From Dactylosporangium siamense (GTDB taxonomy: Bacteria > Actinomycetota > Actinomycetes > Mycobacteriales > Micromonosporaceae): 64,000 nucleotides of DNA. Location of the stretch: positions 62,001 through 126,000 of the forward strand of contig NZ_BONQ01000071.1 of NCBI RefSeq assembly GCF_016862795.1, written 5' to 3'. This document shows positions 1 to 64,000 of the stretch, piece after piece (positions within the stretch are counted from its first letter, which is position 1; the number at the start of each line of letters is the position of its first letter). The notes below the pieces were generated by a model that saw only the letters and a list, made by a program, of their open reading frames with translations, searched no databases and was not told where the DNA came from. The translations under genes were made by a program, and so were the position numbers.

Positions 1-1031
1 CATCCCCCGATCGCCGACATGGGACGGGCAGGCTGCAGAAACTTCGGGTCGTCGATGCCGTGCCCGGCCGGCTTCGCCCACATCGCCTTGCGCCAGAGGT
101 CGGCCAGCTCACCGTCGGTGGCCCCGGCCCGCAACGCGCCGCGCAGATCGGTCTCCTCCTGGCTGAACAGGCACGAGCGCACCGATCCGTCGGCGGTCAG
201 CCGGGTGCGGTCACAGGCGCCGCAGAACGGCTGCGACACGCTCGCGATCACGCCCACCCGGGCGGGCCCGCCACCGATGCCGGAATGCCCCTCGACCAGC
301 CAGGTCTCGGCGGGCGCACCGCCGCGCAGCGCCGGATCCGGGCGCAGGTCGAACGCCTCCTGCAACCGGCCGAGGATCTCCTTGCCGGTCACCATCTCCT
401 CGCGCCGCCAGGTGTGGCCGGCGTCCAGCGGCATCTGCTCGATGAACCGCAGCTCATAACCGTGCTCGAGGGCGAACCGCAGCAGCGGCACCGCCTCGTC
501 GTCGTTGACCCCGCGCAGCAGCACCGCATTCATCTTCACCGGCACCAGGCCGGCCGCGGCGGAGGCGGCGAGCCCGGCGAGCACGTCGGCGTGCCGGTCG
601 CGGCGGGTCAACGCCTGGAACCTGGCCGGGTCGACGGTGTCCAGCGAGACGTTGACCCGGTCGAGCCCCGCTTCGGCGAGCGTCCCGGCGAGCCGGGCCA
701 GGCCGACGCCGTTGGTCGTCAGCATGGTGCTCGGGCGCGGCTCCAGCGCGGCGACGGCCCGCACGATCCCGGGCAGTCCCCGGCGCAGCAGCGGCTCGCC
801 ACCGGTGAAGCGGACCTCGGTCACGCCGAGCTGGGTGACCGCGACCTCGATCAGCCGCACGACCTCGTCGTCGGTGAGCAGCGTCGGGCTCGGCAGCCAG
901 TCGAGCCCCTCGGCGGGCATGCAATACGTGCAGCGCAGGTTGCACCGGTCGGTCAGGGACACCCGCAGGTCGGTCGCCACGCGGCCGTGACGGTCGGCGA
1001 GACCGGCACCGGGCGGCTCCGAAAGCGTCAT
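1..1031 (-). CDS. moaA: GTP 3',8-cyclase MoaA (molybdenum cofactor biosynthesis), last stop base cut off
   Basis: Radical-SAM enzyme for the first step of molybdopterin synthesis, converting GTP to 3',8-cyclo-GTP with MoaC acting next. The N-terminal cluster motif CNLRCTYC supplies Cys30, Cys34 and Cys37; the C-terminal cluster is visible as FCGACDRTRLTADG plus a later Cys. The frame stays open to position 3 and ends MSAIGG, the conserved Gly-Gly tail of MoaA, followed by TG, so only the final base of a TGA stop lies outside: 343 residues, normal length. The ATG at 1029-1031 is preceded by a TACCGT hexamer (1044-1039) with a 7-nt gap, so a leaderless transcript is possible. No other moa gene is in the window. 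Identification is secure from motifs. Confidence 0.95.
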   Translation of the reverse strand, partial: MTLSEPPGAGLADRHGRVATDLRVSLTDRCNLRCTYCMPAEGLDWLPSPTLLTDDEVVRLIEVAVTQLGVTEVRFTGGEPLLRRGLPGIVRAVAALEPRPSTMLTTNGVGLARLAGTLAEAGLDRVNVSLDTVDPARFQALTRRDRHADVLAGLAASAAAGLVPVKMNAVLLRGVNDDEAVPLLRFALEHGYELRFIEQMPLDAGHTWRREEMVTGKEILGRLQEAFDLRPDPALRGGAPAETWLVEGHSGIGGGPARVGVIASVSQPFCGACDRTRLTADGSVRSCLFSQEETDLRGALRAGATDGELADLWRKAMWAKPAGHGIDDPKFLQPARPMSAIGG

Positions 1032-1062
1032 GCCCGAAACGGTACCCCAGCGGTATGACAGT

Positions 1063-1941
1063 TCAGAGGGCTCGAAGCATGGAGCGGACCGACTCACGGT
1101 ATGCGGCCCCGAACAGCGCCGTGTGCACCAGCAGAAGGTAGAGCCGGTGCAGCGGGACGCGGTCCTGCCAGCCGTCCGCGAGCGGCCACGCCTCGCCGTA
1201 AGCGGCCAGGAACCGGTCGTAGTGCGGAGCGCCGCCCCACAGGCCGAGCAGCGCCAGGTCGGTCTCGCGGTGCCCGCCGTGCGCGGCCGGGTCGACGAGC
1301 CAGCCGTCGCCGGAGCGGTCCCACAGCACGTTGCCCGGCCACAGGTCACCGTGGATGCGGCAGGGAGGCTCGGCGCCGCCGTACCCCTCGATGTCGGCGA
1401 TCACGCGCTCGACGCCGGCGACGTCCGCACCGGTCAGGGCGCCGTTGTCGATCGAGATGCGCAGGAACGGCAGCAACCGACGCTCGGCGAACCAGGGCGC
1501 CCAGGGGCCGTCCGAGGCGTCGTTGGGCAGCGCCGCCGTGCCGATGAACCCGGTCCAGGGCGCCCCGAACGCCGGCGCACCCGCCCGGTGCAGGGCCGCC
1601 AGCCGCTGACCGAGCCGCTCGGCGCCCTCCGGGGTGGCCTCGCCGTGCTCGATCCACTCGAGGGCGAGCAGCTCCGGCAGCTCGGCGATGACGTCCGGCA
1701 CCGGCACCGCGCCGGACTCCCGCAGCCAGCGCAGCCCGGCGGCCTCGGCGGCGAAGAATCCCACCGGCGGGTCCGCGAGGGACTTGCAGAAGATCGAGCT
1801 GCCGTCGTCGAGGGTGAGCCGCTGGGCGGTGCAGATCGACCCGCCCGGCACCGGGGTCTCCCGGATCCGCTGGTGCTTGATGAACACCGGCAGCTGCGCG
1901 GGATGCTCCTTCAGGTACTGCAGGTCCATCAGCGCGCCCAC
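1063..1941 (-). CDS. Fructosamine kinase family protein (aminoglycoside-phosphotransferase fold)
   Basis: 292 residues, the usual length for fructosamine-3-kinase/ribulosamine-kinase-type proteins, which phosphorylate glycated amines so that they decompose. The catalytic HGDLWPGNVLW loop and the downstream metal-binding VDPA segment are both present. The N-terminal half carries an ATP-anchoring FCKS lysine and a VPxV-type hinge typical of the family. The start taken is GTG 1941; an in-frame ATG four codons later (1929) is equally possible, and neither has a clear ribosome site. It lies 1 nt from the stop of the upstream GTPase gene, so it is probably the last gene of that leftward unit. The true substrate (protein-bound or small-molecule ketoamine) cannot be read from sequence. 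Confidence 0.85.
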   Translation of the reverse strand: MGALMDLQYLKEHPAQLPVFIKHQRIRETPVPGGSICTAQRLTLDDGSSIFCKSLADPPVGFFAAEAAGLRWLRESGAVPVPDVIAELPELLALEWIEHGEATPEGAERLGQRLAALHRAGAPAFGAPWTGFIGTAALPNDASDGPWAPWFAERRLLPFLRISIDNGALTGADVAGVERVIADIEGYGGAEPPCRIHGDLWPGNVLWDRSGDGWLVDPAAHGGHRETDLALLGLWGGAPHYDRFLAAYGEAWPLADGWQDRVPLHRLYLLLVHTALFGAAYRESVRSMLRAL

Positions 1942-3600
1942 TCAGCGGGCGGCGGTTCGCAGCGCGTCACGCGCGTCATCGTACGAGCGCAGCACCCCTC
2001 GCATGGGCGCGACGATGTGGACGTCCGCCACCTCAGCGATCGCGGCCCGCAGCCGGCGCTCGGCGCGTGCCCTGGCCCGGCGGGCGGCCAGCCCGACGAT
2101 CGGGCGGACGACGATCGACAGCAGCAGGCCGAACAGCAGCCCGCCGGCGAGCAGCGTGGTCGGCAGCGGCAGCCGTCCGACCTGCGGGGTGTCGACGCCC
2201 GGCAGGCCCAGGAACGCGAACACCGCCCGCACCCCCAGCCACAGCAGCCCGGCCAGGGCGGCGGCGGCGGCGAGCCACTGCAGGCCGCCGACCAGCCGCC
2301 ACCAGAACGGTTTGCGGTCCATGCCGAGGTCGGCCGACGCGACCGCGACGTCGAGCGCGTCGGGCACGTCGTCCAGGCGGGCCCGGGACGCCGCGGTGAC
2401 CGCTGCGGGCCACGGCTCCGGCAGCCCCGCACCGGCCTGCTCGGCGACCTCACGCGAGGCCAGGGCGACCGCGGCTTTCTGGGCAGCCGTCGACTCCGGC
2501 AACGACGATGCGGCAGGTGTACCGCCGGCAGGCTGATCAAGGTGCAGCCGGCGCAACGGATCCGGCCGGAGTTTGCGGGCCCAGCGGGCGACGGGCCAGC
2601 CGAGGACGCCGGTCGCGCGGTGCCGGTAGGTCCGCTCGGTCGCGGTGACGACGATCGGCACCCCGGCCGCGACCGCGAGCGAGTCGGCGAGCCGATGGAC
2701 GGCGGCCGGCTGGATCTTCTCGCCGCGGACCTCGGCGGCCACCAGCGGCTCGAGGTCGCCGACCGCGCCGCTCACGTCGCCGGCCAGCCGCTGCAGCGCC
2801 GCCTGGCGCCGCTCGACGGTGCGCTCCAGCGTGGCACGCAGCAGGTCGAGGCCCGGCTGGCCCTTCGCGGAGGTCGGAAACGCCGGGACCCCGCCCAGCC
2901 CGTCGGCCTCCAGCAGCCGGCGCAGGTCGGCGACGAGCCGCTCGCTGTCGGTCCGGTTGAGCCGGTCGGCCTGGTTGAGCACCACGACGGTCACGTCCCG
3001 GTGCCGCTGGAACTGCGTGAGGTATTGCTGGTGCACGACGCGGTCGGCGTACTTCTGCGGATCGAGGACCCACACCACCAGGTCGACGAGGCGCAGCAGC
3101 CGGTCGACCTCGAGCCGGTGGCGGGCCTCGATCGAGTCGAAGTCGGGCAGGTCGAGCAGGACCAGCCCGCGCAGGCCGGCCTCGTCGTTGCCGTCGAGCG
3201 CGCTCTCCCGGGTGAAGCGCCGGTTGGGCGGCACGCCGAGCCAGTCGAGCAGCGGACCGGCGCCCTGCGGGCCCCAGACGCAGGCGTGCGCGACGCCGGT
3301 CGTCGGGCGGCGCACCCCGACCCGGGACAGCTGGAACCGGCACAACGCGTTGAACAGGCTGGACTTGCCGCTGCCGGTGGCACCGGCCAGCGCGACGACG
3401 GTGTGCGCCCGCGACAGGGCGAGCCGCTCCCCGGCCCGGTCGATCACCGTGCGGGCGGTGACCAGCTGGGCGTCCGGCACATGGTCCTCGGTCGCCTGCA
3501 CGAAGCGGCGCAGCCCGTCGACCCGGTCGGCGAGGCGGTCGGCGTCCACCGCGCCGCCCTGCCGCGGGATCGCCTGCTTGATCTTGTCCACCAGGCTCAC
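1942..3600 (-). CDS. Membrane-associated dynamin-like GTPase (second of pair)
   Basis: About 552 residues. The P-loop GATGSGKSS sits near residues 72-80, the G3-like DLPDFDS follows, and NQAD is the G4 guanine-specificity motif. Two hydrophobic segments near residues 435-500 (WLAAAAALAGLLWLG and the TTLLAGGLLFGLLLS region) should form a membrane hairpin, and a basic Arg/Ala-rich helix closes the protein. The start is the GTG at 3600, overlapping the upstream stop as GTGA. Longer open frame upstream of this point is only the shifted reading of the neighbour, so this is not a fusion. Adjacent paired GTPases with C-terminal membrane segments resemble Streptomyces DynA/DynB, which stabilise FtsZ rings during sporulation septation; that role is inference here. 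Confidence 0.8.
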   Translation of the reverse strand: MSLVDKIKQAIPRQGGAVDADRLADRVDGLRRFVQATEDHVPDAQLVTARTVIDRAGERLALSRAHTVVALAGATGSGKSSLFNALCRFQLSRVGVRRPTTGVAHACVWGPQGAGPLLDWLGVPPNRRFTRESALDGNDEAGLRGLVLLDLPDFDSIEARHRLEVDRLLRLVDLVVWVLDPQKYADRVVHQQYLTQFQRHRDVTVVVLNQADRLNRTDSERLVADLRRLLEADGLGGVPAFPTSAKGQPGLDLLRATLERTVERRQAALQRLAGDVSGAVGDLEPLVAAEVRGEKIQPAAVHRLADSLAVAAGVPIVVTATERTYRHRATGVLGWPVARWARKLRPDPLRRLHLDQPAGGTPAASSLPESTAAQKAAVALASREVAEQAGAGLPEPWPAAVTAASRARLDDVPDALDVAVASADLGMDRKPFWWRLVGGLQWLAAAAALAGLLWLGVRAVFAFLGLPGVDTPQVGRLPLPTTLLAGGLLFGLLLSIVVRPIVGLAARRARARAERRLRAAIAEVADVHIVAPMRGVLRSYDDARDALRTAAR

Positions 3601-5549
3601 TTTTTGGACTCCAGCCGGACATCGGCGCGGGCGAGTTGCACTGCGGTGCTGGCGGCGCGCAGGCGACCGGCGAAGTCGTCGTCGATCCCGGCGCCGGCCA
3701 GCGCGCTGCGGTAGCGGCCGGCTTCCTCGTCGAACAGGGCGCCGACCCGCTCCAGCAGATCCTGCCTGGCCCGCTCGGCGAGGGACCGGACCGCCTGGTC
3801 GCCGAAGATCGCCTCGAGCACCTTCTGCGCGGTGACGGTGGTGCCGCCGGCGACCACGATCTCCAGGCCGGTCGGGATGAACGCGGTGGCGGCGAAGACC
3901 GAGACCATCACCAGCAGGCCGGTCGCGTTGACCGCATAGGCGCTGGCCCGGGCGAGCACCCGCTTGTCGCCGGCCTCGGTGCGCACCAGGTCGAGGACCG
4001 AGCGCTGCCAGTCGCGGGTGAGCCGGGCGATCCGATCGTCCAGGTCGTCGGAGGGCCGGGTCAGGTTGGGCGCGGCGTCCAGCAGCGCGGCCCCCGCCGG
4101 ATGGGCCTTCCAGGCGACGCCGGCCCGCTCGGCGGCGTCGGTCGCGGCGCCCTTGAGCAGGATCGCCAGCCCGGAGCCGATCGCCTCCTGGAACCGCTCG
4201 CCGGGCGCCGGGCGGCCGGTCAGCGCCGCGATGATCCGGTCGCGGGCCCGCCCGACGCGGGCCTGCAGCGCGCGCATGATGTCGCCGGTGCCGACCAGCT
4301 CCTGCCACCGGGCGAGCACCTCGCCCCGCAGCAGCGCGCCGTCGTGGATGCCCTGCTCCACCGACGAGGTGGCGGCCCGATACGACCCGCGGACCGCGTC
4401 GTCGAGCGCCTTGCCGGCGGTGACCTGGTCCTCGGCGGCCGAGGCCAGCACGCCCACGTCCATGGTGAGTGCGTCGACGGCGCCGCCGACGGTCTGGCGG
4501 ACCACGGCGGCGCGGGCCTCCGCGGAGCGGGCCAGCTTGCCGAACCAGTCCCGCAGCGGCGCGACCTGCGCCTCGCTGAGCAGGCCCTGACTGTCGAGGC
4601 GGGCCTCGGGGAGGATGAACAGCGGCACCCCGCCGAGGTCCTGCTCCTGCAGCATCGACGTCAGGTGCGGGCCGATCTCGTCGGCCGCGCCCCCGCCGGG
4701 CACCCGGTCGAGCACCAACGCGATGGCGGTGCCCCGGTTGCGGGCGGTGCGCAGCATCCCCCAGGGGACGGCGTCGGCGTAGCGGGCGGCGGTCGTGACG
4801 AAGAGCCACAGGTCGGCGGCGGCGAGCAGCTGCGAGGCGAGCTGCCGGTTGGCGTCCACGACGGAGTCGATGTCGGGCGCGTCGAGCAGGGCGAGCCCGG
4901 CGCTGAGCGCCGGGGCGGACACCACCTGCAGGGTCCGGGCATCGCTGCTGGCGCCACTGGTGCGGGTCAGCGAGGGCAGCACGTTGGCCTTGGAGAACCA
5001 GGACATGTCGGTGGGATGGCAGACCAGGACGGGAGCGCGTGTGGTTGGCCGCAGCACGCCCGCCGGGCTGACCGGCGTGCGGATCAGGCTGTTGACCAGC
5101 GTCGACTTGCCCGCGCCGGTCGAGCCGCCGACGACGACCAGCAGTGGCGCGTCGAGCCGGTCGAGCCTGGGCAGCAGATAGTCGTCGAGCTGGCCGACCA
5201 TGGCCGCGGCGACCTCGGTGGCCCGCTCGGCGCTGGGCAGCGGCAGGGCATAACGGGTCGCCTTGCCGAGGTCGCGGAGATCGACGAGGGCCTGGACGAG
5301 GTCGGCGACGGGGGACCGTTCCGGCTCCCGGGCGCGTGGAGGCCGACCGGTGGACGGGTCATCCGCCGAAGGGCTGGCGGCCGTCGACCGGGCGGACACC
5401 GACTCGCCCTGTGTGGTCACGGGTAAAGCGTGCACGATGTCGCTGTCCAGCGCCATGCAATGCCCGTAAGCATCGATGTCACCCAGCGCAATCTCACCCA
5501 GGACCTCCCACAGCGGACCGGTGGGTGTGACAAGTTGCGCCGGACTCAC
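3597..5549 (-). CDS. Membrane-associated dynamin-like GTPase (first of pair)
   Basis: Up to 650 residues. A P-loop [10 protein letters not shown] follows a roughly 80-residue Ser/Pro/Arg-rich leader. A DAPDIDS G3-like motif and VLDRVP in the G4 region suggest a dynamin-type or degenerate GTPase. A long helical middle follows, then a hydrophobic pair near residues 535-580 ([16 protein letters not shown] and [13 protein letters not shown]). The start is uncertain: GTG 5549 gives the longest form, while ATG 5456 and later GTGs would trim the low-complexity leader without touching the GTPase domain. The stop overlaps the next gene's GTG, implying coupled translation and a heteromeric partner. The gene is divergent from dnaK, so its promoter shares the HAIR-bearing spacer. 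Closest functional model is the DynA/DynB pair; family assignment is good, role inferred. Confidence 0.78.
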
Positions 5550-5561
5550 TCAAGGTTCGAC

Positions 5562-5607
5562 TTGACGATCGAGCGTTGCGTGGCACTATTGAGTGACAGT
5601 CACTCAA
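5562..5607 (+). promoter_or_regulatory. dnaK promoter with HspR-binding HAIR operator
   Basis: A TTGACG -35 (5562-5567), 16-nt spacer and CACTAT -10 (5584-5589) form a housekeeping-type promoter. Immediately overlapping the -10 and start region is a perfect HAIR element, TTGAGT-N7-ACTCAA (5589-5607), the known binding site of HspR. Repression by promoter occlusion is the expected mechanism. A further ACTCAAG half-site lies upstream at 5548-5554. Confidence 0.9.
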
Positions 5608-5657
5608 CTTCGCAGCCGGGGCGTTCGCACCGACTGCATCCTGGAGGTCAAGCAGCT

Positions 5658-7528
<1,871 letters not shown>

Positions 7529-7532
<4 letters not shown>

Positions 7533-8314
7533 CCGACGAAGCCCGCGCCGCCGGCCCGGAAGGGCCGGCGGAGCGCGTTGTGATCAAGGACAAGCGGAAG
7601 GTGTCGGCCAACGGCAAGCCGGAAGGCTCGCCCGAGGGGGCACCTGACGCCGGACACACCGCGGAGGAGGCCGGCGTGGAGGTCGAGGAGACCGAGACCG
7701 TAGCCGAAAAGGACGAGGCGACTGGGTCGGCGGCAGGGTCGTCGGCGGAGGAAACCGACGAGACGCCGGTCGAGGGCGAGATCGTGGACGAGGCGTTCAC
7801 GGTCCACGCACCTCCGTCCGGGGCACCGGGCGAGGCCGCCGCTCAGGGCACCACCGACGACGCGCACCAGCACGGCCTCGGCGCCGAGCTGGCCGCGCTG
7901 CGCACCGACCTGGACGAGCGCACCCGGGACCTGCAGCGGGTCACCGCCGAATACGCCAACTACCGCAAGCGGGTCGACCGTGACCGGGCGCTGGTGGTCG
8001 AGCAGGCCTCGGGCAACGTGCTCGGCGCCCTGCTGCCCGTGCTCGACGACCTGGACCGGGCCCGGGATCACGGCGACCTGGTCGGCCCGTTCGGCGCGGT
8101 GGCGGAGCAGTTGACCGCGGCGCTGACGAAGTTCGGGCTGACCGTGTTCGGGTCGAAGGGTGACCCGTTCGACCCGACCCGCCATGAGGCGGTGGCCCAC
8201 CTGACCTCGGCCGAGGTGACCGAGCCGACCTGCATCGACGTGATGCGGCGCGGCTACCTCCTCGGCGAGCGGCTGCTGCGACCGGCCCTGGTCGCCGTTG
8301 CCGACCCGGAGTAA
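7529..8314 (+). CDS. grpE: Nucleotide exchange factor GrpE
   Basis: 261 residues. An acidic, poorly conserved leader of about 120 residues precedes the coiled-coil and GrpE core ([14 protein letters not shown], then [17 protein letters not shown] and a beta-wing with [17 protein letters not shown]-type residues). It stimulates ADP release from DnaK. The GTG start overlaps the dnaK stop (GTGA), giving translational coupling. The leader is long compared with E. coli GrpE but usual for actinobacteria. dnaJ begins 24 nt downstream after a GGAGGAGG ribosome site. Confidence 0.97.
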
Positions 8315-8338
8315 GAGACGCCTGGAGGAGGTGGCGCA

Positions 8339-9566
<1,228 letters not shown>

Positions 9567-9577
<11 letters not shown>

Positions 9578-10007
9578 TGAGGAGCACGAGGTCTTCATCC
9601 GCTTCGAGGCGGTCTCCGACGCCAAGGTGCTGATCATCTCGATCGCTGCCCGGCTGGCCGGGATGCACCCGCAGACCCTGCGGCAGTATGACCGCATGGG
9701 GCTGGTGCAGCCCGGCCGCACTTCCGGCGGCGGCCGCCGCTACAGCGAGCGCGACGTGGCGCTCCTGCGGGAGGTGCAGCGGCTCAGTCAGGAAGAGGGC
9801 GTCAACCTCGCCGGCATCAAGCGGATCATCGAGCTCGAAGGGTTCGTCAGCGACCTGCGCCAGCGGGTCGCCGACCTGGAGGACGAGCTGATCCGCACCC
9901 GGACCCGGCTGGCGCACCTGGAGGCGACCGGCTTTCCCCGCCGGGACCTGGTGCCGACGCACCAGCACCAGACCGCGCTGGTGGTCTGGCGGCCCAGCCA
10001 GAAATAG
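9567..10007 (+). CDS. hspR: MerR-family heat-shock repressor HspR
   Basis: 146 residues. A MerR-type winged helix occupies residues 20-90 (SIAARLAGMHPQTLRQYDRMGLVQPGRTSGG is split by the turn), followed by a coiled-coil (LRQRVADLEDELIRTRTRLAHL) and the hydrophobic tail TALVVWRPSQK typical of HspR. The start is ATG 9567, inside the end of dnaJ (11-nt overlap); a longer frame upstream is dnaJ sequence in another phase. HspR binds HAIR sites, and two are in this window, at dnaK and clpB, so the protein should repress its own operon and clpB. Confidence 0.95.
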
Positions 10008-10060
10008 TGTGTTTGCCGTTCCCCGCGGCCGGGCATCAGCTGGGCAGGGAATGGTGTGGT

Positions 10061-10082
10061 CATCCGGAGGGCTGACCGGATG
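10061..10082 (+). other. Small hairpin downstream of hspR
   Basis: CATCCGG (10061-10067) and CCGGATG (10076-10082) form a 7-bp stem with an 8-nt loop, flanked on both sides by the direct repeat GGTGTGGTCA. It may slow transcription ahead of the main terminator; no other function is visible. Confidence 0.4.
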
Positions 10083-10100
10083 TTCGCAGGGTGTGGTCAA

Positions 10101-10133
10101 TGAAAGGGCGCCGTCGCTGACGGCGCCCTTTCA
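10101..10133. terminator. Bidirectional terminator after hspR
   Basis: Perfect inverted repeat TGAAAGGGCGCCGTC / GACGGCGCCCTTTCA with a GCT loop. The TTTC and GAAA ends give a short U-tract in either direction. It overlaps the stop codon of the convergent gene ending at 10131, so it serves both the heat-shock operon and that gene. Confidence 0.88.
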
Positions 10134-10562
10134 GCTGATCCGGCGCGGTGCGCGGACCAGACCGCCTTCACACCAGTCGTGATACTCGAACAGTTCGGGC
10201 CGGGCCAGCAGCATCCTGGCGTTGTGCGCCCAGGTCGTCAGCTGGTCGTCGCCCTGCTCCTCCGCCTGTTCGACGAACTTGCGGAGGCGCCGCTTGGGGT
10301 GGGCACGGAAGTGCGTGCGGATCCCGTCGGCGGCGTAGATGTACAGGCAGTGCAGCGCGAACCGGCGGGCCGGACAGGCCGGGTCCATCGCCAGGTCGAA
10401 CAGCGTGCCGATCAGCCGGTCGCCGGCGACCAGGAGGTCCCAGTCCGGCGGCATGGTCTGCAGCACTGACGCGTCAGGGTGGTAGGCCCACGCACGCAGC
10501 TCTGCTGGAGTAGGGTCGACCGGGTTGGCAAAGCCTCGGAATCCCGCTTGTTGCACGCTCAC
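10131..10562 (-). CDS. Conserved-looking hypothetical protein
   Basis: 143 residues, soluble, no signal peptide or membrane segment. Notable patches are PTPAELRAWAYHPDAS, PDWDLLVAGDR and a basic HPKRRLRKFVEQAEEQGDD helix; the end is HDWCEGGLV. I do not recognise a named family. GTG 10562 is preferred because GGGAG lies 6 nt upstream; a TTG 26 codons earlier (10640) gives a longer frame but has no ribosome site. Codon use matches the neighbours and the convergent terminator supports a real transcript. Function unknown. Confidence 0.7.
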   Translation of the reverse strand: MSVQQAGFRGFANPVDPTPAELRAWAYHPDASVLQTMPPDWDLLVAGDRLIGTLFDLAMDPACPARRFALHCLYIYAADGIRTHFRAHPKRRLRKFVEQAEEQGDDQLTTWAHNARMLLARPELFEYHDWCEGGLVRAPRRIS

Positions 10563-10750
10563 CGTCAGCTCCCGTGGCCAGCGGGTATGTGATCGCCAGA
10601 GGTCCTGGAGTCGGCGCCAACTTAGCCCGCCACCTGGCAACAGCGGAAGAGCCGAAGGGACCGGTTACTCTCCGGATACTGCCATACGAACGCCTTTATG
10701 GTGATTAGTCGCCCGCGATATGGGCTATATCAATGGGTTCCGGCTGGGTC

Positions 10751-10756
10751 TACAGT
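10751..10756 (+). promoter_or_regulatory. -10 hexamer for leaderless DUF1707 gene
   Basis: TACAGT ends exactly 6 nt before GTG 10763, placing transcription start at or beside the first codon. There is no Shine-Dalgarno sequence, consistent with leaderless initiation. Confidence 0.6.
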
Positions 10757-10762
10757 GTCGTC

Positions 10763-11317
10763 GTGAGCACGGACCATCGCGGCATGCGCATCTCCGACGC
10801 GGAGCGCGAGCAGGTGGTGGCCCAGCTGAACACGGCCGTGTCGGAGGGCCGCCTCACCCTCGCGGAGTTCGAGGAGCGCGTCGACGGCGTGCTGCGCTCC
10901 CGCACGTTCGGCGAGATCGAGCCGTATGTGAGCGACCTGCCCGTGCAGCAGTACAAGGCGCCCGACTTCAAAGAGATCCGCAACCGCACGTCGTCGCTGA
11001 AGCGGCACGGGCGCTGGACGGTTCCCCGGCGGCTGTCGATCTCGACCCAGGTCGGTTCGGTGAAGCTCGACTTCACCGAGGCGATCTTCGGGACCAACGT
11101 GGTGGACATCGTGCTCGAGGCGCAGTCCAGCTCGGTCGAGCTGATCCTGCCCGCCGGGTCCACCGCCGACCTCGACGGCGTCGACGCCCACGCCAGCAAC
11201 GTGCGGTCCCGGGTCGAGCCGTCGGGCCAGGGCATCACGTTCCACATCAGCGGCGCGGTCAAGAGCAGCAACGTCAAGGTGCGCTACCAGCGGAAGTTCT
11301 GGCGGTGGCGTTGGTGA
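10763..11317 (+). CDS. DUF1707 SHOCT-like domain protein
   Basis: 184 residues. The N-terminal DUF1707 motif is clear: RISDAEREQVVAQLNTA followed by EGRLTLAEFEERVDGVLRS. The C-terminal part is beta-rich (GSVKLDFTEAIFGTNVVDI) and resembles the LiaF-like/cell-wall-active-antibiotic-response fold, where short beta strands repeat. No membrane segment is seen. In actinobacteria DUF1707 proteins are common, often membrane-linked, and mostly uncharacterised. GTG 10763 is the start because the SDAER motif follows directly and a -10 sits 6 nt upstream. Its stop overlaps the start of the next gene (GTGA), so the two are probably made together. Confidence 0.82.
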   Translation: MSTDHRGMRISDAEREQVVAQLNTAVSEGRLTLAEFEERVDGVLRSRTFGEIEPYVSDLPVQQYKAPDFKEIRNRTSSLKRHGRWTVPRRLSISTQVGSVKLDFTEAIFGTNVVDIVLEAQSSSVELILPAGSTADLDGVDAHASNVRSRVEPSGQGITFHISGAVKSSNVKVRYQRKFWRWRW

Positions 11318-12456
11318 AGCGGGCAGTCCTGGCCGCGGCGCTGGCCGCGGTGCTCACCATGACGCTGACCGCCGGGTCCTGCATGCCCGACAAGGATCCG
11401 GTCGAGGATCCCGCACCGGACGTCTCCTATCAGGAGGAGGCGCCGGCGCCGGCCGGTTCGGAGGATCCGCACAACCGGCAGTCGGTGGTCCAGGTGCCGA
11501 AGGGCACCTCGCCGCGCGGGGTCGAGTTCGCCGACGCCGACACCGGCTATGCCCTGTTCAGCACGTGCGTCAACGGCCTGGCCTGCCAGGTGGGCCTGGT
11601 GGTCACGCTCGACGGAGGCCAGTCGTGGGTGGCCCGCAAGGTGCCCTTCGACGACGCCACCGAGGTCGAGATGCGGTTGGGCCGGGGCGACGTGCTGCTG
11701 CTGCGCACGGTGCCCGGCGGCTGGTATGTCTCCCGCGACACCGGCCGCACCTTCCAGCAGCACCCGCTCATCCCGGCACCGCCGGAGGTCAACCTCACCG
11801 AGCCGCGCTTCAGCATCGGGTGCCTCGACGGCACGGTCGACTGTGCGGCCAGGCAGCCGATCGAGATCACCGACGACGGCAAGCGGGTCGCGCTGCCGGC
11901 CCATCCCGCCGGCAACCAGCGCTTCACCAGCCTGGTCGCGCAGGCCGACGGCAAGCTGTGGCTGACGGCGCAGGCCGTCGAGACCTCCAGCACCGTGGCC
12001 CCGATGATCACGGTCAGCGTCTGGAGCAGCCCCGATCACGGTCGCACCTGGCGGGCCGAGGGCGCGGCCCGGCTGCCGCAGCAGAGTGGTGTGGAGCCGC
12101 ACGTGGTCGTCGCTCCCGACGGGTCCGACGTGTGGCTCGCGGGCAACCAGTACGCGGCCCGCCGCAGCGTCGCCGGCACCTGGGTCGAGGCGGACGCGAT
12201 GCGAGAGATCGCCGAGGTGTACAGCGCTGAGGTGCTGCCCGGCGGCATCCTGCTGGTCGCCAGCGGCCAGGGCGTCTGGACCGTCGACAACGAGAAGCGC
12301 ACCCGGGACCAGGGCGGCCGGCTGGTCTTCCGGCTCCGCCGGCTGTCGGACACCGCGATCCTCGGCTACCCGGCGCAGCAGTCGGGTGAGGTGTGGCTGT
12401 GCGAGGTGAAAGACAAGATTTGTGACTGGTCGAAGGTCGCTGTCACTGCGCGATAA
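11314..12456 (+). CDS. Exported Asp-box (BNR) beta-propeller-like protein, possible lipoprotein
   Basis: 380 residues. A basic start followed by a hydrophobic signal (AVLAAALAAVLTMTLTAG) ends at Cys25 in the context AGSC, a weak lipobox. Three Asp-box motifs are visible: TLDGGQSW, SRDTGRTF and SPDHGRTW. These mark sialidase-like or photosystem-II-assembly-like propellers, but no sialidase catalytic set is evident, so binding rather than hydrolysis is likelier. GTG 11314 overlaps the DUF1707 stop as GTGA; GTG 11305 is an alternative. The upstream coupling suggests a shared envelope role. Function is otherwise unknown. Confidence 0.72.
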   Translation: MKRAVLAAALAAVLTMTLTAGSCMPDKDPVEDPAPDVSYQEEAPAPAGSEDPHNRQSVVQVPKGTSPRGVEFADADTGYALFSTCVNGLACQVGLVVTLDGGQSWVARKVPFDDATEVEMRLGRGDVLLLRTVPGGWYVSRDTGRTFQQHPLIPAPPEVNLTEPRFSIGCLDGTVDCAARQPIEITDDGKRVALPAHPAGNQRFTSLVAQADGKLWLTAQAVETSSTVAPMITVSVWSSPDHGRTWRAEGAARLPQQSGVEPHVVVAPDGSDVWLAGNQYAARRSVAGTWVEADAMREIAEVYSAEVLPGGILLVASGQGVWTVDNEKRTRDQGGRLVFRLRRLSDTAILGYPAQQSGEVWLCEVKDKICDWSKVAVTAR

Positions 12457-12458
12457 GA

Positions 12459-12479
12459 CTTGAGTGGAATAGACTCAAC
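12459..12479 (+). promoter_or_regulatory. HAIR operator upstream of clpB
   Basis: CTTGAGT-N7-ACTCAAC, a full match to the HspR operator consensus, lies 50 nt before clpB and 3 nt after the preceding stop codon. Known actinobacterial HspR regulons contain both dnaK and clpB, so this is expected biology. Confidence 0.9.
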
Positions 12480-12529
12480 CTCGGAACTGTCGTATCTGTT
12501 GCACGGGTACGAACCGGAACGAGGAGCCG

Positions 12530-15124
<2,595 letters not shown>

Positions 15125-15135
15125 GGACGAGGGCG

Positions 15136-15504
15136 ATGCTGTGGAAGAAGAACGGTGCGTTCGATGAGGAACTGCGCCAACTCGCCGACGCCGACACGCT
15201 GGCGTTCGGCGGGGTCGGCATCGCCGGCACGCTCCTGCCGGCCACCAAGGCCTATTTCGCGGTCGAGGAGGGTCTGCGCCAGCACGGCGCCGAGCTGAGG
15301 CCCAAGCTGGAGGCGCTCCTCGACCGCGCCAAACCCGCCGGCCGGCTCTATGCGGCCGAGCTGCTCACCCACGTCGACGCCGAGGCGGGCCGGGCCGCCT
15401 GGCAGCGCCTCGCCCGGCAGGATGCCGAGGTCACGACGTTCAGCGGCTGCATGATGGGCACCACCACGCTCACCCGATATGCGCAAGATCGTCTCAACAC
15501 CTGA
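15136..15504 (+). CDS. Small hypothetical protein downstream of clpB
   Basis: 122 residues, helical, no membrane segment. It begins MLWKKNGAFDEEL and includes a segment (RPKLEALLDRAKPAGRLYAAELL, interrupted by Pro-Ala-Gly) reminiscent of alpha-helical repeat proteins, then GCMMGTTTLTRYAQ. No family recognised. It follows clpB by 11 nt with a GGACGAGG ribosome-site-like stretch, so it is probably co-transcribed and heat-inducible, but a link to disaggregation is only positional. Confidence 0.7.
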   Translation: MLWKKNGAFDEELRQLADADTLAFGGVGIAGTLLPATKAYFAVEEGLRQHGAELRPKLEALLDRAKPAGRLYAAELLTHVDAEAGRAAWQRLARQDAEVTTFSGCMMGTTTLTRYAQDRLNT

Positions 15505-15573
15505 GGACTGTAGCTGCGGGAACGGCGCCACATCGATACGGTTGATCCTCAAGGTTTCCTGGGAGGAGATCCG

Positions 15574-16227
15574 ATGGCATTCGCCGACCCAGCGTCTGGG
15601 CCGCGCGCCCGACCGTCCACCGTCAACCTGGCCGTCTACCTGCTCTACGCCGCGGCCGGCATCGAACTTATCAACATCATCATTTCACTGGCCTACGCCG
15701 GGGCCCTCACCGACGGCGCGAAGAAGGCCGTCGCCGGCACCTCGCAAGAGGGCGCAGGTCTGGGCCAGGGCGCGACCGGCACCATCACGGTCATCGTCGG
15801 CGTGCTCATCATCGTGCTGCTGGGCCTGCTGGCGGTCTACGTCGGCAAGGGCAAGCAGGTCGCCCGGATCCTCACCTGGGTCCTCGGTGGCATCGCGGCG
15901 TGCTGCACCGTCGCCGCGTTCGGCTCCAGCGTCCTGGTCAAGAGCTCGTGGGAGACGCTCCGCAAGGACGACCCGAAGCTTCCGACCTGGGATCAGTACA
16001 ACGAGCTGCTCTACTCCGAGGTGCCGGGCTGGTATCAGCCGGTCACCACGATCCTGGGCGTGCTGCTGATCCTGGCGATCCTGGGCGCGATCGTGGCGCT
16101 GGCGCTGCCGCCGTCGCACCCGTACTTCCGCAAGGTCGAGGCGCAGTGGGAGCCGCCGGCGCCGGGCGCGGGCGGCGACCCGAACTGGCCGCCGGCGGGC
16201 GGCCCGAACCAGCCGCCAACGATGTGA
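15574..16227 (+). CDS. Four-helix membrane protein with proline-rich tail
   Basis: 217 residues. Hydrophobic helices lie near residues 18-42 (VNLAVYLLYAAAGIELINII is the first), 70-90 (TITVIVGVLIIVLLGLLAV), 98-118 and 150-180 (TTILGVLLILAILGAIVAL). A cytoplasmic or surface Pro/Gly tail (PPAPGAGGDPNWPPAGGPNQ) closes the protein. Actinobacteria carry many such short multi-pass proteins of unknown role. GGGAGGAG precedes ATG 15574 at ideal spacing, and a terminator follows 20 nt after the stop. No function can be assigned. Confidence 0.78.
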   Translation: MAFADPASGPRARPSTVNLAVYLLYAAAGIELINIIISLAYAGALTDGAKKAVAGTSQEGAGLGQGATGTITVIVGVLIIVLLGLLAVYVGKGKQVARILTWVLGGIAACCTVAAFGSSVLVKSSWETLRKDDPKLPTWDQYNELLYSEVPGWYQPVTTILGVLLILAILGAIVALALPPSHPYFRKVEAQWEPPAPGAGGDPNWPPAGGPNQPPTM

Positions 16228-16246
16228 ACCAGTTGCACTGAACGAC

Positions 16247-16274
16247 GCAGGGCCCCGGGCAACCGGGGCCCTGC
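16247..16274 (+). terminator. Terminator-type hairpin after the membrane protein gene
   Basis: GCAGGGCCCCGG (16247-16258), loop GCAA, CCGGGGCCCTGC (16263-16274): 12-bp perfect GC stem with a GNRA tetraloop and no U-run, the usual actinomycete form. Confidence 0.8.
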
Positions 16275-16291
16275 CGCGTATGGTGCCGGGC

Positions 16292-17065
16292 ATGACCGAC
16301 CAGCCAGTCGCACTCGTCACCGGCGCTACCGCGGGCATCGGGGCCGCGTTCGCCCGCGAGCTCTCCGCCCAGGGCTACGACCTGGTGCTGGTGGCCCGCG
16401 ACCAGGCCCGCCTCGAGGCGATGGCGGCCGAGCTGGGCGGCGCCGAGGTGCTGCCCGCGGACCTGTCGACGCCGGAGGGCTGCGACCTGGTCGCGGCCCG
16501 GCTGGCCACCGCCGTGGACCTGCTGGTCAACAACGCCGGGATGAGCCTCAACACGCCGTTCCCCCGCTCCACCGTGGAGCGGGAGGAGCTCCTGCTGCGA
16601 CTCAACGTCAACGCGGTCATGCGGCTCACGCTCGCGGCCCTGCCCGCCATGTCTGCCCGCGGCAGGGGAGGCATCATCAACGTGTCGTCCGTGACCGGGT
16701 TCGCCGCCATGATGCCCGGCTCCACGTATCCGGCCACCAAGGCCTGGGTGACCAACTTCAGCGAGTCGACCGGGCTGCTGGTCCGCTCGACCGGGGTCCG
16801 CGTGATGGCGCTGTGCCCCGGGTTCACGCGCACCGAGTTTCACGAGCGGGCCGGCATCGACGCGTCCAAGACCCCGTCGTGGCTGTGGCTGGACGCCGGC
16901 CGCGTGGTGCGCGACGGCCTGCGCGATCTGAAGAAGGGCAAGCTGGTCAGCGTGCCCGACTGGAAGTACAAGATGGTGGTCTTCGGGGTGCGGCACGCGC
17001 CGCAGGCGCTGGTGCGGCGGGTCGCCAGGAACACCAGGACCCGCATCGGCCGCGGTGATCATTGA
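16292..17065 (+). CDS. Short-chain dehydrogenase/reductase
   Basis: 257 residues from ATG 16292 (an ATG at 16280 would add four). Rossmann dinucleotide motif TGATAGIG near residues 11-18, NNAG at about 82, catalytic Ser in NVSSVTG, and YPATK supplying catalytic Tyr and Lys. The family reduces or oxidises alcohols and ketones with NAD(P)H; the substrate pocket is not diagnostic. The C-terminal part ends in a basic AGNTRTR-like segment. It is a single gene between a terminator and a 339-bp spacer, so it appears to be its own transcription unit. The specific substrate is unknown. Confidence 0.9.
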   Translation: MTDQPVALVTGATAGIGAAFARELSAQGYDLVLVARDQARLEAMAAELGGAEVLPADLSTPEGCDLVAARLATAVDLLVNNAGMSLNTPFPRSTVEREELLLRLNVNAVMRLTLAALPAMSARGRGGIINVSSVTGFAAMMPGSTYPATKAWVTNFSESTGLLVRSTGVRVMALCPGFTRTEFHERAGIDASKTPSWLWLDAGRVVRDGLRDLKKGKLVSVPDWKYKMVVFGVRHAPQALVRRVARNTRTRIGRGDH

Positions 17066-17291
17066 GTAGGACGAGCATCGAACATGATTGAGGTCACGGG
17101 GTCGCCGAACGGTTGGAAATCGACGGCGAAGGGCTGAGTCCTTGCGCAGCCGACCCTGCATCCAGGCATTTGCGCAGGTCAGGGCCTATGTGACAGGTCG
17201 GCCGAGGGGTACAGATTCGGCGAAACCAACGCGAATCTCCCTCATGTGTGCTTCGTTGACCCATGTCACCGTCACCCCTCGCGTCACTCGT

Positions 17292-17310
17292 GGTGATCGC
17301 TGCGATCACC
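17292..17310. promoter_or_regulatory. Palindrome GGTGATCG-CTG-CGATCACC upstream of pyrE
   Basis: Perfect 8-bp arms around 3 nt. It could be a weak terminator of the SDR transcript (a pyrimidine-rich TTCGTATTCCTCC follows) or a repressor site about 95 bp before pyrE. There is no basis for naming a regulator. Confidence 0.5.
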
Positions 17311-17392
17311 TTCGTATTCCTCCTCGTCCCCTTGACGGACCTATATTTCTGCAAGAGTGCGGGTCATCGATTCGCTCGGGAGATTTAGCGCG

Positions 17393-17398
17393 TACGCT
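17393..17398 (+). promoter_or_regulatory. -10 hexamer for leaderless pyrE
   Basis: TACGCT, 6 nt before ATG 17405, no ribosome site. A leaderless mRNA is indicated. The same hexamer and spacing recur at 62601. Confidence 0.6.
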
Positions 17399-17404
17399 TC
17401 GGTC

Positions 17405-17944
17405 ATGACCGACCGTGACGACCTGCTGAAACTCGTGCTCGACCTGGCTGTGGTCCGAGGGCAAGTCACGCTGTCGTCCGGACAACTAGCCGACTGGTAC
17501 GTGGACCTACGTCGCTTGACGTTGCACCATGCTGGTGCACCGCTCGTCGGCCGGGTGCTGCTCGATCTGGTCGCCGACTGGGATTTCGACGCTGTGGGAG
17601 GGCTGACCCTCGGCGCCGATCCGGTGGCCACCGCGATGTTGCACGCTGCCGCCGCACGGGGGACGGGTCGCAAGCTCGACGCGTTCGTCGTGCGGAAGAG
17701 TGACAAGGCTCACGGTCTGCAGCGACGGGTCGAAGGACCCGACGTCAAAGGCCGGCGGGTGTTGGCGGTCGAAGACACCTCCACGACAGGAGGAAGCGTT
17801 CTGACTGCCGTAGAGGCGTTGCGCGAGGCCGGCGCTGAAGTTGTCGGTGTCGCGGTTATCGTCGACCGTGGGGCGGAAAAGGCGGTCCGCGCCGCGGGGC
17901 TGAGCTATCGCTCAGCATTTTCGTTGGCCGACCTCGGCCAATAG
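17405..17944 (+). CDS. pyrE: Orotate phosphoribosyltransferase
   Basis: 179 residues, the normal actinobacterial PyrE length. It converts orotate and PRPP to OMP in de novo pyrimidine synthesis. Family features include LSSGQLADWYVDLRRLTL at the N-terminus, GGLTLGADPVATA, the loop FVVRKSDKAHG and the PRPP motif VLAVEDTSTTGGSVL. ATG 17405 is chosen because the family starts here; an upstream in-frame ATG (17357) lies in the promoter. It is isolated from the other pyr genes. Confidence 0.96.
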   Translation: MTDRDDLLKLVLDLAVVRGQVTLSSGQLADWYVDLRRLTLHHAGAPLVGRVLLDLVADWDFDAVGGLTLGADPVATAMLHAAAARGTGRKLDAFVVRKSDKAHGLQRRVEGPDVKGRRVLAVEDTSTTGGSVLTAVEALREAGAEVVGVAVIVDRGAEKAVRAAGLSYRSAFSLADLGQ

Positions 17945-17967
17945 GGCTGAAAAATTGTCGATTCGGA

Positions 17968-17983
17968 CCTGCGTATATGCAGG
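17968..17983. promoter_or_regulatory. Candidate ArsR-type operator
   Basis: CCTGCGTATATGCAGG, a 16-bp near-palindrome (14 of 16 positions symmetric) with an AT-rich centre, 25 bp before the arsR-family gene. ArsR/SmtB regulators usually bind such imperfect dyads at their own promoters. Confidence 0.55.
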
Positions 17984-18007
17984 CGGGTCGATGGTGTTGG
18001 TGGAAGG

Positions 18008-18388
18008 ATGGAATACGTGGGAACTGCGCTGGCTGAGATGACCCTGCCCCAGATCTCGCCGCTTGCTGGCGAGCCGATTGACCGCGCCGATGCCGAGCGT
18101 CTTGCCGGCGTCCTGAAGGCACTTGCCGACCCTGCCCGACTCCGGCTCCTGAGCCTGATCCAGTCGGCGCCGGACGGCGAGGCGTGTGTGTGTGACCTGA
18201 CGGCCCCGCTCGGGCTCTCGCAGCCCACGGTGAGCCACCACCTGCGAATCCTGACCGAGGCTGGGCTGCTGGAGCGCGAGAAGCGGGGTGTCTGGGCGTT
18301 CTACCGCCTGGTGCCCGCCGCCATCGGCACCATCGCCGACCTTCTGACGCCGCCGCGCAAGCGGGCGACCAAGAAGGCTCCTCGGTAG
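18008..18388 (+). CDS. ArsR/SmtB-family transcriptional repressor
   Basis: 126 residues. Winged helix: LKALADPARLRLLSLIQ, then ACVCDLTAPLGLSQPTVSHHLRIL (recognition helix) and a wing with REKRGVWAFYRL. The CVC pair in helix alpha-3 is the classic alpha-3N metal(loid)-sensing motif, so As(III), Cd or a similar inducer is plausible. A short Lys/Arg tail ends the protein. It is 4 nt upstream of the aldolase gene, suggesting an operon. No arsenite pump, reductase or metal ATPase is adjacent, which is unusual for a metal sensor. Confidence 0.9.
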   Translation: MEYVGTALAEMTLPQISPLAGEPIDRADAERLAGVLKALADPARLRLLSLIQSAPDGEACVCDLTAPLGLSQPTVSHHLRILTEAGLLEREKRGVWAFYRLVPAAIGTIADLLTPPRKRATKKAPR

Positions 18389-18392
18389 GGCC

Positions 18393-19031
18393 TTGCTGCA
18401 TCGGCCCGACGATCTGCGCGACCAGCTTGCCCTCCTGGGGCAGGCGGTCGTGCAGGCTGGGCTCGTCGTGGGCTCGGGCGGCAACCTGTCCGCCCGAGCA
18501 CCCGGCTCCGATGAGTGCTGGGTGACAGCCGCCGGCACCTGGCTCGACGGACTCTCCCGGGACTCGTTTGTTCGGGTCCGAATCAGCGATGGCGCGGTGC
18601 TTGACACAACGGCCGCGCCATCTTCTGAAATCGGGCTCCACCTCGCGACCTACCGCGTCCGGCCCGACGCGAACGCGATCGTGCACCTGCACCCACAGAC
18701 GGTGCTCCTGCTCGACGCCATCGGCGAGCCCGTCCGGCTCGTCACCACCGACCATGCCTTCTACCTGCGGCAGGTCGTGACCACGCCGTTCAGCCCGCCC
18801 GGCGATGCCCGGGTCGGTGAACTCGCCGCGGCCGCGTGCGCCGGCGGCGTCAACTGCGTGATCCTCTCCCATCACGGCTGCTCCGTGATCGCCGACTCGG
18901 TCGAGCTCGCACACAAACGCGCCTTCTATCTCGAAGAGGCGGCGCAGCTGACTTACCGAGCGTTAACCCTGGGTCGCACGCTGCAGCCGGTGCCGACCGA
19001 CTGGCTCGACCGCCCCGCCGCAACCGCTTGA
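18393..19031 (+). CDS. Class II aldolase/adducin-family protein
   Basis: 212 residues. Conserved points: GSGGNLSAR near residues 28-36, SSEIGLHLATY (active-site Glu), IVHLHP (zinc His pair) and ILSHHG (third zinc His). These are zinc-dependent aldolases, epimerases or dehydratases acting on sugar phosphates such as fuculose-1-phosphate. The TTG start lies 4 nt after the arsR stop, so translation probably depends on the upstream gene. Start codon choice is the least certain part; the next in-frame GTG (18447) would cut into the domain. The substrate is unknown. Confidence 0.82.
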   Translation: MLHRPDDLRDQLALLGQAVVQAGLVVGSGGNLSARAPGSDECWVTAAGTWLDGLSRDSFVRVRISDGAVLDTTAAPSSEIGLHLATYRVRPDANAIVHLHPQTVLLLDAIGEPVRLVTTDHAFYLRQVVTTPFSPPGDARVGELAAAACAGGVNCVILSHHGCSVIADSVELAHKRAFYLEEAAQLTYRALTLGRTLQPVPTDWLDRPAATA

Positions 19032-19046
19032 CCTGCGCCTACACTC

Positions 19047-19086
19047 GTCCGATCGCGCGGACGATGGCGTCCGATCGCGCGGACGA
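19047..19086 (+). repeat. Tandem 18-bp palindromic repeat upstream of the VWA gene
   Basis: GTCCGATCGCGCGGACGA occurs at 19047-19064 and again at 19069-19086, separated by TGGC. Each copy is itself a dyad with GTCCG and CGGAC arms. TACACT (19040-19045) directly upstream could be a -10, which would put the repeats at the transcription start and early leader, where a repressor could act. Confidence 0.7.
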
Positions 19087-19104
19087 AGGGCAGGGTGAGG
19101 GCAC

Positions 19105-20784
19105 GTGGCGCAACGCCGGGGACGCTCGCTACGGGCACCGTTGGCAATCGTCGGAGTGCTGGGCCTGATCGGCGGGACAGTCGTCGCCGTGCGTGCCGTG
19201 GCCGGTGGTGACGGCGACTGCGCCGGCGGCGTCAAGCTCGTCGTGGCGGCCGCGCCGGACATCGCGCCCGCCGTCCGCGACGCCGCCGCCCGCTGGAGCG
19301 CCACCAAGCCTCAGGTCAGCGGCGACTGCGTCCAGGTGCAGGTGCGCGCCGCCGAGCCGGCCGACGTCGCCAACCAGCTCGCCGCGCGGGCCGGCGGCGC
19401 GATCAACGTGGCCGCCACCGTCCTGCCCTCGCCCGCCGACGCCGACGTGCCGACCGTCTGGATCCCCGACTCGACCGCGTGGATCGTGCGGATGCAGGCG
19501 GTCAGCCGGCAGGCGTTCGAGCCCGACGCCACGTCCGTCGCCGCCAGCCCGGTCGCCCTGGCCGTGCCCGACCAGCTCGCCGCCGCCCTCAACGCGAATG
19601 CCGGCACGGCCGGCGCACCGCAGATCGCCGCGCTGCTCGCCAAGGTCGCCGGCAAGCAGGCCCAGCTCGCCGCGATCGACCCCCGCCGCAGCACCGCCGG
19701 CCTCGCCGGCGCCGGCCTGCTCTACGACTCGATCGTCACCGAGCCCAAGAAGCTCGTCGACGTGGTCAAGGCCTACCGGTCCATCGCGGTCGCGGCGGAC
19801 CAGGCCGCCCTGAACAAGAGCACCGGCCCCGCCCAGGTCGCGCCGATGAGCGAGCAGGCGGTCATCGCCTACAACGCCACCGGGCCGGCCGTGCCGCTCA
19901 CCGTGCTTCCGATCGATCCGGCGGTGACGCTCGATTACCCGTACGCCACGATCAGCGGCAAACCGAGGGCCAACCTTGAAGCGGCCGGCCTGTTCCGCGC
20001 CGCCCTCACGGCGGACGGCAACCGGGACCTGTTCGCGAAGCTGGGCTTCCGCGCCGCCGACGGTTCGACCAGCGCGGGCTACCCGGCCGGGCGGGGCGCC
20101 GGCACCGCCCCGGTCACGGTCAAGCCCCTCGCCGAAGCGCAGAAGATCAACGACATCCTCGGGTACTGGAACGCCACCACCGCACCGTCCCGGGTCCTGA
20201 CACTGGTCGACGTCACCTCCTCGATGAACCGTCCGATGGCCGGCGCCGGCTCGCCCGCGCGCCTGCAGGTGCTGCGCAAGACGGCCACCGACGGGCTCGG
20301 CCTCTTCACCGACGACAGCGAGCTCGGCCTGTGGGCCTACGCGTCCGGCCTGCCCGGCGGGAAGGACTACCAGGAGGTCGTCCCCCTCAACCCGCTCAGC
20401 CAGGGGCAGCGGGCCAGGCTGACCGGGGCCGTCGCCGGGGCGAAGGCGGTCGGGACGGACGTCTGCGGCCTGTACGAGACGGTGCTGGCGGCGTACAAGA
20501 CGCTGAAAGAGGGCTACAAGGAGGGCCGCTCGAACACCGTCGTCGTCTTCACCGACGGCTCCAACTCCAAGCCCGGGATGAGCCTGGAGACACTGAAGTT
20601 GGAGCTGGAGCGGGCGACCGACCCGACCCGGCCGGTGCGCGTGGTGCTGCTGGGCGTCGGGCCCGACGTGCGGCAGCAGGAGCTGGCCGAGATCGCCGCC
20701 GCCACCGGTGGCCGGTCGTTCGTGGTCACCGACCCCGAGCAGATCGGCAACATCTTCCTGCAGGCCCTGATCCGGACCAGCTGA
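19105..20784 (+). CDS. Exported substrate-binding-like protein with C-terminal VWA domain
   Basis: 559 residues. A single N-terminal hydrophobic segment (APLAIVGVLGLIGGTVVAV) acts as signal or anchor. Residues about 40-340 look like a periplasmic solute-binding domain (VKLVVAAAPDIAPAVRDAAARW, then PVALAVPDQLAAAL). Residues 362-555 form a von Willebrand A domain; its metal site reads D369-V-T-S372-S373, with Thr replacing the usual first Ser, and VVFTDG carries the later Asp. Such proteins face outward and bind ligands or partners through Mg2+. Start GTG 19105 follows a GGGTGAGGG stretch. The partner and ligand are unknown. Confidence 0.8.
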   Translation: MAQRRGRSLRAPLAIVGVLGLIGGTVVAVRAVAGGDGDCAGGVKLVVAAAPDIAPAVRDAAARWSATKPQVSGDCVQVQVRAAEPADVANQLAARAGGAINVAATVLPSPADADVPTVWIPDSTAWIVRMQAVSRQAFEPDATSVAASPVALAVPDQLAAALNANAGTAGAPQIAALLAKVAGKQAQLAAIDPRRSTAGLAGAGLLYDSIVTEPKKLVDVVKAYRSIAVAADQAALNKSTGPAQVAPMSEQAVIAYNATGPAVPLTVLPIDPAVTLDYPYATISGKPRANLEAAGLFRAALTADGNRDLFAKLGFRAADGSTSAGYPAGRGAGTAPVTVKPLAEAQKINDILGYWNATTAPSRVLTLVDVTSSMNRPMAGAGSPARLQVLRKTATDGLGLFTDDSELGLWAYASGLPGGKDYQEVVPLNPLSQGQRARLTGAVAGAKAVGTDVCGLYETVLAAYKTLKEGYKEGRSNTVVVFTDGSNSKPGMSLETLKLELERATDPTRPVRVVLLGVGPDVRQQELAEIAAATGGRSFVVTDPEQIGNIFLQALIRTS

Positions 20785-20810
20785 GGCAGGCCGTCACCAA
20801 CCCGGACCGG
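20785..20810 (+). repeat. 26-bp exact copy of a dnaK segment in the VWA gene 3' flank
   Basis: The 26 bases here are identical to dnaK positions 5824-5849, with both flanks differing. The copy begins right after the TGA at 20782-20784. Its end, CCGGACCGGCTGAGG, also nearly repeats the gene's own terminus CCGGACCAGCTGAGG 30 bp earlier, creating a second in-frame TGA ten codons on. Confidence 0.75.
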
Positions 20811-20825
20811 CTGAGGACGTGAAAA

Positions 20826-20852
20826 GACCCGGCCGCCAGGGGCGGCCGGGTC
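20826..20852. terminator. Bidirectional terminator between VWA and DedA genes
   Basis: GACCCGGCCGCC, loop AGG, GGCGGCCGGGTC: perfect 12-bp stem preceded by AAAA (a U-tract for the leftward transcript). It separates two convergent genes. Confidence 0.85.
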
Positions 20853-20868
20853 CGATGTCGAAACGAGG

Positions 20869-21615
20869 TCAGTCGGCGGCGCGGTGGGCGCCGGCGCGGC
20901 CGTCCTCGGCCGCCACGGGGGCCAGCCCCTTGTTCCGGCGCCGCTCGCGCCAGCCGCGGAAGATCTCGATGAAGATCGGCATCGCCGAGATCAGCACGAT
21001 CAGCAGGACCGCGGGCAGCAGGTACGTGTCGATCTTCTCCGGCGGGATCAGGTCGCTGATCTGCTTGGCCAGAGCCCAGCCGGCGAGCAGGATGCCGTCG
21101 GTCCACAGGATGCCGCCGACCACGTTCCACAGGAAGAACTGCTTGGCCGACATGCCGATGGTGCCGGCCACCGGGTTCAGGAAGGTGCGGACGATCGGGA
21201 TGAACCGGGCGAGCACCACGGCCTTCGCCGGGCCGAACTTCACGAAGTAGTACTCGGCCTTCTCGACGTACTCCTTCTTGAAGAGCTTCGAGTTGGGCCG
21301 GTCGAACATCCGGCGGCCATACCGGGCACCGAGGTAGTGACCCAGCTGCGCACCGGCGATCGCACACAGTGGCGCGCCGATGAGCAGCTGAGTCAGGCTC
21401 AGCTTCGTGCCGAGCAGCTCCTGCGCGACGGATGACGCTCCGACACCGGCCAGGAACAGCAGGGAGTCACCGGGGAAGAAGAAGCCCACGAGCAGGCCCG
21501 TCTCCACGAACATGATGATCCAGACGCCGATCACACCGAACGTGTTCAGCAGGCCCTTCGCGTCGAGCGGGTTGAAGGCGAGCAGCTCGCCGACGGCGCG
21601 AGTCTTTTCTTCCAT
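20869..21615 (-). CDS. DedA/VTT-family membrane protein
   Basis: 248 residues with about five hydrophobic stretches. Family markers include ETGLLVGFFFPGDSLLFLAG near the N-terminus and the conserved ARFIPIVRTFLNPVAG loop with its essential Arg and Pro. DedA proteins act in phospholipid flipping and membrane-potential homeostasis (undecaprenyl-phosphate or phosphatidylethanolamine recycling in several bacteria). The C-terminal 30 residues are basic then Ala-rich. The gene stands alone between a terminator and the pnkp-hen1 unit, whose last stop is 26 bp upstream of its start, so read-through is possible. Confidence 0.92.
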   Translation of the reverse strand: MEEKTRAVGELLAFNPLDAKGLLNTFGVIGVWIIMFVETGLLVGFFFPGDSLLFLAGVGASSVAQELLGTKLSLTQLLIGAPLCAIAGAQLGHYLGARYGRRMFDRPNSKLFKKEYVEKAEYYFVKFGPAKAVVLARFIPIVRTFLNPVAGTIGMSAKQFFLWNVVGGILWTDGILLAGWALAKQISDLIPPEKIDTYLLPAVLLIVLISAMPIFIEIFRGWRERRRNKGLAPVAAEDGRAGAHRAAD

Positions 21616-21640
21616 GGCGACCTAGGGTACGTGAGCCCGG

Positions 21641-24151
21641 CTACAAACGGGGATCGACCGGCTCGCTTTCACAGGCCAGAAGGGCGAATACCAGCTGATG
21701 CACAGCTCGCCCGGAGCCGCTGGCGGCGAGCAGGTCCAGCGCGGCGAGGCCCAGCCCGTGCTCACGGAGCGCGAGGTTGCGCTTGCGCTGCAGCCCACGG
21801 CCCCGCAACTGGTCCAGCCGGGAGAGGTAGTCCGGGCCGTAGATGATCCGCAGGTAGTCCCGGCCGCGGCACTTCAGCGCCGGCTGGACCCGTGGGCCGG
21901 CGTCGACCGCCGGCTTGAGCACCATGCCCTCCCCGCCGGCACCGGTCAGCTCCAGCCACCACCGCACCGCCGACGCGACATCCGAGGGGGACGCCGGGTC
22001 GACCACCAGCCGCCGGGTCGTGGCGAACAGCGACGGATCGGCGGTGACCAGCCGGTCCACCAGCGCCAGGTGCCACTCGTGGTCCTGGCGCAGATACGAG
22101 GCGCCGTCGGCGGCCAGCACGTGGAACGGCGCCAGCCGCAGCCCGTCGAGGCCGTCGGTCGGCCAGCAGTACCGCCGGTACACATCGGTGAACGCCTCGA
22201 TCGACGACACGCGGCCGGCGAACCGGGCCGCGAGCGAGGCCACGTCGATGCCTCGCTGCAAAGCCGCCGACAGCACCGAATGGGCGGCCGGCAGCGCGGC
22301 ACCGGCGGCCGCGGCGACGCTCGCGTACTGCTCCCGGATCAGCGGTTCGGCCTTCGCGGACCACGGCAGCAGCTCCGCGTCCAGGAGCAGCCAGTCGGTG
22401 CCGAGCTCATCCCACAGCCCAGCCGCGTCCGCCGCCGCCCGGACCCGATCCAGGATCGACGTCTCAAGCGACAGGTCGGCGAAGAACGGCCGGCCCGTCC
22501 GGGTGTAGATCACCCCTGCGGCCTCGAGGCCGAACCGCCGCAGACCCGCCGCAGCGGACCGGCACACGACCAGGACCGCCCGCGATCCCATGTGCTTCTC
22601 CTCGCACACCACGCGCGGCACGCCGGCCGCGGCGTAGTCGGCGAGCGCCTCGACCGGGTGCTCCAGGTAGCCCTCGACCTTCGACGTCGACGCGGGCGCC
22701 ATCGTCGGCGGCAACCACACCAGCCAGCGGGGGTCGACCGCGAACCGGCTCATGACCTCCAGCGCCGCCGCGGCGTTCTCGGCCGCGACCGTCACCCGCC
22801 CCGCGGGGGTGACCAGGCTCCGCCGACCGATGACGTCGGCGAGGTCGAGTCCTCGTTCCTGCGGAGTCGCTACGACCAGAGGCCGCACCGGCTCGTAATG
22901 CGCCCGGATGGCCGGCACCGAGACCAGCTCACGGGACGGATACCGCAGCGCGGTCAGCGAGCCGCCGAACACGCAGCCCGTGTCGACGCAGATCGTGTTG
23001 TTGACCCACTCCGCCGTCGGGGTGGGGGTGTGCCCGTAGACGACCGTGGCCGCGCCCTTGTACTCCTCCGCCCATGGGTAGCGCACCGGCAGCCCGAACT
23101 CGTCGGTCTCGCCGGTCGTGTCGCCGTACAGCGCGAACGAGCGCACCCGGCCGGACGCCCGCCCGTGGTAGGCCTCCTTGAGCCCGGCGTGCGCGACGAC
23201 CAGCCGCCCGCCGTCCAGCACGTAGTGGCTGATCAGCCCGTCCAGGAAGGCGGGCACCGCCTCGACCAGGGAAGGGTCGGCCGCGTCGAGCTGGTCCAGG
23301 GTCTCCTGCAGGCCGTGCGCGACCCGCACCGTGCCACCGCGCAGCTTGCGCAGCAGCTTCGCCTCGTGGTTGCCCGACACGCACAGCGCGTGCCCGGCCG
23401 CGACCATGCCCATTACCAGGCGCAGCACGCCGGGGGAGTCGGGGCCGCGGTCGACCAGGTCACCGACGAACACCGCGGTGCGGCCGTCCGGGTGATGCGC
23501 GTCGACGGGCCGTCCGGCCGCGTCCCGCGAGAGCAGGTAGCCGAGCCGGTCCAGCAGCAGCTCCAGCTCCTCGCGGCAGCCGTGCACGTCACCGATGACG
23601 TCGAACGGGCCGGTCAGGTCCTTCTTGTCGTTGTAGAGCTTCTGATACGCCACGACCGCCGACGAGACCTCGGCCACGTCCCGCAGGACGTGCACCTGGC
23701 GGAAACCCTCCCGGCCGAGCGACCTGAGCGAGCGGCGCAGGTCGCGGTGCTGGCGGGACAGGACCGGCCGGCCGAAGTCGCGGTCGGGGCGCAGCTCGGT
23801 GCGCGCCCAGCACTCGCTCTCCGGCACGTCCAGGACGATCGCGACGGGCAGCACGTCGTGCGCCCGGGCCAGGTCGACCAGGGCCTTGCGCGCGTGCGCC
23901 TGCACGTTGGTCGCGTCGACGACGGTGAGCCGGCCGGCCCGCAGCCGCTTGCCGGCGATGTAGTGCAGCGCGTCGAACGCCTCCGCCGACGCGGACTGGT
24001 CGTTCTCGTCGTCGGCGACCAGCGCGCGGAACGCGTCGGAGGACAGGACCTGCGTCGGGGCGAACTGCCGCCGGGCGAAGGTCGACTTGCCGGAGCCGGA
24101 GATGCCGACCAGCGCCACCAGGCAGAGGTCCGGGATCGTCACCGTGGTCAC
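21641..24151 (-). CDS. pnkp: Polynucleotide kinase-phosphatase-ligase Pnkp (RNA repair)
   Basis: 836 residues, three modules in the order of Clostridium thermocellum Pnkp. The kinase has P-loop GISGSGKST at residues 16-24. The binuclear metallophosphatase has D188 in GDVHG, D231 in VGDLVDRGPDS and N261-H262-E263. The C-terminal nucleotidyl-transferase has Lys519 within EEKHMGSR. Together these heal 2',3'-cyclic-phosphate and 5'-OH ends of cut RNA; sealing requires Hen1. The GTG start at 24151 overlaps the hen1 stop as GTGA; the longer open frame upstream is only hen1 in another phase. No ribotoxin or target tRNA is visible nearby. Confidence 0.95.
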   Translation of the reverse strand: MTTVTIPDLCLVALVGISGSGKSTFARRQFAPTQVLSSDAFRALVADDENDQSASAEAFDALHYIAGKRLRAGRLTVVDATNVQAHARKALVDLARAHDVLPVAIVLDVPESECWARTELRPDRDFGRPVLSRQHRDLRRSLRSLGREGFRQVHVLRDVAEVSSAVVAYQKLYNDKKDLTGPFDVIGDVHGCREELELLLDRLGYLLSRDAAGRPVDAHHPDGRTAVFVGDLVDRGPDSPGVLRLVMGMVAAGHALCVSGNHEAKLLRKLRGGTVRVAHGLQETLDQLDAADPSLVEAVPAFLDGLISHYVLDGGRLVVAHAGLKEAYHGRASGRVRSFALYGDTTGETDEFGLPVRYPWAEEYKGAATVVYGHTPTPTAEWVNNTICVDTGCVFGGSLTALRYPSRELVSVPAIRAHYEPVRPLVVATPQERGLDLADVIGRRSLVTPAGRVTVAAENAAAALEVMSRFAVDPRWLVWLPPTMAPASTSKVEGYLEHPVEALADYAAAGVPRVVCEEKHMGSRAVLVVCRSAAAGLRRFGLEAAGVIYTRTGRPFFADLSLETSILDRVRAAADAAGLWDELGTDWLLLDAELLPWSAKAEPLIREQYASVAAAAGAALPAAHSVLSAALQRGIDVASLAARFAGRVSSIEAFTDVYRRYCWPTDGLDGLRLAPFHVLAADGASYLRQDHEWHLALVDRLVTADPSLFATTRRLVVDPASPSDVASAVRWWLELTGAGGEGMVLKPAVDAGPRVQPALKCRGRDYLRIIYGPDYLSRLDQLRGRGLQRKRNLALREHGLGLAALDLLAASGSGRAVHQLVFALLACESEPVDPRL

Positions 24152-25506
24152 TTCTTGAACACCGCCATCTGGGTGGATGTGCCGACTTCCGGGTCTTCCT
24201 CGCCGATGCCGTGCCGCGTCACGGTGTAGCCGTACCGCGCCGCCACCTCGTCGCACCAGGCGCCGAACTGCGCCCGGTCCCACTCGAAGCGGTGGTCGTG
24301 ATGGCGCAGCCGGCCGTGCTCGTGCAGGCCCGGATAGCGGACGTTGTATTCGACGTTGGGGGTGGTCACGACGACGGTCGCCGGCGCCGCGTGGCCGAAG
24401 ACGCTCGCCGCGACGGCGGGCAGCCGCGGCGGGTCGACGTGCTCGATGACCTCCATGAGGACCGCCGCGTCGAAGCCGCGCAGCCGGTCGTCGCGGTAGG
24501 TCAGCGCGGTCTGCAACAGCCGGATCCGGGCCTGCTGCCGCTCGGGGAGCCGGTCCAGCCGCAGCCGGCGGGCCGCCATGTCCAGTGCCACGGTGGAGAC
24601 GTCGGCGCCCACGATCTCGGTGAAGCGCCGGTCCCGCATCAGCTCGGCGAGCAGCGCGCCGGGGCCGCAGCCGAGGTCCAGGACGCGGCCCGCGCCGGCC
24701 TCGGCCAGCTGCCGGACGACCGCGGTGCGCCGCAGGGCGGCCAGTGACTCGGGCCGGGGTGCGGGCTCGATGACGGAGTCGGTGTCGACCGCCTCCGAGA
24801 GCCGGGACAGGGCCTCGTTCGTCAGCGACGTGCGGTGCGCGAGGTACCGCCGGGCGATGACCGCCTTCTCCGGATGCTCGGCCAGCCAACCGGTCCCCGC
24901 CCGCAGCAGCTTCTCCACCTCGTCGGAGGACACCCAGTAGTGCTTCGCGTCGTCGAGGACCGGCAGCAGCACGTAGACGTGGTTGAGCGCGTCCGCCAGC
25001 CGCAGGGTCCCGCGCAGCGTCAGGTCGACGTACCGGCTGGCACCCCACTCGGGATGCGCCGCGTCCAGCGGGATGGGGGTCGCCTCGACGGTCCAGCCGA
25101 GCGGCCCGAAGAACGCCGCCGCGTCGCCCTTGCACCGCAGCGCCGGGATCCGCAGCTCGAGGGGGATCGGCCCGGCGGCGAGCGCCGGCCGGTCGCGGGA
25201 GTCGCCGCGCAGCGCGGTGCGCAGCACCCGGCCCAGCGCCGCGGCCAGCAGGCTCGACGCGGCGTACGGCCGGTCGTTGACGTGCTGCCGCAGCGTGAAG
25301 GTGTCCGGCTGCTTCGAGGTCCGCGCCGCACCCGGATCCGCTTCCAGCAGGAGCGCCGCGGTGCAGCGGTCGGCGGTCGCCTCCGGATAGAAGACATGCG
25401 CCGTGCCGCCGCTGACCTCGAACGACTGCAGCCGGTCGGGATGCTTCACGAGCAGGTAACCGAGGTCGGTCGCCGGACGGTGGGTGGTGGTGATGGTGAG
25501 CAGCAC
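24148..25506 (-). CDS. hen1: RNA 3'-terminal ribose 2'-O-methyltransferase Hen1
   Basis: 452 residues. The N-terminal half (residues 1-240) binds Pnkp in the characterised system. The C-terminal SAM methyltransferase has motif I VLDLGCGPGALLAEL and metal ligands E352-V-I-E355-H356 with a His in the HHDHRFEW segment (402-405), matching the Mg/Mn-dependent Hen1 active site. It methylates the 2'-OH at a broken RNA 3' end before ligation, protecting the repaired junction from being cut again. A GATAAT-like -10 lies about 20 nt before GTG 25506. It is first in the hen1-pnkp operon and divergent from amrS across 65 bp. Confidence 0.94.
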   Translation of the reverse strand: MLLTITTTHRPATDLGYLLVKHPDRLQSFEVSGGTAHVFYPEATADRCTAALLLEADPGAARTSKQPDTFTLRQHVNDRPYAASSLLAAALGRVLRTALRGDSRDRPALAAGPIPLELRIPALRCKGDAAAFFGPLGWTVEATPIPLDAAHPEWGASRYVDLTLRGTLRLADALNHVYVLLPVLDDAKHYWVSSDEVEKLLRAGTGWLAEHPEKAVIARRYLAHRTSLTNEALSRLSEAVDTDSVIEPAPRPESLAALRRTAVVRQLAEAGAGRVLDLGCGPGALLAELMRDRRFTEIVGADVSTVALDMAARRLRLDRLPERQQARIRLLQTALTYRDDRLRGFDAAVLMEVIEHVDPPRLPAVAASVFGHAAPATVVVTTPNVEYNVRYPGLHEHGRLRHHDHRFEWDRAQFGAWCDEVAARYGYTVTRHGIGEEDPEVGTSTQMAVFKK

Positions 25507-25558
25507 GCCGTCATGGTCGCGTCCGGATTATCGGTGGGTCAGGCGGTTTTGCCCGGCG

Positions 25559-25564
25559 TACAGT
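25559..25564 (+). promoter_or_regulatory. -10 hexamer before amrS
   Basis: TACAGT ends 7 nt before ATG 25572, with no ribosome site; leaderless start likely. Confidence 0.5.
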
Positions 25565-25571
25565 CGGCTGT

Positions 25572-26636
25572 ATGGCGACGGTGCCGACCGTGCACTGGCA
25601 CCGGTTGGCTGACGGCCGGGTGCAGTGTGACGTCTGCCCGAGGGCCTGCCGGCTGCACGAGGGCCAGCGCGGTTTCTGCTTCGTCCGCGAGCGCGAGGGC
25701 GACGAGATCGTCCTCACCACGTATGGCCGCTCCTCCGGGTTCTGCGTCGACCCGGTCGAGAAGAAGCCGCTCAACCACTTCCTGCCCGGCTCGCCGGTGC
25801 TGTCGTTCGGCACCGCCGGCTGCAACCTCGGCTGCCGCTTCTGCCAGAACTGGGACATCTCCAAGAGCCGCGAGATCGACACCCTCGCCGCGGCGGCCGG
25901 CCCGGAGCAGCTCGCCGAGACCGCGAAACGGCTCGGCTGCCGGTCGGTCGCGTTCACCTACAACGACCCGGTCATCTTCATGGAATACGCGATGGACGTC
26001 GCCGACGCCTGCCGCGCGGTCGGGATCAAGGCGGTCGCGGTGTCCGCCGGCTACATGAACCCCGCGCCGCGCGAGGAGTTCTACCGGCACATCGACGCCG
26101 CGAACATCGACCTCAAGGCCTTCAGCGAGAAGTTCTACGAGAAGGTGACGTTCGCCCGCCTCGACGCCGTCCTGTCCACCTTGGACTACCTGCGCGGCAC
26201 GGACGTGTGGCTGGAGATCACGACGCTGCTCATCCCGGGCCAGAACGACGGCGACGACGAGCTGCACCGCCAGTGCGACTGGCTGCTGGAGCACCTCGGC
26301 ACCGACGTCCCGCTGCACTTCTCCGCGTTCCACCCCGACTTCAAGATGCGCGACATCCCGCGGACGCCACCGGAGACGCTGTCCCGGGCCCGGCGGATCG
26401 CGCTGGACGCCGGCCTGCGGTATGTCTACACCGGCAACGTCCACGACCCGGACGGCCAGACCACGCGCTGCCCGGGCTGCGCCGCGCCGGTCGTCGTCCG
26501 CGACTGGTACGACCTGCGCGCCTACCACCTGACCGACGACGGCCACTGCGTCCACTGTGGAGCGCAGCTGCCCGGCGTGTTCGACGGCCCGGCCGGTGAC
26601 TGGGGCCGCCGGCGGCTGCCGGTGGCGCTCTCATGA
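25572..26636 (+). CDS. amrS: AmmeMemoRadiSam system radical SAM enzyme
   Basis: 354 residues. The N-terminal cysteine pair CDVCPRACRL is followed by the radical-SAM cluster motif GCNLGCRFCQNWDIS (CxxxCxxC). A core typical of pyruvate-formate-lyase-activating-type proteins includes AFTYNDPVIFMEYA and AANIDLKAFSEKFY. The C-terminus carries CPGCAAPVV and CVHCGAQLPG, probably a zinc ribbon. The family is named for co-occurrence with AMMECR1 and MEMO proteins; its reaction is not established. It overlaps amrB by ATGA, so both are made together. Confidence 0.92.
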   Translation: MATVPTVHWHRLADGRVQCDVCPRACRLHEGQRGFCFVREREGDEIVLTTYGRSSGFCVDPVEKKPLNHFLPGSPVLSFGTAGCNLGCRFCQNWDISKSREIDTLAAAAGPEQLAETAKRLGCRSVAFTYNDPVIFMEYAMDVADACRAVGIKAVAVSAGYMNPAPREEFYRHIDAANIDLKAFSEKFYEKVTFARLDAVLSTLDYLRGTDVWLEITTLLIPGQNDGDDELHRQCDWLLEHLGTDVPLHFSAFHPDFKMRDIPRTPPETLSRARRIALDAGLRYVYTGNVHDPDGQTTRCPGCAAPVVVRDWYDLRAYHLTDDGHCVHCGAQLPGVFDGPAGDWGRRRLPVALS

Positions 26637-27415
26637 CGCGCCCGGCGGCGGTCGCGGGCACGTTCTACCCGGCGGACCGCGACGAGCTCGCCACGCTGAT
26701 CGACACGCTGCTCGACGGCGCCCCAGCGCCTCCGCCGGCCACCACGGCGGCGGCCTATGTCGTGCCGCACGCCGGCTACCGCTGGTCCGGCCCCACCGCC
26801 GCGCACGTGTACCGCGAGCTGCGCGACCGGGCCGAGCCCTGCGAACGGGCCGTGGTGCTCGGCCCCGCCCACCACGTCCCGCTGCGCGGCGCCGCCGTGC
26901 CCACCACGAAGGCCTGGGCCAGCCCGCTCGGCCCGATCGACATCGACCTGGACGGCGCCCAGCTGCTCGTCGACCGGGGGCTCGCCGTCGCCGACGACGG
27001 GCCGCACGCGCCGGAGCACTCCATCGAGGTGCAGGTGCCGCTGCTGCTGGCCGTACACATCCGGAAAATGCTGCCGATCCTGGTCGGGCCGGGCGATCCG
27101 GCGGCGACCGCCACGCTGCTCGACGCGGTCGCCGGACCCGGCACGGTGGTGTTGTGCAGCACCGACCTGTCGCACTACCTCGACGAGGCACAGGCCCGGC
27201 GGCGTGACGCCGCGACCGCCGCGGCCATCGGCGAGCTGGCCCCGGAGCGGATCGGCGACGGCGACGCCTGCGGCCGGCACGCGCTGCGAGGGCTGCTCGC
27301 CTGGGCCCGGCACCGGGCACCGCGGGTGGAGCGGCTCGCCCTCGACACGTCCGCGGACACCGGCGGGCCGAAGGACAGGGTCGTCGGCTATCCGGCGTTC
27401 CGTATCTCTCTCTAG
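26633..27415 (+). CDS. amrB: AmmeMemoRadiSam system protein B (MEMO1 family)
   Basis: 260 residues. Family signatures are RPAAVAGTFYPADRDEL at the start, YVVPHAGYRWSGPTAAHVYREL with the metal-site His, VVLGPAHHVPL and the SIEVQVPLL strand with conserved His-Ser before it. The LSHYLDEAQA segment supplies further His. MEMO proteins share a fold with class III extradiol dioxygenases. ATG 26633 overlaps the amrS stop. No AmrA (AMMECR1) gene follows; the next gene is an unrelated dioxygenase. Confidence 0.92.
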   Translation: MTRPAAVAGTFYPADRDELATLIDTLLDGAPAPPPATTAAAYVVPHAGYRWSGPTAAHVYRELRDRAEPCERAVVLGPAHHVPLRGAAVPTTKAWASPLGPIDIDLDGAQLLVDRGLAVADDGPHAPEHSIEVQVPLLLAVHIRKMLPILVGPGDPAATATLLDAVAGPGTVVLCSTDLSHYLDEAQARRRDAATAAAIGELAPERIGDGDACGRHALRGLLAWARHRAPRVERLALDTSADTGGPKDRVVGYPAFRISL

Positions 27416-27551
27416 ACGGCCGTGGCGGGTTCGACCGTTGCACGCGGAATGTCCAGAAATTGCGACACGAACGGTCGACCACGGTCGTGGAGGCGGATCA
27501 CGTCTGGTGCGGTGAGGGCGCCTGCGCACGGCGCCGGAACTGGAGACGGGG

Positions 27552-28469
27552 ATGTCAGCGATTGCGGCAGCGCCGGACAACGGCACCGCGACCTGGACGC
27601 CGATGACCCGCGAGCAGCGCGAACAGTTCGACGCGGACGGCTACCTGGTGCTCAAGGGCGTGCTCGGCCCGGACGAGGTGCGCCACTACGCGTCGGTGCT
27701 CGAGACCGCGCACCAGCAGCACCCGCGCGCCGCCGACGGCTCACTGCACCTGCTCAGCCCGGTCACGAACTACCCGGACCTGGTCGACCTGATCGACCAC
27801 CCGGCGACGTTTCCGCTGGTGTGGTCGATCCTCGGGTGGAACGTGCACATCTACCACTCGCACCTCGACGTGCACCCGCCGCTGGCCGCGCCGAAGCCGA
27901 ACTGGTGGCACTGGCACCAGGACGGCGGACGGCAGAACCGCGAGCTGGAGACCGACCCGCGGCCCCGGCTGTCGGTGAAGCTCGCCTACTGGCTGTCCGA
28001 CGTCTCGGCGCCCGGCCGGGGCAACCTGACCCTGGTCCCCGGCAGCCACCGCACCAACTGGCTGCCCGGCCCGCCGACCCGCGACGTGCCGTGGCCGACG
28101 CCGGACGGCGCGCGGCAGGTCGCCGTCGACGCCGGTGACGTCGTGTTCTTCGACCGGCGGATCTGGCACGCGCGGTCGGACAACCTCTCCGAGATCACGC
28201 GCAAGTGCGTGTTTCTGGGGTACACGTATCGCTGGATCGCGATCCGCGACGACGTCGCCGGCCTGCCGGACCGACCCTGGTGGTCCGGGCTCAACCCGGT
28301 CCAGCAGCAGCTGCTCGGCGGCGTCGGCACCATCGGCGGCGGGCACGGCCACGACAACGGCACCGACGGCGACCACCACTGGGGTCACTACCCGCAGACC
28401 ACGCCGCTGTACGAGGCGCTGCGCGACCGCGGACTGTTGGATCCCAATCACCCACCGTTGATTCCCTGA
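27552..28469 (+). CDS. Phytanoyl-CoA dioxygenase (PhyH)-family protein
   Basis: 305 residues of Fe(II)/2-oxoglutarate oxygenase type. FDADGYLVLKGVLGPDEV opens the domain; HWHQDGG gives the HxD iron ligands, and the distal FFDRRIWHARSDNLS supplies the second His and probably the 2OG-binding Arg. A Gly/His-rich insert (GGGHGHDNGTDGDHHWGH) near residues 265-285 is unusual and could bind metal. GGAGACGGGG precedes ATG 27552. Upstream (27431-27490) are palindromes TCGACCGTT/AACGGTCGA and CCACG-GT-CGTGG. The family hydroxylates diverse small molecules; no natural-product cluster surrounds it, so the substrate is open. Confidence 0.87.
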   Translation: MSAIAAAPDNGTATWTPMTREQREQFDADGYLVLKGVLGPDEVRHYASVLETAHQQHPRAADGSLHLLSPVTNYPDLVDLIDHPATFPLVWSILGWNVHIYHSHLDVHPPLAAPKPNWWHWHQDGGRQNRELETDPRPRLSVKLAYWLSDVSAPGRGNLTLVPGSHRTNWLPGPPTRDVPWPTPDGARQVAVDAGDVVFFDRRIWHARSDNLSEITRKCVFLGYTYRWIAIRDDVAGLPDRPWWSGLNPVQQQLLGGVGTIGGGHGHDNGTDGDHHWGHYPQTTPLYEALRDRGLLDPNHPPLIP

Positions 28470-28474
28470 GCGTC

Positions 28475-28500
28475 GCAACAGTTCCCTCCCTTGACTCGTC
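28475..28500 (+). promoter_or_regulatory. Candidate ECF-type promoter of the sigma/LCP operon
   Basis: GCAACA (28475-28480), 16-nt spacer, CGTC (28497-28500) matches the GCAAC/CGTC pattern of ECF-sigma promoters. A related GCAACC-N17-CGTT precedes the other SigE-family gene at 38954. Autoregulation is inferred. Confidence 0.5.
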
Positions 28501-28526
28501 ATTAGGGTCAGGGGAGGGGGTCTGGG

Positions 28527-29030
28527 TTGACGTTCGAGGAGTTCGTCGAGGCGCGGTTGCAGGCGCTGCTGCGCTATGCGGTCATGCTCACCGGAGATCC
28601 GCACACCGCACAGGATCTCGTGCAGGAGACGATGATCCGGGCGCAGGTGAAGTGGCGCCGGATCGCCGCCGCCAGCGTGCCCGAGCACTACGTCAAGCGC
28701 ATGCTCACCAATGCCTACATCGACCTGCATCGCGGCTCATGGCTGCGTCGGGTGGTGCTGCGGGCCGAACTCCCGGACCAGCTCGGCCCACCGCCGGTCG
28801 CCGACCACGCCGAGGTGTCCGCGGATCGCGACCAGATGTGGCTCTGGCTCGCCCGGCTGCCCAGGCGGCAACGGGCCGCATTGGTGCTCCGGTACTACGA
28901 GAGCCTCAGCGACGTGGAGATCGCCGAGGTCCTCGACTGCGCGATCGGCACGGTCCGCTCACTGATCTCCCGGGCCCTCGTGACGCTCCGCGCGGAGGTC
29001 GTCCCGGAGCTGATCGGCGACGTCCGATGA
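28527..29030 (+). CDS. SigE-family ECF RNA polymerase sigma factor
   Basis: 167 residues. Region 2 (FEEFVEARLQALLRYAVMLTGD, then AQDLVQETMIRAQVKWRRI) and region 4 (LPRRQRAALVLRYYESLSDVEIAEVLDCAIGTVRSLISRAL is split by the turn) are both complete. This is the actinobacterial SigE-type subgroup that commonly precedes a membrane partner gene. TTG 28527 is the start because region 2 begins directly after it and GGGGAGGGGG lies about 7 nt upstream. It overlaps the LCP gene by ATGA. No classic zinc anti-sigma factor is next to it, so the LCP partner may control it. Confidence 0.9.
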   Translation: MTFEEFVEARLQALLRYAVMLTGDPHTAQDLVQETMIRAQVKWRRIAAASVPEHYVKRMLTNAYIDLHRGSWLRRVVLRAELPDQLGPPPVADHAEVSADRDQMWLWLARLPRRQRAALVLRYYESLSDVEIAEVLDCAIGTVRSLISRALVTLRAEVVPELIGDVR

Positions 29031-30082
29031 GCAGCGCACCCGAGCCTTCGGCGTTCTCGGCCGCGCTGTCCGCCGCGTTCGCCCGCCACGAACAGGATGT
29101 GCCCGTCGCCGCGGCACTGCGGCCGGCGATCGCCGCCGGGGTCCGCAAGCGCCGGACCCGCCGCCGCTGGACGCTGTCCGGCGCGGTCGCCTTCGTGCTG
29201 GCGCTCGCCGGCTCCATGCCGCTGGCGCTGCCGGACCGGGTGGTGCCGCCGGTCCACACCGAGTCGCTGCTGGCGGCGGGCAGCCCCGACGTCGGCAACT
29301 TCCTGCTGCTCGGCACCGACCGGCGGCCGGAGGCGGCGGGCGACACCGTGCGTGCCGACGCGATCCTGGTGCTGCACGTCGACGCCGACACCCGCACCGT
29401 GTATCAGCTGTCGATCCCCCGTGACCTGCTCGTCGAGGTGCCCGGCTTCGGCACGCAGCAGGTCGGGACCGCGTTCGTCTTCGGGGGATACGAGCTGACC
29501 TCCCGCATCGTGGGCAACCTCCTCGGCGTCCAGATCGACGGTGGCGCGGTCGTCGACTTCGCCGGCATGCAGCGGGTCACCGAGGCCGTCGGCGGCGTCG
29601 ACCTGTGCGTCGATCAGCAGACCGTCTCCATCCACCTCGGCTACGACCAGTCGACCGAGGGTGTGGTGCCGCTGCGGTCCGGGATGCAGCCCGTGATCTA
29701 CGAGCCGGGCTGCCGGCACTTCGCCGGCTGGCAGGCCCTGGACTACGTCCGGCAGCGCCAGTCGCTCGCCAACGGCGTCGAGGACCGCGACGCGCACGTG
29801 CGGCAGTACCTCGCCGCCCTGGCCCGGCAGCTCGCCGATCCGGTGAAGCTCGCCAAGGCGCTGCCGGTCGCGGGAAGCGCCATCGACCTGCACCTCGATG
29901 ACATGTCACTGCCGATGCTGGCCGGGATGCTGGCCGGCTTCGACCACTCGCGGGTGCCCGGGCTGAAACTGCCGGTCGGCCACGACCGCACGCTCCTGCC
30001 TTCCGGGGACGGCCTGGTGGGCGCGCTCCACGACGGGACCGTGCCGGCCTGGGCCGCGGCCCACCCGCAGTACGTGGGCTGA
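29027..30082 (+). CDS. LytR-CpsA-Psr (LCP) family membrane protein coupled to sigma factor
   Basis: 351 residues. A cytoplasmic stretch of about 48 residues (helical, ending RKRRTRRRW) precedes one membrane helix (LSGAVAFVLALAGSMPLAL) and an extracellular LCP domain. LCP signatures are NFLLLGTDRR, DTVRADAILVLHVDADTRTV, SIPRDLLVEVPG and ALDYVRQRQ with later RD pairs; the key Arg/Asp residues are present. LCP enzymes transfer glycopolymers from undecaprenyl carriers to peptidoglycan. ATG 29027 overlaps the sigma stop (ATGA). The short basic cytoplasmic head suggests it might also bind the sigma factor, a hypothesis. Confidence 0.9.
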   Translation: MSSAPEPSAFSAALSAAFARHEQDVPVAAALRPAIAAGVRKRRTRRRWTLSGAVAFVLALAGSMPLALPDRVVPPVHTESLLAAGSPDVGNFLLLGTDRRPEAAGDTVRADAILVLHVDADTRTVYQLSIPRDLLVEVPGFGTQQVGTAFVFGGYELTSRIVGNLLGVQIDGGAVVDFAGMQRVTEAVGGVDLCVDQQTVSIHLGYDQSTEGVVPLRSGMQPVIYEPGCRHFAGWQALDYVRQRQSLANGVEDRDAHVRQYLAALARQLADPVKLAKALPVAGSAIDLHLDDMSLPMLAGMLAGFDHSRVPGLKLPVGHDRTLLPSGDGLVGALHDGTVPAWAAAHPQYVG

Positions 30083-30092
30083 GGCGCCCCGG

Positions 30093-30311
30093 TCAGCGGT
30101 ACTCGTCGTCGATCGCCACCTCGCGGTCCTGTTCGACCGCGTCGTATTCGTTCGCATCCCACGGGTGGGTGCGGTTGACCACCTGCCCGAGGTCCTGCGG
30201 GTTGGCTGGGAGTGCCTGCTCCGCGGCGTCGGCGGGAGAGGCTTCCGGGTCACGCACGTCGGGGTCGAGCCGGTCGTCGAACGTCAGCAGATCCTCGTCG
30301 GGCTGAGTCAT
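30093..30311 (-). CDS. Small acidic hypothetical protein
   Basis: 72 residues, strongly acidic (DEDLLTFDDRLDPDVRDPE, then a Pro/Ala stretch and DREVAIDDEYR), probably disordered, no Cys, no membrane segment. GGGAGG lies 6 nt before ATG 30311, good support for a real start. Similar small acidic proteins are scattered through actinomycetes without known roles. It is convergent with the LCP gene (10 bp apart). Confidence 0.7.
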   Translation of the reverse strand: MTQPDEDLLTFDDRLDPDVRDPEASPADAAEQALPANPQDLGQVVNRTHPWDANEYDAVEQDREVAIDDEYR

Positions 30312-30518
30312 ACGGGTCCTCCCTCAGGTCTCTCCCACCGTACGACCGAATCGGCCGTAACGCTGCTGAGCCGGGCAATTCACCTCGTGCCCACCCTCCC
30401 GCCGTACACGTGCCGCGAGCGCTGCGAGATACTCCGTTGCAGGACAGCGCGGTCCTCGACGAGCCGCGCACGCCCGGCTCCAAACACCGCACGATCCAAA
30501 CAGCCAAGGAGCGCCGTC

Positions 30519-31544
<1,026 letters not shown>

Positions 31545-31550
31545 TTCCGT

Positions 31551-31587
31551 CGGAAAAGGCCCGGCTCATGGAGCCGGGCCTTTTCCG
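31551..31587. terminator. Strong bidirectional terminator after fba
   Basis: CGGAAAAGGCCCGGCTC, loop ATG, GAGCCGGGCCTTTTCCG: a perfect 17-bp stem with a T4 tract near its end on both strands, between convergent genes. Confidence 0.92.
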
Positions 31588-31593
31588 TCTGCC

Positions 31594-32814
31594 TCAGGCG
31601 GTCAGCAGCTCGGCGGCCTCGGCCACGTCGTCGGTGATGTGCAGCAGCTCGCGCAGGTCGCCGAGCGGGGATGCGGCCAGCAGCGGCTCCAGCAGGCCAC
31701 GGATCGGCAGGCGCTCGGTCCAGTGCTGGACCCCGAGGAACACGAACGGGCCGCTCCCGCCGTCGGTGGCGTAGAACGTCTTCGTCGCGGCCTGGAAGAT
31801 CTCCTGGACCGTGCCCGCCATGCCCGGCGCGAAGACGATCCCGCCCCGCGACAGGCGCAGGATCGTGTCCTCGCGGATGGCGTTGGAGAAGTACTTCGCG
31901 ATCTTCGCGGCGAAGAGGTTGGCCGGCTCGTGGCCATACAGCCAGGTCGGGATCGCCAGGCCACCCCGCCGGGCCCAGGTCACCGGGTCGACCGCGACCT
32001 GGTCGGCGGGCTCGACCGAGTCCGGGGTCGGCGGGACCGGCCGGGCGAACGCGGCACGGACGTCCAGCGCCGCCCGCGTGAACGGGTCGTGGTCGTGGAA
32101 GTCGGGCGCCACCGACAGCCGGTCGATCGCGTCGGTGAGGACGTCCAGCGGCCGGTCGGCGAGGAACGCGCCCAGGTTGGCCGCCTCCATCACGCCCGGG
32201 CCGCCCCCGGTCACGACCAGGCGGTCGGCGCGGGCCAGCCGCCAGGCCAGCTCGGCGGCGTTGCGGTAGTCGGGTGCGCCGCGCGGCACGGCGTGGCCGC
32301 CCATGATGCCGATCGCGGCGGCCGGTCCCCGGGCGCCGATCCAGCCGGCGGTCACGTTGGCCAGCGCGTTGTCGATGCCGGAGTCGTGCATCCGTTGCAC
32401 TATCGCCTCACGGATCTCCGGCGTGGCTCCCCCGGTCGAGCGGAAGTGCTCATAGACCAGCGTGTCGAACATGCCGGCGAACCCGTCGGAGTCGAACCCG
32501 GCGGAGAGGTCGTCCGGCACGTACAGCTGCGACGGGTGCGTCGGATAGGGCACGCCGGCGAACTCGGGGACCACCACGGCCCGGCGCAGCAACAGGTCGA
32601 CAACCGCGTCCAGGGCCGCGAAGTGACACCCGATGAACAGGGTGTCCTGCACGTCCACGGCGGACAGGTCGACGGTGGACAGGTCGAGGCCCTGCACGAT
32701 CTTGGTGGCCAGCGAACCGGTGCGCAGATGGAACAGCAGCTCCTCCGGCGACTCGATCTCGTCCGGCGAGTGATCGTGCAGCGCTACCACGTCTGGCGGG
32801 GGCGGTGTGGGCAC
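31594..32814 (-). CDS. LOG-family (lysine-decarboxylase-like) nucleotide-binding protein
   Basis: 406 residues, larger than plant LOG cytokinin-activating enzymes (about 200) and nearer the size of bacterial nucleotide nucleosidase PpnN. The Rossmann core includes AIGIMGGHAVPRG, VVTGGGPGVMEAANLGAF and the catalytic-type loop APGMAGTVQEIF. The first 150 residues are an extra domain. Likely activity is hydrolysis of nucleoside 5'-monophosphates to base and ribose-5-phosphate. GTG 32814 (VPTPPPPDVV) is favoured over an ORF extension of 50 residues that has no family character. It is one step from fba only by position. Confidence 0.8.
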   Translation of the reverse strand: MPTPPPPDVVALHDHSPDEIESPEELLFHLRTGSLATKIVQGLDLSTVDLSAVDVQDTLFIGCHFAALDAVVDLLLRRAVVVPEFAGVPYPTHPSQLYVPDDLSAGFDSDGFAGMFDTLVYEHFRSTGGATPEIREAIVQRMHDSGIDNALANVTAGWIGARGPAAAIGIMGGHAVPRGAPDYRNAAELAWRLARADRLVVTGGGPGVMEAANLGAFLADRPLDVLTDAIDRLSVAPDFHDHDPFTRAALDVRAAFARPVPPTPDSVEPADQVAVDPVTWARRGGLAIPTWLYGHEPANLFAAKIAKYFSNAIREDTILRLSRGGIVFAPGMAGTVQEIFQAATKTFYATDGGSGPFVFLGVQHWTERLPIRGLLEPLLAASPLGDLRELLHITDDVAEAAELLTA

Positions 32815-32992
32815 CCAGTCATCTTGCCAGCCGGAGGAAAGGGCGATGACCCGACCATGAAGATCGGGCCATCGCGTAACCGGGTCCTGGGGAGGCTCCG
32901 GACTTCCCTTTCTAGTACCTGCATGAACCGGGCACACCCCCCGGTCGCGGGACGTACCCTCCACCGTTCAGCCAACCTGGTTGAATGGCTGC

Positions 32993-33409
32993 ATGCAGAA
33001 CCTGCTGCCACAGCCATCACCGACGTTGCTTCCCGCCGAGCCCGAGGCCGCCGCGAAGCTCGCCGCCGCCGCCGGTTCCGAGAAGGACGTCAAGGATGTC
33101 GCCGCGGCCCATCCTTCGTTCAGCGCCGCCTGGGCCGAGCTCGCCGAGATCGCCCTCGCCGACGGCGAGCCGGTGACGGCCTATGCCTATGCCCGCACCG
33201 GCTACCACCGGGGCCTCGACCAGCTGCGCCGCAGCGGCTGGCGCGGCGCCGGTCCCGTGCCGTGGTCGCACGAGCCCAACCGTGGCTTCCTGCGGGCCCT
33301 GAGCGCGCTCGGCCTGGCCGCCGAGTCGATCGGGGAGTTCGAGGAGGCCGAGCGCTGCGCCCAGTTCCTCAACGACAGCGACCCGGCCGCCACGGCCGCC
33401 CTCCGCTGA
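32993..33409 (+). CDS. DUF3151 protein
   Basis: 138 residues. Recognisable DUF3151 pattern: HPSFSAAWAELAEIAL, AYAYARTGYHRGLDQLRR, SGWRGAGPVPWSHEPN and GFLRALSALGLAAESIGE. It looks like a small tetratricopeptide-type helical protein found across actinobacteria near fba/purA, function unknown. Start ATG 32993 has TTGAAT ending 6 nt before it, possible leaderless start; an ATG four codons earlier (32981) is in the promoter. It faces the ParA-like gene convergently with 1 bp between stops. Confidence 0.85.
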   Translation: MQNLLPQPSPTLLPAEPEAAAKLAAAAGSEKDVKDVAAAHPSFSAAWAELAEIALADGEPVTAYAYARTGYHRGLDQLRRSGWRGAGPVPWSHEPNRGFLRALSALGLAAESIGEFEEAERCAQFLNDSDPAATAALR

Positions 33410-33410
33410 C

Positions 33411-35255
33411 TCAGAGTCCTTCCGAGATGGCCGCGGCGACCTTCAACCAGGCGTCGCGGCTCGCGGACGACAGTCCCGCGTAGCGGATCGGCTCGCCCGA
33501 GTCGATGACGCGTTCGTAGGGCGCCAGCAGCACCGTCCTGGTCCGCGCCGCGAAGTGCTGGGTGATCGCCGGGACGTCGAGGTGCCGGCGGCTCGGTGGC
33601 ATCGACACCACGGTCACCGCCTGCCGGACCAGCCGCTGCCGGCCGTGCTGCTCCAGGTGGTCCAGCATCCTCGACGCCGTCTCCGCGGAGTCGTTGCGGG
33701 CCGACATCGTCACCACCAGCTGGTCCGTCGCGTCGATCGCGGCCTGCCAGTTCTCCGCGCGGACGTTGTTGCCGGTGTCGACCACGATCAGCTTGTAGAA
33801 CCGGCTGACCACGTCCCGGATCTCCCCGAACGACAGCGCCGTGAGCATCTCGCCGGCCGTCGCGGACTCGTCGCTGGCGAGCACGTCGAACATGCCCTCG
33901 CCCTGCGCCCGCACGTACTGCGACAGGTCACCGACCCGGCCCTGCGCGCCCTTGAAATGGTTCAGGTCCCGCAGCAGGTCGCGCACCGTGCGGGAGTGGA
34001 AGTCCTGCTGCGCGCGCATGCCGAGGGTGCCCTGGGTCTCGTTGTTGTCCCAGGCCAGCACGTATCCGCCGCGCTTCTGCCCGAACGTCATCGCCAGCAG
34101 CAGCACCGCGACGGTCTTGCCGGCGCCGCCCTTCGGGTTGACCACGGTCACCTGCCGCAGGCCGCCGAAGTTGCGCCGCACGAGGTCGACGTCGAGCCGG
34201 TACTCCTGCTCCCGCCGCCCCGGGCCGAACGACAGCATGCCGAACGTGCCCTTGGACACCGCGCCACGCACGCCACGCGCGGCGCTCGGGTCGGCCGGCC
34301 GGTTCTGCCGGCGCCGGGCGAACTCCTCCGCGGTCGGCGTGCTGCCGTCCGACCAGGTCAACTCCGGCAGTGTCTCGGCCGGCGGCACCCCGGGCACCGG
34401 CGGGCCGGGCGCACCGGGATAGGTCGGATAGGCCGGCTGCGCGGGCTGGACCGGCGGCGGGAAGTATCCGGTCGTCGGCGCCGGTCCGGGGTACGCCGGT
34501 GGCGTCGGGTGCGCGGGCGGTGCCGCGTGCGTCGGCGGCGCCGGCTGCGCGGAGTACGGCGGGTACGCGGACGGCGGACCGTAGGTGTTCGGCGCGGCGT
34601 GCGGGGGTGCCGGCGGTGGCGGCAGTGTGGGCGGCGCCGGCTGCGGGGGGTGCATGACCGGCGGCCGGGGCACGGGCACACCGTTGGTCGGCGGCGCGGC
34701 CGCCCCGGGCAGGGAGGTCCCGTCCCGATCGGGCCCGCCCGGGACGGGAACGGCCGCGGCACCGGCGACCGGGACGGCGGTCGAGCCGGAGAGCGGCACC
34801 GCAGCAGCGGTCCCGGAGGCCGGCGATCGGACCGGGGCGCCGGACACCGGCACGTGCGGGACCGGCTGGCCGTGCTGGATCCCGCCGCCGTGCTGGTCGC
34901 CATACGCCGGCGGTGACTCGAGCCACGGCCCGGGAGGTCCGACGTCACCGTGGGGTTGCTGCGCCGCCGGTGGGCCGGACCAGACGAGACCGGGCCGGCC
35001 GGGCGGCTGCGACCACGGCGAGCCGACATGCTCGGCCCCATCCACCGGCGGGTCACCCGGCAGGTCGGGGCCGGTGGCGTCGGGCGGGCCGGCGACGGCG
35101 CCCGCGTTGGTCGGCGGGCCGGTGGTCGGCTCCTGGACGTGCAGGACCTCGGTGCCGTCGGCGTTGTTCGCGGACTGCGCCGGGCCCGCGCTGACGGGCC
35201 GTTCGGTGCGCCGCCCCGAGATGATCTCGTCCGGCGGCCAGAGTGCGTCGCTCAC
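33411..35255 (-). CDS. Proline-rich MinD/ParA-like ATPase (EspI-like architecture)
   Basis: 614 residues. Residues 1-310 are low-complexity Pro/Gly/Ala/Thr with repeated PP and PTHAAPP-like patterns. Residues 360-614 are a ParA/MinD-type ATPase with deviant Walker A PKGGAGKT (Lys380) and Walker B-like LIVVDTGNN. The first 30 residues are a conserved-looking acidic head (DALWPPDEIISGRR). The same order, Pro-rich head plus MinD-like ATPase, occurs in mycobacterial EspI of ESX-1 and related septum/secretion ATPases. GTG 35255 follows GGAGGGG. No ESX or tad gene is adjacent. Partner unknown. Confidence 0.85.
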   Translation of the reverse strand: MSDALWPPDEIISGRRTERPVSAGPAQSANNADGTEVLHVQEPTTGPPTNAGAVAGPPDATGPDLPGDPPVDGAEHVGSPWSQPPGRPGLVWSGPPAAQQPHGDVGPPGPWLESPPAYGDQHGGGIQHGQPVPHVPVSGAPVRSPASGTAAAVPLSGSTAVPVAGAAAVPVPGGPDRDGTSLPGAAAPPTNGVPVPRPPVMHPPQPAPPTLPPPPAPPHAAPNTYGPPSAYPPYSAQPAPPTHAAPPAHPTPPAYPGPAPTTGYFPPPVQPAQPAYPTYPGAPGPPVPGVPPAETLPELTWSDGSTPTAEEFARRRQNRPADPSAARGVRGAVSKGTFGMLSFGPGRREQEYRLDVDLVRRNFGGLRQVTVVNPKGGAGKTVAVLLLAMTFGQKRGGYVLAWDNNETQGTLGMRAQQDFHSRTVRDLLRDLNHFKGAQGRVGDLSQYVRAQGEGMFDVLASDESATAGEMLTALSFGEIRDVVSRFYKLIVVDTGNNVRAENWQAAIDATDQLVVTMSARNDSAETASRMLDHLEQHGRQRLVRQAVTVVSMPPSRRHLDVPAITQHFAARTRTVLLAPYERVIDSGEPIRYAGLSSASRDAWLKVAAAISEGL

Positions 35256-35319
35256 AGTTGGTCCCCTCCCGCTGCTCCCCACCGTATGCGAGTCCGCACA
35301 GTATGCGTAGGCGGCGCCA

Positions 35320-36276
35320 TCAGGGCACGTGGACAGCCCAAGCGGCGCGTTCCATCCACCAGGACCGCTTCCTGGTGAGGGTGCCCTCGGCGCCGTCGTC
35401 GATGAAGGGGACATCGGTGCGGGGCGTGATCGCGACCGCGCGGCCGTGCGCGCGCCGGACCTCGATCTCGACCCGGGGGCGGCGGAACAGCGACCGGGAG
35501 GCCCGCGGCACCGCGACGGCCACGTCCAGGACACCGTCGCTCATGTCGGGGGACAGCACGAGCGGCAGGCCGTCGACGGTCGCATACCGCGAGGCGTTGG
35601 CGACCACGGACATGAGGACGGGCTCGGTGCCGTCGGCGAGGACGGCGTCGTCGACCTCCACCCGGGCCAGGAACGTGCTGGCCGAGCCGCTCGCGTCGAC
35701 CCCGCCGACCAGCACGCCGTCGAGGGTGACCGAGCCGGCGTCGTTGCGGAGCAGGTCGAGGCGGCGGACGTTGCCGCCGAGGACGGCCGCGGCGACGTCG
35801 GCCGGGCTGCGGGGCAGGCCGAGCCGGGTGACGAGGTCGGTCGAGTCGGGGCCCAGCGGCAGGACACCGATCGGTGGCAGGTCCGGCAGGGTCCGGTCGT
35901 CCGGGATCGTCCCCTCGGCGAGCGACCGCTTGCTGGGCGCCGGCGCGTACATCCTGACCAGGCGCCGCATGACCGCCCGGAGCTGCCCGTCGGCGGCGGT
36001 GGCCACGATCAGCCGCACGTCGGGCAGGGCCTTCAGCGCGGCGTCGATCTCGGCGTCCGTGTGCGCGACGACGGTCTCGACCTGAGCGCTTGCGGTGCGA
36101 AGCGCGTCGCGACAGGCAAGAATGGGAGTACGCGTGCCGCACGCGCGCGGAGACGAATCGGCAAGGGACGCCTCACTGGGCTGCGCAGCGAGGTGCCCGT
36201 TTTCGCAGGCACAGGACGTGCCTTCGCCGAGCGCGAGCACCACCACGTCGACCACCGTTGTCAACCTGCCTTTCAC
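35320..36276 (-). CDS. Diacylglycerol-kinase-like protein with eroded catalytic motifs
   Basis: 318 residues. The fold is recognisable (LIVAT, PPIGVLPLGPDSTDLVTRLGLP, GNVRRLDLLRND and the C-terminal beta sandwich), but the nucleotide loop GGDGT is A94-A95-D96-G97-Q98, and the substrate-binding GTGNDFAR is GPDSTDLV. The N-terminus also lacks the usual NPxSG opening. Catalysis is therefore doubtful; a lipid-binding or regulatory role is possible. GTG 36276 is the longest start; another GTG at 36255 has an AAAGGCAGG stretch before it. Divergent from purA over 68 bp and upstream of the ParA-like gene. Confidence 0.7.
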   Translation of the reverse strand: MKGRLTTVVDVVVLALGEGTSCACENGHLAAQPSEASLADSSPRACGTRTPILACRDALRTASAQVETVVAHTDAEIDAALKALPDVRLIVATAADGQLRAVMRRLVRMYAPAPSKRSLAEGTIPDDRTLPDLPPIGVLPLGPDSTDLVTRLGLPRSPADVAAAVLGGNVRRLDLLRNDAGSVTLDGVLVGGVDASGSASTFLARVEVDDAVLADGTEPVLMSVVANASRYATVDGLPLVLSPDMSDGVLDVAVAVPRASRSLFRRPRVEIEVRRAHGRAVAITPRTDVPFIDDGAEGTLTRKRSWWMERAAWAVHVP

Positions 36277-36287
36277 GCGGTTGTTAG

Positions 36288-37631
<1,344 letters not shown>

Positions 37632-37639
37632 TCTGTCGC

Positions 37640-38893
37640 GTGCGCGTAATCCTGCTCGGCTCCGGCGGTCGTGAACACGCGATCGCCGCAGCTCTGGCCG
37701 CCGACCCCGCCGTGACCGACCTGATCGTGGCCCCGGGCAACCCGGGCACGGCCGCCATCGCGACGAATGCCGAGGTCGACGCGCTCGACCCGGACGCGGT
37801 GGCGGCCCTCGCCGTGGAGTTGGCGGCCGACCTCGTCGTGGTCGGCCCGGAGGCGCCGCTGGTCGCCGGGGTCGCCGACGCGGTCCGCGCGAAGGGCATC
37901 GCGTGCTTCGGCCCGTCGCAGGCCGCGGCGCAGCTGGAGGGCTCGAAGGCGTTCGCGAAGGACGTGATGCGGGCGGCGGGCGTGCCCACCGCCCGCTCGT
38001 TCGTCTGCACCTCCGCGGCGGAGGTGGCCGGCGCGCTCGACGCGTTCGGCCCGCCCTACGTGGTGAAGGACGACGGCCTGGCCGCCGGGAAGGGTGTCGT
38101 CGTCACCGACAGCCGCGACGAGGCCCTCGCGCACGGCGCCGCCTGCGAGCGGGTCGTCGTCGAGGAGTACCTCGCCGGTCCCGAGGTGTCCCTGTTCGTC
38201 GTCACCGACGGCACCGCCGCGGTGCCGCTGCAGCCGGCCCAGGACTTCAAGCGCATCGGCGACGGCGACGCCGGCCCCAACACCGGCGGCATGGGCGCGT
38301 ATTCGCCGCTCGCGTGGGCTCCGGAGGGCCTGGTCGACGAGGTGATGGCGACCGTTGTCCAGCCGACCCTGGCCGAGATGCGCCACCGCGGCACGCCGTT
38401 CTCCGGGGTGCTCTATGTCGGCCTGGCGCTGACCGCCGACGGTCCGAAGGTCATCGAGTACAACTGCCGCTTCGGTGATCCGGAGACCCAGGTCGTCCTG
38501 GCCCGCCTCGAGACGCCCCTCGCCGGGATCCTGCACGCCGCGGCGGTCGGCCGGCTCGCCGAGGACCCGCCGCTGGCGTGGCGCCCGGGCTCGGCCGTGT
38601 GCGTGGTCATGGCCAGCGCCGGCTACCCGGAGTCGGCCCGCAAGGGTGACGTCATCACCGGCGCCGACGGTGTCCCCGGCGTCATCCACGCCGGCACCGC
38701 CCGCCGCGCCGACGGCGCCCTGGTGACCGGCGGCGGCCGGGTGCTGACCTGCACCGCCACCGGCGACACCCTGGCCGAGGCGCGCGCAGCGGCGTATCGC
38801 ATCGTCGACGGCGTCACGTTCGACGGCGAGCAGCACCGCACCGACATCGCCCTGGCCGCCCTGCAGGACAGGGTCGTGATTCCCGCGAAGTAG
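37640..38893 (+). CDS. purD: Phosphoribosylamine-glycine ligase
   Basis: 417 residues, ATP-grasp enzyme making GAR, second step of purine synthesis. GSGGREHAIAAALA opens the N-terminal domain. The ATP-grasp core has FAKDVMRAAGVPTA, YVVKDDGLAAGKGVVV and VEEYLAGPEVSLFVV; the C-terminal half has NTGGMGAYSP, YNCRFGDPETQ and VVMASAGYP. Start GTG 37640 lies 8 nt after purA. All catalytic regions are intact. Confidence 0.97.
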   Translation: MRVILLGSGGREHAIAAALAADPAVTDLIVAPGNPGTAAIATNAEVDALDPDAVAALAVELAADLVVVGPEAPLVAGVADAVRAKGIACFGPSQAAAQLEGSKAFAKDVMRAAGVPTARSFVCTSAAEVAGALDAFGPPYVVKDDGLAAGKGVVVTDSRDEALAHGAACERVVVEEYLAGPEVSLFVVTDGTAAVPLQPAQDFKRIGDGDAGPNTGGMGAYSPLAWAPEGLVDEVMATVVQPTLAEMRHRGTPFSGVLYVGLALTADGPKVIEYNCRFGDPETQVVLARLETPLAGILHAAAVGRLAEDPPLAWRPGSAVCVVMASAGYPESARKGDVITGADGVPGVIHAGTARRADGALVTGGGRVLTCTATGDTLAEARAAAYRIVDGVTFDGEQHRTDIALAALQDRVVIPAK

Positions 38894-38920
38894 GCAACCC
38901 CGCGTGACTCCGCCTCCGTT
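38894..38920 (+). promoter_or_regulatory. Candidate ECF-type promoter of the second sigma gene
   Basis: GCAACC (38894-38899), 17-nt spacer, CGTT (38917-38920), directly after the purD stop. It is similar in layout to 28475-28500 ahead of the other SigE-family gene. Confidence 0.4.
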
Positions 38921-38953
38921 CACCCGGTGAACCCGAACGGGGAGGGAGCACGG

Positions 38954-39445
38954 ATGTCGACCGAGCAGGCCTACCGCGACTACGTCGCGGGCAACCTGGA
39001 CCGCCTGCGCCGCACCGCCTACCTGCTGTGCGGCGACTGGCACCTGGCCGACGACCTGACGTCGACGGTGCTGGTCAAGCTGCTGCGGCACTGGAAGCGC
39101 GCGGCGGCGATGGAGCACCGCGACGCATACGTGCGACGCATGCTCATGTCCGCCTGGCTGGACGAGCGGCGGCGCCCGTGGCGGCGCGAGTCGTCCACCG
39201 ACCGGCTGCCGGACCGGACCGCCGCGGCTGCCGACGCCGACCGGCGGCTCGACGTGCTCTCCCTCCTCGCCGGGCTGCCCCCGCGCCGCCGGGCCGTGCT
39301 GGTCCTGCGGTACTTCTGCGACCTGTCCGTCGAGGAGACCGCACAGGCGCTCGGCTGCAGCGAGGGCACCGTGAAGAGCCAGGCCGCCCGGGCGTTGGAG
39401 TCGCTGCGGGCCGGCCTCGAGGAGGGAGACCCGCTGTGGATCTGA
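38954..39445 (+). CDS. SigE-family ECF RNA polymerase sigma factor (second copy)
   Basis: 163 residues, related to but clearly distinct from the sigma factor at 28527. Region 2 (YVAGNLDRLRRTAYLLCGD, HLADDLTSTVLVKLLRHWKR) and region 4 (LPPRRRAVLVLRYFCDLSVEETAQALGC, then EGTVKSQAARALESL) are present. ATG 38954 is preceded by GGGAGGGAG; the longer start at 38927 is upstream of that ribosome site. It overlaps the next gene by 10 nt. The pair is a sigma/membrane-partner module like the sigma/LCP pair. Confidence 0.9.
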   Translation: MSTEQAYRDYVAGNLDRLRRTAYLLCGDWHLADDLTSTVLVKLLRHWKRAAAMEHRDAYVRRMLMSAWLDERRRPWRRESSTDRLPDRTAAAADADRRLDVLSLLAGLPPRRRAVLVLRYFCDLSVEETAQALGCSEGTVKSQAARALESLRAGLEEGDPLWI

Positions 39446-40236
39446 CCCAGGCCATGCTCGCCGCCACCGCGAATCCGCCACCCACCGGCATCGACGTCGA
39501 CCAGCTGATCACCGGCGAGCGCCGGCGGACCCGCCGCCTGCACGCGGTCACCGGGGTCGCGGTCGCCGCCGCGCTGGCGGCCGGGATGGTCGCACTGCCG
39601 CAGTTGCTGCCGCAGAAGCCCTCCGGCCAGAGCCCGGGCCTGGCCCCGCCGTCGACGGCGACAAGAGCGACCCGGTCGCCGGCCGCCTGCGTCACGCCAT
39701 CGCCGACGGTGAACGTGCCACCCGGCGGCAAGGAAACCGTCCAGCCGAGGCCGGTGGTGCCGGTCACGGAATCCTGCGGTGCCGCGATCGCCCGGCTCAG
39801 CGACGTGCTCACGGCGCTGCTGCCGGGGCTGGTGCCGGGTGCGACGTTCACCAACGCTCGGGACGGCAGCCCGCTGCCGGCGAACGTCGAGCGGTCGGGG
39901 CCTCCGGCGATTGCGTACAACGCGGGGTTCAACGTCCAGAACGGGGTCATGTCGGTGAAGATCGAGGCGTCCGAGGAGACGCCCGCCCAGTACCGGCCCT
40001 TCGCCCGGGAGCAGTGCGCGATCCCGGAGGCGCATTGCCGGTCCGCCACGATCGGCGGCGCCGAGCTGCTGATCCGCAGCAGCACTGAATATGGCATCGA
40101 CGTGTGGGCGGTGCGGCCTGACGGCGTGCTGCTGCTGGCGCTGACCCGCTCGCGGACCCCGGGTCAGCCGACCCCGCTCACCGAACAGCAGCTCATCGAC
40201 ATCGTCCTCGATCCGGCGCTGACGATGTACCCCTGA
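39436..40236 (+). CDS. Single-pass membrane protein, probable partner of the SigE-family sigma factor
   Basis: 266 residues. About 38 cytoplasmic residues ending in GERRRTRRLHAV, one membrane helix (TGVAVAAALAAGMVALPQLL), then an outside domain with a Pro/Thr linker and four Cys (CVTPSP, SCGAAIARL, EQCAIPEAHC) that could form two disulfides. No named domain recognised. GTG 39436 lies inside the end of the sigma gene. The layout, short basic cytoplasmic head, one helix and sensor-like ectodomain, suits an anti-sigma-like regulator; this is inference from arrangement. Confidence 0.75.
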   Translation: MDLTQAMLAATANPPPTGIDVDQLITGERRRTRRLHAVTGVAVAAALAAGMVALPQLLPQKPSGQSPGLAPPSTATRATRSPAACVTPSPTVNVPPGGKETVQPRPVVPVTESCGAAIARLSDVLTALLPGLVPGATFTNARDGSPLPANVERSGPPAIAYNAGFNVQNGVMSVKIEASEETPAQYRPFAREQCAIPEAHCRSATIGGAELLIRSSTEYGIDVWAVRPDGVLLLALTRSRTPGQPTPLTEQQLIDIVLDPALTMYP

Positions 40237-40239
40237 GCC

Positions 40240-41787
40240 TCAGTCGGTGTGGAGCTGGCGGCGGACGACCTTGCCGGTCGCGTTGCGGGGGAGCGCGGCG
40301 ACGAAGTACACGTCGCGCGGCACGGAGAACCGGGCCAGCCGGTGCCGGACGTACTCCCGCACCGCGTCCGGGTCGACGTACTCGCCGTCGTGCAGGGCGA
40401 TCCACGCCGCCAGGCGCTGGCCCCACTCCTCGTCCGGCACCCCGGCCACCGCCACCTCACGGACCTGTGGCAGCTCGGCGATCACGTCCTCGACCGAGGC
40501 CGGATACACGTTCTCGCCGCCGGAGATGACCATGTCGTCCTCGCGGCCGTCGACGAAGAGCAGGCCGTCGGCGGACAGGTGGCCCAGATCGCCGGTGCCC
40601 AGCAGGTCGCCGTGCGACTCGCGGCCGGTGCCGTTGGTGTACCCCTCGAAGAGCATGTCGTTGCCGACGAAGATCCGCCCGATGACGCCGGTCGGGAGTT
40701 CGGTGCCGCTGTCGGACAGGATCGCGACCCGGGTGCCGCGTGGTGGGCGGCCCGCGGTGCCGGGCGCGGCCCGGAGCTCCTCCGGCGTGGCGATCGACGC
40801 CCAGGACGCCTCGGTGGAGCCGTAGAGGTTGTACGGGACCGGCCCGTACACCTCCATGAACCGCGAGGCGAGCGGCCCGGTGAGCGCCGAGCCCGACGTC
40901 GCCGCGACCCGCAGCGTCGGCATGGCCGCGGGCGCCTCGAGCAGCCGTTGCAGCATCACCGGCACCGCGAACAACGACGTGCACCCCATGGCGTTCACCG
41001 CGTCCACAGTGGACTGTGGGGTGAAGCGGCGGGCGACCACGATCGTGCCCCGCAACGCCAGGCACAGCTGGAGCGCGGCCAGCCCCCAGGTGTGGAACAG
41101 CGGCGCGGCCACGAACATCCGCTCGGCGGCGTAGAGCGGGATGCGGGACACGACCGAGGCGAGCGGTCCGAGCCCCGACGGGTTGCGCCGGCGGGCACCC
41201 TTGGGCGCGCCGGTCGTGCCGGACGTCAGCACGACCACGGAGCCGGCCGTGGCCGGCGGCTCGAGCTCGGCGGACGGCGCCCGGTGGATCAGCCCCGCGG
41301 TCTTCGACATCGCCAGCCGGGGCAGGTGCGGCGGCACGGCGGCGAGCATGCCGAGCAGGTCGTCGTCGTGCACGAGCAGGGTCAGGGACTGGTCGTGCGC
41401 CACCGCCTCGAGCTGGGTGTTGCCGAGGCCGGTGTTGACGAGGACGGCCTGCGCGCCGAGCGCGATCAGGGCGAGCATCGCCTCGACCATGCCGGCGGAG
41501 TTGTTGCACAGCAGGCCGACCCGGTCGCCGGCGCGCACGCCGTGCTCGGCCCGCAGGGCGTTGGCGAGCCGGCGGACCCGCAGGTCGAGTTCGGCGTAGG
41601 TGATCCGGCGGTCCTCGTCGACGACCGCGATCCGGTCGGGGTCGCGCGCCGCCGTCGAGCGCATCTCTCCGTAGAGGCCGAAGCCCCAGCGGCGCAGGGC
41701 GTTGAGCTGGCGGACGATGCGTGCGGGGCTGCCGGGGTTGAGCAGCTTCCGGCTGGCCATCGTGCGCAGGACGAACGGCGTGTCCAT
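40240..41787 (-). CDS. Acyl-CoA synthetase (AMP-binding, FadD-like)
   Basis: 515 residues. AMP-binding core VVLTSGTTGAPKGARR near residues 187-202, YGSTEAS motif, TGDLGHLSADGLLFVDGREDD and the C-terminal catalytic lysine region LPRNATGKVVRRQL. It activates a carboxylic acid as acyl-AMP and then acyl-CoA. The neighbouring acyl-CoA dehydrogenase and SCP2 genes, read in the same direction, indicate fatty-acid or sterol-side-chain catabolism, but chain length is not readable. A hairpin (41802-41835) separates it from the dehydrogenase, so it may have its own promoter or depend on read-through. Confidence 0.92.
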   Translation of the reverse strand: MDTPFVLRTMASRKLLNPGSPARIVRQLNALRRWGFGLYGEMRSTAARDPDRIAVVDEDRRITYAELDLRVRRLANALRAEHGVRAGDRVGLLCNNSAGMVEAMLALIALGAQAVLVNTGLGNTQLEAVAHDQSLTLLVHDDDLLGMLAAVPPHLPRLAMSKTAGLIHRAPSAELEPPATAGSVVVLTSGTTGAPKGARRRNPSGLGPLASVVSRIPLYAAERMFVAAPLFHTWGLAALQLCLALRGTIVVARRFTPQSTVDAVNAMGCTSLFAVPVMLQRLLEAPAAMPTLRVAATSGSALTGPLASRFMEVYGPVPYNLYGSTEASWASIATPEELRAAPGTAGRPPRGTRVAILSDSGTELPTGVIGRIFVGNDMLFEGYTNGTGRESHGDLLGTGDLGHLSADGLLFVDGREDDMVISGGENVYPASVEDVIAELPQVREVAVAGVPDEEWGQRLAAWIALHDGEYVDPDAVREYVRHRLARFSVPRDVYFVAALPRNATGKVVRRQLHTD

Positions 41788-41801
41788 GTCTCCCCTTTGA
41801 A

Positions 41802-41835
41802 ACGGCGGCGGCCCCTGGCGGAGGGCCGCCGCCGT
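41802..41835 (-). terminator. Hairpin between acyl-CoA dehydrogenase and synthetase genes
   Basis: ACGGCGGCGGCCC and GGGCCGCCGCCGT, 13-bp perfect arms around 8 nt, 3 bp past the dehydrogenase stop. Followed on the minus strand by TTCAAAGGGGAGAC, so it may weaken rather than stop transcription. Confidence 0.7.
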
Positions 41836-41838
41836 AAG

Positions 41839-43053
41839 TCAGCGGATGTAGGTGCCGGAAATCGCGCGGGCGACCACCAGTCGCTGGATCTCGCTGGTGC
41901 CCTCGAAGATCGTGTAGATCTTGGCGTCGCGGAACCAGCGCTCGACCGGGTGCTCCCGCAGGAAACCGGCCCCGCCCAGGATCTGCACGGCCTTCTCGGT
42001 CACCGCCACGGCGACCTCACCGGCCTTGAGCTTGCTCATCGAACCCTCGCCGGCCTCGAACGGGCGGTTATTGCGCCCCATCCAGGCGGCCCGCCACACC
42101 AGCAGGCGGGCGGCGTCGATCTCCATGCGCATGTCCGCGAGGGCGAACGCGATCGCCTGGTTCTCGATGATCGGCCGGCCGAACTGCACCCTGCCTTTGG
42201 CGTATTCGAGGGCGTACTCGTACGCGGCGCGGGCCACGCCGAGCGCCTGCGCCCCGACCGCCGGCCGGGACAGCTCGAACGTGCGCATCGCGGCCTGCCC
42301 CTGGGCCTTGCGACCCTCCCGGGCGCGGGCCAGCCGGGCATCGAGTGCCTCCTTGCCACCGAGCAGGCACCGGCCCGGCACCCGCACGTCGTCCAGGAAC
42401 ACGTCGGCGGTGTGCGAGGCGCGCAGGCCGAGCTTCTTGAGCTTCCTGCTGCCGTTCAGCCCGGGTGTGCCGGGTGGCACGACGAACGCGGCCTGTCCAC
42501 GGGATCCCAGCTCGGGCTCGATGCTCGCGGTCACCACGTGCACGTTGGCGATGCCGCCGTTGGTGGCATAGGCCTTCTGGCCGCTGATGACCCACTCGTC
42601 GGTCGCCTCGTCGTAGCGCGCCCGGGTCTTCATCGAGCCTACATCGGAGCCGGCCTCCGGTTCAGTGGTGCAGAACGCGGCGACCTTGGGCTCGGCCGCG
42701 TCGCCGAAGCACTGCGGGACCCATTCGAGCATCTGGTCGGGGGTGCCGGTGGCGTAGATCGCGGCGACCGCGAGGCTGGTGCCGAAGATCGCCAGGCCGA
42801 TGCCGGCGTCGCCCCAGAAGAGCTCCTCGTTGGACAGGCACAGCGACAGTCCGGTCGGGTCGGCCCAGGTGTTGGCGAGGAACTCGAAGCCGTAGAGGCC
42901 GATCTTCGCCGCCTCCTGGATCACCGGCCAGGGGGTCTCCTCGCGGGCGTCCCACTCCGCGGCGGCCGGGCGCACGACGTCCTTGGCGAAGCCGTGCACC
43001 CAGTCGCGGAGATCCCGCTGCTCCTCGTTCAGATCGAGCGAGAACTCGGGCAT
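41839..43053 (-). CDS. Acyl-CoA dehydrogenase
   Basis: 404 residues. Flavin and substrate features: AFCTTEPEAGSDVGSM, WVISGQKAYATNGGIA, GRVQFGRPIIENQAIAF, and QILGGAGFLREHPVERWFRDAKIYTIFEGTSEIQR, the last split region holding the FAD-binding and catalytic environment. It introduces the alpha-beta double bond in acyl-CoA. It follows the SCP2 gene by 6 bp with GAAGGC before its ATG, so it is in the same operon. Regulation is likely by the divergent TetR protein. Substrate range is unknown. Confidence 0.95.
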   Translation of the reverse strand: MPEFSLDLNEEQRDLRDWVHGFAKDVVRPAAAEWDAREETPWPVIQEAAKIGLYGFEFLANTWADPTGLSLCLSNEELFWGDAGIGLAIFGTSLAVAAIYATGTPDQMLEWVPQCFGDAAEPKVAAFCTTEPEAGSDVGSMKTRARYDEATDEWVISGQKAYATNGGIANVHVVTASIEPELGSRGQAAFVVPPGTPGLNGSRKLKKLGLRASHTADVFLDDVRVPGRCLLGGKEALDARLARAREGRKAQGQAAMRTFELSRPAVGAQALGVARAAYEYALEYAKGRVQFGRPIIENQAIAFALADMRMEIDAARLLVWRAAWMGRNNRPFEAGEGSMSKLKAGEVAVAVTEKAVQILGGAGFLREHPVERWFRDAKIYTIFEGTSEIQRLVVARAISGTYIR

Positions 43054-43059
43054 CGCTCG

Positions 43060-43539
43060 TTATGCCTTCGGGATGTCGAACAGGTTGGCGATGTTGGCGG
43101 CCAGGCCCAGGTCGCCCTTGGCCTTGAGCTTGCCGGTCATGAACATCATCATGGGGTTGCCGGCACCGGAGACGACCTTGAGGAAGTCCACGGGACCGAC
43201 GGTGATCGCGAGCTTCGGCTCCTGGTCGGGGCTCGGCGAGAGCACGCAGGTGCCGTCGGCGATGACCAGTTCGTAGGTCTCGGCGCCGCCGTCGGGCGCG
43301 CCGGTGATCGTCCAGTGGATGATCGCGTTGGTCGCGCCGGCGCGGTCGGCGCGGAACAGCTCCGGGAAGCGGGAGAAGATCGTGTCCAGGATCGCCTTGC
43401 GCTGCGGGCCCGCCATGAGCTCGGCCAGCTGCGCGTCGGAGGCGCCCTTCACCAGCTGCGCGAACTGCTTCGGGTCGACGTTGTTGAAGTCGCCCAGGGC
43501 GTCGAGGTCGGCCATGTCGGTATGCCCTTCAGTCTTCAC
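43060..43539 (-). CDS. SCP2 sterol-binding domain protein
   Basis: 159 residues from GTG 43539, or 151 from ATG 43515. A single SCP2 domain: AIIHWTITG, TYELVIADGTCVL, LAITVGPVDFLKVVSGAGNPMMMFMTGKLKAKGD. SCP2 modules bind fatty acyl-CoA or sterols in a hydrophobic tunnel. Two starts compete: TAGCTT ends 6 nt before the GTG (leaderless), while GAAGGG precedes the ATG, where homologues (MADLDAL) start. It is first in the SCP2-dehydrogenase unit and divergent from tetR across 52 bp. Confidence 0.88.
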   Translation of the reverse strand: MKTEGHTDMADLDALGDFNNVDPKQFAQLVKGASDAQLAELMAGPQRKAILDTIFSRFPELFRADRAGATNAIIHWTITGAPDGGAETYELVIADGTCVLSPSPDQEPKLAITVGPVDFLKVVSGAGNPMMMFMTGKLKAKGDLGLAANIANLFDIPKA

Positions 43540-43561
43540 GGAAATAAGCTACTGACGCGTA

Positions 43562-43585
43562 ACCTTACGCACGAGTAGGTAAGGT
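43562..43585. promoter_or_regulatory. Candidate TetR operator in the shared divergent promoter
   Basis: ACCTTAC-N10-GTAAGGT (43562-43568, 43579-43585). The right arm coincides with the -10 TAAGGT (43580-43585) of the TetR gene, whose GTG is 6 nt on. The SCP2 -10 (TAGCTT, 43551-43546) is 11 bp away on the other strand, so one bound dimer could block both promoters. Confidence 0.7.
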
Positions 43586-43591
43586 GACAAG

Positions 43592-44206
43592 GTGCTGAAA
43601 CGACTTCCGCGGGTGGTGCGCGAGCAGCAGATGCTGGACGCCGCGGTGCGGGTCTTCTCCCATCGTGGCTTCCACGCCGCGTCCATGGACGAGATCGCGG
43701 AGGTCGCCGGCATCTCCAAGCCGATGGTGTACGCGTACCTCGGCACCAAGGACGAGCTGTTCATCGCCTGCCTGCACCGCGAGGCCACCCGGCTCATGGA
43801 GGCGGTGGCGGCGGGTGTGCTGCCCACCGCCAAGCCCGACGAGCAGCTGTGGCACGGCCTGCGGGCGTTCTTCACCTTCGTCGGCGACCACCGCGACGGG
43901 TGGCGCGTGCTGTACCGGCAGGCCCGCAGCGAGCCGCATTTCGCGGGCGAGCTGGCCGGGATGCGGGCCAGGATCGTCGAGGTGGTGGCCGGCCTGCTGG
44001 GCAGCGCCGCGACGGCCGCGGAGGTGCCGGGCCGGCCGGGCGACTTCACCGCGATGGCCTACGCCTACGTCGGCGCCGCGGAGTCCCTCGCCGACTGGCT
44101 CGCCGACCACGAGGACGAGGACCCCGACCACACCGCGACGCGGATGATGAACTTCGTCTGGGTCGGCGCCGACGCGCTCCTGCAGGGCCGCGTCTGGCGC
44201 GCCTAG
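43592..44206 (+). CDS. TetR-family transcriptional regulator
   Basis: 204 residues. HTH at the N-terminus: MLDAAVRVFSHRGFHAASMDEIAEVAGISKPMVYAYLGTKDELF (split at the turn) is a typical TetR DNA-binding helix set. The C-terminal domain is helical and should bind a ligand, plausibly acyl-CoA given the divergent lipid genes. GTG 43592 has a -10 6 nt before it and no ribosome site. Its stop and that of the next convergent gene share the sequence CTAG, leaving no room for a terminator. It probably represses itself and the SCP2-dehydrogenase operon. Confidence 0.92.
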   Translation: MLKRLPRVVREQQMLDAAVRVFSHRGFHAASMDEIAEVAGISKPMVYAYLGTKDELFIACLHREATRLMEAVAAGVLPTAKPDEQLWHGLRAFFTFVGDHRDGWRVLYRQARSEPHFAGELAGMRARIVEVVAGLLGSAATAAEVPGRPGDFTAMAYAYVGAAESLADWLADHEDEDPDHTATRMMNFVWVGADALLQGRVWRA

Positions 44207-47004
44207 ACCTGTTCCGCGGTGGCCTGGGTGCGGACCAGCTGGGTGCGCGACGTGACACCGAGCTTCGCGTACACCCTGGTCAGGTGCGCCTCGACCGCAC
44301 TGATGCTGATGAACAGCCGGTCGGCGGCCTGACGGTTGGTGCAGCCGGCCACGACCAGGTCGACCACCTGCTGCTCGGTGGCGGTGAGCCCGCCGGCCGT
44401 CGCGGCGCGCTCCTGCTGGCGACCGCCGAAGCGGCCGATCTCGGCCCTGGCCGCGCGGGCGAGGCCGGCCGCACCCAGGCGCTCGAACCGCTCGGCGGCG
44501 TCCTGCAGCAGGGTCCGGGCCTCGCGGAACCGGCGCTGCCGGCGGCGGAGGGTGGCGAGCGCGGCGATCGTCCTGACCTCGTCGAACGGCAGGCCGAGGG
44601 CGCGGTACCGGTCGCCCGCCTCGACCAGCGCGACCTCGGCCGGCTCGTCGGCCGTTGCTTTCGGGTCGGTCGTTGCTTTCGGGTCGGCCGGGGTCGCCGC
44701 GGTCAGGAGGATGCCACGGGCGCGGGCCGCACCGGCGCGGGCCCACGGGTGGTCCTGCGCCTGCGCGGTCTCGGTCAGCCGGTCCAGCACCGCCTGCGCC
44801 TCGGCCGGCCGGCCCGCCTTCACCAGCGCCTCGACCAGATCCGGCGCGGCCGGGAACACCCCCGGATCGCGGTAGTCACGCTCGTGCGCGTCGGCCACCA
44901 CCCGGGACAGCAGGGCGGCCGCCGTGTCCGCGTCACCGTCGAACAGCGCCGCCTGCCCGGCCACCCGCCGGGTCTCCATCTGGTGCCAGAACGTCGGCCC
45001 GGTGACCTGGCCGCCGCTCACCTCGTCGAACCAGCGCAGCGCCTCGGTGGCGGCGGGCCGGTCGCCGGTGCCCGCGGCGACCGCGGCGGCCACCCGGTGC
45101 ATGACCTCGGCGGGGACGATTGCCGGATCGAGCTCGCCGAGGTCGTGCCGGAGTCCGGCGGCGGCGATCCAGTCCCCGACGCGGATCGCGGCCTCGAACA
45201 GGTGGAGCGTGAAGACGACCGTCGAGATCTCTTCCCCGCGTTCCCGGGCCAGCCGCTGGAGTGTGCCCAGGAGGCGCTGGGCGCTCGCCATCTCGCCGCG
45301 CCACATCGCCCGCAACGCGTCTATCCGGCCGCGGTGGTCGTACCAGGCGAGATCCGGCAACGCGTCCACCCCCACCAGCGCGAGTCGGGGGGCGGGATCG
45401 ACGCCGAGCATCGCGTCCATGAAGGCCGCCTCGCTGACGACCCGGGCGCGGGTGGCCGGATCGAGACCCTCGCTGACCTCGATCGCCTCCGTGGCCCACA
45501 ACGCGCCCTGTGACACCGGGACGAAGCCTTCGAAGACCTCGCAGTTCACCCGATACGCAAGCGTCTCGGCCCGCAACTGCGGATCGGCGTCCGCCAGGAT
45601 CGCCTCGTACTCCGGTTGGGTCAGCACCACCACGCCGCTCATCTGCGCGAGCCGGAGCCGGGCCCGCCCTCGCAACGGGCCCGGCGGCAGCGCCGCCACG
45701 TGCGGCCTGAGCAGCGCGGCGCCGGCGTCGACCAGGCCGGACTGCAGGTGCAGATCGGCGGCGGCGAGCAGCCGCTCGTCGCCGCCGGGATCGGCCGGCG
45801 GCGTGAACCGCCAGGCCTGTTCGGCCAGCTCAGCCGCGGCCCGCGGACCGCCGCGGTGGATGGTCTTCTCCGCGACGAGGGCGAGCTCGTCGGCGATGGC
45901 GGCGTCGGGCGGGAGCGTGCCGAGCGCCCGGTGCCGCACCCGCTCCTCGGCGTCGACGACCAGGTCGGCGAGGATCCGGTGCAGGTGCCGGCGCACCGCG
46001 CCCGGCGCCTCGGCCCGGGCCACCGCACCGATCAGCGGGTGCGCGAGCCGCACGTGCTCGCCCCGGATGACCAGCAACCCGTCGGCCACGGACTCCTCCA
46101 GCTCGCCGCCGGCGTCGTCGCGGGTCAGCACGTCCCGGATCAGCCCGACCCGCGGGTTGCTCACCAGCGCCGTCACCAGGATGGCCCGCCGGGTGCCCGG
46201 GGCGGCCGCCGCCAGTCGCGCGCTGACCAGTGCCTGCAACGACGAGGGCACCGGCAGGTCGTCGCCGGGTCCGACCGGCTGATCCGCGCGCCGCAGCGCC
46301 TCGGCGATCTCCAGCGCGAAGTACGGGTTGCCGGCGGAGAGGTCGTAGACGCGACCGGCGAGCCGCGCCGGGACCGGGCGGTCGATCAGGCGCTGGATCG
46401 CGTCCGGCGGCAGTGGCGGCACCTCCACCGTCGACACCCGCACCCGCAGGTCGGCAAGGTGCGGCGCCAGACCCTCCGCGCCGTAGGGTGCGTCCGGCCA
46501 GTCCCTGCGGCGGGTCAGCAGGACGGTGACCCGCTCGTTGCGGAGCCGGCGCACGGCGTACATCACCGCCTCGATGCTGGCGGCGTCCAGCCACTGGTCG
46601 TCGTCGACGGCGATCAGCACGGCACCGGCGGCGGCCAGCGCGCGGACGATCGCCAGGAAGCCGGCGCCGAGCGCCCTGGAGTCGACGGGACCGCTGTCGT
46701 CCCGCAGCAGCGCGGCGTCCACGGCCCGGCGCTGCGGGGGAGCCAGCCCCGCCAGCACGTCCTCGCCCACGTGCTCGAGCAGGTCGCTCAGGCCACCGTG
46801 GGACAGCCGCGCCTCCGCCTCGCAGGCACGGGTCTGCAGGACCGCGTGCCCGGCGGCCTCCGCGTCGGCGACGCCGGACTCCCACAGCGCGGTCTTGCCG
46901 ATACCGGCGGGTCCGGTCAGCACCATGACCTGGAATCCCGCGCCGGCCCGATCGACCGCGGAACGGACGATCGCCAATTGCTCATCGCGGCCGAACAGCG
47001 TCAC
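44203..47004 (-). CDS. Large ATP-binding LuxR-family regulator (LAL type)
   Basis: 933 residues. N-terminal ATPase with Walker A GPAGIGKT (31-38) and Walker B VLIAVDDDQWLD, a long helical TPR-like middle, and a C-terminal LuxR HTH (TATEQQVVDLVVAGCTNRQA, ADRLFISISAVEAHLTRV) ending at QATAEQV. LAL proteins often activate catabolic or antibiotic genes; the target here is unknown. A linker carries an in-frame 18-bp tandem repeat (44653-44687) encoding DPKAT twice. GTG 47004 is favoured by GGGGGC 6 nt upstream over GTG 47037, which precedes the -10. Confidence 0.88.
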   Translation of the reverse strand: MTLFGRDEQLAIVRSAVDRAGAGFQVMVLTGPAGIGKTALWESGVADAEAAGHAVLQTRACEAEARLSHGGLSDLLEHVGEDVLAGLAPPQRRAVDAALLRDDSGPVDSRALGAGFLAIVRALAAAGAVLIAVDDDQWLDAASIEAVMYAVRRLRNERVTVLLTRRRDWPDAPYGAEGLAPHLADLRVRVSTVEVPPLPPDAIQRLIDRPVPARLAGRVYDLSAGNPYFALEIAEALRRADQPVGPGDDLPVPSSLQALVSARLAAAAPGTRRAILVTALVSNPRVGLIRDVLTRDDAGGELEESVADGLLVIRGEHVRLAHPLIGAVARAEAPGAVRRHLHRILADLVVDAEERVRHRALGTLPPDAAIADELALVAEKTIHRGGPRAAAELAEQAWRFTPPADPGGDERLLAAADLHLQSGLVDAGAALLRPHVAALPPGPLRGRARLRLAQMSGVVVLTQPEYEAILADADPQLRAETLAYRVNCEVFEGFVPVSQGALWATEAIEVSEGLDPATRARVVSEAAFMDAMLGVDPAPRLALVGVDALPDLAWYDHRGRIDALRAMWRGEMASAQRLLGTLQRLARERGEEISTVVFTLHLFEAAIRVGDWIAAAGLRHDLGELDPAIVPAEVMHRVAAAVAAGTGDRPAATEALRWFDEVSGGQVTGPTFWHQMETRRVAGQAALFDGDADTAAALLSRVVADAHERDYRDPGVFPAAPDLVEALVKAGRPAEAQAVLDRLTETAQAQDHPWARAGAARARGILLTAATPADPKATTDPKATADEPAEVALVEAGDRYRALGLPFDEVRTIAALATLRRRQRRFREARTLLQDAAERFERLGAAGLARAARAEIGRFGGRQQERAATAGGLTATEQQVVDLVVAGCTNRQAADRLFISISAVEAHLTRVYAKLGVTSRTQLVRTQATAEQV
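44653..44687 (-). repeat. Tandem 18-bp repeat inside the LAL regulator gene
   Basis: CGTTGCTTTCGGGTCGG occurs twice with period 18 (44653-44669, 44671-44687), duplicating a DPKAT-type hexapeptide in an inter-helix linker. Such linkers tolerate length change. Confidence 0.8.
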
Positions 47005-47021
47005 GTCATCGCCCCCGCTCG

Positions 47022-47051
47022 ATTGTATGCAGCGCACCTCGGGGTGATCAA
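47022..47051 (-). promoter_or_regulatory. Promoter of the LAL regulator gene
   Basis: On the minus strand, TTGATC (47051-47046), 18-nt spacer, TACAAT (47027-47022): a good housekeeping-type promoter giving a leader of about 10 nt before GTG 47004. Confidence 0.6.
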
Positions 47052-47170
47052 CAAAGCAAACCTAGGGCATCCCCCACTACCGCCGGTCTGCCCGCTGGCG
47101 AAGGCTCTAGCTGCGAGAACGTGGCCGCGCAGGAGCATGTCGGCCATATCCCCCGGTTGAGGAGCATTCA

Positions 47171-49399
47171 GTGAGGAAAACCCTCGCAGCTGTCAGCGTC
47201 GCCGCTTCGGCGGCGGCGTTCGTGGTGGTGTCGGCGTCATCCAGCGTGGCGGCACCGGGCGGGTCGGCGGCCAAGGCCGATGCCGTCGGCGCCAGTGCGT
47301 CGGACATCCGCGCCTCGGCCGCCGACGCCTATGCCGTCCAGCGGGTCGTCAAGGACGCCGACGGCGGCACGCACACCCGGTACCTGCGGACCTACCACGG
47401 GCTCCGGGTCGCCGGCGGCGACTTCGTCGTGCACAAGACCCCGGGTGGCGCCCGGGGCGGCTCGGCGAGCGCGCTGGCGTCGCCGCTGACGCTGAGCGTC
47501 ACCCCGAAGATCGGCGCCGGCCAGGCCGCGACGGCCGCCCGGGCGCGGTTCACCGGCACCGTGACGTCGGTCGGTGCGGCGGAGCTGTTCGTCGACGCGT
47601 CCTCGGGTGCCGGCCGGCTCGCCTGGGAGACCGTGGTCCAGGGCTGGCAGCCCGATGGGCAGACCCCGTCGAAGCTGCACGTCATCACCGACGCGGTCAG
47701 CGGCGCCCACGTCGGCGCGTTCGACGAGATCGAGACGGTCGCCGGCACCGGCGCGAGCCTCTACGGCGGCACGGTGCCCGTCGAGACGGCCCTGTCCGGC
47801 TCGACGTACCAGATGGTCGACCAGTCGCGCGGCAACGGCCGTACCTGCGACATGAACAACGGCACCTCCACCTGCACGACATTCACCGACGCCGACAATG
47901 CGTGGGGCACCGGCACCACCGCCAACCGCCAGTCGGCCGCGGTCGACGCGCACTACGGCGCCGCCAAGACGTTCGATTACTACAAGAACGTCCACGGCCG
48001 GAGCGGCATCTTCGGCAACGGCATGGGCGTGCCGTCGCGGGTGCACTACGGCAACGCGTACGCCAACGCGTTCTGGGACGGCGCGCAGATGACCTATGGT
48101 GACGGCGCCGGCAACGCCCGGCCCCTCGTCGCCCTCGACGTCGCCGCCCACGAGATGACCCACGGCGTCACCGAGTCGCTCTCGAACCTGACGTACTCCG
48201 GCGAGTCCGGCGGCCTCAACGAGGCCACCTCGGACATCTTCGGCACCATGGTCGAGTTCTCCGCCGGCAACGCCGCCGACCCCGGCGACTACCAGATCGG
48301 CGAGAAGGTCAACATCAACGGCAACGGCACCCCGCTGCGCTACATGTACAACCCGGGACTGGACGGCTCGTCCCACAGCTGCTGGTCGACCAGCACGAAG
48401 AGCGTCGACGTGCACTACAGCTCCGGGGTCGCCAACCACTTCTTCTTCAACCTCGCCGAGGGCACCGGCGCGACCGCCTACGGCACGTCGCAGGTCTGTG
48501 GCTCGGCGCCGGCCGTCGTCGGCATCGGCCGGGCCAAGGCGGAGAAGATCTGGTACCGGGCGCTGGACGTCAACTTCACCTCCAGCACCACGTATGTCAA
48601 CGCCACCAGACCCGACAACACGGCCCGCGCGTACACCCTGACCGCGGCGGCCTACCTGTACGGCAACTGCTCGGCCGAGTACAAGGCCGTCCAGGCCGCG
48701 TGGACCTCGGTGAACGTGGCCGGCAGCGACGCCGCCTGCCCGGCCGTCAACGACTTCGCCCTCGCCGCCGGCCCCGCCTCGGGTTCGATCACCACCGTCG
48801 GCGGCACCGTGACCACCAAGATCACCGCCACGGTGACCAACGGTGCGGCGCAGACCGTGGCGCTGACCGCGTCGGGGCTGCCGGCCGGTGTGACGGCGAC
48901 CTTCAGCCCGACGTCGATCACCTCGGCCGGCGGCACCTCCACCGTGACGATCAAGACGACGGCCGCGACGCCGGCGGGCGTGTACCCGATCACCATCACG
49001 GGCACCGGCCCGAACGCCACCCGGGCCACCAGCTTCTCCCTGACCGTCGGGACGGTCAGCTGCAGCGGCACCAACGGCACCGACGTCGCCGTCCCGGACA
49101 ACACGACCGTCACGAGCATCATCAAGATCGCCGGCTGCAACCGCAAGGCGTCGGCCTCCAGCGCGGTGCCGGTCGCGATCTACCACACGTACAAGAGCGA
49201 CCTGGTCGTCGAACTGGTCGCCCCCGACGGCACGGCCTACGTCCTGGCGAACCGGTCCGGTGGCAGCGCCGACAACATCATCCAGACGTTCACCGTCAAC
49301 CTGTCCGCCGAGGACGCCAACGGCACCTGGACCCTGCGGGTCCGGGACGCCGCCACCGGGGACTCCGGCCGGATCGACACCTGGTCACTGACCCTGTAG
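47171..49399 (+). CDS. Secreted thermolysin-like (M4) metalloprotease with C-terminal P domain
   Basis: 742 residues. Signal peptide to about residue 30 (ending SSVAAPGG), FTP/PepSY-type propeptide, then an M4 catalytic domain with H327-E-M-T-H331 and E351 in NEATSD, exactly 20 residues on as in thermolysin, and His415 in DVHYSSGVAN. Residues about 525-625 form an Ig-like beta domain, and 635-742 a proprotein-convertase P domain (SDLVVELVAPDGTAYVL, then NGTWTLRVRDAATGDSGRID). GGAG precedes the GTG start by 7-10 nt. It is secreted and should act extracellularly. The order of domains is common among actinomycete exoproteases. Confidence 0.94.
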   Translation: MRKTLAAVSVAASAAAFVVVSASSSVAAPGGSAAKADAVGASASDIRASAADAYAVQRVVKDADGGTHTRYLRTYHGLRVAGGDFVVHKTPGGARGGSASALASPLTLSVTPKIGAGQAATAARARFTGTVTSVGAAELFVDASSGAGRLAWETVVQGWQPDGQTPSKLHVITDAVSGAHVGAFDEIETVAGTGASLYGGTVPVETALSGSTYQMVDQSRGNGRTCDMNNGTSTCTTFTDADNAWGTGTTANRQSAAVDAHYGAAKTFDYYKNVHGRSGIFGNGMGVPSRVHYGNAYANAFWDGAQMTYGDGAGNARPLVALDVAAHEMTHGVTESLSNLTYSGESGGLNEATSDIFGTMVEFSAGNAADPGDYQIGEKVNINGNGTPLRYMYNPGLDGSSHSCWSTSTKSVDVHYSSGVANHFFFNLAEGTGATAYGTSQVCGSAPAVVGIGRAKAEKIWYRALDVNFTSSTTYVNATRPDNTARAYTLTAAAYLYGNCSAEYKAVQAAWTSVNVAGSDAACPAVNDFALAAGPASGSITTVGGTVTTKITATVTNGAAQTVALTASGLPAGVTATFSPTSITSAGGTSTVTIKTTAATPAGVYPITITGTGPNATRATSFSLTVGTVSCSGTNGTDVAVPDNTTVTSIIKIAGCNRKASASSAVPVAIYHTYKSDLVVELVAPDGTAYVLANRSGGSADNIIQTFTVNLSAEDANGTWTLRVRDAATGDSGRIDTWSLTL

Positions 49400-49423
49400 C
49401 TGCTCCTGCTTCCGTCTTCCGTC

Positions 49424-49452
49424 GAAGGCGCCATCCGGGGGGTGGCGCCTTC
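49424..49452. terminator. Terminator between protease and rhomboid genes
   Basis: GAAGGCGCCA (49424-49433) and TGGCGCCTTC (49443-49452), 10-bp arms around a C-rich/G-rich loop, 25 bp after the protease stop and 10 bp before the rhomboid stop. Confidence 0.8.
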
Positions 49453-49461
49453 AACGGTCGT

Positions 49462-50421
49462 TCAGTCCGGGCGGGTGCTCAGGTACTCGTCGAGCGACGG
49501 CAGGCCCGCGGTGTGCACCATCGTCGCGATGACGAGCACCACCACGACCGCGACCAGCGTGGCGACCTGGATCAGGGTGCGGTGTTTCTGCGGCGCGTAG
49601 GCCAGCCCCGCGGCGACCACGGCGCCGGTCACGAGGCCGCCAAGGTGCCCGGTGATCGAGATGCCCGGCACGCTGAACGTCAGCACCAGGTTGATCACCA
49701 GGACCGGCACGACACCGGCGATGCTGCGGCGCATCTTGCGCAGGACCACGATCAGGGCGCCGAACAGGCCGTAGATCGCGCCCGAGGCACCGGCGGTCAG
49801 GCTCTCCGGTGAGGCCAGCAGGTAGGTCGCGACGCTGCCGCCCAGCCCGGCCACCATGTACAGGCCGAGGAACCGGGACCGGCCCAGCGCGGCCTCCAGC
49901 GGCCGGCCCAGCACCCACAGCGCCCACATGTTCATCAGCAGGTGGAACACGCCGTAGTGCAGGAACATCGAGGTCACGAGGCGGTAGTACTCACCGCCGG
50001 CGATCCCGCCCCCGTCGAAGGAGATGTGCTCGGCGTCCACCCGCTCGTAGCCATAGGTGATCAGCGCGCCCCACTCGTGCAGTGGCGTGCTGCCACCGAG
50101 CAGCCCGCCCAGCCCGCCGCCGGCGACGGACTCGGCGCTGCCGGAGCTGATGACCGAGGCGATGAACACCAGCACGTTGATCACGATCAGCGTGATCGTC
50201 ACCGTGCCGGTGACTCCTTCGCGGCCGCCGCCGAACGCGGTCCGGATCGGGCGCTGCGTTCTGGCACCCTCGCGGACGCACTCCGGACACTGGAAGCCGA
50301 CCGACGCCTCATTCATGCAATTCGGGCAGATCGGCCGGTCGCAGCGGGTGCACCGGACATACGTCTCGCGGTCAGGGTGCCGGTAGCAGTGAGGGACCAC
50401 GTTCGCCGGCGGCTGAGTCAT
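49462..50421 (-). CDS. Rhomboid-family intramembrane serine protease with zinc-finger head
   Basis: 319 residues. A Cys/His head (CYRHPDRETYVRCTRCDRP, then CPNCM and CPEC) resembles a B-box zinc finger. A cytoplasmic linker precedes about six membrane helices. The catalytic Ser213 is in GASGAIYG and His259 in GHLGG, the rhomboid dyad. It cleaves membrane proteins within the bilayer; bacterial substrates are mostly unknown. It is followed upstream on the same strand by a cyclophilin gene, a neighbourhood seen in several actinobacteria. Confidence 0.93.
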   Translation of the reverse strand: MTQPPANVVPHCYRHPDRETYVRCTRCDRPICPNCMNEASVGFQCPECVREGARTQRPIRTAFGGGREGVTGTVTITLIVINVLVFIASVISSGSAESVAGGGLGGLLGGSTPLHEWGALITYGYERVDAEHISFDGGGIAGGEYYRLVTSMFLHYGVFHLLMNMWALWVLGRPLEAALGRSRFLGLYMVAGLGGSVATYLLASPESLTAGASGAIYGLFGALIVVLRKMRRSIAGVVPVLVINLVLTFSVPGISITGHLGGLVTGAVVAAGLAYAPQKHRTLIQVATLVAVVVVLVIATMVHTAGLPSLDEYLSTRPD

Positions 50422-50443
50422 GCTGACAAGATTAGCCAGCCCT

Positions 50444-50983
50444 TCATGAGACCCGTTCGATGTCCACCCGCTCGATCACGATGTCCTGGCGGGGACGGTC
50501 CATCTGGCCCGTCTGGGTGCTGCCGATCGTGGCGACGACCTTCTTCGAGTCGTCGTCGGCGACCTCACCGAAGATCGTGTGCTTGCCGTTCAGGTGCGGC
50601 GTCGGGCCGAGCGTGATGAAGAACTGCGAGCCGTTGGTGCCCTGACCGAAGCGGATGCCCGCATTGGCCATGGCCAGCAGGAACGGCCGGTTGAAGTGGA
50701 GCTCGGGGTGGATCTCGTCGTTGAAGTTGAAGCCCGGACCGCCGGTGCCGGTGCCCGTCGGGTCACCACCCTGGATCATGAAGCCGTCGATCACGCGGTG
50801 GAAGATGACGCCGTTGTAGTACGGGCCCTTGCCCGGCTCGCCCGTGCGCGGGTCGGTGTATTCCTTGCTGCCCTCGGCGAGCTCCACGAAGTTGCGAACG
50901 GTCTTCGGGGCGTGGTTGGGGAACAGCTCCAGCCGGATGGCGCCGACGTTGGTGTGCAGCGTCGCGAACAGTTGCTCGGCCAC
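50444..50983 (-). CDS. Cyclophilin-type peptidyl-prolyl isomerase
   Basis: 179 residues, single cyclophilin domain without signal peptide, so cytosolic. Family motifs: [58 protein letters not shown] (split at the turn). It catalyses cis-trans isomerisation of prolyl bonds; the FHRVI Arg and QFF region are catalytic. GTG 50983 is chosen because AAGGGAG lies 8 nt upstream; an ATG at 51019 would put the ribosome site inside the gene. It may be read together with the rhomboid gene (22 bp apart). Confidence 0.95.
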
Positions 50984-51159
50984 CAGTTCTCCCTTTCTTT
51001 GGTGACATTCCGTCATCACCGTATCGGACGCGGATTCTGGCGGATCCGGGTGTGCGGGCCGTCGGTTCGCGGCAGGATGACCAGCAGCGGACCGGTTCGG
51101 AATGTTCTGCCTGGGTAACCCGGGGAGAACGAGGTTTCGCGGCCATGGAGGTGGAGCAA

Positions 51160-51777
51160 GTGTTTGGACGTCGTGAGGTGAAGACGCACCGCCGGCTCAT
51201 GCAGGAGGAGCTCGGCGAAAGCCTGGGCCACCTGCGGATGGCCGCGGCGCATGCCGCCGATGGCGCCTCGGGGGCATTGGCGCCGCGCGTCGAAAACGCC
51301 CGGAATGCGGTCAAGCCTGGCCTCGCAAAGGCCGGCGGTGCTGCGGGGACGATCCTCATCATCGCCCGCGACCGTTCGCGCCAGGCGAGCAAGCAGGCCG
51401 AGAAGATAGGGCGCAAGGGGAAAGCGAAGATGACGAAGAACGAGAGCCGCCGCCGCTGGCCGATGGCCGTCGGTGGGCTGTTGATGGCGGGCGCGGCCGT
51501 GGGTGCGGCCACCGCGCTCATGCGGCGCCGCCGGGCCAACCAGGCCTGGGACGAATACGGCTCGACCCGCACCACCAGCGACACCGGCTCGATGCTCGAC
51601 TCGGCGAAGTCCACGATGGACGCCGGGATCGACAAGGCGAAGACGATGGGCGAGGCGGCCAAGGACCGCGCCTCGGACCTGATCGGCAGCAAGAGCACCA
51701 ACACCGGCCCCTCGGGCAGCGGTGAGTACGAAAAGCACCCGATGCCGCAGGCCGCGTCGAAGAACAGCCGCTCCTGA
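51160..51777 (+). CDS. Small single-pass membrane protein, low complexity
   Basis: 205 residues. Helical N-terminal 90 residues rich in Ala/Arg/Lys, one membrane helix ([21 protein letters not shown]) near residues 100-122 followed by MRRRR, and a Ser/Lys/Asp tail ending NSRS. No named family; the helical head slightly resembles YtxH- or apolipoprotein-like proteins. GTG 51160 is chosen because GGAGGTGGAG lies immediately upstream at the right distance; the ATG at 51145 would place that site inside the gene. It lies divergent from the cyclophilin. Role unknown. Confidence 0.78.
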
Positions 51778-51787
51778 CGCACGAGCG

Positions 51788-51829
51788 CGCGGACGGGCCT
51801 CCCCAGCCACGGGGGACGGCCCGTCCGCG
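51788..51829. terminator. Bidirectional terminator before corA
   Basis: CGCGGACGGGCC (51788-51799) and GGCCCGTCCGCG (51818-51829), 12-bp perfect outer stem with a CCCC/GGGG inner pair, followed by TTTCG, between convergent genes. Confidence 0.87.
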
Positions 51830-51845
51830 TTTCGCTGGTGCGTCC

Positions 51846-52988
51846 CTACAGCCAGCCGGATCTTCTGAACGCCCGGTACAGCAGCGCCGATGCCACCACC
51901 ATCAGCGTCATCACGCCGGGATAGCCGAAGACCCACTTGGTCTCGGGCATGAAGTCGAAGTTCATCCCGTATACGCCGGCGACCGACGTCCACACCGCGG
52001 CGATACCGGCCCAGGCCGCGATCTTGCGCATGTCGTTGTTCTGGTCGACGCTCACCTGTGCCAGCCGCGCCTGCAGCACCGAGTTGATCACGTCGTCGAG
52101 GTACAAGACCTGCTCGACCGTGCGGACCAGGTGGTCGTTCACGTCACGGAAGTAGCGGCGGATCTCCTCCGGCACGTCCGCGAGCTGGCCGCTGACCAGA
52201 CCGGCCAGGGGACGCTGCAGCGGTAGCACGGCGCGCTTGAACTCCATCAGTTCGCGCTTGAGCTGGTACACCCGCTGAATCCGGTCCGTGCCCTTGCCCT
52301 TGGCCTTGTTTCGTTTGGCGGGGCTGAACACCTGGTCCTCGATGATCGCGACGTCCTCCTCGATGGCCGCGACCACCTCCACCATCACGTCGACGACGGT
52401 GTCGGCAACGGCGTAGGCGACCGCCCACGGCCCCCTCGCGAGGACCTCCCGGCGCCGTTCCAGGTCCGTGCGCACCGGCGTCAACCGGCAGGCGTCGCCG
52501 TGGCGGACCGTGATGATGAAGTGCTCGCCGATGAACATCAGCACGTCGCCGGTCTCCACGACCTCGCTGCTCTCGGTGAGCTCGTCGTGCTCCACGTATC
52601 GCGCGGTCCGCATGGTCATGAAGGTCATGTCGCTGTACCGCTCGACCTTCGGCCGCTGCGAGGAGTTGACGGCGTCCTCGACGGCCAGCTCGTGCAGCTG
52701 GAACGTCTCCGCGATCGCGGCCATCTCCCGCCCGCCCGGCTCCTTCAGCCCGACCCAGACGAACGCGTGCCGATGCTTGCGGGCCGCGGTGAGCGCCTCG
52801 GCGTAGTGCCAGTCACCCGGTTGGCGGACCCCGTCGACGTACAGCGCGCAGTCGACGATCGAACTGGCCGTGTCCTGCTGGACCGCGGTCGTCGTGGCCG
52901 GCATGGCCGGACTCAGCATGCGCGACATCGCTCGCACCGGACGGGCCAGCGCCCTGGACAGTGAGCCAGCCAGTTGCTCGTCGGTCAT
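51846..52988 (-). CDS. corA: CorA-family divalent cation transporter
   Basis: 380 residues. Long cytoplasmic helical domain, then two membrane helices; the selectivity motif G341-M342-N343 in VYGMNFDFMPE follows the first (WAGIAAVWTSVAGV). It forms a pentameric Mg2+ (possibly Co2+/Ni2+) channel. ATG 52988 follows AAGGGGG with 6-nt spacing; sequence upstream in frame is Pro-rich, low-complexity and lies over the hairpin leader, so it is non-coding. A 21-bp hairpin and G-tracts sit 30-100 bp upstream. Confidence 0.95.
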   Translation of the reverse strand: MTDEQLAGSLSRALARPVRAMSRMLSPAMPATTTAVQQDTASSIVDCALYVDGVRQPGDWHYAEALTAARKHRHAFVWVGLKEPGGREMAAIAETFQLHELAVEDAVNSSQRPKVERYSDMTFMTMRTARYVEHDELTESSEVVETGDVLMFIGEHFIITVRHGDACRLTPVRTDLERRREVLARGPWAVAYAVADTVVDVMVEVVAAIEEDVAIIEDQVFSPAKRNKAKGKGTDRIQRVYQLKRELMEFKRAVLPLQRPLAGLVSGQLADVPEEIRRYFRDVNDHLVRTVEQVLYLDDVINSVLQARLAQVSVDQNNDMRKIAAWAGIAAVWTSVAGVYGMNFDFMPETKWVFGYPGVMTLMVVASALLYRAFRRSGWL

Positions 52989-53017
52989 CGCGACCCCCTT
53001 GTTACATGGCAAAAGTA

Positions 53018-53076
53018 GGCACCGGGTGAGTCGACCGCAGGTGGGGGGTGGGGGCGCGGTCGACCCACCCGGTGCC
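53018..53076 (-). promoter_or_regulatory. Long hairpin in the corA 5' region, attenuator or terminator
   Basis: On the minus strand GGCACCGGGTGGGTCGACCGC and its partner pair over 21 bp (one G-U wobble) around a 17-nt loop, followed by TACTTTTGCC. The first arm is 53076-53056 and the second 53038-53018. It can end transcription 30 nt before corA. TACTTT (53017-53012) is alternatively a -10 for corA. Confidence 0.75.
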
Positions 53077-53092
53077 GTTGGGGGGCGGGGGG
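53043..53092 (+). other. Four-tract G-quadruplex motif beside and inside the hairpin
   Basis: G6 (53043-53048), G5 (53050-53054), G6 (53080-53085) and G6 (53087-53092) on the plus strand. The first pair is in the hairpin loop and the second just past its stem, so hairpin formation would bring the four tracts together. Confidence 0.6.
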
Positions 53093-53209
53093 TGATGTCT
53101 GCAGCGCGATTCAGCAAAGCGCGCCGGGCTGGATTTTGGGCCATCCGGAGCCGACTGCGGAACCCACCGCACCATCACGGTTTGGTGTCGCTTTTCTTAC
53201 AGCCTCAAC

Positions 53210-54301
53210 TCAGCCCTTCCGGACCGCTTCGATCGCGGCCGCCAGGCGGCTCACGCCCTCGTCGACCTGGTCGGTCAGCACCGCGGAGAACGCCAGCCGC
53301 ACCGCGTGCTTGCCGCCCTCCAGCAGGAAGTCGCTGCCCTTGACCACGGCGACGCCGAAGTCCCGCGCGGCCACCGTCTCCAGCTCCGTGGTGTCGATGT
53401 CCTCCGGCAGCTCCACCCATAGGAAGTAGCCACCGTCGGGCTCCACGAACGTCGCGTCGGGCACGTGCTTGCGCAGCCCCTCCGCGAGGAGGCGGGCCCG
53501 CTCACCCAACGTCGCCGACACCTTCGCGATCGACCGCTCGATGTCACCGGTCACGCAGAACTGGTGCGTGATCGCCTCGGCGACCATGCTCGGCGAGATG
53601 TAGAGGTTGGTCGCCCGCTTCGCGATCGCGGCGATCGTCTTCTGCGGTCCGACCAGGTAACCCACCCGCAGCCCGGGCGCGATCGTCTTGGTGAACGAGC
53701 TCGCGTGCACCACCACGCCGGCGGTGTCCTGCGACAGCATCGTCGGCAGCTTCTCGCCCCGCCAGCGGATGTCCGCATACGGGTCGTCCTCGAAGATCGT
53801 GAACCCGAACTCCTGCGCCAGCTCGACGAGCTTTTGGCGGCGCTGCGCCGACAGGGTCACACCGGCGGGGTTCTGGAAGTTGGGGATGATGTGCGCCAGC
53901 GTCGGCCGCACCCCGCTTTCCAGCAGCCGCCGCAACTCGTCCGTGTCGATGCCGTCGGCGTCGACCGTCACCTGGTGCACCGTGGCGCCCAGGTTGCGCA
54001 GGTTGAGCAGCGTCCGGTCGTAGGTGGGCTTCTCCACCACCACCGCGTCACCCGGCTTCACCAGGTGCTCGAACAGCAGCGCGTCGGCCTGCAGCGAACC
54101 GTTGGTCACGATCACCTGGTCCGCGTCGACGCCGTGCTTGGCCGCGATCCACGACCGCAGCGGGAGATAACCGACCGACGTGCCATAGGCGGTGATGCCA
54201 GCCGGGTCGGCCTCGAATGCCCGCACCGCAGCGGCCTTCAGCCCGTCGACGTCGATGATGTCGAGACTGGGTGCGCCACGGGCGAAAGAGATGAGCTGCA
54301 T
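53210..54301 (-). CDS. PLP-dependent aminotransferase (fold type I, MocR/LysN-like)
   Basis: 363 residues. Motifs: TNGSLQADALLFEHLV, HIIPNFQNPAGVTLS, FEDDPYADIRW, and SSFTKTIAPGLRVGY with the PLP lysine. The small C-terminal domain contains DGGYFLWVELP. Relatives are aromatic or 2-aminoadipate aminotransferases; the amino acid used is not diagnosable. TAGGCT ends 6 nt before ATG 54301, so the mRNA is probably leaderless. The 221-bp gap to corA holds the hairpin region. The gene has no enzyme neighbours of a common pathway. Confidence 0.93.
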   Translation of the reverse strand: MQLISFARGAPSLDIIDVDGLKAAAVRAFEADPAGITAYGTSVGYLPLRSWIAAKHGVDADQVIVTNGSLQADALLFEHLVKPGDAVVVEKPTYDRTLLNLRNLGATVHQVTVDADGIDTDELRRLLESGVRPTLAHIIPNFQNPAGVTLSAQRRQKLVELAQEFGFTIFEDDPYADIRWRGEKLPTMLSQDTAGVVVHASSFTKTIAPGLRVGYLVGPQKTIAAIAKRATNLYISPSMVAEAITHQFCVTGDIERSIAKVSATLGERARLLAEGLRKHVPDATFVEPDGGYFLWVELPEDIDTTELETVAARDFGVAVVKGSDFLLEGGKHAVRLAFSAVLTDQVDEGVSRLAAAIEAVRKG

Positions 54302-54307
54302 GGCGCC

Positions 54308-54313
54308 AGCCTA
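54308..54313 (-). promoter_or_regulatory. -10 hexamer of the aminotransferase gene
   Basis: Minus-strand TAGGCT, 6-nt gap to ATG 54301, no ribosome site. Confidence 0.6.
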
Positions 54314-54373
54314 CGAGAGTGACATCGGTCGGTTCAGCCGAGTTCCGTCCGCTCCACCAGGTGGAAAGAGAAA

Positions 54374-54925
54374 ATGTCATACCCCGCTGGCAGCATGTGG
54401 GGCATGACGATGCCCGTGTTCACACCGCACCGGACCCAGGGCTGGACGATCGACGGAGCACTGGCCACGGCCCCTCCGGCGATCTCCCACCGCCGGGCGA
54501 GCCACCGCCTCGAGACGGTGCTGCGGAAGGCCTGCCCGCCGGATCTCGCGGTGCTGGCGGTCGGCCTCGGGGTGGACTGTGGCGATGGTCGCACCTATGT
54601 TCCCGACCTGATGGTGACGCGGACCGAAGCCATGGAGGGCGAGGGTGACGTCGTCCACGCCGCCGACGTCCTGGTCGTCATCGAGGTCATGTCGCTGAGC
54701 AACCCGCTGCCGGGCCTGGTGCTGCGCCGCCACGACTACGGCGCGGCGGGCATCGCCCAGTTCTGGATCCTCGACTCGAGGAGCCACACCCTGACCGTGC
54801 ACACCGATCCGCTGGCCGCCGCACACGCGGACGGCTACCGGACGACGTCCGTGGTGAATCCGGGCGCCGTGTTCACGACCGATGATCCGTTTTCGGTGAG
54901 CATTGATCCGGGTCTGATCCGATAG
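54374..54925 (+). CDS. Uma2-family (DUF820) restriction-endonuclease-fold protein
   Basis: 183 residues. PD-(D/E)xK-like pattern: RTYVPDLMV with catalytic Asp, VLVVIEVMSLSNPLPG with Glu, and a YGAAGIAQFWILD strand; the usual Lys before the tyrosine strand is Arg (RRHDYGAAG). The Uma2 family is very common in actinomycetes and cyanobacteria, often in many copies, with unclear function, sometimes linked to mobile DNA. ATG 54374 has AGGTGG about 10 nt before; ATGs at 54395 and 54404 are alternatives. It borders the gene-poor stretch to its right. Confidence 0.85.
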   Translation: MSYPAGSMWGMTMPVFTPHRTQGWTIDGALATAPPAISHRRASHRLETVLRKACPPDLAVLAVGLGVDCGDGRTYVPDLMVTRTEAMEGEGDVVHAADVLVVIEVMSLSNPLPGLVLRRHDYGAAGIAQFWILDSRSHTLTVHTDPLAAAHADGYRTTSVVNPGAVFTTDDPFSVSIDPGLIR

Positions 54926-55183
54926 CGCCGCGTTGTCGGGGCGGGGCTCCGGTTCCGCCCGCCGGCGTCGGTGGTGGCCGCCAGCTGTGGTCCACGCCGT
55001 CGCTGCGGTGGTCGGCGCTCAGCACCTGGGGAGCACCGGCGTGTTTCCCTCGTTCGATGGATATCTGATTCGGTAGCGCCGTGCCGTTGTCTGCGGTGAT
55101 GTTCTTCCGGCGTCGCCTCTCGCATGATCTGTGCAGGTGAGGGGTGTCGCTATCCGTCGTTGGTTGCTCAGCAGGGCCGGCTG

Positions 55184-55432
55184 TCAGCAGCATGGGGGGT
55201 CGTGTCCGCTGTGGTGGTGTGCAGTCGTGCTGGCCTGCACGCTTCGGGCAGCCATGGTTGCGGAGTGATGGCGGACCCGCGCTTCCAGGTAGGAGCCCTG
55301 GGCCTTCGGGTTGTGGAGGAATCCGGCAACCACCCCCCGGCGCGCGATCCGGATCAGCCTCGTCGCCCGCTTGTTTCGCACTGGGAGTGGATCTCCCCGG
55401 TGATCGAACAGCCCGTATAGGACTTCGATCAC
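55184..55432 (-). pseudogene. Possible decayed gene remnant
   Basis: An 82-codon frame (GTG start) with moderately biased third positions, reading VIEVLYGLFDHRGDPLPV then RNKRATRLIRIARR. It lacks a ribosome site, and continuing the frame upstream gives no start or domain. I do not recognise a family. It may be the tail of a broken gene or chance. Confidence 0.25.
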
Positions 55433-55494
55433 GCCCGCCCCGATCGCCCGCGCGGCAGGTGGCGGTCTGGGCGAGCGGGCGGATGTTCGGCAGG

Positions 55495-55525
55495 AAGCGT
55501 GAAGGGGCCCCTGCGCTTCACGCTT
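55495..55525. terminator. Terminator-like hairpin in the gene-poor region
   Basis: AAGCGTGAAG (55495-55504) and CTTCACGCTT (55516-55525), perfect 10-bp arms; the loop contains GGGCCCC. No gene nearby clearly uses it. Confidence 0.55.
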
Positions 55526-55725
55526 TCACCGAAACGCGGCGGCGGATGCTGCGGCTCGTTGGTGATCCAGGCACCAGCCGGACGCTGGCGTCGAAACAGC
55601 GATCTCCCGCCCCACGCAGATCGAAGGAGCGCCGTGGTCCTCCGCCCGACCAGCACGCGCCCTTGATCACGGGGAGGTCCGCTCCGCGAGGCGGAATGGC
55701 CGGATGCTTTCAAGGCCCTGCCTCA

Positions 55726-55775
55726 TGATCCAGAAGACCTCATGCACTCAGGAGTGCATGAGGTCGTCCGGATCA
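55726..55775. terminator. Extended palindrome downstream of the CBS gene
   Basis: Core arms GACCTCATGCACTC (55736-55749) and GAGTGCATGAGGTC (55752-55765) with a 2-nt centre, and outer arms TGATCC/GGATCA. The leftward CBS transcript would end here, 27 nt after its stop. The symmetry could alternatively mark a protein-binding site. Confidence 0.75.
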
Positions 55776-55801
55776 CGAGAGCGGCGCGGAAGGGCGTGGG
55801 G

Positions 55802-57788
<1,987 letters not shown>

Positions 57789-57871
57789 ACGGGTCGACGG
57801 GATAGTCTCGTCACCCGCAGGTCACGTATGGTGCGTGTCGTGAAGCTCGTTCGCGACCATGGCCGTCGAGG

Positions 57872-59215
57872 GTGACCGACCAGCCGCCATCACGCCGCCG
57901 CCGCTTGCAGGGGTTTCGTGTCGCGTCCCGTTTCGTCGGTGCAGGCCTTCTCGACCAGGTCGTCATCGCGACCGCCAACGCGGCGAACACGCTGCTCGGC
58001 GGCATCCTGCTGCCCAAGGACCAGTTCGGTGCGCTGGCGCTCGCGTTAAGCGTCGGTTACTTCTCGATGTATCTGAACCGGGCGTTCGTCGGTGACGTGC
58101 TGCTTGCCCTCGCCTCCCGGTTCGAGGGCGAGCACCGGGGCCGGCTCATCCGCAACGGGCTGACGACCGCGTTCTGCTCCGGGCTCACCACAATGGTCGT
58201 CTTCACCGTGCTGTGGCTGGCCTGGCCGCACAACGGCAAGATCGACCTGGACGAGCTGATCTGGCTGGTGCCGTTCACGGTGCCACTCATGCTGCACGAC
58301 ACGGCGCGCTGCGACTATCTCGCCGATGGCCGGCCCGAGAAGGCGCTCGGCATCGACCTCGTGTGGTTCGGCACGCAGGGCATCGCGATCATCGTGATGA
58401 TCCTCACGGGCCAGTCCAGCGCCGGCGGGCTGCTCGCCGCGTGGGGGATCGGCGCGACCGCCGGCGCGACCGTGTACCTGCTGCGCGAGCGCCGGGTGCC
58501 GTGGCGCGGCAACCCGAAGGCGTGGCTGACCGAGACCAGACACCTGTCCGGCTGGTTCACCGCCACCGCGATCGTGGCCCAGGTGCAGGTGCTGTCGATC
58601 AGCTTCCTGGTCGCCGGCAAACTGTCGAAGATCGAGCTCGGCAACCTGCGCTTCGTGCAGACGGTGCAGCTGCAGCCGGTGCAGAACCTCGTCGCGGCGA
58701 TCCAGGGGCTGCTCGTGCCGCGGGCGTCCCGGGCGGCCGCTGACGCGGTGAAGCCGGGCGCTCAGGGAGCCGAGGCGGCCGCAACCCTGCGCCGTCAGAC
58801 GCGGCAGCTGGCGATCGCGTTCGCGGTGCTGGGCATGCTGATGGTTGCCGTCGTGTGGCCGCTGGTGTCGTGGGTGCTGACCGCGACGCACAAGTTCGAA
58901 GACGCCGCCCCGCTCGCGCTGCCGATCGCGCTGCAGGGCGCGGTGTACCTGCTCCAGGTGCCGTTCACCGCGGCGATGCGCGGCATGCACCGGGCCAGGA
59001 TGCTGTTCGTGCAGTACGTGGTGTTCGCGACCGTGTCGCTGACCGGCCTGTCGGTCGGCGCCAGCCAGGGGCTGCTCGGCGCGGCCTGGGGGCTGCTCAC
59101 CGGCTCCGCCACCGGCCTGGTCTGCATGGTGATCCTGTACGGCTACGCACTGAAGTCCGTCGGCCCACCGGTTGCGACGCCCGCGACGCGGCTGGACGCG
59201 ACCCAGAGCGCCTGA
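57872..59215 (+). CDS. Polysaccharide flippase-like multi-pass membrane protein
   Basis: 447 residues with 12 to 14 hydrophobic segments (for example TTAFCSGLTTMVVFTVLWLAW, GIAIIVMILTG, LAIAFAVLGMLMVAVVWPLV). It has the layout of MATE/Wzx-type flippases, which move lipid-linked oligosaccharides. A basic N-terminal RRRRLQGFR and a short hydrophilic tail face the cytoplasm. GTG 57872 has little ribosome-site support; a TATGGT -10 lies 40 nt upstream. The facing O-antigen-ligase-like and glycosyltransferase genes make a surface polysaccharide role plausible. Confidence 0.8.
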   Translation: MTDQPPSRRRRLQGFRVASRFVGAGLLDQVVIATANAANTLLGGILLPKDQFGALALALSVGYFSMYLNRAFVGDVLLALASRFEGEHRGRLIRNGLTTAFCSGLTTMVVFTVLWLAWPHNGKIDLDELIWLVPFTVPLMLHDTARCDYLADGRPEKALGIDLVWFGTQGIAIIVMILTGQSSAGGLLAAWGIGATAGATVYLLRERRVPWRGNPKAWLTETRHLSGWFTATAIVAQVQVLSISFLVAGKLSKIELGNLRFVQTVQLQPVQNLVAAIQGLLVPRASRAAADAVKPGAQGAEAAATLRRQTRQLAIAFAVLGMLMVAVVWPLVSWVLTATHKFEDAAPLALPIALQGAVYLLQVPFTAAMRGMHRARMLFVQYVVFATVSLTGLSVGASQGLLGAAWGLLTGSATGLVCMVILYGYALKSVGPPVATPATRLDATQSA

Positions 59216-59231
59216 CCAGGCGGCAGGCAGA

Positions 59232-59249
59232 CGGACCTAAGCCGGTCCG
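59232..59249. terminator. Weak hairpin between convergent polysaccharide genes
   Basis: CGGACC/GGTCCG with a 6-nt loop spans the stop of the leftward ligase-like gene. Six base pairs make it a weak terminator at best. Confidence 0.4.
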
Positions 59250-60565
59250 GGCGAACGAAGCAGCAGGGCGGCCTCACCGGCGAGCAGCAGCAGCCAGAGC
59301 GTGCCGCCGGTGCCGCCGATCAGCCACTCGTTCGTGATCATCGTGAACAGCGCGCCGGGAAGCAGCACGACCAGCCAGGCGTCGGCGTCCCGGCGGCGCC
59401 GCCACACGTTCCACAGCAGCAGGCCGAGGCCGGTGAGGAAGGCGGCGACGCCGACCACGCCGGCCTTGCGCAGCGCCGCGAGCGGCGCGTTGTCGACGGT
59501 CAGCTTGATGTCGGCGCCGCTGCTGGCCCGGTACACGGTGGCGCGCGCGTCCCGGGTGTTGCCGAGCAGCTGCTCGGTGAGGCTGTCGTGCCGCCAGTCG
59601 GCCTCCACCTGCCGCCAGGTCTCGACCCGGCCGCTGCTGACCCCGGCGTCGTCGCCGTAGCGCTCCTTGATCAGGAACGACGGGCCGTTGGCCAGCAGCA
59701 CCACAGCGAGGGCGGCGGCGGGGATGAGCGCCTGGCGCCGGCCGTACCAGATGAACGCCAGCGTCGACGTCAGCAGCAGGAGAAAGCCGGTGCGGGAGTC
59801 ACTGGTGCACAGGATCAGCGCGGCCGTCGCGACCGATCCGATCCGCTGCCACGCGGCCAGTCCCGCGTCGGCGCCGATCCGGATCGCGGCGAGGGCGGCG
59901 ATGCAGGCCATCGCGTTCGGGTGGTCCAGCAGCCAGGACGCGCCCCAGAAGCGGTATTCGAAGCCCCGCCCCCACGGGGTGTCCGGCACGACGTGTGGCG
60001 ACGTGAACAGGTTGCCGGAGCCCGCCAGCAGCAGCACCGCCACCGTGCCCAGGAATGCGACGGCGATCCCGAGCGTGAGCCGCGCGAACGATCCCCGGAA
60101 CGCGAACACGGCAAGCACGACAAGTCCGAAATATCCCGCGTACGCCAAACGCTGCAGTGCGATCTCGGGCTTCATGACCAGCACCGCGCCGAGCGCGCCG
60201 ATGACCAGATACGAGACGCCGAGCCACGCCGCCCCGGATCGCAGCGCCGCCGGTGACAACGGCCGGCACCAGAAGAGGAACAGCACACCCGACAGCAGCA
60301 GCAGGGTCCAGGTGACGCCGCCGAGGTTGGTGTACGTCCAGCTCAGCACACCCTGTATCGCAAAAACCCCACCGAGCACGAGCCCTCGCGGATCGGCGGC
60401 GGGGGCCAGGGACACGGTGAGCACCCCGACGGCGCCCGCGAGCAGCCCGGCCACCAGGGCCAGCAGGGCGTCGCGGTAGCTGTCGGCGACGACCAGCTCG
60501 ACCGCGCCGGCGAGCAGCCCGACGGCCACGATCCCGGCGACCGCCCAGCCGGCCCGCGCGGTCAT
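59237..60565 (-). CDS. O-antigen ligase/polymerase-like membrane protein
   Basis: 442 residues, about 11 to 12 membrane helices with one large periplasmic loop (residues about 285-345, including GRVETWRQVEADW) as in the Wzy/WaaL family. The conserved-type GRxxxW pattern is present. These proteins polymerise or transfer lipid-linked glycans. ATG 60565 overlaps the glycosyltransferase stop (ATGA), so the two are co-translated. Exact product unknown. Confidence 0.85.
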   Translation of the reverse strand: MTARAGWAVAGIVAVGLLAGAVELVVADSYRDALLALVAGLLAGAVGVLTVSLAPAADPRGLVLGGVFAIQGVLSWTYTNLGGVTWTLLLLSGVLFLFWCRPLSPAALRSGAAWLGVSYLVIGALGAVLVMKPEIALQRLAYAGYFGLVVLAVFAFRGSFARLTLGIAVAFLGTVAVLLLAGSGNLFTSPHVVPDTPWGRGFEYRFWGASWLLDHPNAMACIAALAAIRIGADAGLAAWQRIGSVATAALILCTSDSRTGFLLLLTSTLAFIWYGRRQALIPAAALAVVLLANGPSFLIKERYGDDAGVSSGRVETWRQVEADWRHDSLTEQLLGNTRDARATVYRASSGADIKLTVDNAPLAALRKAGVVGVAAFLTGLGLLLWNVWRRRRDADAWLVVLLPGALFTMITNEWLIGGTGGTLWLLLLAGEAALLLRSPGPA

Positions 60566-61713
60566 CGCAGGACGCTGCGGTAGACGTCGATCAGCCGTTG
60601 GATGAGCACGTCCGGGGCGAAGTGCTCCTCGTAACGCCGCCGCGCGGTGACCGCCAGCCCGGGCGCCTCACCGTGCGCCTTCGCCAGCCCGGCGGCAAGT
60701 GCGTCGGGGGTGGGCTCGACGACCCAGCCCGCGTCGCCGGCGAGGAACGGCAGCCCGCCCCGGTCGGTGACCAGCACCGGGCGGCCGGCGCACAACGCCT
60801 CGAGCACGATGGTCGGCAGCACGTCATGCCAGGTGGAGGCGGCGATCACGCACGCCGCGGCACCGATCTGCGCCCTCACCTCGGCGTTCGGGATAACTCC
60901 CAAATACGAAATGTCGGATCTGTCCGCAGCGGCGGCCTCGGCGAGTGGGCGCAGCGGGCCGTCGCCGATGATCCGCAGCGGGCCCAGTGCGCCGTCCGGG
61001 TGCTGCCGCCATGCGTCCAGCAGCAGCTCAAGGCCCTTCTCCGGGGAGAGTCGCGCCGCATAGACGAAGCCTTCGCCGGCGCCGGGAGCGGCGCCGGTGT
61101 CCGGGATGCCGTTGGGCTTGACGGTGATCCGTTCGTCGGGGATGCCGAAGTCGCGCAGGTGCTCCGCGATCCGGTCGGTGAGCGCGACGAACCGGTCCAC
61201 GCCGCGCCACGTGCCGCGGTGCACGGCGAGGGTCGCGGCCATGACCGCCGACTGGGCCTTCGAGTCCCGGTAGCAGGCGTGTTTGATCGCCGGCAGCCCG
61301 AACGCCTTGCCGCGGCACTCGGTGCAGATGTGCCCGTCGCGGAAGTACAGCCCGGGCGCGCAGACCTGCCGGTAGTTGTGCACGGTGTGCACGACCGGCA
61401 CGTTGTGCGCGTGCGCGGTCCGCACCACCCAGGGCGACAGCAGCGGATAGGCGTTGTGCAGGTGCAGCACATCCGGCTTTTCCGCTTTTATCAGCTTTTC
61501 CAGGGCGTGCTGCGACTCGCCGTTGCGGATCGGTGACAGCGGCAGCAGCACCTTCCGCGCGGTGGAGAACGTGCCGATCTCGTCCGAGCTGCGCAGGAAC
61601 GGCAGCACGGACACCCCGGCCGTGGACAGTTGCGCGATCTCGGCGTCGACGATGACATTCTCACCGGACGGTGCGCCGGACGCGTAGCGATTGTGCGCGA
61701 CAACGACCTTCAT
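60562..61713 (-). CDS. Glycosyltransferase family 4-like (GT-B)
   Basis: 383 residues. N-terminal GT4 domain with [35 protein letters not shown] and VHTVHNYR; C-terminal GT1-type domain with FVYAARLSPEKGLELLLDAW, VIAASTWHDVLPTIVLEALCAGRPVLVTD (split at the turn) carrying the EAL nucleotide-sugar Glu. A Cys cluster (CAPGLYFRDGHICTECRGK) near residues 125-145 resembles a zinc-binding insert seen in some GT4 members. ATG 61713 is the start; sequence upstream is shadow of the divergent gene. Confidence 0.93.
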   Translation of the reverse strand: MKVVVAHNRYASGAPSGENVIVDAEIAQLSTAGVSVLPFLRSSDEIGTFSTARKVLLPLSPIRNGESQHALEKLIKAEKPDVLHLHNAYPLLSPWVVRTAHAHNVPVVHTVHNYRQVCAPGLYFRDGHICTECRGKAFGLPAIKHACYRDSKAQSAVMAATLAVHRGTWRGVDRFVALTDRIAEHLRDFGIPDERITVKPNGIPDTGAAPGAGEGFVYAARLSPEKGLELLLDAWRQHPDGALGPLRIIGDGPLRPLAEAAAADRSDISYLGVIPNAEVRAQIGAAACVIAASTWHDVLPTIVLEALCAGRPVLVTDRGGLPFLAGDAGWVVEPTPDALAAGLAKAHGEAPGLAVTARRRYEEHFAPDVLIQRLIDVYRSVLR

Positions 61714-61747
61714 GACGGCAAAAGCGTACTTGAGGCAGACTGTACGA

Positions 61748-62608
61748 GTGCCCGAGCTTCCCGAGGTCGAAGCGCTCGCTGCATTCCTTCGCGACCGCGC
61801 CGTCGGCCACACCGTCGAACGCGTCGAGGTCTCCTCGCTCAGCGCGTTGAAGACCTTCGACCCGCCGGTGAGCGCCGCCGCCGGCCTGCCGCTGACCGGA
61901 GCGTCCCGGCACGGCAAGTTTCTCGACATCCACGTCGGGCCTGACCTGCACCTGGTCACGCACCTGGCCCGCGCCGGCTGGCTGCACTACCGCGAGACGT
62001 TCAACGCCAAGACCCCGCTGAAGCCGGGCTCCGGCCCGATCGCGGTGCGGGTGCGGCTGGACGACGAGTCGGGCTTCGACCTGACCGAGGCCGGCACGAA
62101 GAAGAGCCTCGCCGCCTACTTCGTCACCGACCCGCGGCTCGTCCCCGGCATCGCCCGGCTCGGCCCGGACGTCCTCGCCGTCACCACCGACGAGTTCGCC
62201 GCCGCGATCCGCAGCCGCAAGGGCCAGATCAAGGGCGTCCTCACCGACCAGACGGTGATCGCGGGCGTCGGCAACGCGTATTCGGACGAGATCCTGCACG
62301 CCGCGAAGATGTCCCCGTTCGCGCTGACCAACCGCATCACCGACGAGACGATGGCGACGCTGCACACCGCGACCCGGGCCGTCCTCTCCGACGCCGTCAC
62401 GCGCTCGGTCGGGCAGAAGGCGGCGACGCTGAAGTCCGAGAAGCGCTCCGGCCTCGCCGTGCACGCCCGCACCGGCCTGCCCTGCCCGGTCTGTGGCGAC
62501 ACGGTCCGGGAGGTCTCGTTCGCGGACACGTCGTTGCAGTACTGCCCCACCTGCCAGACCGGCGGCAAGCCCCTGGCGGATCGGCGGCTGTCGAAGCTCG
62601 TACGCTGA
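61748..62608 (+). CDS. Fpg/Nei-family DNA glycosylase
   Basis: 286 residues. After Met loss the catalytic N-terminal Pro is followed by ELPEVEALAAFL. H2TH region: GQIKGVLTDQTVIAGVGNAYSDEILHAAK (split at the turn). C-terminal zinc finger CPVCGDTVREVS ... YCPTCQTGG. It excises oxidised bases and cleaves the strand. GTG 61748 is forced by the requirement for N-terminal Pro-Glu. The gene is divergent from the glycosyltransferase by 34 bp and its stop overlaps the next gene's -10. Substrate preference (8-oxoG or pyrimidines) is not certain. Confidence 0.93.
   Translation: MPELPEVEALAAFLRDRAVGHTVERVEVSSLSALKTFDPPVSAAAGLPLTGASRHGKFLDIHVGPDLHLVTHLARAGWLHYRETFNAKTPLKPGSGPIAVRVRLDDESGFDLTEAGTKKSLAAYFVTDPRLVPGIARLGPDVLAVTTDEFAAAIRSRKGQIKGVLTDQTVIAGVGNAYSDEILHAAKMSPFALTNRITDETMATLHTATRAVLSDAVTRSVGQKAATLKSEKRSGLAVHARTGLPCPVCGDTVREVSFADTSLQYCPTCQTGGKPLADRRLSKLVR
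62601..62606 (+). promoter_or_regulatory. -10 hexamer overlapping the glycosylase stop
   Basis: TACGCT, whose last base begins the TGA of the glycosylase gene, ends 6 nt before GTG 62613. Same hexamer and spacing as at pyrE. Confidence 0.55.
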
Positions 62609-62612
62609 CCCG

Positions 62613-64000
62613 GTGCGCCGTGCCTTCCTGATCGCGTTCGTCGGTTTCTTCCTGCTCGGCGCGGCGTGGGCACTCGCCCTACCGGTCAACGGCACCTACG
62701 ACGAGAAGCAGCACCTCGTGCGGGCCTGGGCGGTGTGGACCGGCCAGTGGCTGCCACACGACCGCACCCTGGACGCGAGCGGCAACGACACCAACGCGTT
62801 CACCGGCCCGCGCAGCCTGGTGCCGGTCAACGCGGACTGCACGTTCATCGACAAGAACGCCTACAAGCCGGCGTCCTGCCTCACGCCCACCGCCGACCGC
62901 ACCGAGACGCTGGTGCCGAGCGCCGCCGCCCGGTACAGCCCCGTCTACTACGCGCTGGTGGGCCTGCCGCTGCGGATCGCACCCGACGGCACCGGGCTGA
63001 TCTGGGCGCGACTGCTGTCGGCGGCCCTGTCGGCGCTGCTGCTCGCCGCCGCGTTCGCCCTCGCCGGGTCCGGTCTGCTCCGGATCGCGGTGGTGCTCGC
63101 CGCGACGCCGATGGTCATGAACCTCGACGGCGCGCTCAACCCCAACGGCATGGAGATCAGCGCCGCGGTGCTGCTCTACGTCGCCGTGCTGCGCCGCCAT
63201 TGGGCCGCGGCCGGCGTGTCGGTGGCGCTGCTGCTCACGATCCGGGACCTGGGTCCCTTCTTCGCCGCGGCGGTGCTGGCCGTGTCGCTGTTCGTGACCG
63301 GCACCTGGATCAGATCCCGGGTGTTCTGGCTGCCGTTCGCCGGCGCCGCCGCCTTCGCCGTCTTCTGGTCCCTCTTCGCGTCCCGGAGTGACGCCGTCGA
63401 CCCGGGGCGGCCCATCGCGCCCACGACCAGCGGTGCGATCCTGCGTGACATCGCTGATGCCCGCGCCGAGTTCTGGGTGCGGCAGATCATCGGCCAGTTC
63501 GGCTACGGCGAGACGCAGGTCTCCATCGGCCTGGTCGGGCTCTGGTATTTGCTGGCGGCGGCCCTCGTCGTGCCCGCGCTGTGGTTCGGCACCACCCGGC
63601 TGCGCATCGCCATCGTGGCCGTCGGGGCGACCTCCGCGGTCCTGCTGGTCGCCCTGGAGCTGTACTTCGCCCCGAAGGTCGGTCACTTCGCGCACGGCCG
63701 GTACGTCATGCCGCTCGGTGTCGGGGTGGTCCTCCTCGCGGGGACAGCGGACCGTTACGCAGCGTGGCTGTCGGATCGGGGCTGGCTCGACCGGCTGGCC
63801 CTCGGCCTTGTCGCGATCACGATCCCCCTCGACCTGTACGCCCTGGCCCGGGTGATGACCCGCTTCCAGCGCGGGATCAACGAAGGGCTGAACCCGTTCG
63901 GGGGAACGTGGCAACCGCCGCTCGGCAGTGTCGTGCCGCTTCTGGCGTGCTTGGTAGGTGGTGCGCTACTCGCGGTGATTGTCACGCGGAGTTCTGTCCG
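62613..64000 (+). CDS. DUF2142-like multi-pass membrane protein, 3' end beyond window
   Basis: At least 462 residues, open to the last base. An N-terminal helix (FLIAFVGFFLLGAAWALALP) precedes TYDEKQHLVRAWAVW, corresponding to the DUF2142 PxDExxH region, then a Cys-containing outside loop, and NPNGMEISAAVLLYVAVL and further helices (GLWYLLAAALVVPALWF, VVPLLACLVGGALLA). These proteins resemble GT-C enzymes that use lipid-linked sugars. GTG 62613 lies 4 nt after the glycosylase stop. It fits with the polysaccharide genes to its left. Confidence 0.8.
   Translation, partial: MRRAFLIAFVGFFLLGAAWALALPVNGTYDEKQHLVRAWAVWTGQWLPHDRTLDASGNDTNAFTGPRSLVPVNADCTFIDKNAYKPASCLTPTADRTETLVPSAAARYSPVYYALVGLPLRIAPDGTGLIWARLLSAALSALLLAAAFALAGSGLLRIAVVLAATPMVMNLDGALNPNGMEISAAVLLYVAVLRRHWAAAGVSVALLLTIRDLGPFFAAAVLAVSLFVTGTWIRSRVFWLPFAGAAAFAVFWSLFASRSDAVDPGRPIAPTTSGAILRDIADARAEFWVRQIIGQFGYGETQVSIGLVGLWYLLAAALVVPALWFGTTRLRIAIVAVGATSAVLLVALELYFAPKVGHFAHGRYVMPLGVGVVLLAGTADRYAAWLSDRGWLDRLALGLVAITIPLDLYALARVMTRFQRGINEGLNPFGGTWQPPLGSVVPLLACLVGGALLAVIVTRSSV

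Follow-up and report, generated by a model that had tools for sequence, protein, structure and literature searches.

A predicted C-rich small RNA gene in the aminotransferase-corA gap of Micromonosporaceae

Three described RNA systems come closest to the element reported here. The 6C RNA (RF01066) has two stem-loops, each of which typically carries six C, according to PMC4046766. For B11, the mycobacterial 6C, PMC10470900 reports that a target whose leader contains six G stays repressed after either C-rich loop has been changed, but not after both have been changed, that matching changes in the target restore repression, and that either C-rich loop pairs with the ribosome-binding site of the target. 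The Ms1 RNA, a 6S-like RNA of Actinobacteria, has a HAD hydrolase gene as its typical neighbour according to PMC9130861.

The window analyzed here is a stretch of 64,000 nucleotides from Dactylosporangium siamense (contig NZ_BONQ01000071.1, positions 62,001 to 126,000 of the forward strand), and positions given below are those of the window. Dactylosporangium belongs to the Micromonosporaceae, a family of soil bacteria that includes important antibiotic producers. A sequence-only reading of the window had suggested that a hairpin in front of corA is a Mg2+-dependent attenuator. Comparison with relatives leads us to conclude that this hairpin most likely makes up the 3' half of a small RNA gene that is predicted to be transcribed separately. 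The explanation that we consider probable is an autonomous small RNA gene with its own promoter, whose C-runs would pair with G-rich ribosome-binding sites, and not a corA leader. A covarying RNA gene that is mostly single-copy, lies at one locus in most genomes searched and has no match in Rfam 15 provides a handle on post-transcriptional control in the family, and the analysis puts right an annotation as a corA riboswitch that might easily be made.

The locus and its covarying hairpin

The minus strand of the window carries an aminotransferase gene (54301-53210), a gap of 221 nt and then corA (52988-51846). The features of the locus are as follows.

53210-54301 (-): class I/II aminotransferase gene, the upstream gene and the steadier neighbour (Pfam Aminotran_1_2, 6.2e-37)
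53173-53187 (-): conserved block CACCAAACCGTGATG upstream of the promoter, a possible operator; the block recurs, sometimes with a change, in the Dactylosporangium and Planosporangium gaps inspected
53158-53163 (-): -35-like box GTTCCG, by sequence
53133-53138 (-): -10-like box CAAAAT, by sequence
53011-53126 (-): predicted small RNA of about 116 nt, its start placed from the -10 box and its end from the hairpin and U-run
53102-53126 (-): 5' stem-loop SL1, from the predicted fold
53080-53094 (-): C-rich unpaired linker CACCCCCCGCCCCCC, from the alignment and the unpaired probability
53018-53076 (-): 3' hairpin SL2, the hairpin reported in the sequence-only reading, from fold energy, alignment and covariation
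53040-53054 (-): C-rich loop of SL2, from the alignment and folds
53011-53017 (-): U-rich tail UACUUUU after the hairpin, by sequence
52994-53000 (-): corA ribosome-binding site AAGGGGG, whose run of G is paired with the C-rich linker in the predicted fold of a read-through transcript
51846-52988 (-): corA, the optional neighbour (Pfam CorA, 2.6e-48; TIGR00383, 201.2 bits with a cut-off of 200.75)

A cyclophilin gene lies beyond corA in the window, and a convergent ORF without a Pfam match (51052-51777, plus strand) lies between the two. An in-frame upstream ORF (53144-51846) that would run through the hairpin was rejected, because Dactylosporangium copies that are otherwise almost identical show indels of a single base in the C-run.

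The hairpin exists on the minus strand as it had been described. Its 5' arm (53076-53055) and 3' arm (53039-53018) enclose a 15-nt loop (53054-53040) and form 21 pairs and a closing G-U, that is, a 22-pair hairpin that starts 133 nt past the aminotransferase stop and ends 29 nt before the ATG of corA (52988). The minus-strand RNA has a predicted folding energy of -48.0 kcal/mol (z -7.6), which none of 200 shuffles equalled; for the plus-strand RNA the values are -44.0 kcal/mol and z -4.2, and one of 200 shuffles did as well. The UACUUUU that had been noted after the hairpin is there, and so is the imperfect pair, which is G-U on the minus strand and A-C on the plus strand. The further claim that this wobble is preserved did not survive comparison, since the Dactylosporangium aurantiacum copy has G-C at this pair and G-U occurs in this genome alone among 34 rows; the adjoining pair is G-U in 23 of the 34.

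The nearest named relatives are Dactylosporangium. Most of the loci with both genes have a hairpin of 16-23 pairs that follows the pattern GGCRCCGGGTGGGCCG; its loop is C-rich, and so is a stretch immediately 5' of the hairpin. L025 is one of the loci that lack it. A first covariance model, built from 34 of 53 loci after 8 duplicate loci and 11 that failed the pattern had been left out, gave matches in 142 of 200 family genomes and 38 of 44 genera. A second model, built from 104 aligned copies, matched 224 of 300 Micromonosporaceae genomes that were at least 95% complete, in 34 of 38 genera; the E-values of the models are rough, owing to a short calibration. The 76 family genomes without a match include some complete assemblies, while most matched genomes have one copy. 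When the second model was applied to genomes drawn from the order and from the class, 60 of 348 and 3 of 345 were matched, every one of them a member of the Micromonosporaceae. Draws of more than 40 genomes were searched with stricter filters, at which weak matches are lost, so that the lack of matches from other families, when the order and the class were sampled, partly reflects these filters.

Altogether 84 loci were scanned, and the tallies below refer to the 82 with a match on the sense strand, excluding L153 and L025. Three of the 82 (L147, L149 and L185) were rejected as members on account of low scores, the lack of a typical linker and other contexts, L147 being alike on both strands; they are still counted in the tallies. 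L161 is a case of the usual locus truncated at a contig end; a cyclophilin ORF follows it. Some loci depart from the common form. In L143, L144 and L145 (genomes G076, G095 and G124, which belong to a single genus) three copies of the hairpin stand in tandem, head to tail, at intervals of about 121-126 nt; the second and third have neither a promoter nor the C-rich linker. In four Catellatospora loci (L042, L043, L053 and L054) another hairpin, also with a C-rich loop, immediately precedes the main one, which has an insertion on its 3' side.

The stem shows strong covariation among relatives, the check that the sequence-only reading had proposed. Across 101 distinct rows, 98.3% of the 1603 stem cells are standard pairs and 12 of the 16 pairs have double (both-side) changes, in an alignment that was fitted to the structure and so favours it. 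None of 500 shuffles reached any of five covariation measures, and sliding the structure left 39-50% of cells paired. A structure-free MAFFT alignment of 34 rows gave 16 consensus pairs, three of them with double changes. G-U cells number 131 in the stem alignment and A-C cells 9, which indicates that selection acts on RNA transcribed in the direction of the aminotransferase and corA genes. Judged by this comparison, selection acts at the RNA level, on the sense strand of these two genes. The earlier proposals of an RNA-level function in the corA direction, and of something more than a plain terminator, are upheld by the covariation and the G-U and A-C counts.

Promoter-like boxes, predicted fold and possible upstream operators

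In 76 of the 82 loci the element is preceded by the aminotransferase gene in the same orientation, so the RNA may also be co-transcribed with it, and the hairpin forms the end of the conserved block. Both observations would fit an element that belongs to the aminotransferase 3' untranslated region, either as an elaborate terminator or as a promoterless small RNA derived from the 3' end. The gap itself argues against this, because promoter-like boxes lie between the stop codon and the RNA. Among the relatives, a -10-like box was found within 130 nt upstream, 5' of the C-rich linker, in 68 of 82 (5.5 expected), and 46 of 82 (0.2 expected) combine a -10 box with TT[CGT]C at the distance of a -35 box; the patterns for these boxes, and for the corA box discussed below, were chosen after the loci had been inspected and the shuffles were mononucleotide, so that the counts of the element boxes are descriptive. 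The modelled element begins 65-411 nt past the stop codon (1010 nt in L159). Moreover, the aminotransferase is retained where the element is missing. It was found in 15 of 18 genomes without a model match, and at 10 of these 15 loci the gene is followed by corA with no element present; the other five comprise one locus where the contig stops inside the element (L228), one where it stops inside the aminotransferase (L233), one with only a distant CorA match (L231), one without CorA (L232) and one with a distant aminotransferase (L234).

A palindrome in the gap bears on the same question. TGTCRG...CYGACA is present in 36 of the 75 gaps that were usable among the 82 loci. Its centre, measured in 35 gaps, lies 56.4 +/- 3.4 nt from the -10 box and is scattered (SD 54) relative to the aminotransferase stop, and the palindrome was therefore rejected as an aminotransferase terminator. 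None was found in the 10 element-less aminotransferase-corA loci. Since it is tied to the -10 box and missing from the element-less loci, the palindrome, where present, appears to be part of the promoter of the RNA. With the boxes and the palindrome placed in this way, we regard an origin in the aminotransferase 3' untranslated region as unlikely, though worth weighing.

The predicted 116-nt RNA runs from the 5' stem-loop through an open linker to the 22-pair hairpin. Folding was carried out for 63 of the 82 relatives, those with a findable -10 box and at least 95 nt, and the predicted length in these has a median of 121 nt and a range of 108-209 nt, with start and end placed by prediction. 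For the 5' part the median z is -2.0 against mononucleotide shuffles, and 48 of the 63 values fall below -1.5; some of the 5' stems have compensating changes between relatives, as seen by eye. A C-tract occurs in the linker of 87 and a loop with five or more consecutive C in 95 of 98 aligned rows (101 less three truncated rows). The loop C-run is unpaired in all 63 folds, and the linker has a mean unpaired probability of at least 0.7 in 41 of 59 relatives, making the two C-runs the most constant unpaired parts of the molecule. At least four U occur in the 10 nt after the stem in just 30 of 100 rows, and at most one U in 39, so that termination at this point is not obvious for the rest.

In the mechanism that we propose, a promoter of its own in the aminotransferase-corA gap would give rise to an RNA of roughly 110-210 nt, in which a stem-loop at the 5' end is followed by a single-stranded C-rich linker and, at the 3' end, by a very stable hairpin with a C-rich loop. 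The two exposed C-runs would base-pair, as in 6C/B11, with G-rich sequences, mainly ribosome-binding sites, and this pairing would lower the translation of several mRNAs in trans. By analogy with B11, the RNA may in this manner silence other messages through its C-runs.

The small RNA might instead act through protein binding, as a sponge or a scaffold. The lower stem is conserved in sequence beyond what pairing demands, with invariant columns, and in the tandem arrays the hairpin recurs while the linker does not, both of which would suit a protein ligand. We know of no candidate protein partner for the RNA, which counts against this reading, and the most constant unpaired parts are the C-runs, as in the pairing RNA B11/6C. 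An action through protein binding is in our view quite unlikely.

The pairing RNA that we favour may have more than one kind of operator. The TGTCRG palindrome is absent from the gap of this window. Searches for the exact palindrome found it in 12 of 12 genomes, with 1-9 matches per genome on both strands and 0 for a reversed-pattern control, several of the 12 having been picked because they carry it at the RNA locus. Other inverted repeats, TGGCG...CGCCA and TGGCGGTTATGCGAC...ATAACCGCCA, were noted by eye upstream of the promoter in L146, L148, L160, L162 and L194-L199; it looks as if the operator had been exchanged and the RNA retained.

In six of 22 loci of BldN-family sigma genes the palindrome was also seen, 732-835 nt ahead of the sigma domain, in full in L284, L285 and L287 and with one mismatch in L272, L275 and L282. 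Shuffles never attained the full palindrome score, and they reached the one-mismatch score in some of the BldN-family loci. Two of the six loci are in genomes without the RNA, and the genome of the window (L290) has no palindrome at this place. One could speculate that the RNA is a family-specific master small RNA in development, which in some genomes shares a palindromic operator with the BldN-family sigma gene and represses many mRNAs with G-rich ribosome-binding sites independently of 6C. We think this decidedly unlikely, the more so as shuffles attained the one-mismatch score; another operator would be needed in this window, since the palindrome is absent from its gap.

Separation of the element from corA

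The gene corA lies downstream of the element in 61 of the 82 loci. An aminotransferase upstream and corA downstream are both present in 59 loci, 17 have the aminotransferase without corA (within the approximately 1.5 kb read), two have corA alone and four have neither. The downstream ORFs were compared for 12 of the 17 corA-less loci, and a cyclophilin ORF (Pfam Pro_isomerase) follows in five of them. ORFs resembling the convergent ORF of the window lie at the same place in L141 and L123 (BLASTP 4e-11 and 2e-7, single comparisons). The cyclophilin ORF and the similar convergent ORF indicate that the order of the window, minus corA, is found there; other corA-less loci, for example L150 and L152, have different genes downstream.

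These data bear on the attenuator proposed in the sequence-only reading, in which the hairpin would stop transcription in the corA leader in a Mg2+-dependent manner. Several features suit such a device: corA follows the element in most loci, and in Dactylosporangium the hairpin is stable, a U-rich tail follows it, and it ends 27-55 nt from the start of the corA match. A transcript reading through to corA is predicted to fold with the C-rich linker paired to the corA ribosome-binding site, and the gap of this window has no corA promoter-like box between the hairpin and corA, so that read-through into corA is possible in Dactylosporangium. An additional effect of the element on corA in this genus is therefore possible.

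Across the loci, the element and corA come apart in both directions. A Mg2+-responsive leader would be expected to occur together with corA, but 17 of the 82 loci have the element without corA and the 10 element-less loci have corA without the element. The spacing from the end of the model to the estimated corA start varies between 16 and 385 nt. In 38 of 58 gaps (4.2 expected; 58 of the 61, three gaps shorter than 60 nt being left out) a promoter-like box for corA, of the GTA..[CT]T type, follows the hairpin. The element has promoter-like boxes of its own, and no Rfam family was found at gathering score. Comparison among relatives shows that the element is separable from corA and that the promoter-like boxes recur. 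We consequently hold a Mg2+-dependent attenuator of corA, disfavoured by this two-way separation, to be very improbable.

A DNA-level element, a G-quadruplex or cruciform on the G-rich strand, can hardly be credited: the four plus-strand G-tracts that had prompted the suggestion of a quadruplex are present opposite the loop (53043 and 53050) and, beside the stem, opposite the linker (53080 and 53087), but the canonical quadruplex motif (G3+N1-7)x4 is absent from 52989-53209 and occurs in just 4 of the 82 elements, and the G-U and A-C counts point to RNA.

Comparison with known RNAs

Rfam 15 gave no family at gathering score in the window or in the loci of 12 relatives, and low-score matches, among them miRNA families and Scr3202 and all well short of the gathering score, were taken as chance. 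In the open-licence literature, no published description of the RNA was found among the matches listed, and an earlier mention elsewhere is possible.

In this genome the autonomous small RNA gene that we propose ends in a GC-rich stem and a U-rich tail (53017-53011), which gives it some likeness to an intrinsic terminator. It differs from a terminator in its conserved C-rich loop, its conserved C-rich linker and its promoter-like boxes, and in that the U-rich tail is found in only 30 of 100 relatives. Like Ms1, it would be a conserved small RNA gene that can be recognized by its neighbours, and PMC9130861 lists Ms1 for genera of the Micromonosporaceae, including Dactylosporangium. Unlike Ms1 as described there, the element follows an aminotransferase gene and has no HAD hydrolase neighbour, its neighbours being the aminotransferase and CorA genes; it is by these neighbours, not by structure, that we set it apart from Ms1.

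The closest likeness is to 6C/B11 (RF01066), actinobacterial small RNAs of about 100 nt with exposed C-runs, as described in PMC10470900 and PMC4046766. The 6C model gave no gathering match in the window or in the loci of the 12 relatives, and 6C is absent from the E<=10 list for 52900-53300. In this genome 6C is a separate gene (G000:C88:14342-14415, 59.9 bits), and it was found in 10 of the 12 genomes tested; G010 and G112 have a match to the new RNA, and 6C was not found in them. Where 6C has two C-rich loops, the predicted fold of the element combines a single C-rich loop with a C-rich linker that is unpaired, and it also differs from 6C in its 22-pair hairpin and in its locus. These results suggest a second C-rich small RNA beside 6C and independent of it.
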